Part shown: in pieces, positions 1-34,854 of the stretch | How the letters are laid out: every line of letters starts with the position of its first letter | Position numbering within the stretch: position 1 is the first letter of the stretch | DNA from: Candidatus Psychracetigena formicireducens | Lineage (GTDB): Bacteria; Coprothermobacterota; HKB111 | NCBI GenBank assembly: GCA_018725175.1 | Contig: QLTX01000005.1 | Coordinates: 1 to 34,854, forward strand | Reading direction: 5' to 3' | DNA: 34,854 nucleotides | Position numbers and translations under genes: made by a program | Notes under the pieces: generated by a model | The model's input: only the letters and a program-made list of their open reading frames with translations | Told to the model about the DNA's origin: nothing | The model's database searches: none

Positions 1-2
1 CA

Positions 3-1895
3 AAAAAGAAATTTAGTTTTCTATCGCGGATTTTGGGTTTCATTATACATGAAGACAAATTTATTAAGGTAGGATATAATTATATTTGGAATTTAAAAAA
101 TACTAAGGGAGTTTTCAACCACATGTTTAGCTTAGAAGATATAAGTATAAATAATTTTTTGAAAATATTTGAAAATATCGTAAAAAATAAAAAAGAAGCA
201 GGCCTTATGCCTATTCAGGATAACCCTTCAGATCTTTTAGCTCGCGCCAAATCCTATGGAACAGCTTTTAAAAATGGAAGCTATGGGTGGAGTTCCAATA
301 TCTGGCATAGGTCAGCTGCTGGTAGCGTGGTAATTGAAGATGAGCAATCATTAACCAACGAGCATAAAAAATTGATGCTAAGGGTTTTAGAACATACACT
401 TGCCAGACCAATGATTGCTGTAGATGCTACAGTAGGGTCTCCTGGAACTCCAGCTGCCCTACACTGCAGACTTTATTGTGACCCACAGTTTCCTGACATT
501 GCTTATCGTTGGAAAAGCTTAAATTTTCCAGCCCCTCAGGGCACTAAGCCCGACGTTACTCTGTTTTGTGTTCCCCATTACCTGGATAACCCCAACCTTC
601 CTGGTACAGGGGAGATGCTCAAAGTTTTAAGATTTCCTAACCACAACTATACTATTGTAACAGTGAGTTCCTATCAGGGAGAATGTAAAAAAGGATTCTT
701 AACTCATTGGGTAACCCATGTTTTTCAAAAAGGAGGCACTGGAGAACACGCTTCCCTTAAAGAATTCACCATTAAGAAAATTGATGGAACAGGTAAAAGA
801 ATAGTCATGAGTGTTTGGGGTCTTACCGGCAGCGGAAAATCTACTCATGGATTGTATGTGTTTGATGAAAATAACATTAAATCTTATATTGATAATTTTG
901 GAATTAATCCCCTAGATTTTGTTTCTGACCAGGTATTGAAAAATGATGATATCGTTGCTGTATTTAAGGATAGAGTTTATTGTTCAGAATCTGGAAGCTG
1001 GACAAAAACAGAAGATGTTGATGACCAACAATCGGGGATTTTTAGAGCTGCTATGTCTTCAGATGCTCTACACGAAAATACTGAGTGGGATAACCAGGGA
1101 AATGTCAGTTTTGCCGGTAAAATACTTCAATATCATAGCAAACCAAACCAAAACGCCAGAACAGTGCTGAAATTAACAGATACGGGTTATTATGACAATA
1201 TTCCCCACTCCAGTGAACCACTTAATATGGCTATATTAATAAGCCCGGGATACAATTCCGACTATGCCTGGCTTAAAATAAATGATATGGCATTTGCAGC
1301 AAAAGTGTTAGCTGATGGACGCACTACCGGTCATCCAGCTCAAAGCCTAAAAGGTGTTGGTGAAGAAAAATACGAAAGCCGTTATTGCCTACCCTTTACA
1401 ATGGGCGTTAAAAATTCATCACATCTAAATAGATTCTATAATTTCCTTTTAGAGAAAGCTAATTTAAAAAACCCCATTGAAGTATATCAAATTAATACTA
1501 CCGGTAGAGTAGGAACTAAATTCCATTGGACGCGAATAACTCTTGGTAACGAAGAACTGGAGATTCCTAAAACTGTCTTTGAAGAAATAAATGGCAAGGT
1601 AAAACCAGTTGGTGGCACAGGCCCAAGTATTGAAGAAACAGAACTATTCCTCCTCCAAGCTGCGAGAGGTTCAGTTAAATATGAAGATCATCCTATCTGG
1701 GGAAATAAAGTATTAGTGCCAATTGAAGTTCCAGGCATATCTTCAGAAAGATTAAATCAGCTCAACCCTTTCAGCTACCATTCTCTGGAAATAATGAAAA
1801 GAATGTTACGAGCGCAAATTTTTATGAGTAAATTCTATTTATCTGTTCAATGCCCAGGTCTAGATCCAGTCGTTGAAAAAGCTATGGATTTTTAA
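3..1895 (+). CDS. pckA: Phosphoenolpyruvate carboxykinase (ATP), 5'-partial
   Basis: Interconverts oxaloacetate and PEP using ATP, at the gluconeogenesis/anaplerosis junction in the cytosol. The frame is open to the left edge, so the gene probably starts outside the window; a TTG at 33 is the first start-like codon. Numbering from that TTG, the P-loop GLTGSGKST is at residues 263-271. Upstream, YQGECKKG matches the family's substrate-binding Tyr/Lys segment (YAGEMKKG in E. coli) and GEHAS supplies the expected His. Downstream, WTKT...DALHENTEW and NARTV match the conserved C-terminal lobe. The kinase-2 site, normally DDE, reads SDQ (FVSDQV), so this is a divergent branch. The length (over 620 aa) exceeds the usual ~540 aa, partly from N-terminal extension. 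It is followed 42 bases later by a transporter on the same strand. The family is clear; activity is inferred. Confidence 0.85.
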   Translation, partial: KKKFSFLSRILGFIIHEDKFIKVGYNYIWNLKNTKGVFNHMFSLEDISINNFLKIFENIVKNKKEAGLMPIQDNPSDLLARAKSYGTAFKNGSYGWSSNIWHRSAAGSVVIEDEQSLTNEHKKLMLRVLEHTLARPMIAVDATVGSPGTPAALHCRLYCDPQFPDIAYRWKSLNFPAPQGTKPDVTLFCVPHYLDNPNLPGTGEMLKVLRFPNHNYTIVTVSSYQGECKKGFLTHWVTHVFQKGGTGEHASLKEFTIKKIDGTGKRIVMSVWGLTGSGKSTHGLYVFDENNIKSYIDNFGINPLDFVSDQVLKNDDIVAVFKDRVYCSESGSWTKTEDVDDQQSGIFRAAMSSDALHENTEWDNQGNVSFAGKILQYHSKPNQNARTVLKLTDTGYYDNIPHSSEPLNMAILISPGYNSDYAWLKINDMAFAAKVLADGRTTGHPAQSLKGVGEEKYESRYCLPFTMGVKNSSHLNRFYNFLLEKANLKNPIEVYQINTTGRVGTKFHWTRITLGNEELEIPKTVFEEINGKVKPVGGTGPSIEETELFLLQAARGSVKYEDHPIWGNKVLVPIEVPGISSERLNQLNPFSYHSLEIMKRMLRAQIFMSKFYLSVQCPGLDPVVEKAMDF

Positions 1896-1937
1896 AGGTT
1901 TAAAAGGATTGTTTGGTAGCGCTAAAGAAGATAATTT

Positions 1938-2861
1938 TTGATAGATAATACACCTAAAAAGAAATTTACTTCAGATTTAAATAGAACAGGTTTATTTCAC
2001 CTTTTTGTTATTTACCTTGTTTGGAGCACAACCTATCTGGCAATCAGAATTGCGGTAAGAGAAGGCGGGGGTTTTCCACCTTTTACCTTCGGGGCTATGA
2101 GAGTTCTTGCTGCTGGAGCGATTCTAATTTTTTGGAGCTGGTTGAACGGTAAAAAACTAAGTTTATCCAGAAACGATTTGGTAACTCTTTTTATATCAGG
2201 TTTATTGCTCTGGGTTGGTGGTAATGGTATGGTTCTATGGGCACAACAAAGAGCTTACTCAGGTTATGCAGCTTTAATTATCGGTTCAACACCCATCTGG
2301 GTAGCCATTATAGAATCTTTTATTAAAAAGAAACTTCCCCAGACAGCATTAATCATATTCATATTACTGGGTTTCGGAGGTATTGGCATACTTTCAATTC
2401 CCTCCCTTCTTACTGGAAACATAATTGACTACTATTCAATCATCGCTTTGTTGATAGCTTCTATTAGCTGGGGTTTAGGTTCCATATTGCAGAAATACCG
2501 ACAGGTTACAACAGAACCAGTTATAAGTTCTACCTATCAACACTTATTTGGAGGTATAGGTTTCATTTTTTTAGCTTTAATTGTGAAAGAACCTCTTCCC
2601 TCCCCTACCACCGAAGCCTGGATAGCCTGGGTTTACCTGGTTATTGTTGGTTCAATATTCGCTTTCACTTCTTTTATCTTAGCTCTAAAGCTGCTTCCTA
2701 TTAGCCTGGTAATGACTTATGCTTATGTTAACCCGGTATTAGCTTTGTTTCTCGGTTGGTTTTTTTTAAAAGAGCCCATCACTCCGTTTACTTTAATTGG
2801 AGCTCTTTTCATAGTTCTATCGGTAATAGGGATATATAAGTATCAATACAAAACCAGGTGA
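1938..2861 (+). CDS. EamA/DMT-family transporter (RhaT/YdcZ-like permease)
   Basis: An inner-membrane drug/metabolite transporter of 307 aa. The hydropathy pattern shows about ten hydrophobic segments in two repeats of the EamA fold: the first half contains WSTTYLAIRIAV and AQQRAYSGYAALIIGSTPIW, and the second contains SWGLGSILQKY and ALKLLPISLVMTYAYVNPVLALFLGW. The latter, with its Pro and Gly pair near the end of the second repeat, is typical of the family. The start is TTG at 1938 with only a weak purine-rich upstream stretch (AAAGAAG). The C-terminus is short and basic (KYQYKTR). The substrate cannot be told from sequence; amino-acid or metabolite efflux is common in the family. It lies 42 bases after pckA and may be co-transcribed with it. 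No terminator hairpin was recognised after it. Confidence 0.88.
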   Translation: MIDNTPKKKFTSDLNRTGLFHLFVIYLVWSTTYLAIRIAVREGGGFPPFTFGAMRVLAAGAILIFWSWLNGKKLSLSRNDLVTLFISGLLLWVGGNGMVLWAQQRAYSGYAALIIGSTPIWVAIIESFIKKKLPQTALIIFILLGFGGIGILSIPSLLTGNIIDYYSIIALLIASISWGLGSILQKYRQVTTEPVISSTYQHLFGGIGFIFLALIVKEPLPSPTTEAWIAWVYLVIVGSIFAFTSFILALKLLPISLVMTYAYVNPVLALFLGWFFLKEPITPFTLIGALFIVLSVIGIYKYQYKTR

Positions 2862-2992
2862 CAATTTATTAATAATATGTAAGAGTTCAGAAACATATTG
2901 GACTTGTGGAGTGAGTAGTAAGTAATTAATAAAAGAGAGGTTAAGAATCATATTTTTCTTTGATAATCATAACCTGGAGGCCACCAGAGAGG

Positions 2993-3021
2993 CCCGCCTG
3001 TGCGTGCCGCACACAGACTGG
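2993..3021. repeat. GC-rich imperfect hairpin element (copy A)
   Basis: A 29-base GC-rich block in AT-rich DNA. CTGTGCG can fold back on CGCACA...AG across a 3-base TGC loop, with a small 3' bulge and outer CC/GG pairs. It resembles the block at 34662-34691 in length, order and fold: both read CCnGCCTGnGCG, a short loop, then a CGC-rich arm and CAG-C-GG. It lies outside any intact gene, beside a transposase relic. Possible natures are a small dispersed palindromic repeat or the scar of a mobile element. Confidence 0.5.
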
Positions 3022-3084
3022 TATAGGTGCTTTTATTAAGGATACTCAAAATCCAATATGTTATGGACGACTATACGTGGTCCT

Positions 3085-3143
3085 ATTGCCTCACCTAAAG
3101 ATCTATAGGAAATACTATTCATTGCCTCATCTAAGAATCTATA
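3085..3143. repeat. Two direct 23-bp repeats, possible IS end sites
   Basis: Two copies start at 3085 and 3121, 36 bases apart, and match at 20 of 23 positions. The shared pattern on the plus strand begins ATTGCCTCAYCTAA and ends ATCTATA. They sit at the 3' side of the minus-strand transposase relic, and the second overlaps its stop codon. Repeated binding sites at element ends are common in several integrase-core IS groups, so these may be the remains of a terminus. The role is inferred. Confidence 0.5.
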
Positions 3144-3567
3144 CCAAAACTTCAACTTTCTCTTCCTGTTTATCAACCTTCATGAGAATCTGAAGATTAA
3201 AAAGCTTTCTTTGGAGATTCTCTATCTTCTGCTTTAACTTCACTGGGTTAACTGTATCATACTTCTTCCTGAGTCTTTCTTTGACCCCTTCCTTTATGAA
3301 GGATGATTACAGGACCCTCTGATAGGGAGTTCTGGGTGTATCATACTTCTTCCTTTCCTGGCTACCTATCTTTATCTTTTCCAGAAGCTTCATGGTGGGC
3401 TGGAAGAAGTTGGTGTAAGGTGTAAGATAGGAATATAATTCGTTTAAGATGTTTAACTCCTCCTCGGTGTCATACCTGAGGTATCCCACGGTCTTTCTCA
3501 CCACTATCCAGTTCTTCTGTTCTACATAACAGTTATCGTTTTTATGGTAGGGTCTGGAATGAGGCAA
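3139..3567 (-). pseudogene. Integrase-core (DDE) transposase relic, C-terminal part
   Basis: Only the C-terminal part of a transposase survives. The segment HSRPYHKNDNCYVEQKNW carries the N-D-N-x-x-V-E-Q pattern in which Glu is the last residue of the DDE triad in integrase-core enzymes. It is followed by LYSYLTPYTNFFQPTMKL and RKKYDTPRTPYQR, also typical. After YQRVL the frame is cut by a TAA at about 3305-3307, but the same frame continues with SSFIKEGVKERLRKKYDTVN and a basic tail to a TAG at 3139-3141. That continuation looks coding, so the TAA is an inactivating mutation. The N-terminal two-thirds, with the first two catalytic Asp residues, are gone, and upstream the frame hits a stop within about 20 bases. 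No function is expected. Confidence 0.75.
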
Positions 3568-3576
3568 TTCGAAATA

Positions 3577-3605
3577 TTGACTTACTTATAAAATGATGAT
3601 AAAAT
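3577..3605 (+). promoter_or_regulatory. Promoter for the infC operon
   Basis: TTGACT at 3577-3582 and TAAAAT at 3600-3605 are separated by exactly 17 bases, a near-consensus housekeeping sigma promoter. It points at infC and would start transcription near 3612, leaving a leader of about 125 bases. It lies just beyond the 5' side of the transposase relic. The assignment rests on motif and spacing only. Confidence 0.6.
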
Positions 3606-3611
3606 CATATC

Positions 3612-3724
3612 CACAAGGGAAAGTAGAAGCTTAAATTAAAACTGCTAGCAGCTTCTCACCCCGAAGTATCTACTGAAAGGGTAGCGAAAGCAGTATCTAT
3701 GCTTATATTTCCCATATAATATTT
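3612..3724 (+). promoter_or_regulatory. infC leader with possible regulatory structure
   Basis: This untranslated leader contains a 7-bp inverted repeat (AGAAGCT 3625-3631 with AGCTTCT 3650-3656), a nested palindrome CTGCTAGCAG (3642-3651), a CTAC/GTAG mini-stem (3670-3684), a GC-GAAA-GC tetraloop hairpin (3684-3691) and two AGTATCTA copies (3665, 3692). Bacterial infC-rpmI-rplT operons are often autoregulated by L20 or IF-3 through their leaders, so a regulatory RNA is plausible. I could not match it to a known leader class, and no terminator with a T tract is visible. Confidence 0.35.
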
Positions 3725-3740
3725 GGAGGTGAGATACATC
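3725..3740 (+). promoter_or_regulatory. RBS and non-canonical AUC start of infC
   Basis: GGAGGTGA at 3725-3732 is a strong Shine-Dalgarno. The TTG at 3723-3725 overlaps it and so cannot be served by it. Eight bases after GGAGG comes ATC at 3738-3740, in frame, encoding the Ile that opens ISKGIGLNESIKA. That is exactly where IF-3 proteins normally begin. AUU/AUC starts in infC are known from other bacteria and make the gene sensitive to IF-3 level. Confidence 0.7.
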
Positions 3741-4259
3741 TCAAAAGGCATAGGTTTAAATGAAAGTATTAAAGCACAAGCAGTAAGACTGATCGATGAG
3801 AATGGCCAGCAAGTAGGAATTCTTACTACCCGTGAGGCTATAGAGATAGCCAGGCAAAGGGGTTTAGACCTGCTTGAAGTATCTCCTAACAGCGATCCCC
3901 CTGTATGTAAAATTCTAGATTATGGACGATATAGATATGAGCTCCATAAAAAAGAAAAAGAAGCAAAGAAAAAACAGAAGGTTATTGAAGTTAAAGAAAT
4001 CAGATTTAGAAATTTCAACATCAATAATCATGATATTGAAGTAAAATTAAGACATATTGAAGGATTTTTATCAGATGGAGATAAAGTTAAAATATCTTTA
4101 ATGTTAAGGGGAAGAGCTTTAGCACATGTAGATTTGGGGTTTGCTCTCTTTAATAAAATTGCACTTAAATTACAGGATAAATGTATATTAGAAAGAACCC
4201 CTCAAATAGATGGTAAAAGATTAGTCATGGTGCTAAGTCCTAAAAGTCAAAGGAGTTAA
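3738..4259 (+). CDS. infC: Translation initiation factor IF-3
   Basis: IF-3 binds the 30S subunit, blocks premature 50S joining and proofreads the start codon and initiator tRNA. From the AUC start the protein is about 173 aa, the family norm. The N-terminal domain has ISKGIGLNESIKAQAVRLID and ISEtype GLDLLEVSPNSDPPVCKILDYGRYRYE, the family signature. A Lys-rich linker (HKKEKEAKKKQK) follows, and the C-terminal domain has KEIRFRNFNINNHDIEVKLRHIEGFLSDGDKVKI. A TTG at 3723 would add five residues but overlaps the Shine-Dalgarno, so AUC at 3738 is preferred. It heads infC-rpmI-rplT, the standard order, 4 bases from rpmI. The discriminating start predicts autogenous control. Confidence 0.95.
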   Translation: MSKGIGLNESIKAQAVRLIDENGQQVGILTTREAIEIARQRGLDLLEVSPNSDPPVCKILDYGRYRYELHKKEKEAKKKQKVIEVKEIRFRNFNINNHDIEVKLRHIEGFLSDGDKVKISLMLRGRALAHVDLGFALFNKIALKLQDKCILERTPQIDGKRLVMVLSPKSQRS

Positions 4260-4263
4260 AATT

Positions 4264-4458
4264 ATGAAAGTTAAAACCAGAAAAAGCGCGCTTAAAAGGT
4301 TCAAAGTAACCGGCACAGGCAAATTGCTTAGAAAACGCCAGGGTGGAGCGCATCTTTTAAGAAAGAAATCAAAAGACCAAAAAGCAAGGTTATCATCCAA
4401 AACTGTAGTGGATGAAACTTACCAGGAGCATATTAAAAAGCTTTTACCTAATATTTAA
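4264..4458 (+). CDS. rpmI: 50S ribosomal protein L35
   Basis: A small, strongly basic protein of the large ribosomal subunit, 64 aa, the usual length. MKVKTRKSALKRFKVTGTGK and the RRQ-GGAHLLRKKS-like core (KRQGGAHLLRKKSKDQKARL) are diagnostic. The ATG at 4264 is preceded by AAAGGAG, which lies inside the end of infC, so the two genes are translationally close. It sits between infC and rplT as in most bacteria. Confidence 0.96.
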   Translation: MKVKTRKSALKRFKVTGTGKLLRKRQGGAHLLRKKSKDQKARLSSKTVVDETYQEHIKKLLPNI

Positions 4459-4491
4459 AAATTATTCTGTGTTAATACTGGAGGTGTTAAT

Positions 4492-4854
4492 ATGAGAGTT
4501 AAAGGTGGTTTTACTACCCGCCGTAGGCATAAGAAGGTATTAAAATTAGCAAAAGGTTACCAACATGGATTGCACAAAAGATTCAGGTTAGCAAAAGAAG
4601 CTTTACTTAAAGCGCTTACTTATGCTTATGTTCATAGGAAAGATAGAAAAGGTGATTTTCGTTCACTCTGGATCACCAGGATTAATGCTGCTGTAAGGGA
4701 GTATGGAATGTCTTACAGCCAGTTTATAGCTGGTCTAAAGAAATGCGAAATTGATATTAATAGAAAAATATTATCGGATATCGCTTTAAACGATAAAGAA
4801 TCCTTCAATTTATTAATTGAAAAATCAAAAGAGGCTCTCGGAATTAAGGTTTAA
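4492..4854 (+). CDS. rplT: 50S ribosomal protein L20
   Basis: L20 binds 23S rRNA early in 50S assembly and in many bacteria represses its own operon through the mRNA leader. The protein is 120 aa, as expected. It opens [26 protein letters not shown], with the rRNA-binding basic helix, and continues with [39 protein letters not shown] and [24 protein letters not shown], all typical. ATG at 4492 follows a GGAGGTG Shine-Dalgarno at good spacing. The 33 bases after rpmI show nothing else. Any autoregulatory site would be in the leader at 3612-3724, but I cannot prove one. Confidence 0.96.
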
Positions 4855-4857
4855 GCT

Positions 4858-5880
4858 TTGATAAATATTAAGGAAATAAAAAAACAACTTGAACAAGCAA
4901 ACAGTCTGTGCGAGCTGGAAGCATTAAGAATTAACCTACTTGGTCGCCAGGGTGTTTTAAATAGCTATCTTAAAGATTTGAAAAATCTGCCTTTAGATGA
5001 AAGGAAAAAACGAGGGGAAGAACTTAACCTTATTAAAGAAGAGTTAGAATGTATTATAAGTAAGAAAATTGAAGCTATTAATCGCTCATTACTCTTAGAA
5101 AGACTTAAAAAAGATTCCATTGACCCTTACCTTCCTCCATTTCCGATAAACATCGGTAGAATGCATATTTTAAATCGGGTTATCAACAAAATAATACATG
5201 TACTTGAGCGTTTAGGATACGAAGCAGTAGAAGGTCCCGAGGTAGAAACTGAATACTACAACTTTGAAGCCTTAAACATGCCCTTGCATCACCCAGCCAG
5301 AGATATGTGGGACACTTTTTACCTTAATAACGGTAAACTTCTTAGGACTCATACATCTCCTATACAAATTAGAGCAATGGAAGCTAATAAACTCCCTATC
5401 AAAATAATCGCTTCAGGAAGGTGTTTTAGGAGAGATAATCCTGATGCTTCTCACTCTCCAATTTTTCATCAAATTGAGGCTTTGTATATAGATAAAGGGG
5501 TTAGTTTCGCACATTTAAAAGGAACTCTGGAATATTTTGCTCGTTCTATGTTTGGGAGAGAACAAAAGGTAAAATTTATTCTTTCCTACTTCCCTTTTGT
5601 AGAGCCTGGGGCAGAAGTTGCTGTAAAATGTGTAATATGTAAAGGTAGGGGCTGTATTACCTGTAAGCAGACAGGTTGGTTGGAAATCCTTGGCGCGGGA
5701 ATGGTTCATCCAGAAGTATTAGAAAGACAAAATATAGATTACAAAATATATTCAGGCTTTGCTTTTGGAATGGGAGCTGAACGAATAGCCATGCTTATGT
5801 ATGGTATTAACCACATTCGTCACTTTTTAGATAACGATTTGAGGTTTTTAAATCAATTTAAATATAATTTAGAGGATTGA
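4858..5880 (+). CDS. pheS: Phenylalanyl-tRNA synthetase alpha subunit
   Basis: The catalytic subunit of the alpha2-beta2 enzyme that charges tRNA-Phe. At 340 aa it has the N-terminal coiled-coil arm (about residues 1-90) and then the class II catalytic core: HPARDMWDTFYL and RTHTSPIQIRAM, motif 2 GRCFRRDNPDASHSPIFHQIE, and motif 3 GFAFGMGAERIAMLMYGI. Between motifs 2 and 3 it carries a small Cys knuckle (C258, C261, C266, C269), a probable zinc-binding insert known in a subset of bacterial PheS but absent from the E. coli type. The start is TTG at 4858, three bases after the rplT stop, with AAGG upstream. It forms one unit with pheT, which begins 2 bases after its stop. Confidence 0.96.
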   Translation: MINIKEIKKQLEQANSLCELEALRINLLGRQGVLNSYLKDLKNLPLDERKKRGEELNLIKEELECIISKKIEAINRSLLLERLKKDSIDPYLPPFPINIGRMHILNRVINKIIHVLERLGYEAVEGPEVETEYYNFEALNMPLHHPARDMWDTFYLNNGKLLRTHTSPIQIRAMEANKLPIKIIASGRCFRRDNPDASHSPIFHQIEALYIDKGVSFAHLKGTLEYFARSMFGREQKVKFILSYFPFVEPGAEVAVKCVICKGRGCITCKQTGWLEILGAGMVHPEVLERQNIDYKIYSGFAFGMGAERIAMLMYGINHIRHFLDNDLRFLNQFKYNLED

Positions 5881-5881
5881 A

Positions 5882-8269
5882 ATGCGATTTTCCTTAAACT
5901 GGCTAAAAGAGTTCATACCCGACTTCAACTACAATGATAAAACAAAAGAAACCCTTGAACTTTGTGGGCTGGAAATTGAAAATGAACTAAAGCTTGAACT
6001 ATCCTTTAAAAATGTAGTAATTGGTGAAATTCTTGAAATTGTTCCCCACCCAAAAAAGAAAAATCTACTATTAACTTCTGTTAAAGTTTTAGGTGGAGAT
6101 ACCTCACTAAAACAGATAGTATGCGGGGCTCACAATATAAAAAAGGGCGATATGGTTCCCGTTGCTTTACCTGGTTCTACTGTCAACCATACAAAATTAG
6201 AGGTAAAAGAGATCGCTGGGATAAAATCGGAAGGGATGCTTCTTTCTTTAAAAGAACTGGGTTTTCCTGAAGAATATTTCTCTAAGTCTCACGAGGGTAT
6301 ACTCATTCTCAAAGATGTTTCAGAAAAAGATAATATTGAAAGAATATTATCATTACCTGATGTAATCCTGGAGATAAAAATATTTCCCAACAGGAGCGAC
6401 TTATTAAGCGTTTATGGAATGGCAAGAGAGTTATCAGTTATTTTAGACCTTCCCTTATCAAACTGTTTAGTCTACTCTAAACCTTCAGAAACTGAGGGTC
6501 AGGTTAAATTAGAAATAGAAAACTATAAGGATTGTTCTTTTTATTCGGCAACAGTGATTGAGGAATTACAGGTTAAAGATTCACCAACCTTCATGCAGAT
6601 TAAATTGATTAAATCTGGGTCCAGACCAATAAATAATCTTGTAGATATTAGTAATTATGTTATGTTAGAACTGGGGCAACCACTTCATGTATTTGATTAC
6701 CGAAGCATACAGGAAGACACTATAAAGATAAGAAGGGGTAAAACCTGTGGCGAAGTTCTTTTGACTCTTGATAATTCAGTCAAAACTCTTGATGATGAGA
6801 TATTGTTAATTGCTACCGCTAATGAAGCTATTGGGGTTGCAGGTATCATCGGAGGCCAAAGTAGTGGAATGCAGGAAAATACCTCTAAAATGCTATTAGA
6901 ATCAGCACATTTTTCTCCCGAAATAATCAGGGGTGGAAGAAGAAAAATGGGTATTTCAACCGATGCCTCTTATCGGTTTGAAAGAGACCTTGACCCCTAC
7001 CTGGCAGAATTAGCACGGAATAGAGCTCTTGAGTTAATTCAAAGATTAGGTTACGGAGTTATATCAAGTTCTACCACAGCATTTAAAAAGCCGCTTCAAA
7101 CAGAAAAGTTAATCACCTTTTCTACCAACGAAGTAAATAACTTTCTGGGTACTGAACTTCCTACCTCCGAAATAGAAAACTCCCTCAGAGGTATGAACTA
7201 TAACCTAATTAACGACACTTTTATAATTAAAACGCCTTCTTACCGAAGAGACCTGGAAATTCCTCAGGATATTTATGAGGAAATTGGTAGAGTTATTGGT
7301 TACAACAAAATTCCTGGTGTATTACCTCCTATAACAAATTTATCATTTACCTATAAAAAAAGTTTAGAAGCCAATCTGAGAGATTTATTAGTACATTTAG
7401 GATTTATCGAAGTGATAAACTCCTCCTTGGTTCCTGAGGATGAAATATCTCTATTTGGACAACCTTTGAAACTCATTAACCCTCTTAGCAAGGATATGTC
7501 CCTTTTCAGGTCTTCTTTGCTTCCTGGAATCCTAAAAACTGCCATAAATAATATTAAATTTGGGGTTAAAAATTTAACCATTTTTGAAACCGGCAGAGTA
7601 TATCGCCAAACTGAAAAAAGTTCTTTAGCGATTTTAATTACCGGCGAGCTTTTTTCCATTAACTGGTTAAAAATGAATATTAAACCAGACTTTTACTACC
7701 TGAGCGGTGTAATTAATCGTATTTCAGAAGAATTAAACCTTAATCTACAGATAGATGATAAAACACCTAACCAGGTAGATATGAACTCTTATGATTTTTT
7801 CCACCCTTTCTGCAGAGCGCTCATAGTAAAAGATGGAAAGGAAACTGGCTATTTGGGAGAGATAAATCCTTTCCTAATTGCTGAGATTAAACCTAAGGTT
7901 GAAAAGATTTTTTTAGCAGAAATGTTTTTTGATCTTCCAGTTAAATTAGAGAACTATAAATCTACTTTCTATCATGAACCTTCTCGCTTCCCTTCGGCGG
8001 AAAGGCATCTTTCAGTTACCTTTCCAGCAGAGGTAAGTTTTAGAAACATTAGAGAAAAAATTGATTCTATAAAAATAAAGCACCTTGAAAATATTAACCT
8101 TATAGACTTACTCACTAATTTTGATTATGAAAATAAAACCTCTTATACCTTTTCCTTTACTTTTAGAAGCATAGAAAACAGTTTAACTGAGGTTCAGGTA
8201 AAAGAAGAGATAGAAAAAATTATTAAATGCCTTATAACCATTGGTGGAGAACTCAGAGGAAATATTTGA
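5882..8269 (+). CDS. pheT: Phenylalanyl-tRNA synthetase beta subunit
   Basis: The partner of PheS, which binds tRNA and edits mischarged Tyr-tRNA-Phe. It has 795 aa, the normal full size. Domain order: N-terminal MRFSLNWLKEFIPDF; EMAP-like tRNA-binding fold around residues 40-150 (VVIGEILEIVPHPKKKNLLLTSVKV, IVCGAHNI); B3/B4 editing domain around 210-400 (SGSRPINNLVDISNYVMLELGQPLHVFDY, LLESAHFSPEIIRGGRRKMGISTDASYRFERDLDP); B5 around 405-475 (IPQDIYEEIGRVIGYNKIP); the catalytic-like core; and a C-terminal ferredoxin-fold anticodon-binding domain (YHEPSRFPSAERHLSVTF). The ATG at 5882 follows the pheS stop. Its stop codon overlaps the TTG start of polX, so translation is probably coupled. Confidence 0.96.
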   Translation: MRFSLNWLKEFIPDFNYNDKTKETLELCGLEIENELKLELSFKNVVIGEILEIVPHPKKKNLLLTSVKVLGGDTSLKQIVCGAHNIKKGDMVPVALPGSTVNHTKLEVKEIAGIKSEGMLLSLKELGFPEEYFSKSHEGILILKDVSEKDNIERILSLPDVILEIKIFPNRSDLLSVYGMARELSVILDLPLSNCLVYSKPSETEGQVKLEIENYKDCSFYSATVIEELQVKDSPTFMQIKLIKSGSRPINNLVDISNYVMLELGQPLHVFDYRSIQEDTIKIRRGKTCGEVLLTLDNSVKTLDDEILLIATANEAIGVAGIIGGQSSGMQENTSKMLLESAHFSPEIIRGGRRKMGISTDASYRFERDLDPYLAELARNRALELIQRLGYGVISSSTTAFKKPLQTEKLITFSTNEVNNFLGTELPTSEIENSLRGMNYNLINDTFIIKTPSYRRDLEIPQDIYEEIGRVIGYNKIPGVLPPITNLSFTYKKSLEANLRDLLVHLGFIEVINSSLVPEDEISLFGQPLKLINPLSKDMSLFRSSLLPGILKTAINNIKFGVKNLTIFETGRVYRQTEKSSLAILITGELFSINWLKMNIKPDFYYLSGVINRISEELNLNLQIDDKTPNQVDMNSYDFFHPFCRALIVKDGKETGYLGEINPFLIAEIKPKVEKIFLAEMFFDLPVKLENYKSTFYHEPSRFPSAERHLSVTFPAEVSFRNIREKIDSIKIKHLENINLIDLLTNFDYENKTSYTFSFTFRSIENSLTEVQVKEEIEKIIKCLITIGGELRGNI

Positions 8270-9906
8270 CAACGGGTTTAAAAGTTTCTCGAATATTAGA
8301 GAAAATAGCCCTTTACCTGGAAATGAAGGGAGAAAATCCCTTTAAAATAAGAGCCTACCAGAAAGCTTCAGGTGTAATTAGTAATGATTATTCATTTTAC
8401 GAAGGTGATGAACTTCTTCATCAAATCAAATCAACTCCAGGTATTGGCGAAAAAATATATCTCTTAATATCCGAAGCAATCCATACAGGTAAATCGCTTT
8501 TGCTTGAGAAATTGGAAGAAGAAATAAACCCAGGTGTTTTATCTTTTTTGAAAATTCCCGGGGTTGGTCCTCGCACAGCTTATAATTTATATAAAAACCT
8601 TTATTGTTATGACCTAAAAACTCTCAAACACATACTTTTGACCTTCCCTGAACCCCTTCCTGGTATTTCTGAGAATCTCAGAAAAAAATTATTAGCAGGG
8701 ATTGAACTAGTATTGAATAGTGAGCAGCTTCTTCTGCCTTTAGATATTGAAACTGCTGTTTATAATTACCTGCATAAAATGAGTCTAGACACAAGTAGAT
8801 TTGAAATAGCTGGCGATTTCCGTCGCGGAGAATTTGTTAGCAGGTCTGCTACAATCATAATTGAGGATTTAACACGCCCTGAAACTGAATACTTAGAGTT
8901 TGATAACCCTATACCATTAAGAGTTGTGTTAACACCATCATTTATTCCATCACTATTTTTTCATACCGGTCCAGAAGATGAATATGAAAGAGTAAAAGAT
9001 AAATTATTAACCAGAGGATTTAATCTTACCAGTAATGAGCTCTACTCCAAATCAGGAAGAAAAATACCATTAGAATCAGAGGAAGAATTATACAACCTGG
9101 CAGAAACATGCTACTACCCACCAGAATTAAGAAGTGTGAGCTGGAGAAATGAATACCAAAAAGATTTATTAATTGATTTACCCGACATTAAAGGAGATTT
9201 TCAAACCCACTCCACCTGGAGCGATGGTGCTCAGTCTATAAAAGAAATTCACAAAATAGCCTCTAGGCTCGGATATGAGTATATCGCTATAACTGACCAT
9301 AGTAAATCCTTAAAAATTGCTGGTGGCTTAAATGAAGATGAATTTTTAGAACTGAAAAAAGAAATCGATTCCATAAACTCTAAAAACCAAGGAACTTACC
9401 TATTGTGGGGTGGTGAAATAGATATCCTTAAAGATGGTAGCCTTGATTTAGAAGAAAATATATTAAAACTTATGGATTGGCCCATCGGTGCAATTCATTC
9501 AAATTTTTCTATGGATAAGGATAAAATGACAGAGAGAATGGTCAAAGCAATTAGAAATCCCTATCTTAAGGGCATTGTCCACCCTACGGGAAGGATTTTA
9601 AAAGAAAGATTACCCTACCAGCTGGATATTGATTTTATAATTAAAGAAGCTGTTAAATATAATAAGTACCTGGAAGTGAACTCCCAACCTTTTCGCTTAG
9701 ACCTGGATGTAGATGATATCCGTAAAGTGAAAGCTGTAAAAGGTAAGGTATTCCTGGGAACTGATGCTCATAGTCCATTGGAACTTAACTATATTAGGTA
9801 TGGGATTGCCCTGCTTAAAAAATCATGTTTCCCTAAACATGATATCCTGAACACCTACAATTTAAAACAACTTAAATCCGCCCTCCATGAATCAACATAC
9901 ACTTAA
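8266..9906 (+). CDS. polX: PolX-like protein: HhH/degenerate polymerase X plus PHP domain
   Basis: A PolX homologue of 546 aa. PolX proteins join a family X polymerase to a PHP nuclease for DNA repair. I place the start at TTG 8266, overlapping the pheT stop, with AGAGGA just upstream; a longer reading from 8227 adds residues of no family similarity. Two helix-hairpin-helix motifs are visible (STPGIGEKI, IPGVGPRTA). The polymerase motif, normally RRGxxxxGDxD, reads RRGEFVSRSAT at 186-196, so the two catalytic Asp are Ser194 and Thr196. The third (DxR) is Pro217. The polymerase therefore looks dead. The PHP domain keeps THSTWSDG, ITDHS, GGEID, AIHS, HPTGR and TDAH; the first metal His is Gln313, which I recall in some other PolX. 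It may act mainly as a PHP exonuclease or phosphoesterase. It overlaps mutS2. Confidence 0.85.
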   Translation: MTTGLKVSRILEKIALYLEMKGENPFKIRAYQKASGVISNDYSFYEGDELLHQIKSTPGIGEKIYLLISEAIHTGKSLLLEKLEEEINPGVLSFLKIPGVGPRTAYNLYKNLYCYDLKTLKHILLTFPEPLPGISENLRKKLLAGIELVLNSEQLLLPLDIETAVYNYLHKMSLDTSRFEIAGDFRRGEFVSRSATIIIEDLTRPETEYLEFDNPIPLRVVLTPSFIPSLFFHTGPEDEYERVKDKLLTRGFNLTSNELYSKSGRKIPLESEEELYNLAETCYYPPELRSVSWRNEYQKDLLIDLPDIKGDFQTHSTWSDGAQSIKEIHKIASRLGYEYIAITDHSKSLKIAGGLNEDEFLELKKEIDSINSKNQGTYLLWGGEIDILKDGSLDLEENILKLMDWPIGAIHSNFSMDKDKMTERMVKAIRNPYLKGIVHPTGRILKERLPYQLDIDFIIKEAVKYNKYLEVNSQPFRLDLDVDDIRKVKAVKGKVFLGTDAHSPLELNYIRYGIALLKKSCFPKHDILNTYNLKQLKSALHESTYT

Positions 9907-12235
9907 AACCTTTGAATATTATTCTATTTTAGAGAAAGTTAAGGAATACTCCCTTACTAATGAAGGTAAGGATTTTATATTGAACATCAAGCCTTATACA
10001 GATTTTGAGGAGGTTGAAAAGCTTCTCCTTGAAACAGGTGAGGCTATGAGCTTTCTATTAAATAATAACCATCCTCTTAGAGGACTAAAAAGCATCAAAG
10101 AGCCCTTAGCGATGCTTGGGCATAGCGGAATTTTATCCCCGAGAGAAATATGGGACATTGCTACCAATCTGCAAATAATTGGAAATTTCCAACAAACTAT
10201 GAGGAATCGTGCAGGTTATCCTCACTTGAATAAAATAGTTAAGTCGGTTTCAATTTTTCCTGAGATAACCAGAACTATAATAAACTCCTTTGCTGAAGAT
10301 GGAACTGTGTTGGATAGCGCTTCTGCAGAGCTAAAAACCATAAGAAAGAGAATTATTATACTCAAAGAAAGGTTGAGATCAGCCATTGAAGGAATTATAA
10401 ATAACTCTAATTATAAAGCTATACTCCAGGATTACTATGTTACTGAAAGGAATGGTCGTTGGGTAGTCCCAGTCAAAAGCGATTTTAAAAATAGCTTTCC
10501 TGGAATTGTTCACGATATCTCTTCAAGTGGTTCAACCGTTTTCATGGAGCCTTTATCTACTATACCAATTAGTAATGACCTTGTAACCTTAGAAAAAAAA
10601 GAAATGGAAGAGATTAGACGTATATTAAAAGAATTTTCAGAGAAAATGAAATCCTATTTACCTGAATTAGAATATCTACTTCAATCCACCATACATCTGG
10701 AATCCTTGTTTGCTCGCGCCCTATTTGGAACATCTTTCAAAGGATCTATACCAGAACTGGTAAAAGATAAAAAGATTGAAATAGTGGGAGGAAAGCACCC
10801 CCTTTTAAACGTGGAGGTAGTACCTGTTGATATTGAGATAGGCTCTTCTTACCGCACCTTGATTATAACTGGACCGAACACTGGAGGCAAAACAGTTACC
10901 TTAAAAATGGTAGGTCTTTTTACACTTCTTGTTCAAAGTGGTTTTCCTATACCAGCTTTAAAAGCTACTTTTGGAGTATTTCCTAAAATATTTGCTGATA
11001 TAGGTGACGAACAGTCAATCACTCAAAATATGAGCACTTTTTCCTCACACCTAGGTAATATAAGCTCCTTTATAAAAGATGTTGATGAGGATTCACTAGT
11101 AATACTTGATGAATTAGGCGCAGGAACTGACCCTCAAGAAGGTTCAGCCTTAGCCTATTCTATTACTTCTTATTTACACTATTTAAAGCCCTTATTAATT
11201 ATTTCCACCCACCATGGAAATCTAAAAACATTCGCCTATAGCTTTCCTCAATCTGCCAATGGCTCTATGGAGTTTAATCTGGAATCATTAAAACCTACTT
11301 ACAGATTAATAATAGGTGTTCCTGGGAGAAGTTATGCACTTTTTATTGCCTCTAATCTGGGAATACCTGAGACTATAATTTCTCAGGCAAACTCATATTT
11401 ACCAGAAAGCCAGAAAGAGTTTTCTGAGTTAGTAAAAAACCTGGAAGAAGCCAGATTATCCTACGAAGCAAAACGAAAGGAATATGACCGTTTATCTACT
11501 GAATCAGAGGATATTATTACTTATTATAATAACCAAACAAAAGAGTTAAAATTAAAAAAACAAAAGGTTCTTTCAGAAATCAGGATAGAAAATAAAAATG
11601 AGATAGAAAAAATGTTAAACTCAATGAAAGAAGCTCTTAAGAGTTTAAGTGAGCAGAAAACATCTTTGAAAGTTGCTCAAAAAATATATCAGGAACAAAA
11701 AGAACAAGCCGAATCTTTTTTAAATACCCTCCAAACCAAAGAACTGGAAGCAGTCAAGCCTCAGGGTTTGATATCTCCTGAAGAGGTAACTGCCGGAGAC
11801 GAAGTTTTTATAGAAACATTGAATAAATTTGGGACAGTTTTAAAAATATTTTCAACCAGAAACACTGCTTTGATACAAATAGGTGCGCTTAACACTGAGA
11901 TTCCTTTCAAATCAATAAAAGTTAGAACTAATACCTCAAAGTATCAGGAAAGATTGGTAGATAAGAATTACCCATCGCCGGTTACTTATCAAAGCATACC
12001 ACCCACCATAGATCTGCACGGTATGAGAGGTGAAGAAGCCATTAATTTGCTTGATCAGTATATTGAACAAGCCTATCTTTCAAATTATACTCAAGTAAGA
12101 ATAATACACGGTATCGGAAAGGGCATATTAAAAAGATTGGTTAGGGATTACCTGAAAAAACATCCTTATATTTCAAATTTCTCTGCTGACCCTGATGATG
12201 GGGAAGGCGTTACCCTAATTTTATTCAATCGTTAA
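9887..12235 (+). CDS. mutS2: Endonuclease MutS2 (MutS family with Smr domain)
   Basis: MutS2 is the MutS paralogue linked to suppression of recombination and, in some bacteria, rescue of collided ribosomes, rather than mismatch repair. At 782 aa it has the family size and no mismatch-recognition domain. It has core/lever helices, then the ATPase with Walker A GPNTGGKT (329-336) and Walker B DELGAGTDP (408-416), plus a signature stretch DEQSITQNMSTFSSHL. A long charged coiled coil follows (about 500-620), then the C-terminal Smr nuclease domain with DLHG (from 709) and HGIGKG (from 741). ATG at 9887 overlaps the end of polX by 20 bases. The polX-mutS2 order is common in low-GC Gram-positives. 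It ends two bases before the opposing pbp1A stop. Confidence 0.95.
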   Translation: MNQHTLKTFEYYSILEKVKEYSLTNEGKDFILNIKPYTDFEEVEKLLLETGEAMSFLLNNNHPLRGLKSIKEPLAMLGHSGILSPREIWDIATNLQIIGNFQQTMRNRAGYPHLNKIVKSVSIFPEITRTIINSFAEDGTVLDSASAELKTIRKRIIILKERLRSAIEGIINNSNYKAILQDYYVTERNGRWVVPVKSDFKNSFPGIVHDISSSGSTVFMEPLSTIPISNDLVTLEKKEMEEIRRILKEFSEKMKSYLPELEYLLQSTIHLESLFARALFGTSFKGSIPELVKDKKIEIVGGKHPLLNVEVVPVDIEIGSSYRTLIITGPNTGGKTVTLKMVGLFTLLVQSGFPIPALKATFGVFPKIFADIGDEQSITQNMSTFSSHLGNISSFIKDVDEDSLVILDELGAGTDPQEGSALAYSITSYLHYLKPLLIISTHHGNLKTFAYSFPQSANGSMEFNLESLKPTYRLIIGVPGRSYALFIASNLGIPETIISQANSYLPESQKEFSELVKNLEEARLSYEAKRKEYDRLSTESEDIITYYNNQTKELKLKKQKVLSEIRIENKNEIEKMLNSMKEALKSLSEQKTSLKVAQKIYQEQKEQAESFLNTLQTKELEAVKPQGLISPEEVTAGDEVFIETLNKFGTVLKIFSTRNTALIQIGALNTEIPFKSIKVRTNTSKYQERLVDKNYPSPVTYQSIPPTIDLHGMRGEEAINLLDQYIEQAYLSNYTQVRIIHGIGKGILKRLVRDYLKKHPYISNFSADPDDGEGVTLILFNR

Positions 12236-12237
12236 AA

Positions 12238-14289
12238 TCAATGCTTGTTACAATATTGTTTTGGTGAGGATGAAGGAAAAAATAGTTCTCTTCTAATACT
12301 ATTTGCAGGGCAGGAGGGAGTAGCGATCAGTCCTGAAGTATTGCATATGTATAATTCTTCCACCCCTGCTGGCCTGGCAAAATCTAACACTTCCCTACCC
12401 GATAAAAAGGGTACCACAGCATGTTGCCATATCCTCTGAGCAAATAATCCAGTATTGTAAACCATATTGGCTCCAGCTATATCATTGTCCATACCAGTCC
12501 ACACACCCACTAATAAGTCGGTTGTGTAGCCTACAAACCAGGCATCTCTATGCTTATCGCTGGTTCCTGTCTTTCCAGCTGCTGGAAAATTCACCCTCAT
12601 CCCACCTCTTAACACTTGTTTCGCCACATCTTTAAAAATATCAGTAAGAACATAAGCTGCTTCTTCACTTAATACTTTTGATTTAACTGGGGTAAATTCC
12701 TTAACTGTAACCCCATTTGCAGTAGTGACCAGTCTAACAGGTAGTGGGTCAACTTTATACCCAGAATTCGCAAATACAGAATAAGCAAAAGATAATTCAA
12801 ATAGAGTAACATCATTGGTACCGATAGGGAGGGAGTATACTTCTTCTAATTTTGAGTTAATCCCCATTCTTTGGGCTAAGGCGATTATATCTGTTAACCC
12901 TCTGGCTAAAGCAACTTTTATGGCTACGATGTTAGATGAACGAACTAAGGCATCCCTAACATTCATAGGTCCATAAAAATTCCTTCCTTTAATTCGCACA
13001 TACTCCGTTGGTGTCCAGGTACCAGCAGGGGTGTTTAGAGTTATTGGTTCTGAATTAAGGATAGTTAGAGGTGTAACTAATTTTGATTCTATCGCTGCAG
13101 CATATACAAAAGCCTTAAAAGTTGACCCGGGTTGTCTTAAGGAAAAAACACGGTTCAAAGGCGTTTCTTTATAATTCCTCCCTCCTACCATTCCTAATAT
13201 TTCTCCTGTTTGTGGGTTAATTGCTATTAAAGCTCCTTGAGGCTGTCGTACACCTTTTTCGTCTTTATATTCTTTGATGGTTCTTGTTTTAACTAGATTT
13301 TCTAACTGACTGTTTAACGCTTTTTCCAAATGAACCTGTACTTCATGATTAAGACTTGTGTAAATTCTTAATCCCCCACCAAATAAAATATCTCGGGGTA
13401 ACAATTTTTGCAGGTATTCTTTTACATAGTCAGTGAAATACTGAATAGAAGGAGTAAATGTCTCCTCCAGGGATCTGACTAAAGGAGGATTTTCGAGAGC
13501 CTGTTTATACTGTTCTTCGGTGATAACTGCATTACTAAGCATTCTATTTAGCACTACCGTCATCCTGTTTTTTGCTCCTTCATAGTTAACTCTCGGGTTT
13601 AATCTTGAAGGAGCTGTAAAGATTCCTGCAATCATAGCTGACTCTGCTAAAGTTAAATCCCTGGATAACTTCCCAAAATAATACCGAGAAGCGGCCTCCA
13701 CTCCATAATTACCTCCTCCCAGGAAATAAATGTTTAAATACATTTCCAGGATTTCATCTTTAGAATATTCTCTCTCCAGTTGAAGGGCTAAAATAATTTC
13801 TTTGATTTTCCTTTCCCAAGCTCTCTCCCGGGTAAGATTAAACAAATCTCGGGCTAATTGTTGAGTTATAGTTGATCCGCCTTCAGCAATCCTACCTGTT
13901 CTTATATTCACCCATAAAGCTCTGAAAATACCTCTTAAATCTATGCCATAATGGTTATAAAAGCGAACATCTTCGGTAGATATAATAGCATTAATTAGAA
14001 AAGGAGAAATATCTTTCAACTGGGTGTAAAAACGCCTTTCCCCGAGGTGGATAATAGCGATTAACTTCCCCTCAGAATCAAAAATTTGGGAAGCTTCTGG
14101 CACATCCATAGATAACTCTTCCATGATTAAAGGAATTTTTTGGATATTTTCAGATAAAGTTATAATAAAATTTGAAGCAAGGAAAGAAATTGCTACTACT
14201 GTACCGGTCAATATAAAGAGAGAAGCTATGATAAAAGCTCTTTTCATTTTATTACTTTTTTTTCTTTGTTTGTTTTTAGTATTAGTCAT
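12238..14289 (-). CDS. pbpA: Bifunctional penicillin-binding protein 1A (GT51 + transpeptidase)
   Basis: A class A PBP of 683 aa that polymerises and cross-links peptidoglycan on the outer face of the inner membrane. It has a basic N-terminus and one signal-anchor helix (about residues 17-45). The GT51 domain has the catalytic-Glu motif STEDVRFYNHYGIDLRG (E106) followed by GGSTITQQLARDLF, RKIKEI and LNIYFLGGGNYGVEAAS. The transpeptidase domain has S389-T-F-K with the active serine, SSN at 451-453 and KTGTS from K573. All catalytic motifs are intact, so it should be active. A later ATG (codon 15) could be the true start; neither has a clear Shine-Dalgarno. It is transcribed alone, convergent with mutS2 and divergent from ribD. 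The symbol is a family label, since naming varies. Confidence 0.94.
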   Translation of the reverse strand: MTNTKNKQRKKSNKMKRAFIIASLFILTGTVVAISFLASNFIITLSENIQKIPLIMEELSMDVPEASQIFDSEGKLIAIIHLGERRFYTQLKDISPFLINAIISTEDVRFYNHYGIDLRGIFRALWVNIRTGRIAEGGSTITQQLARDLFNLTRERAWERKIKEIILALQLEREYSKDEILEMYLNIYFLGGGNYGVEAASRYYFGKLSRDLTLAESAMIAGIFTAPSRLNPRVNYEGAKNRMTVVLNRMLSNAVITEEQYKQALENPPLVRSLEETFTPSIQYFTDYVKEYLQKLLPRDILFGGGLRIYTSLNHEVQVHLEKALNSQLENLVKTRTIKEYKDEKGVRQPQGALIAINPQTGEILGMVGGRNYKETPLNRVFSLRQPGSTFKAFVYAAAIESKLVTPLTILNSEPITLNTPAGTWTPTEYVRIKGRNFYGPMNVRDALVRSSNIVAIKVALARGLTDIIALAQRMGINSKLEEVYSLPIGTNDVTLFELSFAYSVFANSGYKVDPLPVRLVTTANGVTVKEFTPVKSKVLSEEAAYVLTDIFKDVAKQVLRGGMRVNFPAAGKTGTSDKHRDAWFVGYTTDLLVGVWTGMDNDIAGANMVYNTGLFAQRIWQHAVVPFLSGREVLDFARPAGVEELYICNTSGLIATPSCPANSIRRELFFPSSSPKQYCNKH

Positions 14290-14298
14290 ATCAAAAAA

Positions 14299-14304
14299 AT
14301 TATA
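14299..14304 (-). promoter_or_regulatory. Possible -10 box of the PBP gene
   Basis: TATAAT on the minus strand ends about ten bases before the PBP ATG. Transcription from it would begin at about 14292 and give an almost leaderless mRNA. No good -35 hexamer lies at 17 bases (AAATTA), so this is a weak call. The true start could instead be the ATG at codon 15. Confidence 0.3.
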
Positions 14305-14327
14305 CCATAGTTAAGTTTAGTTAATTT

Positions 14328-14358
14328 TTTATCCACTCCTTGACAATGCAGGTATAAT
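14328..14358 (+). promoter_or_regulatory. Promoter of the riboflavin operon
   Basis: TATAAT at 14353-14358 lies nine bases before the first pairing strand of the FMN aptamer, so transcription would start at about 14365, just at the riboswitch. The -35 region is weak (TTATCC or TATCCA around 14329-14335). A TTGACA at 14340-14345 is too close to TATAAT; using it with TATGTA at 14362 would truncate the aptamer, so I prefer the first reading. Confidence 0.5.
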
Positions 14359-14366
14359 TATTATGT

Positions 14367-14479
14367 ACCCTTTGGGGTTAGGTGTAATTCCTTACCGGCG
14401 GTTAAAGCCCGCGAACCAGTAAATGGTTGAACCGATGAAATTACGGTGCCGACGGTTAAAGTCCGGATGGGAAAAGGGT
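14367..14479 (+). promoter_or_regulatory. FMN riboswitch (RFN element)
   Basis: The FMN-sensing aptamer. The strongly conserved blocks are all present in order: GGGGTTAGGTGTAATTCC, ACCGGCGGTTAAAGCCCGCGA, then GATGAAATTACGGTGCCGAC and GGTTAAAGTCCGGATGG. The closing helix P1 is ACCCTTT (14367-14373) with AAAGGGT (14473-14479). Its position directly before ribD makes it the feedback switch of the rib operon: FMN binding should lower expression. Confidence 0.95.
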
Positions 14480-14506
14480 TAACTCTTTATATTCATACCT
14501 TTTCCC
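14469..14506 (+). promoter_or_regulatory. Expression-platform hairpin competing with riboswitch P1
   Basis: GGGAAAAGG (14469-14477) is perfectly complementary to CCTTTTCCC (14498-14506) across a 20-base loop. It shares bases with the 3' strand of P1, so the two helices exclude each other. No T tract follows, so it does not look like an intrinsic terminator. It ends 11 bases before the likely ribD ATG, which suggests control of translation, but no clear Shine-Dalgarno is seen there. Confidence 0.5.
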
Positions 14507-14517
14507 ACTTTACAGCT

Positions 14518-15645
14518 ATGGATATAAACAATTATTTAATGAAAAAAACTATCAATCTGGCAAAACGAGGCAGGGGAAGGGTAAGCCCTAATCCTCTGGT
14601 TGGTGTATTAATTATCAAAAATGGTGAAATCATCGGGAAAGGCTATCACCAAAGAGCAGGAGAACCTCATGCTGAAGTCCTGGCTTTAAGAGAAGTTGGC
14701 TCAAAGGCAAAAGGTGCAACCTTATTCGTAAATTTAGAACCCTGCTGTCATCACGGTAAAACTCCTCCCTGCACTAAAATGATAATTGAATCAGGTATCA
14801 TAAAAGTCGTTTCAGGAATGGAAGACCCTAACCCCCTGGTTTCTGGTAAGGGATTTGCAGAGTTAAGAAATGCAGGTATAGAAGTCAAAACTGATGTTCT
14901 TAAAGGACAATGTCTTAAACTAAATGAGGTATTTGTAAAATACATAACTTCAAGAAAACCTTTTGTAACTCTAAAGGGCGCCATAAGTCTTGATGGGAAG
15001 GTTTCCACGCATAGGGGTGAATCTAAATGGATAAGTAGTGAAAAGTCAAGAAAGATAACTCACAAGCTTAGAAGTATAAATGATGCTATTTTAGTAGGGG
15101 TTGATACTGTTATTATGGATAACCCACAGTTAACCTGTCGTTTGCGAAAAAAAGCTAACGACCCCCTAAGAATTATTCTGGATAGTACTCTAAGGATTCC
15201 CCCTTCCAGTCAGGTCATACAGTTATCTCGAAAATCTCCGTCCCCCACAATAGTTGTTACTACTGAGCGAGCTACCCCGAAAAAAATTAAAACTATTGAA
15301 AGGGCGGGAGTACAGGTATTAGTTACTAAAAGTACTCAAGATTTACGAATTGACCTTGATAATTTGTTAACCATTCTTGGTGAACGCAATATCACCAGCT
15401 TGTTAATTGAAGGTGGTCCTACGGTAAACGCCAGCGCTCTTCAAGCAGGCATTGTTGATAAGCTCGTTTTATTTGTTTCTCCTATTTTAATTGGTGGCAT
15501 AACCTCTCCTTCTCTTGTAGGGGGAGCCGGTATTGAAAAACTTGTTGATGCTTACAAAATTATAGATTTATCAGTAAAAAAAATTGACAGCAATTTTCAT
15601 TTTGAAGGTTATGTGAGTAAGGAAAAACCATGTTTACCGGACTAA
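14518..15645 (+). CDS. ribD: Bifunctional riboflavin deaminase/reductase RibD
   Basis: Carries out the second and third steps of riboflavin synthesis: deamination of the GTP-derived pyrimidine and NADPH-dependent reduction of its ribose. From ATG 14518 it is 375 aa, the normal size. The open frame runs back into the riboswitch (to 14446), but those codons are non-coding RNA. The N-terminal deaminase has the zinc/catalytic residues H51-A-E53 and PCCHHGKTPPC (C76, C85). The C-terminal reductase has KGAISLDGKVST, ILVGVDTVIMDNPQLT and LLIEGGPTVNAS. An alternative ATG at 14539 is also possible, because neither start has an obvious Shine-Dalgarno. Its end overlaps ribE by 16 bases. Regulation is by the upstream FMN riboswitch. 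Confidence 0.94.
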   Translation: MDINNYLMKKTINLAKRGRGRVSPNPLVGVLIIKNGEIIGKGYHQRAGEPHAEVLALREVGSKAKGATLFVNLEPCCHHGKTPPCTKMIIESGIIKVVSGMEDPNPLVSGKGFAELRNAGIEVKTDVLKGQCLKLNEVFVKYITSRKPFVTLKGAISLDGKVSTHRGESKWISSEKSRKITHKLRSINDAILVGVDTVIMDNPQLTCRLRKKANDPLRIILDSTLRIPPSSQVIQLSRKSPSPTIVVTTERATPKKIKTIERAGVQVLVTKSTQDLRIDLDNLLTILGERNITSLLIEGGPTVNASALQAGIVDKLVLFVSPILIGGITSPSLVGGAGIEKLVDAYKIIDLSVKKIDSNFHFEGYVSKEKPCLPD

Positions 15646-16277
15646 TTGAAGAATTAGCTATAGTAAAAGATATCAGGTTTGATAACCAGGGTTCAAAAAT
15701 TACTATTACATCTAATATTTCTGAATTTCTAAAAGTAGGCGATAGCGTTTCAGTTAACGGGGTATGCCTAACGATTATCCACTGCAACCAGAATAATTTT
15801 ACCGTTGAGGTAATAGGAGAAACCTTATCCAAAACCAATCTGTCATTGTTAGCTCCCAATCAGAAAGTAAACTTGGAAAGAGCTTTATTATTAAGCGACA
15901 GGATAGCAGGACACCTGGTAACAGGGCATGTAGATGAGGTGGGGGTAATTATTAATAAAATAAAAATAGGTTTGGCAGTAGCAACCGAAATAAGTGCTTC
16001 AGAAAACCTCTTGAGTATGGTGGTCAGTAAGGGGTCAATAGCTGTTGATGGGATAAGCCTAACCGTGGTAGAAGTAAAAGAGTTAAGTTTTTCTGTTCAT
16101 CTCATTCCGCATACTCTGGAAAATACTACCCTGAGTTTTAAGGGTGTTGGCTCAAAAGTAAACCTGGAGAGCGATATACTGGCAAAATATGTAAGTAAAA
16201 TGTTAAGCTTACCTAGTGTTAAAGGTAATGTTCCTAAAACCATTACCGAAGAATATCTTATACAAAGCGGTTTTTAA
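15630..16277 (+). CDS. ribE: Riboflavin synthase alpha subunit
   Basis: Dismutates two 6,7-dimethyl-8-ribityllumazines to riboflavin plus the pyrimidine, the last step of the pathway. It has 215 aa, with two lumazine-binding barrel repeats. The first begins MFTGLIEELA and contains GDSVSVNGVCLTI. The second, around residue 97 on, contains GHLVTGHVDEVG, then GSIAVDGISLTVVEV and LIPHTLENTTL. Both repeats look intact. Its ATG lies inside the end of ribD, so translational coupling is likely. Called ribC in E. coli nomenclature. Confidence 0.95.
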   Translation: MFTGLIEELAIVKDIRFDNQGSKITITSNISEFLKVGDSVSVNGVCLTIIHCNQNNFTVEVIGETLSKTNLSLLAPNQKVNLERALLLSDRIAGHLVTGHVDEVGVIINKIKIGLAVATEISASENLLSMVVSKGSIAVDGISLTVVEVKELSFSVHLIPHTLENTTLSFKGVGSKVNLESDILAKYVSKMLSLPSVKGNVPKTITEEYLIQSGF

Positions 16278-16312
16278 TGATTTAGAGACGGAGGTTAATA
16301 AAATATTAATAA

Positions 16313-17515
16313 ATGAATGTTAATTTCAGTTTAATACCAGAAATTCTTGAAGATTTAAGAAAAGGAAAAATGATTATTGTAGTAGATGATGAACATCGTG
16401 AAAATGAAGGAGACTTGGTAATGGCAGCAGAAATGGTAACCCCAGAGGCTGTTAATTTTATGGCAACTTATGGCAAAGGGCTCATCTGTGTACCAATGAC
16501 CGAAGCCCGGCTTAAAGAATTAGACCTACCAATGATGATTCCTGGGGGAAATTATATGTGCGATACTGCATTCACCATCTCAGTTGATGGAATTGATACT
16601 ATCACCGGTATTTCAGCTTACGAGCGTGCCCAAACCATTAAAAAACTTACAGAACCAACATCTAAAAGCCATGATTTTAAAAAACCCGGTCACATTTTCC
16701 CTCTAAAAGCTAAAGAAGGAGGTGTATTGAAAAGGCCCGGACATACTGAAGCAGCAGTTGATTTAGCTTCCTTAGCCGGCCTTTATCCTGCTGGAGTTAT
16801 CTGCGAAATAATGAACGATGATGGAACAATGTCCCGATTACCACAACTTCTGGAGTTTTCTAAGAAGTATAGCCTTAAAATAACTACCATCGCAGAATTA
16901 GTTAAATATAGATTTAAACAGGAAAAGTTGGTGAACAAAATAACCACTGCTAATTTACCAACAAGTTATGGAACATTTAAATTATTAGTTTATGAAGATA
17001 AAATAGAAAACAACTATCATATTGCTCTACAAAAAGGAAGTTTTAATCCTGAGGAGCCTGTTCTGATAAGAATCCACTCTGAATGTTTAACTGGCGATGT
17101 GTTTAGCTCAATAAGATGTGACTGTGGAGAACAGCTTTCTTCTGCCTTGACCATGATTGAAAAAAATCAGAATGGCTTGCTTCTTTATATGAGGCAGGAA
17201 GGAAGAGGAATTGGGATAATGAACAAAATAAAAGCCTATAAGCTTCAAGATGAGGGTAAGGATACAGTTGAAGCTAACCTTGCCCTGGGTTTTGAAGCAG
17301 ATTTAAGGGAGTATGGCTTAGGTGCACAAATAATTAAGGATTTAGGGATTAGGAAAGTTCGGTTGATTACAAATAACCCTCAAAAAATCTCTGATTTAAA
17401 TGAATACGGGGTTGAAGTCATAGAAAGAATACCTTTAACCGTTTGCCCTCAACCGGCTAATTTAAAATATTTAAAGACTAAAAAAGAGAAAATGGGTCAT
17501 CTTTTAGATTTGTAA
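16313..17515 (+). CDS. ribBA: RibBA: 3,4-DHBP synthase / GTP cyclohydrolase II
   Basis: Supplies both precursors of riboflavin. The N-terminal DHBP synthase (about residues 1-205) converts ribulose 5-phosphate and has [28 protein letters not shown] and [14 protein letters not shown]. The C-terminal GTP cyclohydrolase II (about 210-400) opens GTP and has [23 protein letters not shown] with the three zinc cysteines, then [13 protein letters not shown] and TNNPQKI. It has 400 aa, as usual. A GGAGG lies 18 bases before the ATG, unusually far, but an in-frame TAA just upstream rules out an earlier start. It is the third gene of the rib operon. Confidence 0.95.
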
Positions 17516-17539
17516 GATTAACTTAAGGAGGAATAAACT

Positions 17540-18007
17540 ATGAGTCAAGTATTTGAAGGAAATCTGCTGGGAGATGGTTTAAAAGTTGCGGTAGTAATAA
17601 GCAGGTTTAATGAATTCATCACTTCTAAATTGTTAGACGGAGCTAAGGACTGTTTAATCAGGCATGGAGTAAAAGAAAATGATATTGATATTTTTTGGAC
17701 ACCTGGTTCTTTTGAAATACCTTTGATTGCTAAAGCCGTCACCAAAAGAAAAAAACATCATGCGGTTATTTGCCTGGGCGCAGTTATTAGAGGCAGTACT
17801 CCACATTTTGGGTATGTGGCTAATGAAACTGCTAAAGGAATTGCGCAAATTAACCTGGAAATGGGAGTACCTGTTATTTTTGGGATTATTACTGCTGACA
17901 ATTTAGAACAAGCCATTGAAAGAGCAGGAAGCAAAGCTGGCAATAAGGGATGGAGTTCTGCTTTAAACGCTATTGAAATGGCCAATCTAATTAAAATCTT
18001 GGATTGA
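17540..18007 (+). CDS. ribH: 6,7-dimethyl-8-ribityllumazine synthase
   Basis: Condenses DHBP with the aminopyrimidine to make lumazine, the substrate of RibE; it usually forms a 60-mer shell. It has 155 aa. Visible family blocks are [34 protein letters not shown] with the catalytic-site His nearby, [21 protein letters not shown] and KAGNKG. The Shine-Dalgarno AAGGAGG is near perfect, eight bases from ATG. Together with ribD, ribE and ribBA it completes the pathway apart from the phosphatase step. Its stop overlaps the TTG start of the next gene. Confidence 0.96.
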
Positions 18008-18504
18008 AAGTTGTAATCGTTTTTGGACAACATAAATCTGGTAAAACTACTGTAGTAGAGTCCCTTATAAGAGGCATAACTGGAAAAGGTTTTTCGGTAG
18101 CTTCCATTAAAGATATCCACTCCCCTGACTTTGAGCCGGATTCTCAAGGTACTGATACTTTTAGACATGTATCTGCAGGATCTACTTTAACCGTAGGTTT
18201 GGGTTTGCATAAGACCGCTATTTTCGCTCCCTGGAGAATCAAAATAGATAAGTTATTGCAATATATTGAATGCGATTACCTGGTTATTGAAGGGAATTTA
18301 CCGGTTGAAGGAGTAAAAATATTTTGTGCCCATTCTCCAGAAGAATTACCTATAAATGATCGATCTATTATTGCTATATCTGGATTGGCTTCTAATTTAA
18401 TTACTAATTCTTCTAACATTCCCATCTTCCATCCTATTTTTCAGGAAGAAGAGTTGGTTAACCTGGTTTTAGAAAATAGTAAAGATATAGAAAAAATAGT
18501 TTGA
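18004..18504 (+). CDS. MobB-like P-loop GTPase
   Basis: A 166-aa P-loop protein resembling MobB, the GTP-binding accessory of molybdopterin-guanine dinucleotide synthesis. The P-loop GQHKSGKT is at residues 8-15, and the motif [16 protein letters not shown] matches the D-x-x-G-x-D-T-x-R-H-x-x-A-G block of Mob[16 protein letters not shown] fits the later conserved strand. The start is TTG at 18004, overlapping the ribH stop, so it is co-translated with the riboflavin genes. No other molybdenum cofactor gene is in view. A role near riboflavin or another nucleotide cofactor is possible but unproven. It meets psuG tail to tail, ten bases apart. Confidence 0.78.
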
Positions 18505-18514
18505 AAATTACTAT

Positions 18515-19399
18515 TTATTCAGGGCGCTTAAGATTACTTAAGGCAAGCGATATTTGTGAACCTAATATAGCGTTACTTATTAATAAACTTTTATTAGACT
18601 GTAAAGTTGTACCTTGAGAATAGTAATTAACCTGTTTAAGAAGATAAGGCGTCAGATCCCTTCCTTTAATACCTGCTGATTTCGCATCCTTTACCGCTTT
18701 TTTTATGTACAGTTGCACATCATTATAAGGAATACCTGATGTTTCCGGGGGTGGATTAAGAATTAAAATGCTTTTCTTCTGGTCAAGTATTGATTGCATA
18801 TCCAGGTAATCTACTAAACTTTTAATATCCATAAAATATGAGTTTAATTTGTAAGGAGTATCGTATGAATAGAAAGCTGGAAAATATTTTGTCTGGTAAC
18901 CAACCACTGGTATTCCCAGAGTTTCTAAATATTCAATCGTTTTAGGTATATCAAGTATAGCCTTAACGCCACTAGAAATAATTACCACTTCATATTGAGA
19001 CATCATTATCAAATCTTGAGAAACATCTATAAACCCCTCTTCCCAACCCCTATGTACTCCACCAATCCCACCTGTGGAAAACACTTTTATACCACTTTTG
19101 TAAGAGATAAATAAGGTTGCGGAAACTGTAGTTCCTCCTGATAGTTTTTTAGTCATAGCATAAGAAAGGTCAGCTGCAGATAGTTTAACAGAATCTTTTT
19201 CTTTTCCTAAAAATTCAATCTCATCCAAATCCAGACCTACTTTTATTTTTCCTTTTACTATTCCGATGGTAGCAGGTATTGTACCAGTTGATTTTACAAC
19301 AGCTTCTAAAGCTAGAGATAATTCCACATTGTCAGGAAAGGGTAAGCCGTGTGTTAACACTGCAGTTTCTAAGGCTAAAACAGGTTTATTGTTTAGCAA
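18515..19399 (-). CDS. psuG: Pseudouridine-5'-phosphate glycosidase
   Basis: Reversibly splits pseudouridine 5'-phosphate into uracil and ribose 5-phosphate, using a Lys/Mn mechanism. Family blocks are ALETAVLTHGLPFPDN, GTIPATIGIVKGKIKVGL, KLSAADL, GGTTVSATLF, VFSTGGIGGVHRGWEEGFIDVS, ELGtype SSGVKAILDIPKTIEYLETLGIPVVGY and NPPPETSGIP. The first usable start is TTG 19399, without a Shine-Dalgarno. The frame stays open upstream and encodes ELKISKDFIHLSPEIKFAL, which resembles the usual N-terminus, so the true start may be a rare codon such as ATT at 19444. The usual partner kinase psuK is not here. It is last in the long minus-strand unit, overlapping or abutting ricT. Confidence 0.92.
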   Translation of the reverse strand: MLNNKPVLALETAVLTHGLPFPDNVELSLALEAVVKSTGTIPATIGIVKGKIKVGLDLDEIEFLGKEKDSVKLSAADLSYAMTKKLSGGTTVSATLFISYKSGIKVFSTGGIGGVHRGWEEGFIDVSQDLIMMSQYEVVIISSGVKAILDIPKTIEYLETLGIPVVGYQTKYFPAFYSYDTPYKLNSYFMDIKSLVDYLDMQSILDQKKSILILNPPPETSGIPYNDVQLYIKKAVKDAKSAGIKGRDLTPYLLKQVNYYSQGTTLQSNKSLLISNAILGSQISLALSNLKRPE

Positions 19400-19445
19400 G
19401 GCAAATTTTATTTCAGGAGATAAATGGATAAAATCTTTTGAAATT

Positions 19446-20252
19446 TTAAGCTCTCTTTTTTTCAGAAAGAAAAATATCTAGGGGAAAAGATTTCTCTGTT
19501 CCATCATTTAACTTAATCAATAACGTAGACTTAACCAAGTTTTTTTCTGATATTATACCTTCACCCACAGGTGTTTTTACTTTATCGCCTACTTTAGGTA
19601 GCTTTCTTTCTAACTCTTCATAAAAATCCAATTCATAACGTAAACAACACATTAAGCGGCTGCATATTCCCGATAATTTTTCTGGACTGACTAATAAACC
19701 TTGTATTTTTGCCATATTCACCCCAATTGAACTAAATTCTGTAATAAATCTATTACAGCAGGTAACCTGTCCACAGGGTCCTAGTCCACCTAATAGCTTA
19801 GCTCTTTCTCTATGATTTATTTGCCAGAGCTCAACCCTCTTTTTTAATTTTTTTGCTAATTCTTTAACTAAATCCCTAAAATCCACCCTTTCTTCTGAGA
19901 AAAAGTAAAATACAATTTTATTTTCTCCAAACGAGGGAACTGTTTTTATCAATTTAATAGGTAAATGGTGTTCTTTTAATAAATCCTGGAAAATATTGGT
20001 TGCTTCTTCTTTAGCTTCTTCAATTTTAGCAATTTTTTCTTTGTCAGATTCATTAGGAAATCTTAAAAATTTGACCATATTTTTTTCACTGATTGAGGGT
20101 ATTAAAAAGTGGGTTCTGACGATTTTTCCTACTTCCTCTTTACCTTCTTTTTCCACTATCACCTGATCATCAAGGTGAATTTCCTGGTCTGTAAATTCAG
20201 AGAAAACTACTTCCATACCCTGATTTATTCTAATTACTAATAACTCATGCAT
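19446..20252 (-). CDS. ricT: PSP1-domain protein (RicT/YaaT-like)
   Basis: A 268-aa PSP1 C-terminal-domain protein. In B. subtilis the homologue YaaT/RicT joins RicA and RicF in an Fe-S complex that controls RNase Y and sporulation. Visible features are GMEVVFSEF near the start, VELWQINHRERAKLLGGLGPCGQVTCCNRF and CSRLMCCLRYE, whose paired cysteines are the family hallmark, and a C-terminal KVGDKVKTPVGEGIISEKN barrel-like segment. The ATG overlaps the holB stop by eight bases. The holB-ricT pairing is the same as in Firmicutes. Whether RicA and RicF exist in this organism cannot be seen here. Confidence 0.9.
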   Translation of the reverse strand: MHELLVIRINQGMEVVFSEFTDQEIHLDDQVIVEKEGKEEVGKIVRTHFLIPSISEKNMVKFLRFPNESDKEKIAKIEEAKEEATNIFQDLLKEHHLPIKLIKTVPSFGENKIVFYFFSEERVDFRDLVKELAKKLKKRVELWQINHRERAKLLGGLGPCGQVTCCNRFITEFSSIGVNMAKIQGLLVSPEKLSGICSRLMCCLRYELDFYEELERKLPKVGDKVKTPVGEGIISEKNLVKSTLLIKLNDGTEKSFPLDIFLSEKKRA

Positions 20253-21243
20253 ATATATAATCCTTTATTTTTATAGTAATTTTATCCCAAAAAAGAGTGG
20301 GATTTACATTATAGTCTGTTGTTGACTTAATGGAACTAACTATGAAGGACAGACATTCTTGAATTACTTCAAAATCTAATCCCTCACAAATTTCCTTAAT
20401 ATCTCTCTCCAGGTCAATATTTATCATAAGATGGCTGTATCCAGCAGAATACATTAATAAATCTCTTACCAGAAGACTTAAAATCTCTAATTTTTTTAAT
20501 GACTCTTCCCTGCTATCTTTATCCTGAATTCCAAGGTTGGTGAAAGCATCAACTAACCTGTTATTTTTTAAAAAATATAGATAATCTATTACCGATTTTC
20601 TCATATTTATAAATGAGTCTCCGGATATATAGTCTATCGCCTTACCCAGACTTCCAAGAGACAACCCTGACAGAAGATGAGCGCGTCCCTCGGTAATTTC
20701 ATAGTTGCCAAGTAAAAATAATTCTATTTGTTCCTGGGATAGAGAAAAAAATTGAACCTTCACCGCTCGTGAAAGAATAGTTGATAACAATAAATGTGGG
20801 TGAGAAGAAATTAGTATTACAGTTAGATACTCAGGTAGATCCTCAAGAATCTTCAATAAATTATTAGCAGCTTCGGTAGTGAAATGATGGGCATCTCTAA
20901 TAATCACTATTTTAAACTTTCCTTCTAAAGGCAATGTACGAGCAAAATCGTGCACTTTAAAACTATCCTCAATTTTGATATTAGCATTAATGCTTCCATC
21001 TATAACTAATAAATCTGGGTGTTTTAAATTACCGATCAATAGACAGGCTCTACAGTTAAAACAGGGGTTATTATCATTTAGATTAAGACAGTTAATTCCC
21101 TGGGAAAAAACTAAAGCAGTGGTAAACTTTCCAATCCCCTGTGGGCCATAAAAAAGAAAAGTCCTGTTAAAAATCTTCCTTTTAAGAAAACCCTGTAAAA
21201 TCTTCTTAGCTGTTTCCTGTCCTATAATGTTTTCGAAACTCAT
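20245..21243 (-). CDS. holB: DNA polymerase III delta' subunit
   Basis: A clamp-loader subunit that works with DnaX and delta to load the beta clamp. It has 332 aa. The AAA+ module has GPQGIGKFT (33-41), a four-Cys zinc knot (C52, C61, C64, C67), the IIRDAHHFTTEAANNLLKILEDLPEY block and a degenerate sensor, SRA where the usual SRC Arg-finger motif stands. The rest is helical, as expected. ATG at 21243 overlaps the tmk stop. The gene sits in the tmk-holB-ricT order well known from Firmicutes, in the same unit as dnaX. Confidence 0.92.
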   Translation of the reverse strand: MSFENIIGQETAKKILQGFLKRKIFNRTFLFYGPQGIGKFTTALVFSQGINCLNLNDNNPCFNCRACLLIGNLKHPDLLVIDGSINANIKIEDSFKVHDFARTLPLEGKFKIVIIRDAHHFTTEAANNLLKILEDLPEYLTVILISSHPHLLLSTILSRAVKVQFFSLSQEQIELFLLGNYEITEGRAHLLSGLSLGSLGKAIDYISGDSFINMRKSVIDYLYFLKNNRLVDAFTNLGIQDKDSREESLKKLEILSLLVRDLLMYSAGYSHLMINIDLERDIKEICEGLDFEVIQECLSFIVSSIKSTTDYNVNPTLFWDKITIKIKDYIYA

Positions 21244-21851
21244 ATCATCCTGTTAATATAATCCAGAGCAACTCTAAAAATAGAAAGGTGAACTTCTTCT
21301 ATGGGCCTTTCTCCGTCTATTACTTTTATTCTTTCTGGAAATTTCCTTATAAGCCAATTATACCCTTCTTCAACTCTTGTATAATAACTGTCAGGTCTCC
21401 TTTCTATCCTATCTTTTCCTCTTCTTTTCATGCTTACTTCTAAACCTATTTTAATATAGAGGGTTAACTGAGGCCAAAAAGCGGAAGTGTACCTTTCATT
21501 AAGACTAAGAATTTCTTCTCCTCCTAAACCTAAACCAAAACCCTGGTAAGCAATGCTTGAATCAATATATCTTGAGGAGATAACTATTCTTCTCTTTTCA
21601 AAAGCTGGTTTGATTACTTCCTCTAAATGAGAAATCCGTGCAGCTAAAAACAGTAAAGCTTCAACCTTAGAGCTAATTCGTTGGTTAAGAATCACCTCTC
21701 TGATTTTTTCAGCAACCTGGGTTCCACCAGGTTCTCGGGTTAAGGTAACTGGAAAACCTATCTCCAGAAGTTTTTTTGCCAGAAGGTTGGCCTGCAAAGA
21801 TTTCCCAGCTCCATCTAATCCTTCAATAGTAATAAAAATACCTTTATTCAT
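21240..21851 (-). CDS. tmk: Thymidylate kinase
   Basis: Phosphorylates dTMP to dTDP. It has 203 aa, the family norm. P-loop GLDGAGKS at 11-18, TREPGGTQVAEKIREVIL with the dTMP-binding Arg, and RRGKDRIERRPDSYYTRVEEGY, the LID region. The usual DR(Y/F/H) motif before DSSxAYQG reads S93-R94-Y95, so the conserved Asp is Ser. The rest of that block, YIDSSIAYQG, is intact. The enzyme may still be active, but that residue normally helps catalysis. ATG at 21851 overlaps the stop of the upstream ATPase gene by four bases. Confidence 0.93.
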   Translation of the reverse strand: MNKGIFITIEGLDGAGKSLQANLLAKKLLEIGFPVTLTREPGGTQVAEKIREVILNQRISSKVEALLFLAARISHLEEVIKPAFEKRRIVISSRYIDSSIAYQGFGLGLGGEEILSLNERYTSAFWPQLTLYIKIGLEVSMKRRGKDRIERRPDSYYTRVEEGYNWLIRKFPERIKVIDGERPIEEVHLSIFRVALDYINRMI

Positions 21852-23338
21852 TTTGGGTATATAACTACTTTACGGAAAGGCTCTTCCCCTTTACTTTCAG
21901 ATTTTAATCCATATTTGTCAACCAACGTATGTTGTATTTTCCTTATTTGGGACCCCTGTGGAGATAATTCTTGAGGTTTTCTTGTTCTAATTGTATCCTG
22001 TATTTTACTTTTAGTTTCAGTAACCATATCTGAATTTTCACTATTATGCTGGTAAATTGACCTCAAAAAAAGAACCATGTCAGCTACGGTATTGTTTTTA
22101 ACTGTATAAATAGGTATTTTTAAGTCAAAAGCCATTCTTAAGGTTTTTAATTTTCGCTTTATATTTGATTTCAAGATAAGAAGAATATCAGCATCTTTAA
22201 CCTCTTTAGAAATTGCTATGGGGTACGAATTCTCCTGTATTGCTTTTTCAAGCTTGTGCTTATTAACTCCAAAAGGAAATAGTTTGATCATGGAAATTAG
22301 TGCTGGCTCGCTTTCTTCAACAATAATTGGTAATTCTTCCGAATAGATTTGAACAATTCCCGTTTCTGTTCTTTTCCTGATTTCCGGTTTTGCTTCATAA
22401 CCTCTTAAAAAAGCATCCACTACTTTACTAACATCATGATGAACAGCAACTGTGTCGCGATCTTGAATCTCTATAAGAATATCAAAGGTCGGTGGAGCTT
22501 TTCTTTCCAGGACAGTTTTTTGAGTCCTTCTCCGCTTGGCTTCTTGGTCACCCAAGGTTACCGCCTGCACCCCCCCCACTAAATCAGATAATGTAGGATT
22601 TTGCAATAAATTTCCTAAAGTATTTCCATGAGCGGTGGCTATTAATACTACGCCTCTTTCAGCGATAGTTCTTGCGGCAGCGGTTTCTTCTTCCCTTCCA
22701 ATTTCATCAATTATAATAACTTCAGGCATGTGATTTTCTACCGCTTCAATCATAATATCGTGTTGTAAATTTGGTTTGGGTACCTGCATTCGCCTTGAGT
22801 TTCCAATTGCTGGATGAGGAATATCGCCATCACCACCAATTTCATTAGAGGTATCAACCACAATAACCCTTTTACCTAACTCATCAGACAACACTCTGGC
22901 ACCTTCTCGTAAAAGGGTAGTTTTTCCTACACCTGGTTTCCCCAGAAGCAGAATACTCTTTCCTGTAGACAGTTCTTCTCTGATAATCGCAATAGTTCCA
23001 TAAAGCGCCCTACCTACCCTTAAGGTTAGCCCAATAATATCGCCATTCCTGTTTCTGATAGCTGAAATTCGGTGTAAAGTTCTTTCAATACCAGCCCTAT
23101 TATCATCGCCAAATTCTCCGATAAGCCGTGTTATGTAAGCTATGTCTTTTTTGTCAACAATTCTATCTTTTAAAACCACAGTATGATTTATCAACCTAAC
23201 CTCAACCGGTCTACCTAAATCAAAAATTACTTCCAGTAATTCATTTAAATCATCAAATGAGCAAATAGTTTCAAATATATCCTGAGGTAAGACTTCCAGG
23301 AGCATCTTAATATCATCAAGCGAATCTTGTGTATTCAA
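21848..23338 (-). CDS. R3H-domain AAA ATPase (SpoIIIAA/Ycf45-like)
   Basis: A 496-aa protein of the family of single-stranded-nucleic-acid-binding R3H ATPases related to SpoIIIAA and chloroplast Ycf45. An N-terminal helical region (LLEVLPQDIFETI, FDLGRPVEVR) is followed by the ATPase with GKPGVGKT (133-140), VVDTSNEIGGDGDIPHPAIGNSRRMQVP and EVIIIDEIGREEE as Walker B. Further on come IKLFPFGVNKHKLEKAI and ADILLILKSN. The last 40 or so residues hold an R3H motif (R-K-I-Q-H, then YGLKSES). The start is TTG 23338. It lies between recR and tmk in a replication cluster; its function in the family is poorly known and nucleic-acid binding is inferred. Confidence 0.87.
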   Translation of the reverse strand: MNTQDSLDDIKMLLEVLPQDIFETICSFDDLNELLEVIFDLGRPVEVRLINHTVVLKDRIVDKKDIAYITRLIGEFGDDNRAGIERTLHRISAIRNRNGDIIGLTLRVGRALYGTIAIIREELSTGKSILLLGKPGVGKTTLLREGARVLSDELGKRVIVVDTSNEIGGDGDIPHPAIGNSRRMQVPKPNLQHDIMIEAVENHMPEVIIIDEIGREEETAAARTIAERGVVLIATAHGNTLGNLLQNPTLSDLVGGVQAVTLGDQEAKRRRTQKTVLERKAPPTFDILIEIQDRDTVAVHHDVSKVVDAFLRGYEAKPEIRKRTETGIVQIYSEELPIIVEESEPALISMIKLFPFGVNKHKLEKAIQENSYPIAISKEVKDADILLILKSNIKRKLKTLRMAFDLKIPIYTVKNNTVADMVLFLRSIYQHNSENSDMVTETKSKIQDTIRTRKPQELSPQGSQIRKIQHTLVDKYGLKSESKGEEPFRKVVIYPK

Positions 23339-23342
23339 TTTA

Positions 23343-23942
23343 TTACCATTCTAGGCGATCTTTAAAGGCTATGCTCAGGCTAACCTCGTCTGCATACTCC
23401 AGGTCGCTTCCCACAGATAACCCTTGAGCAATTCTGGTTACTTTGAAATTTAGCGGTTTAAGTAGTTTCATAAGGTAAATAGCCGTAGCTTCGCCCTCAA
23501 CATTGGGGTCGGTGGCTAGGATAATTTCCTTAAAAAAGGAATTTACCAGTCTGTTGATTAATTCCTTCATTTTGAGGTTATCGGGTCCGATTCCATCCAT
23601 GGGAGAAAGGGCTCCTTGAAGAACATGATAAAGACCTTTAAACTCACCGGTCCTTTCAACAGTAATGATGTCCTGTGGTTGCTCCACCACGCAAAGTATC
23701 GTTCTATCACGGGAGTAATCGTTACAAATAAAACAGGGGTCACTATCAGATAAATTAAAACAGATTGAGCAAAGTTTTAAATTTCTTTTAGCATCTACCA
23801 GGGCAGCAGACAGCTCTTCAACTTTACTGATAGGCAGTTTAATTATGTAAAAAGCGAGCCTTCTGGCACTTTTGTACCCAATACCTGGTAGTGATTGTAG
23901 TTGAGTAATTAATTTCCTTAAAGAAGGCGACTCACTTCTCAT
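23343..23942 (-). CDS. recR: Recombination protein RecR
   Basis: Works with RecF and RecO to load RecA at gaps. I choose ATG at 23942, which has AAAGG nine bases upstream, over TTG at 23951, which touches that site. This gives 199 aa, the usual length. Helix-hairpin-helix LQSLPGIGYKSARRLAFYI at the N-terminus, a four-Cys zinc finger (C58, C61, C70, C73), then a Toprim domain with CVVEQPQDIITVERTGEFKGLYHVLQGALSPMDGIGP and ILATDPNVEGEATA. The start lies inside the end of dnaX. The small ebfC gene usually found between dnaX and recR is absent. Confidence 0.95.
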   Translation of the reverse strand: MRSESPSLRKLITQLQSLPGIGYKSARRLAFYIIKLPISKVEELSAALVDAKRNLKLCSICFNLSDSDPCFICNDYSRDRTILCVVEQPQDIITVERTGEFKGLYHVLQGALSPMDGIGPDNLKMKELINRLVNSFFKEIILATDPNVEGEATAIYLMKLLKPLNFKVTRIAQGLSVGSDLEYADEVSLSIAFKDRLEW

Positions 23943-25452
23943 CGTTGTCAACCTTTCTTACAATCAGTGAGCTCCCTTCAAATAGTTCCAGGGCTTTTTT
24001 TACAATAGTATCCTCTCGTAAATCAAAATCAGAACTCTTCTCAGGTATATATTTCAGGGATATCGTTGAGGGGGTTTTAATAAATTCTGATAGCATCTTT
24101 TCCAGATTTGACTTTTCTTTACTCAAAAATTCCAGCTGAGGTTTTTCTTTGACCCGAAAATAAAGAGTTAAATCATTATCAGTAAAGGAATGTTCTGCTG
24201 CCAGGCTAATCATAGATCCAAAAATAAAATGTTTCTTAGTCTCCTTTATAAAATTAAGAAAACTTTCCAGAGAAAAGGTGGTTTCGGAAACAACTGATGG
24301 GCTGATAGTTTTTGTCTCCGGTAAAAACTCTTCATGTTTGGCTGTTATCACAACTTCTTTGGTTAGAAGTTTAGTAGATACCGGGGAGGCCTCCTTCAAG
24401 GTAAATAATTCTAAAGTAAGCCTGGGGTCAAGGCTGAACCTGAGCTCATTTTCCTGTGAAATCAATTTATCCAGAATAATAATCAACTCTTCAATAGGAA
24501 CATCAGATGTCTTGGTCAGCAGCTCTTCATCAACAAAAATCTTTTTTCCCTGCTCTCCCATTCTGATAATTATCAGATTTCTTAATTGGATTGTTACCTG
24601 TCTGATACTCTGGCGAAAATCCCTTCCTAAACTTACGAGCTCTTCTACTCTGTTAATCCCATTTTCCCTTCGTTTTAACAATAAATCCTGAAGGTATTCT
24701 CTCACCCAGTTAGGAGAAGGAATTCCCAGCACAATATAGACATCTTCATCTTTCATTTCTTTACCGGCAAAAGATTCAACCTGCTCAAGATAAGTAAGTG
24801 CATCTCTAAGTGAGCCCTGTGAAGCTTCAATAAGTACGGAAAGAGATTTCTCTTCTATGGAAAACCCTTCATGTTTGCATACCTTTTTTAATAAGTTAAT
24901 CATATCTTCTTCGCTGAGATTCCTGAAATCAAATCTCAAACATCTGGAGGCAATTGTTGGGGGAACTTTATGGGGTTCGGTGGTAGCTAAAACAAAAACT
25001 ACAAAATTAGGTGGTTCTTCAAGGGTTTTTAATAGAGCGTTAAAAGCTTCCGTAGTAAGCATATGAACTTCATCAATAATGTAAACTTTATATTTAAGAA
25101 GAGTTGGAGTAAAGCTTACTTTACTTCTTAAATCTTTTATTTCATCAATGCCTCTGTTAGAAGCAGCATCAATTTCCAATATATCCATACTATTACCACT
25201 TAGCAAGTTAATGCAAGGAATACACTTTCCACAGGGGTTTCCCTCTAATGGATCCAGGCAGTTTATTGCTCGGGCTAATATTCGGGCAATACTGGTTTTA
25301 CCAGTACCTCGCGGCCCGGTAAATAAGTAAGCATGATTTATTTTCCCACCCTCAACCATATTCTTTAAAGTTTTAACGACATGTAGCTGTCCTGCAACTT
25401 CACTAAAATATTGTGGTCTCCATCTTCTATATAAGGAGATTTCGGTATCCAA
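23932..25452 (-). CDS. dnaX: DNA polymerase III gamma/tau subunit
   Basis: The ATPase motor of the clamp loader. It has 506 aa. AAA+ domain: YRRWRPQYFSEVAGQ, P-loop GPRGTGKT from residue 46, zinc Cys at 65, 74, 77 and 80, YIIDEVHMLTTEAFNALLKTLEEPP as Walker B and TIASRCLRFDF as the Arg-finger motif. A collar domain follows (about 240-360), then a moderately short C-terminal region that may contact the polymerase. I see no slippery A-rich frameshift site. TTG at 25452 has GGAGG seven bases before it. It overlaps recR and lies two bases after aspS. Confidence 0.95.
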   Translation of the reverse strand: MDTEISLYRRWRPQYFSEVAGQLHVVKTLKNMVEGGKINHAYLFTGPRGTGKTSIARILARAINCLDPLEGNPCGKCIPCINLLSGNSMDILEIDAASNRGIDEIKDLRSKVSFTPTLLKYKVYIIDEVHMLTTEAFNALLKTLEEPPNFVVFVLATTEPHKVPPTIASRCLRFDFRNLSEEDMINLLKKVCKHEGFSIEEKSLSVLIEASQGSLRDALTYLEQVESFAGKEMKDEDVYIVLGIPSPNWVREYLQDLLLKRRENGINRVEELVSLGRDFRQSIRQVTIQLRNLIIIRMGEQGKKIFVDEELLTKTSDVPIEELIIILDKLISQENELRFSLDPRLTLELFTLKEASPVSTKLLTKEVVITAKHEEFLPETKTISPSVVSETTFSLESFLNFIKETKKHFIFGSMISLAAEHSFTDNDLTLYFRVKEKPQLEFLSKEKSNLEKMLSEFIKTPSTISLKYIPEKSSDFDLREDTIVKKALELFEGSSLIVRKVDNDEK

Positions 25453-25454
25453 TA

Positions 25455-27173
25455 CTAATCCTCCACTTTTATATGTAAGTTTTTGAGCTGTTGGTGCTCA
25501 ACCTCAGAAGGAGCATCTGTTAGGGGGTCATAAGTAGAAGTCATTTTAGGAAAAGCAATAACCTCTCTAATTGATTCTTCTCCCATCAAAATAGCTACCA
25601 GCCTATCAAACCCCAAAGCTATTCCCCCGTGTGGCGGTGCTCCAAATGAAAGAGCTTTTAAAAGAAACCCAAACTTTTCCTCTATTTCTTTATCGCTAAG
25701 ACCCAGAGTTTTGAACAGTTCCTGCTGAATATCGGGGGAAATAATTCTTAGGCTACCTCCTCCTAATTCTACGCCATTTATCACTATATCATAAGCTTGA
25801 GCTCTCATCTTTAAGGGGTTGGTCGAAAATAATGGAATATCCTCAACCAGGGGTGAGGTAAAAGGATGGTGTTTGGAGTTGATATTTCCTTCTTTACTTA
25901 ATTCAAATAAGGGAAAGTCTACCACCCATACCAACTCAAATTCCTTATCAGGGAGGATTTTTTCCACTTCAATAATCTTCTTTCTTAGAAGCCCGAGCAA
26001 TTCCAGGGAGCGGTATTTCTCTCCACCTATCACCATTAAAACATCACCTGGTTGCATGCCATATTTTGTTTTAAGAGCTGTAAATAGTTCAGGGTCTTTT
26101 TCTTGTTCGTCTAATTTAAGGACTTTAACTCCTTTTCCTCCATAGCTCTTTAGGTACTCATCATAACTCTGGAGGTATTTTCGACCGGTTTTAGAAGCAT
26201 TGCGGCATATAATGCCACCGACGAAGGGAGCCTCTTTTAAATACTGAATGTTACTATGTTGAAAAATAGTAGTGAAGTCTAATACTTCCAAGCTATATCT
26301 TAAATCAGGTTTATCGGTTCCATATCTACAAATTGATTCATCGTAAGTAATGATTTTAAAGGGCTTGGGAAGGTCAATATCAAGGATTTCTTTCCATAAT
26401 AAACCGAGGAGATTTTCTACTAAGCTCATAACCTCAAACTGATCAATAAAAGACATTTCTACGTCTATTTGGGTAAATTCAATTTGACGATCCGACCTGG
26501 GGTCTTCATCTCTAAAACATTTAGATAATTGAAAGTATTTGTCAAAATTTGCAATCATCAACAGTTGTTTATAAATCTGGGGTGATTCGGCCAGAGCAAA
26601 GAATTTCCCAGTAAATACACGGCTGGGTATCAGGAAGTTTCTTGCTCCACCAGGAGTGTATTTTACAATTAAGGGTGTTTCCACCTCTATAAAACCATTC
26701 CCGTGGAAAAAATCTCTTACTAATTTAGAAATCTTCGACCTGAAAATAATATTCTTATTAAGTGACTCTCTTCTTAAATCAAGATATCTGTATTTCATCC
26801 TCAAAAGCTCATCTAACTGAAATTCTCTGGAAATCTCAAATGGTAAGGGGAGAGTTGAACTTATGCGGATTATATCGCTTCCCAGGATTTCAACTTCTCC
26901 TGTTTTAATCTGGTAATTAATAGATTCTTCAGGTCTTCTTCTCACATATCCTGATATTTCCACAACCTCTTCCGGTTTAATGTTTAGTAAAAGTTCTGCA
27001 TGAACAGTACTAAGAAAATCATGCCAAACAGTTTGCACCACCCCTTCTCTATCCCTGACATCTATAAAGAGAACACCTCCATGATTTCTGATTTTTTGAA
27101 CCCAGCCTTTAATAGTTATATATTCACCAACATGTATGCTATGTACATTTCCAGCATATACGGTTCTTTTCAA
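25455..27173 (-). CDS. aspS: Aspartyl-tRNA synthetase, probably non-discriminating
   Basis: A class IIb synthetase of 572 aa, bacterial type with the GAD insert. The N-terminal OB-fold has GWVQKIRNHGGVLFIDVRDREG. His31 is the residue that, in characterised bacterial enzymes, marks relaxed recognition of tRNA-Asp and tRNA-Asn; strict enzymes have Leu there. The core has FIEVETPLIVKYTPGGARNFLIPSR, FFALAESPQIYKQLLMIANFDKYFQLSKCFRDEDPRSDRQIEFTQIDVEMSF as motif 2 and GGIALGFDRLVAILMGEESIREVIAFPK as motif 3. TTG at 27173 overlaps the hisS stop (TTGA), so the pair is co-translated. Non-discrimination is inferred and would require GatCAB elsewhere. Confidence 0.95.
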   Translation of the reverse strand: MKRTVYAGNVHSIHVGEYITIKGWVQKIRNHGGVLFIDVRDREGVVQTVWHDFLSTVHAELLLNIKPEEVVEISGYVRRRPEESINYQIKTGEVEILGSDIIRISSTLPLPFEISREFQLDELLRMKYRYLDLRRESLNKNIIFRSKISKLVRDFFHGNGFIEVETPLIVKYTPGGARNFLIPSRVFTGKFFALAESPQIYKQLLMIANFDKYFQLSKCFRDEDPRSDRQIEFTQIDVEMSFIDQFEVMSLVENLLGLLWKEILDIDLPKPFKIITYDESICRYGTDKPDLRYSLEVLDFTTIFQHSNIQYLKEAPFVGGIICRNASKTGRKYLQSYDEYLKSYGGKGVKVLKLDEQEKDPELFTALKTKYGMQPGDVLMVIGGEKYRSLELLGLLRKKIIEVEKILPDKEFELVWVVDFPLFELSKEGNINSKHHPFTSPLVEDIPLFSTNPLKMRAQAYDIVINGVELGGGSLRIISPDIQQELFKTLGLSDKEIEEKFGFLLKALSFGAPPHGGIALGFDRLVAILMGEESIREVIAFPKMTSTYDPLTDAPSEVEHQQLKNLHIKVED

Positions 27174-28426
27174 CTCATATCTCCTTTACCCGAAAGTAAT
27201 ACCAGGACTTTTTCTTCTTCTTCGTTTTCATATACTTTTTCTTCACCTGTAGTAAGGTTTTTCAAAACCATATCTTTTTGAAATATTGTTAAAAAGAATT
27301 CATAATTATCTTTATCTGCTGTTTTAACCTGGGACTTTAGACTTCGGTTTTGGTAATTACATTCAGCTTTTAACCCCCTATTACGTAAATCAAAAGTTAT
27401 TCTAAATACTTTGTCCCAGAGACCGGTTTCGGGAGATGATATATACACACCTTTTCTCGGGGAATTCAAAAAATCAGGATTATTTGAATAAACAACCTGA
27501 TAAAGCCTATCAAATCCTAAAGCAAACCCCACTCCAGGGGTTTCTTTTCCACCGAGACAGGAAATAAGCTGGTCATACCTTCCACCACCAAGAATACTGG
27601 TGCTCTCGCCTAAATAGGGAGTAACTAATTCAAAGACTGTTCTGTTGTAATAGTCAAGACCTCTTACCAGATTAGGATTTTCCTGCCAGTTAATATTAAG
27701 GGTTTGTAACCCTTTTTTAACCTCATCATAATGTTGGCTGCATGAAGGACATAGATTATCAGACAATATTGGCAATTCGGCATTGCGGTGTTTATCAATT
27801 TTACAATCCAACACCCTTAAGGTGTTAGTAGTCACTCTTCGCCGACAGTCTTCACAATAATAGGCAATAACCTGTTTAAGTAAACCGCCAAGCTTTAAAA
27901 TATATTGGGATCTACACTCAGAACACCCAATAGAATTAATATATATTAGGTAGTCTTTGATAGCAAAAGATTCTACAGTATCTTTGCAAAGCGAGATCAG
28001 TTCCACATCCAGGTAAGGCGAATCTGACCCGAGAGCTTCCACTCCAAAGTGGTAAAACTCACGATATCTTCCTGATTGCGGTCTTTCATAGCGAAACATT
28101 GACCCAAAATAGTAATATTTAGATACTCCATTAAATTTATCAATTCCTTTTTCTACAAATAGCCGGGCTAAAGAAGCAGTTCCTTCTGGCCTTAAGGTTA
28201 ACCACCTGCCTTTTCTGTCTTGAAAGGTATACATTTCTTTTTGAACAATGTCAGTATCCTCTCCGATACCTCTCTTAAAGAGTTCCGTATGTTCAAAAGT
28301 GGGAAAGATGACTTTTTTATAGCCATATTCTTCAGCTCTAACAGTAAGTTTACTTAAAATAATATCCCACCCCTCAGATTCCGGGGGTAAAATGTCTCGT
28401 GTGCCGCGGGGTGCTCTGTATTCCAT
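27170..28426 (-). CDS. hisS: Histidyl-tRNA synthetase
   Basis: Charges tRNA-His. It has 418 aa. It opens MEYRAPRGTRDILPPES and has motif 1 EYGYKKVIFPTFEHTELFKRGIGEDTDIVQKEMYTF, motif 2 RPEGTASLARLFVEK with the FGSMFRYERPQSGRYREFYHFGVEALG block, and the family signatures LVRGLDYYNRTVFE and GGGRYDQL. Motif 3 is GVGFALGFDRL. A C-terminal anticodon-binding domain ends the protein. A Cys-rich insert in the middle (CSEC, CEDC, CPSC) is common in non-proteobacterial HisRS. ATG at 28426 follows AGGATGG. It is the first gene of the long minus-strand unit, read from the promoter at 28457-28485. Confidence 0.96.
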   Translation of the reverse strand: MEYRAPRGTRDILPPESEGWDIILSKLTVRAEEYGYKKVIFPTFEHTELFKRGIGEDTDIVQKEMYTFQDRKGRWLTLRPEGTASLARLFVEKGIDKFNGVSKYYYFGSMFRYERPQSGRYREFYHFGVEALGSDSPYLDVELISLCKDTVESFAIKDYLIYINSIGCSECRSQYILKLGGLLKQVIAYYCEDCRRRVTTNTLRVLDCKIDKHRNAELPILSDNLCPSCSQHYDEVKKGLQTLNINWQENPNLVRGLDYYNRTVFELVTPYLGESTSILGGGRYDQLISCLGGKETPGVGFALGFDRLYQVVYSNNPDFLNSPRKGVYISSPETGLWDKVFRITFDLRNRGLKAECNYQNRSLKSQVKTADKDNYEFFLTIFQKDMVLKNLTTGEEKVYENEEEEKVLVLLSGKGDMS

Positions 28427-28456
28427 AATTAAACCATCCTTAATAATTCTGTAAAA

Positions 28457-28485
28457 ATCTTATAATATTCACCATAAAATGTCAA
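28457..28485 (-). promoter_or_regulatory. Promoter for hisS-aspS-dnaX-...-psuG
   Basis: On the minus strand TTGACA (28485-28480) is followed after exactly 17 bases by TAAGAT (28462-28457); an overlapping TATAAG is also there. The -35 is a perfect consensus. It would start transcription about 25 bases before the hisS ATG, leaving a short leader with no T-box or riboswitch. All nine downstream genes overlap or abut, so it could drive the whole run. Confidence 0.65.
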
Positions 28486-28537
28486 CCTTGTTTCATTTTA
28501 CCCGATTTTTAATTATATTTTGAAAGAAAAGATGAAT

Positions 28538-28555
28538 GAGAAAAACTATTTCCTC
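28538..28555 (-). terminator. Weak hairpin after the DUF885 gene
   Basis: On the minus strand, just after the DUF885 stop, GAGGAAA can pair with TTTTCTC across a TAGT loop (one G-T pair), followed by a T-rich but interrupted stretch. It could end the four-gene unit before the hisS promoter. The stem is AT-rich, so this is a weak call. Confidence 0.3.
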
Positions 28556-28556
28556 G

Positions 28557-30140
28557 CTAAGAAAACAACTCCAGCCTAGCCATCGCAGGAGCGATTGTTC
28601 CCAGGGAAAGTAGTTTATTATGAAATTCTTTTAAATTAAATTTATCACCTTTTTTAATTTTATAGTCATTTATCAGACTGATAATCTCTCTCTTTCCTGT
28701 AAGAAAAGAAAGAGGTTGTGTAGGGTTAAAAGTATATCTTTTAACTTCAGATTCAGCCTCATTCCTATCCAGATAAGCTTTTTCTATAAGAAAATTAACA
28801 CCTTCTATAACTGTCATGCCCTGAGTGTGTAATTTAATATCAACTATTACCCTGGCTGCCCTCCAGAGTTGGTCTTTATAACGAATTAACCGAAAAATAG
28901 GGTCCGAAAGGTAACCTACATTGTCCATCAACTCTTCACAATAAAAAGCCCAACCTTCTCTAAAGAGGAGTGAATAAGATACTTTTCTAATCAATGACTC
29001 ATTTAAACCAGAAAAAGCAAATTGTAAGTGATGTCCAGGATAAGCTTCATGCACTACAGTAATAGGTATACTTTTCCGATAGTGAGCCCTCAATCCCTTG
29101 CTTTCAGTAGGAGTTATCCAAAATCTCCCGGTTTGTTTATTCTGCAAAAGAGGGGGTGAAACATAACCTACATAAGGTAAAATTGTTCGTGCAAATAAGG
29201 GAGTTTCTTCAATAAGTAAATTTTCATATAAAGGAAAGTCAACCAGGTCTTTCTTCAGAACAAACTCCCTTACCCTGGAGGTTTCTTCTCTATATTCTTT
29301 TAACAGGCTATCTGTTGAAGGATGGTCATCTCTTAATTTCTCAAATATTTCCTGTGGAGAAAGCCCTGGTTCAACAGTATTACATAGCTCTTCTACCTTA
29401 ACCATGGTATCATTAAGAACCATTTCTCCCCAGGATAACAGTTCTTCAGGGGTATGATAAATAAAGTGGTCCTCTAATAGTATCTTTCTGAATATCTCAC
29501 GTCCTACTCCGAAATCGTCTTTATTAGTTGGTAGTGTGTTTAGGTAAGATAAAAAATTCTGCAGAGACTCACTAACCTGTTCTATTAGTCTATCTACTTC
29601 TGGCTTTTGATTATTATTTTCAAAGATAGGGGGTATAGTGAATTTTAAAAACATCAGTCCGCTTTGACCTATCTCCTGGGCAATTTTTATGAAAGTTGCC
29701 GGTGGGTCCACCAGATTCATCTTTCCTTCCCTTAAAACCCTGCTTGCTTCTACCAACCGGTTCTTAATATTCTCCAGCCTTTTCTCTGGTGGTAAATAAT
29801 CTCTGGCAATCAGGAGGTATAAACCGTATAAAAAAGAGTATATATAAATAATCGGTAATTTTTTGGCTAATTTTAAATCAACCAGATTTCTTAAGTTGGT
29901 ATTTAAGAAAGAATTAAATATTTTATAATCTACTCTTTCCCTGACAGGTAATTCCTCAAGCTTAATCTCCTTAAGTTTCTGCAGGTAACTTTCAAAAAAA
30001 GTAATTTGAGTAGCGATACTATCGGTATCATAGCGAGCCAAAAGGTGGTCATAGTTGTGATTGCCTCGCTGAGTTGCTATAACAGGGTTAAAAGAAAAAT
30101 AAGTATCTACTCCTTCTTCAATTATTTTATCCAGTTTCAT
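28557..30140 (-). CDS. DUF885 metallopeptidase-like protein
   Basis: A 527-aa protein of the DUF885 family, predicted zinc metallocarboxypeptidases. The signature H-E-A-Y-P-G-H-H is at residues 364-371 (VVHEAYPGHHLQ), followed about 30 residues later by REGWAFYCEELM, in which Glu is the likely third metal ligand. The C-terminal helices have IVDIKLHTQGMTVIEGVNFL and YTFNPTQPLSFLTGKREI, also conserved. The N-terminus (FNPVIATQRGNHNYDHLLARYD) matches the family start, and no signal peptide is seen, so it is probably cytosolic. It is last in a four-gene unit after cofE, eight bases away. The substrate is unknown; peptide or C-terminal amino acid removal is inferred. Confidence 0.86.
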   Translation of the reverse strand: MKLDKIIEEGVDTYFSFNPVIATQRGNHNYDHLLARYDTDSIATQITFFESYLQKLKEIKLEELPVRERVDYKIFNSFLNTNLRNLVDLKLAKKLPIIYIYSFLYGLYLLIARDYLPPEKRLENIKNRLVEASRVLREGKMNLVDPPATFIKIAQEIGQSGLMFLKFTIPPIFENNNQKPEVDRLIEQVSESLQNFLSYLNTLPTNKDDFGVGREIFRKILLEDHFIYHTPEELLSWGEMVLNDTMVKVEELCNTVEPGLSPQEIFEKLRDDHPSTDSLLKEYREETSRVREFVLKKDLVDFPLYENLLIEETPLFARTILPYVGYVSPPLLQNKQTGRFWITPTESKGLRAHYRKSIPITVVHEAYPGHHLQFAFSGLNESLIRKVSYSLLFREGWAFYCEELMDNVGYLSDPIFRLIRYKDQLWRAARVIVDIKLHTQGMTVIEGVNFLIEKAYLDRNEAESEVKRYTFNPTQPLSFLTGKREIISLINDYKIKKGDKFNLKEFHNKLLSLGTIAPAMARLELFS

Positions 30141-30148
30141 AAAAAAAT

Positions 30149-30916
30149 TTAGAGTGCTCCTTTAAATAAATCTTCATCCTGGGAAAGCAATATTTCGCTC
30201 ATTCCTACATCGCCATCTACCCAGGTTAGGTTCTTGACAATAGAGACAGGTATGGCTTCTGTGGACTGACCAATTACTAATTCTGTAACTGAAGCAATTT
30301 CATCAATAATAGTGGTGTTTTTAACTCTTAGTTCTTTTCCATAAAGATCTCCTGTGTGTCGATAATCTCTGAAGGGAAAAATACCTGAAAAGCCAATAGC
30401 CAAATCCACCTGACCTCTCCTAAAGGGTCGGCTATAGGTATCAGTGATGATTACAGCGATTCTTTTATTGATTATTTTCTGCAGACCTTTACGAATTATT
30501 TTAGAAGATTCGTCAGGGTTTACAGGTAATAAGGAGTAAATAGTCTCGCCAGGTACGTTAGACCTGTCTGCACCTGCATTTAAACAGATATTACCTTGAA
30601 TATTTCTGACAATCAACCCTTCCGGTGTTGCTTTAACTACTTCAACAGTATCTGATAAAACCAACTCAATCAGTCTTGGGTCACGCTGAGTTGCCTCACC
30701 TAACTCCAGAGCCTTTTTAGAAGGCACAATATTTTCCAGGTCATATACCCTTCCTTCGGCTTTAGATACTATCTTTTGAGTTACCACTATAATATCTCCA
30801 TCTTCAATACTAACACTTTCTCTTTTACATGCCTCAATTATTAAGGCTGGTATATCGTCTCCTTCTTTAACTATAGGTATAGTTTGCAACCCGATTATGG
30901 TTAATGTTTTTGCCAT
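30149..30916 (-). CDS. cofE: CofE-like F420-0:gamma-glutamyl ligase
   Basis: The family adds L-glutamate through gamma linkages to coenzyme F420-0 with GTP. It has 255 aa. Recognisable blocks are LQTIPIVKEGDDI, DGDIIVVTQKIVSKAEGRVYDL, GLIVRNIQGNICLNAGADRSNVPG, VIITDTYSRPFRRGQVDLAIGFSGIFPFRDYRHTGDLYGKEL and the C-terminal DEIASVTELVIGQ. These cover the nucleotide, metal and F420-binding loops of the fold, so the protein looks complete. No other F420 gene (cofC, cofD, fbiC) is in the window. It may make F420, or, as a lone homologue, attach glutamate to some other acceptor. It lies between an acetyltransferase and DUF885 on the same strand. Confidence 0.88.
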   Translation of the reverse strand: MAKTLTIIGLQTIPIVKEGDDIPALIIEACKRESVSIEDGDIIVVTQKIVSKAEGRVYDLENIVPSKKALELGEATQRDPRLIELVLSDTVEVVKATPEGLIVRNIQGNICLNAGADRSNVPGETIYSLLPVNPDESSKIIRKGLQKIINKRIAVIITDTYSRPFRRGQVDLAIGFSGIFPFRDYRHTGDLYGKELRVKNTTIIDEIASVTELVIGQSTEAIPVSIVKNLTWVDGDVGMSEILLSQDEDLFKGAL

Positions 30917-30944
30917 TATCTCCTCCGATTATTTTATATCCATA

Positions 30945-32084
30945 TTATAATTTTTTACCAAAAATATAAAACTTCTTATAAGGTACTCCTCCGGCGTTTT
31001 TTATCACATTACTAATCTCCCAGTTATCTTCAAGAGTCATTGAGGCTTCTCCCCAAGTATAACCTTTCTTAATAACTTCTAAGGCTGTTTTAGTATATAA
31101 TAACGCACTTAAGCCGCGGTTTCTATATTCTTCCAATACACCAAGCATAAACACTCTGATTGATTTCATTTTTCTAAATTTTAATCTATAAAGTAATTTG
31201 GCCATGTTCCAGGGAGAAAGGCTTCCATTTAGGTCACTTATAATTTCATTTATATTAGGCAAGGTTACAGATACGCCCACTGGTTGCCCATTGATATATG
31301 CGAATAAAACTAAGTCCGGGTCAATAATGCTTTTAAGTTTAGAACCTACATATTTTACATCATCGTCAGTAATCGGAGTGAACCCCCAGTTCTTTTTCCA
31401 ACATTCATTAAAAAGATACTTTACTACTCCCAGTTCCTCATCAAACTTCTTCATGTTTACACTTCTAACTTTTACCTGAAATCTCTTCTCCAGATTATTA
31501 GTTACATTTTTTAACCAGCCATCTTTTTCAGTAAAAGCTTTTATTTCTACCTGCCAGGCATACCAAGTTTTAACTATATTAAAACCACTATTAGTCAATA
31601 TTTCTGGATAATACGGAGGATTATAACCCGTTAATATAACTGGTGCTGAAAAACCCTCTGCTAAAACTCCTATCTCCTCACTCATGGTAGGATTTACTGG
31701 TCCTATTACTTCAGTCATTCCTTTTTCTTTTATCCACCTACAGACATGCCCAAGCAAAAGTTTACTCGCTTCCACATAATTCACGCATTCAAAGAAGCCA
31801 AAATATCCAGTTTTAGACTGGTGATAATCAACATACTGAAAATCTATATGGGCAGAAGCTCTACCAACTATTTTACCTTTATACTCAACCATAAACAAGT
31901 GCATTTGACCATGCTTAAAAAAAGGATTAATAGATGGAGAAAATCTTTGAGATAATTCAACCCTAAGAAGAGGTATATAGTCCTTATCACCGTTATATAT
32001 TTCGTTTTTGTAAGTAAAATCAATAAACTTATTTAAATTATTTTTATCATTTACTGGAAAGTCAATAATTCTATAATTATTCAT
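30945..32084 (-). CDS. GNAT-like acetyltransferase (YghO-type)
   Basis: A 379-aa protein resembling the YghO group of predicted N-acyltransferases. Characteristic stretches are KDYIPLLRVELSQRFSPSINPFFKHG near the N-terminus, GYFGFFECVN, EVIGPVNPTMSEEIGVLAEGF and TGYNPPYYPEILTNSGF, and a second half with VLFAYINGQPVGVSVTLPNINE and FMLGVLEEYRNRGLSALLYTKT. The last segment matches the acetyl-CoA pyrophosphate loop of GNAT folds (E-x-R-x-x-G-L). Two GNAT-like halves are likely. The ATG at 32084 follows GGAGAGA. The substrate is unknown. It is 42 bases from the M20 gene and 28 from cofE, so the set is probably co-transcribed. Confidence 0.8.
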   Translation of the reverse strand: MNNYRIIDFPVNDKNNLNKFIDFTYKNEIYNGDKDYIPLLRVELSQRFSPSINPFFKHGQMHLFMVEYKGKIVGRASAHIDFQYVDYHQSKTGYFGFFECVNYVEASKLLLGHVCRWIKEKGMTEVIGPVNPTMSEEIGVLAEGFSAPVILTGYNPPYYPEILTNSGFNIVKTWYAWQVEIKAFTEKDGWLKNVTNNLEKRFQVKVRSVNMKKFDEELGVVKYLFNECWKKNWGFTPITDDDVKYVGSKLKSIIDPDLVLFAYINGQPVGVSVTLPNINEIISDLNGSLSPWNMAKLLYRLKFRKMKSIRVFMLGVLEEYRNRGLSALLYTKTALEVIKKGYTWGEASMTLEDNWEISNVIKNAGGVPYKKFYIFGKKL

Positions 32085-32126
32085 ATATATCTCTCCTTGC
32101 AGTCTTTAGGAAATAATGCATCAAAA

Positions 32127-33530
32127 TCACTTTATTCTATTGACATTTTTAATAAACAAAACATAGAATTGTACCATCTTAACCAGATCTACAATCGGTA
32201 TCCTTTCATTAATTCCATGAACACGCTTCATATCCTCCAGAGAAATAACAAGCGGGCGAAACCGATAAATATTTTCACTAACAGATAAAAAATGTCTTGA
32301 GTCTGTAGCTCCAAGTACTAAATTAGGTATGACGGGTACTCCAGGAAATAATTGATTTATCGTTTTAGTTAAAATTGCATATCCTTCATTATCCAGGCTT
32401 GATATTTTTGAAGGATCCCAGCTTTGACCATATTTTTCAACTTTTATGCTGGTATTCTTAACAATTTTCCTTGAATGCTTCAACACTCCCTCAGCAGTAT
32501 TTCCAGGGACTATACGAAAATTTACTACTGCTTTATCAATGGTTGGTAAAATATTATCTTTAACTCCTGCTTCCACCATAGTTACCGCAGTTGTAGTTCT
32601 AATCATTGCTTTAATAAGAGGCGAAGAAACATAATAGGCTAATAGTGGCCAAAAAAGCCATAGATTGGACAAAACAATCTTGTATGAGTAGGAAATATAA
32701 GGAATTAAACTTTCAAAGAATAATTTAGTTACCCAATTAAGCGTTGGAGTGCATTGCTTATTTTCAAGATTAACGATTGCCCGGCTTAACATTCCAATGC
32801 TGGAATTTTTGGTAGGCATTGATGAATGACCTCCACTACTTTCAGAAGTTAATTCAATACTAATATAACCTTTTTCTGCAACACCTACGGTGGCTAATGG
32901 TTTCTCAATAAACTTGTTAAAACCACTAACAATTGCTCCACCCTCATCAAGAACATAATCAATTTTAATATTCTTTTCTTTGAGCATTTGAGATATCTGG
33001 CAGGCTCCCTCCCTTCCACCTATTTCCTCGTCATGACCAAAAGCCAGATATATAGTATCATCAGGTTCAAACCCTTTTTTTAACAAACACTCTACAGCAT
33101 ATAAAGTAGAGATAACACCAGCTTTATCATCTATTGCTCCTCTACCCCAGATGAATCCATCTGAAACTGTTCCCTCAAAAGGTTTGTATATCCACTCTCC
33201 TTCGGTACTACCCTCAACCGGAACTACATCATAATGCCCCATCAACAATACATTGGTATCTTTTCCTTTACCTTCCCAGGTATAAAATAGGCTATAGTCG
33301 TTTATTACTTCTTTTTTCAACTTACTATGCACCAGAGGGAAAGTTAATTCAAGGTAATTAAGGAAGTTATGGAACGGTGTTTTATTAATTTCAAAGTAAT
33401 CTTTTTGAGATATGGTAGCATATTGAAGAGATTGGCTAAATTTCAAAGTAATATCTACAACATCAAGGTTTTCTATTTCACAATCATATTTAGCATCCTT
33501 TTTGAAATTGAGCTTATTAGTACGAAGCAT
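32127..33530 (-). CDS. M20-family peptidase (CPS1/PM20D1-like)
   Basis: A dinuclear zinc aminoacylase/carboxypeptidase of the M20A group, 467 aa. Metal and catalytic motifs are intact: GHYDVVP (H99, D101), WGRGAIDDKAG (D134), FGHDEEIGG (catalytic E168 and ligand E169), and near the C-terminus GATDSRHF with the last His. The dimerisation lid lies between, starting at GYISIELTSESSGGHSS. Its hydrophobic segment (around residue 275-300, LWLFWPLLAYYVSSPLIKA) is typical of the carboxypeptidase S and PM20D1 branch, whose members cut or make N-acyl amino acids or small peptides. The ATG is at 33530; the 213 bases before it, up to the transposase relic, are AT-rich with no recognised gene. It is first in the four-gene minus-strand unit. 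Confidence 0.88.
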   Translation of the reverse strand: MLRTNKLNFKKDAKYDCEIENLDVVDITLKFSQSLQYATISQKDYFEINKTPFHNFLNYLELTFPLVHSKLKKEVINDYSLFYTWEGKGKDTNVLLMGHYDVVPVEGSTEGEWIYKPFEGTVSDGFIWGRGAIDDKAGVISTLYAVECLLKKGFEPDDTIYLAFGHDEEIGGREGACQISQMLKEKNIKIDYVLDEGGAIVSGFNKFIEKPLATVGVAEKGYISIELTSESSGGHSSMPTKNSSIGMLSRAIVNLENKQCTPTLNWVTKLFFESLIPYISYSYKIVLSNLWLFWPLLAYYVSSPLIKAMIRTTTAVTMVEAGVKDNILPTIDKAVVNFRIVPGNTAEGVLKHSRKIVKNTSIKVEKYGQSWDPSKISSLDNEGYAILTKTINQLFPGVPVIPNLVLGATDSRHFLSVSENIYRFRPLVISLEDMKRVHGINERIPIVDLVKMVQFYVLFIKNVNRIK

Positions 33531-34591
33531 CAGGATAGCAACTAAATAAAAATTATTGTTAATATAAAATATAAACCTATAATCATAATTTATCTTCTTA
33601 AACTATAAATAAGATTAACATTCTATATTATATTATAAAATGTATGGTTCTACAATATTAAGTATGAAATATAGTAATTGAAAGCATCCGCCAACCTCGG
33701 TAAACTTAGGTTATAGAAATATAATTTAAGGAGGTAAAAGCGGATGTTAGATGATTCTATCACAGTAAGATTAGGATTGCCAGTGCTTAGAATATTAGAG
33801 CAATGGGAGTTAGAGAATTATTTCCAGGTTAAAGTAATCTATCTACGGAGCAAAGCTAACTGCCTTAAGTGTGGTAAGGTAACCACCAAAGTGCATGACC
33901 GGAGATTACAGTATAAGAAAGATAGAGGACTAAGGGATAAGATAGTACTACTTAAGATCCTGAAGAGGAGATTTAGATGTCCCTTAGAGAGGAAGGTATT
34001 TACGGAACCGGATGAGGTTTTTGGCTTAAGGAGAAGATCCTCCCGAAGATTCAGAGAATACCTGGGCAGGGAAGCCCTCCATCAAACTGTCAGAAGGGTA
34101 GCCCAGAAAGAAAGGGTAGGTGAAGGACTGGTAAGGACAGGCGTAGCTGAAGAGATAGGCAGGATGTTAAAAGCTAAGGGGGTTAAATAAACCCCAGAGT
34201 TCATCGGTCTGGATGAGTTCTCGGTAAGAAAAGGGAGGATTTTTCACACTACCCTGTGTAATCTGCTGACCAGAGAAATAATGGAAGTGGTCGAAGGACC
34301 AGGACAAAAGAAGGTAGAAGAATACCTGGATAAAATATCCCAGCCAGAAAAGGTCAAGGGAGTAGTCATGGACAATACGAACCCTTCCGCCGGGCAGTTC
34401 AGATGGCCCTTCCCTGGACCAAGATCATCATAGATAAGTTCCATCTCTTAAGGCATATAAATGAGGCTCTGGACAAAGTAAGAAGCCGGCTGCAGGGAGG
34501 AAGTGGCAGAGATAAGATAAGAGAGCTTTTTAAAAGTAGATATACCTTACTTAAAGGAGCCGAGAGTCTTAAGGACTGGGAGTTAACTAAA

Positions 34592-34619
34592 TTAAACCAC
34601 CTAAGTTAAACCACCTAAG
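34592..34619 (+). repeat. 14-bp tandem duplication in the transposase relic
   Basis: TTAAACCACCTAAG occurs twice head to tail at 34592-34605 and 34606-34619. It lies in the part that should read KLNHLLNHYPEL and shifts the frame. A replication-slippage duplication is the simple explanation. Confidence 0.75.
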
Positions 34620-34661
34620 TTAACCACTACCCTGAACTACAGAGAGCCTAGGCTACTAAAG

Positions 34662-34691
34662 CCTGCCTGAGCGAGAGCGCTCGCAGTCAGG
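34662..34691. repeat. GC-rich imperfect hairpin element (copy B)
   Basis: A 30-base GC-rich block in the transposase relic. GCGAG pairs with CTCGC over an AGCG loop, and outer CCTGC...pairs with ...GTCAGG arms, with a small bulge. Compared with the expected ISL3 reading (KACL then REGFREWYQ), about 19 extra bases separate the two parts, so the hairpin looks inserted. It resembles copy A at 2993-3021. Confidence 0.5.
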
Positions 34692-34768
34692 GAAGGTTTC
34701 CGGGAATGGTACCAGGAAAGAGATAGGCCTAAGGCTGAGGAAGTATTGAGCATATTGGAAAACTGGTA

Positions 34769-34834
34769 ATGGTAAACTGAATTCCTGTGGTAATGGTAAA
34801 CAGAATTCCCCTAAGGATGGTAAATAGAATTCCC
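34769..34834. repeat. Three 24-bp-period direct repeats
   Basis: Three copies of an 18-base core, ATGGTAAAYWGAATTCCC with one mismatch in the first, start at 34769, 34793 and 34817, an exact 24-base period with variable 6-base spacers. They begin at the transposase stop codon and run toward the right edge. Multiple short repeats of this kind are typical of IS21-like element ends, so they may mark the terminus of another element beyond the window. The role is inferred. Confidence 0.6.
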
Positions 34835-34854
34835 ATATCGTAAAACTCCTGTAT

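Follow-up and report, generated by a model that had tools for sequence, protein, structure and literature searches.

A CofE-family gamma-glutamyl ligase as a probable substitute for FolC in Candidatus Psychracetigena formicireducens

Results

It was concluded that the CofE-family protein encoded in the window (the whole 34,854-nucleotide stretch of contig QLTX01000005.1 that was analyzed) probably serves as a substitute for FolC, having taken over the glutamylation of folate, because the genome seems unable to make cofactor F420 and lacks FolC. We infer the acceptor and the in vivo chemistry from gene content, phylogeny, residue changes and purifying selection, all of which were observed.

The gene lies in the tight minus-strand run of four genes described in the original prediction, which was found at the positions given there. 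An M20 family metallopeptidase of 467 aa (positions 32,127 to 33,530; PF01546, 112 bits) is followed by a GNAT-like protein of 379 aa (30,945 to 32,084), the CofE-family gamma-glutamyl ligase of 255 aa (30,149 to 30,916) and a DUF885 protein of 527 aa, a putative metallopeptidase (28,557 to 30,140; PF05960, 291.1 bits), with gaps of 42, 28 and 8 bases. Another 130 bases separate the run from hisS (27,170 to 28,426, minus strand; TIGR00442, 419 bits), the start of a housekeeping run hisS-aspS-dnaX-recR beyond DUF885, and a partial ISL3-type transposase frame bounds the four genes close to the contig end. The promoter scan returned 22 sites against 21.5 expected, so operon limits were not supported by it. 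The best NCBIfam models for the M20 protein were those of PRK08262, each scoring below its cut-off; its metal-site type motifs were kept, and the DUF885 protein carried an HEAYPGHH motif at residue 364. The GNAT-like protein matched PF00583 weakly (23.1 bits, cut-off 20.7) and no NCBIfam model in the profile search, and homologues were found in 20 of the 60 genomes searched. Four genes tightly packed on one strand are ordinary in bacteria; the unusual element of the locus is the CofE gene itself.

CofE is an archaeal-type enzyme, the normal role of which is to finish cofactor F420. The window protein scored 255.7 bits against TIGR01916 (CofE), passing the curated cut-off of 180.65, and 229.6 bits against PF01996; the cut-offs of PRK13293 (242.7 bits, cut-off 274) and of TIGR04132, a putative folate gamma-glutamate ligase (70.8 bits, cut-off 350), were missed. 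Its nearest relatives were archaeal CofE proteins. In the tree it grouped with the sister-species protein and a bathyarchaeal one (L068) with support of 100/99, and L069 joined next (98/87). The gene was probably acquired from archaea (bathyarchaeal CofE relatives), a direction of transfer that we infer. The window and sister copies were 93% identical with a dN/dS of 0.070, lower than those of DUF885, hisS, aspS and dnaX and higher than that of recR; the CofE gene is under purifying selection.

Absence of FolC and use of folate

FolC was matched above the cut-off in 55 of 60 genomes. The window genome (G000) and its sister species (G001) gave no match above the cut-off, only matches of about 36 bits that were confined to the C-terminal region of the model and lay in 497-aa frames taken as Mur ligases. 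Both assemblies were fragmented, with a completeness of 93% and 83%, respectively, and the chance that FolC was missed in both by incompleteness alone was about 0.066 x 0.17 = 0.011, if the two are independent. Within the phylum, six genomes (G002-G007) carried FolC above the cut-off and no match to the window CofE, the reverse held for the window genome and its sister, and G008 (68% complete) had neither.

PurN- and Fmt-type formyltransferases, which are formyl-tetrahydrofolate enzymes, were found in both genomes, and SHMT, FolD, Fhs, AcsE-like, AcsD-like and DHPS proteins in the window genome. DHPS and SHMT were not found in the sister genome, and its FolD model match was weak (360 aa); therefore, folate use in that species rests on the PurN and Fmt types. 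The same observations suggested that the genus does not use folate, but this was rejected for now, given the PurN and Fmt types in both genomes. With FolC missing from both and folate enzymes present, there is a vacancy for exactly the FolC chemistry. The folE-folP-folB-folK cluster of the window genome reached a GC content of 0.54 against about 0.40 for the rest of its contig and could have been transferred or mis-assembled. Contamination was considered for the folate contigs; the GC3 of SHMT was 0.227 (native-like), that of FolD and Fhs 0.365 to 0.372, and that of the window genes 0.26 to 0.32. The combination that marks FolC2 as a functional type, namely folate enzymes in a genome without FolC or F420 genes, was observed, in the sister through the PurN and Fmt types only. 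Clustering with folate genes, a further mark of that class, was not seen, the neighbors of the window CofE being GNAT, DUF885, M20 and hisS.

A second, divergent PF01996 protein (C216) was encoded on another contig of the window genome. It is unlikely to be the FolC substitute, since three genomes with similar frames (G026, G030 and G059; 394 to 412 aa, matching the CofE query) all carry FolC.

CofE without CofD was further compared across 46 chosen genomes, 13 of them CofD-less and 33 CofD-bearing. FolC scored above the cut-off in seven of the 13, matched partially in one and was not matched in five (G000, G001, G060, G073 and G076), and it was present in 20 of the 33 CofD-bearing genomes, those without it being largely archaea. 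The rule predicted beforehand, that an orphan CofE always means a missing FolC, was rejected by the seven FolC-bearing genomes. Hence, either CofE is used beyond F420 and beyond the replacement of FolC, or CofD escapes the models. Such genomes speak for an alternative in which the window protein ligates glutamate to another acceptor (another pterin, a peptide or a protein), with FolC replaced otherwise or folate taken up. We regard this as unlikely, as FolC is missing from both genomes while the folate enzymes are there. Among the 60 genomes, FolC was absent from 3 of 7 with a full-length CofE and from 2 of 53 others (Fisher test, p 0.009), a value given little weight because related genomes were treated as independent. 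The CofD-less CofE proteins of FolC-bearing Chloroflexota might likewise use another acceptor.

F420 pathway and deazaflavin-contact residues

No F420 biosynthesis genes were identified among the profile-scanned ORFs of the window (some others, e.g., aspS and dnaX, were assigned by eye instead), in line with the original prediction. The genome-wide profile search for CofD (PF01933, TIGR01819) and CofH (TIGR03551) at E<=0.001 gave no match in the whole genome of either species; of the enzymes that would make F420-0 for a true CofE (CofD, CofG/H), CofD and CofH were undetected. The presence of CofE without a detectable F420 pathway makes an acceptor other than F420-0 likely, as had been suggested.

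The protein was homologous over its whole length to the CofE of A. fulgidus (AF2256; PDB 2PHN/2G9I/7ULD; E ~1e-47), for which section 8 of PMC10861534 gives G153 and R234 as deazaflavin contacts. The window protein has S162 and L244 at these positions, though the ring-side R154 is retained along with D150 and R157. Residues were aligned in 74 CofD-associated and 13 CofD-less rows. G153 was kept in 73 and R234 in 71 of the 74, and none of these had both changed; both were changed in three of the 13 CofD-less rows, namely the window, sister and L068 proteins. G178 and G220, invariant in the CofD-associated rows, were replaced by H187 and N229 in the window protein, and F92 was poorly kept among F420 makers too. 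Unusual residues numbered 8 of 42 in the window protein, 8 in the CofD-positive L009 and 6 in A. fulgidus CofE itself; because L009 equals the window, the tally is not diagnostic alone. As read from the alignment, the catalytic half of CofE is retained and the predicted deazaflavin-ring pocket is partly altered.

These data bear on whether the protein is an ordinary F420-0:L-glutamate ligase, the other F420 genes being unassembled or too divergent, or F420-0 being taken up from neighbors. The TIGR01916 equivalog score and the relatives in other phyla agree with it: all five with a full-length CofE match also carry CofD and CofH, and CofD adjoins CofE in four (in G044 they lie on separate contigs). 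However, the CofH model, matching 43 of 60 genomes, found nothing in the two species, and both ring contacts are altered, which leaves this reading improbable. We know of no F420-0 uptake system.

Conservation of the gene neighborhood

The order GNAT-CofE-DUF885-hisS was common to the window genome and one sister species, with identical gaps of 28 and 8 bases (GNAT-CofE and CofE-DUF885). In the sister the M20 position falls at a contig end, so the run is comparable for three of the four genes, and the GNAT copy has a broken C-terminal end with deletions and a frame change. No GNAT, DUF885 or hisS match was found near CofE at 80 other CofE loci, and one of these had an M20 match (29%) about 3.6 kb off. 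Near GNAT homologues, none of the other genes was found at 14 other loci (flanks of about 1.5 kb). The shared order may reflect simple recency, because the synteny runs on into hisS-aspS-dnaX-recR.

The original prediction that the four genes make and trim a gamma-glutamyl or acyl-amino-acid conjugate, for which the tight spacing, the order kept in the sister and the intact M20 and DUF885 motifs speak, is therefore very doubtful in view of the broken GNAT, the bare loci elsewhere and the continuing synteny. That prediction was to fall if the genome contained the full F420 pathway and, in addition, the four genes were not kept together elsewhere; conserved linkage was indeed lacking beyond the sister, whereas no complete F420 pathway was detected. 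Most likely, DUF885, M20 and GNAT are bystanders to CofE. DUF885 is a kept neighbor of CofE in the sister species, and its functional link to CofE is only putative.

Discussion

The preferred reading is that the window protein would carry out the reaction of FolC (dihydrofolate/folylpolyglutamate synthase). The carboxylate of dihydropteroate or (tetrahydro)folate would be activated as an acyl phosphate by GTP and attacked by the amino group of L-glutamate. The products would be dihydrofolate and/or folate gamma-polyglutamates, i.e., the work of the missing FolC. According to the literature, FolC and the CofE family differ in fold and in the nucleotide used, and PMC10861534 describes them as non-homologous.

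The closest known parallel is the chlamydial FolC2 (CT611, COG1478), which, according to PMC1971073, complements an E. coli folC mutant. In that account it is likewise a CofE-family protein of a folate-using bacterium without other cof genes or FolC. Unlike FolC2, the window protein favors the CofE model over TIGR04132, is not clustered with folate genes and has archaeal CofE as its closest kin. Its score far below the TIGR04132 cut-off suggests, as far as profiles can tell, that a FolC-like role was recruited independently of Chlamydia.

The bathyarchaeal L068 protein, 52% identical to the window protein, shares S at G153 and N at G220 and has I at R234, where the window has L; its genome also lacks a CofD or FolC match. 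It differs in that a second CofE-family gene adjoins it and no M20, GNAT or DUF885 match lies nearby. We tentatively propose, as a possibility somewhat short of even, that the window and L068 proteins form a CofE branch of archaeal birth that exchanged F420 for folate or a different pterin and is recognizable by the loss of the G153/R234 contacts. A bacterial recipient whose tetrahydrofolate enzymes are of the acetogen type would have gained this branch, and FolC would have been displaced by it, giving a FolC2 of an origin independent of Chlamydia.

Under automated annotation, the gene would be labeled as an F420 ligase and its host as an organism that uses F420. CofE without CofD is frequent enough (13 of the 46 chosen genomes) to call for an explanation. 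If the proposal is true, a core folate enzyme has undergone non-orthologous replacement in an organism outside Chlamydia, and G153 and R234 (A. fulgidus CofE numbering) would offer an inexpensive check on whether a given CofE homologue still works on F420.

Organization and conservation of the gene run

As originally predicted, four minus-strand genes formed a tight run with gaps of 42, 28 and 8 bases, encoding an M20 peptidase (32127-33530), a GNAT-like acetyltransferase (30945-32084), a CofE-like ligase (30149-30916) and a DUF885 peptidase (28557-30140). The run was followed, after 130 bases, by hisS (27170-28426), aspS, dnaX and recR. In a profile search of the window ORFs, CofE, DUF885 and M20 scored well above the family cut-offs and the acetyltransferase barely above. 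Near the contig end, the upstream side of the run was bordered by a partial ISL3-type transposase frame (33744-34190, plus strand), whose sequence continued in a different frame toward that end. The remaining content was ordinary: infC, pheS-pheT, mutS2, a PBP1A-type protein, tmk, DNA replication genes and a riboflavin operon (ribD, ribE, ribBA, ribH; 14446-18504, plus strand) with a MobB-type gene directly after it. The window was an entire contig of genome G000 (1.75 Mb, 278 contigs, 93.4% complete, 2.8% contaminated).

In the sister species G001, the order of the GNAT end, CofE, DUF885, hisS, aspS, dnaX and recR matched the window with equal small gaps. The G001 contig began inside the GNAT gene, and the M20 position lay beyond the contig start. 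The visible GNAT end showed missing stretches and a frame change, and a contig end invites assembly error. Between the two genomes, CofE was 93% identical with a dN/dS of 0.070; the values for DUF885, hisS, dnaX, aspS and recR were 0.143, 0.127, 0.113, 0.100 and 0.042, respectively.

A homologue scan of 84,980 species' genomes gave at least 584 CofE relatives among at least 596 pattern matches, and the best 80 were used. No match to GNAT, DUF885 or hisS (E ≤ 1e-5) was found at these 80 loci, some only 3-5 kb long, and M20 was matched at one of them (L122, 29%, about 3.6 kb off). Likewise, none of the other run genes was found in five CofE stretches of other phyla (9 to 11 kb) or at 14 other GNAT loci (~1.5 kb flanks). 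The proposal that the four genes form a conserved conjugate pathway was not supported, the GNAT end-CofE-DUF885 linkage having been seen in G001 only among the loci compared. The retained motifs of DUF885 and M20 suggest that both are likely active; no tie was found between CofE and either of them.

F420 and folate genes

Sixty genomes around G000 were searched for CofD (PF01933) and CofH (TIGR03551) at E ≤ 0.001; G001 (83% complete) was the sole genus mate of G000 in the set. CofD was matched in 16 genomes and CofH, through cross-hits, in 43, but neither in G000 or G001, where TIGR01819 (CofD) also gave no match. Seven of the 60 genomes had full-length matches to the window CofE, two of them being G000 and G001. 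The remaining five belonged to other phyla, and each had both CofD and CofH, with CofD on the contig of CofE in four. The expectation of a CofE without F420 genes was thus borne out for CofD and CofH, so that, within the limits of two incomplete genomes, the window CofE was an orphan as to F420.

A folate-using organism requires dihydrofolate or folylpolyglutamate synthase. FolC (TIGR01499) was above the cut-off in 55 of the 60 genomes, the exceptions being G000, G001, G008 (68% complete), G010 and G055. Within the phylum, FolC and the window-type CofE were mutually exclusive in G000-G007: G002 to G007 had FolC and no match to the window CofE, and G000 and G001 had CofE and no FolC over the cut-off. 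G008 had neither. The exclusion counts as a single event in evolution rather than eight separate ones. Separately, G055 (locus L047, 88% complete) contained CofE, CofD and CofH with no FolC over the cut-off; its CofE might serve both cofactors, or FolC might sit in the missing part of the genome.

Folate is needed in both genomes, as each carried two formyltransferase-family genes with lengths fitting PurN and Fmt, and further folate genes were present in G000: SHMT, FolD adjoining Fhs, and folE-folP-folB-folK. A methyltetrahydrofolate methyltransferase-like gene adjoined the CO dehydrogenase/acetyl-CoA synthase delta subunit gene of G000. DHPS and SHMT were not found in G001, and the FolD model gave just a weak 360-aa match there. 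The folE-folP-folB and folK stretch (L060, G000 contig C209, 8736-11303) ended near the contig end, did not include folC and reached a GC content of 0.54, the rest of the contig being at ~0.40; it may be a transferred island or an assembly artefact.

There is precedent for a CofE-family protein acting as FolC: C. trachomatis CT611, a member of the family, complemented an E. coli folC mutant (PMC1971073). CT611 is also entered under tetrahydrofolate synthesis in a table of PMC5041015.

Origin and deazaflavin pocket

The closest CofE relatives among the matches listed were archaeal, from a bathyarchaeote (L068, 52%) and a Thermoproteota archaeon (L069, 51%). Maximum-likelihood analysis of 88 rows grouped the window and G001 proteins with L068 (100/99) and next with L069 (98/87), and an archaeal origin of the window CofE is therefore likely. 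Neither CofD nor FolC was found in the L068 genome by profile search. Two CofE-family genes lay side by side and convergent at L068 (2255-3034, plus; 3041-3826, minus), the second just above the CofE cut-off (184.7 vs 180.65).

G000 also encoded a 393-aa protein (L044, contig C216, 2779-3960, minus strand) scoring 142.7 bits for PF01996 and only 51.5 bits for CofE. Its neighboring membrane genes presumably resemble YibE/F and DUF502, and similar long frames occurred in G026, G030 and G059.

In the A. fulgidus CofE structures (PMC10861534), nonpolar side chains flank the deazaflavin ring; F92 is behind it, and in front of it are G153-C155 and R234 of the partner subunit. Residue numbers, taken from alignments, are chain numbers minus 2. 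The A. fulgidus protein was aligned with 87 CofE rows, 74 of them CofD-associated (two identical): 33 by genome profile search (31 above the CofD cut-off and two, G064 and G096, slightly under it), 36 in which CofD adjoined CofE (three partial at the locus edge) and 5 from the PF01933 search of the 60-genome set. Glycine occupied the G153 position in 73 of the 74 and arginine the R234 position in 71; none had lost both. Both were changed in 3 of the 13 CofD-less rows, namely the window (S162, L244), G001 (same residues) and L068 (S, I), which form one clade, so that the loss counts as one change, not three. Window H187 and N229 stood where all 74 CofD-associated rows had glycine. D150, R154 and R157 were retained in every row, R154 being likewise a ring-side residue, and F92 was not conserved among F420 makers. 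Unusual residues alone would not diagnose the loss of an F420 role, because CofD-positive L009 had 8 of 42, as many as the window, and A. fulgidus CofE had 6.

CofE in other genomes without CofD

CofD was absent or weak in 13 of 46 surveyed genomes, which comprised G000, G001 and those of 44 of the best 80 CofE loci (of at least 584), picked mostly for CofD not lying beside CofE. The idea that a CofD-less CofE always replaces FolC was rejected: FolC exceeded the cut-off in seven of the 13 (G062, G068, G078, G084, G085, G092, G094), was partial in G086 and absent in five. The FolC-substitute role would thus be specific to the window clade. The CofD-less CofE of Chloroflexota calls for another explanation, including that of the complete Candidatus Lucifugimonas marina genome (L129, CP046147, 7980-8744, over the TIGR01916 cut-off), which had no real CofD match and contained FolC. 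The L129 and L147 proteins, both over that cut-off, had N at the G153 position and retained R234.

Proposed role of the window protein

No description of this case was found in the literature searched, among the matches listed. On balance, we favor the proposal that the window CofE-family protein substitutes for the missing FolC. Compared with the chlamydial FolC2 family (TIGR04132), it reached 70.8 bits against a cut-off of 350, a score suggesting that this FolC substitute would be independent of the chlamydial one.
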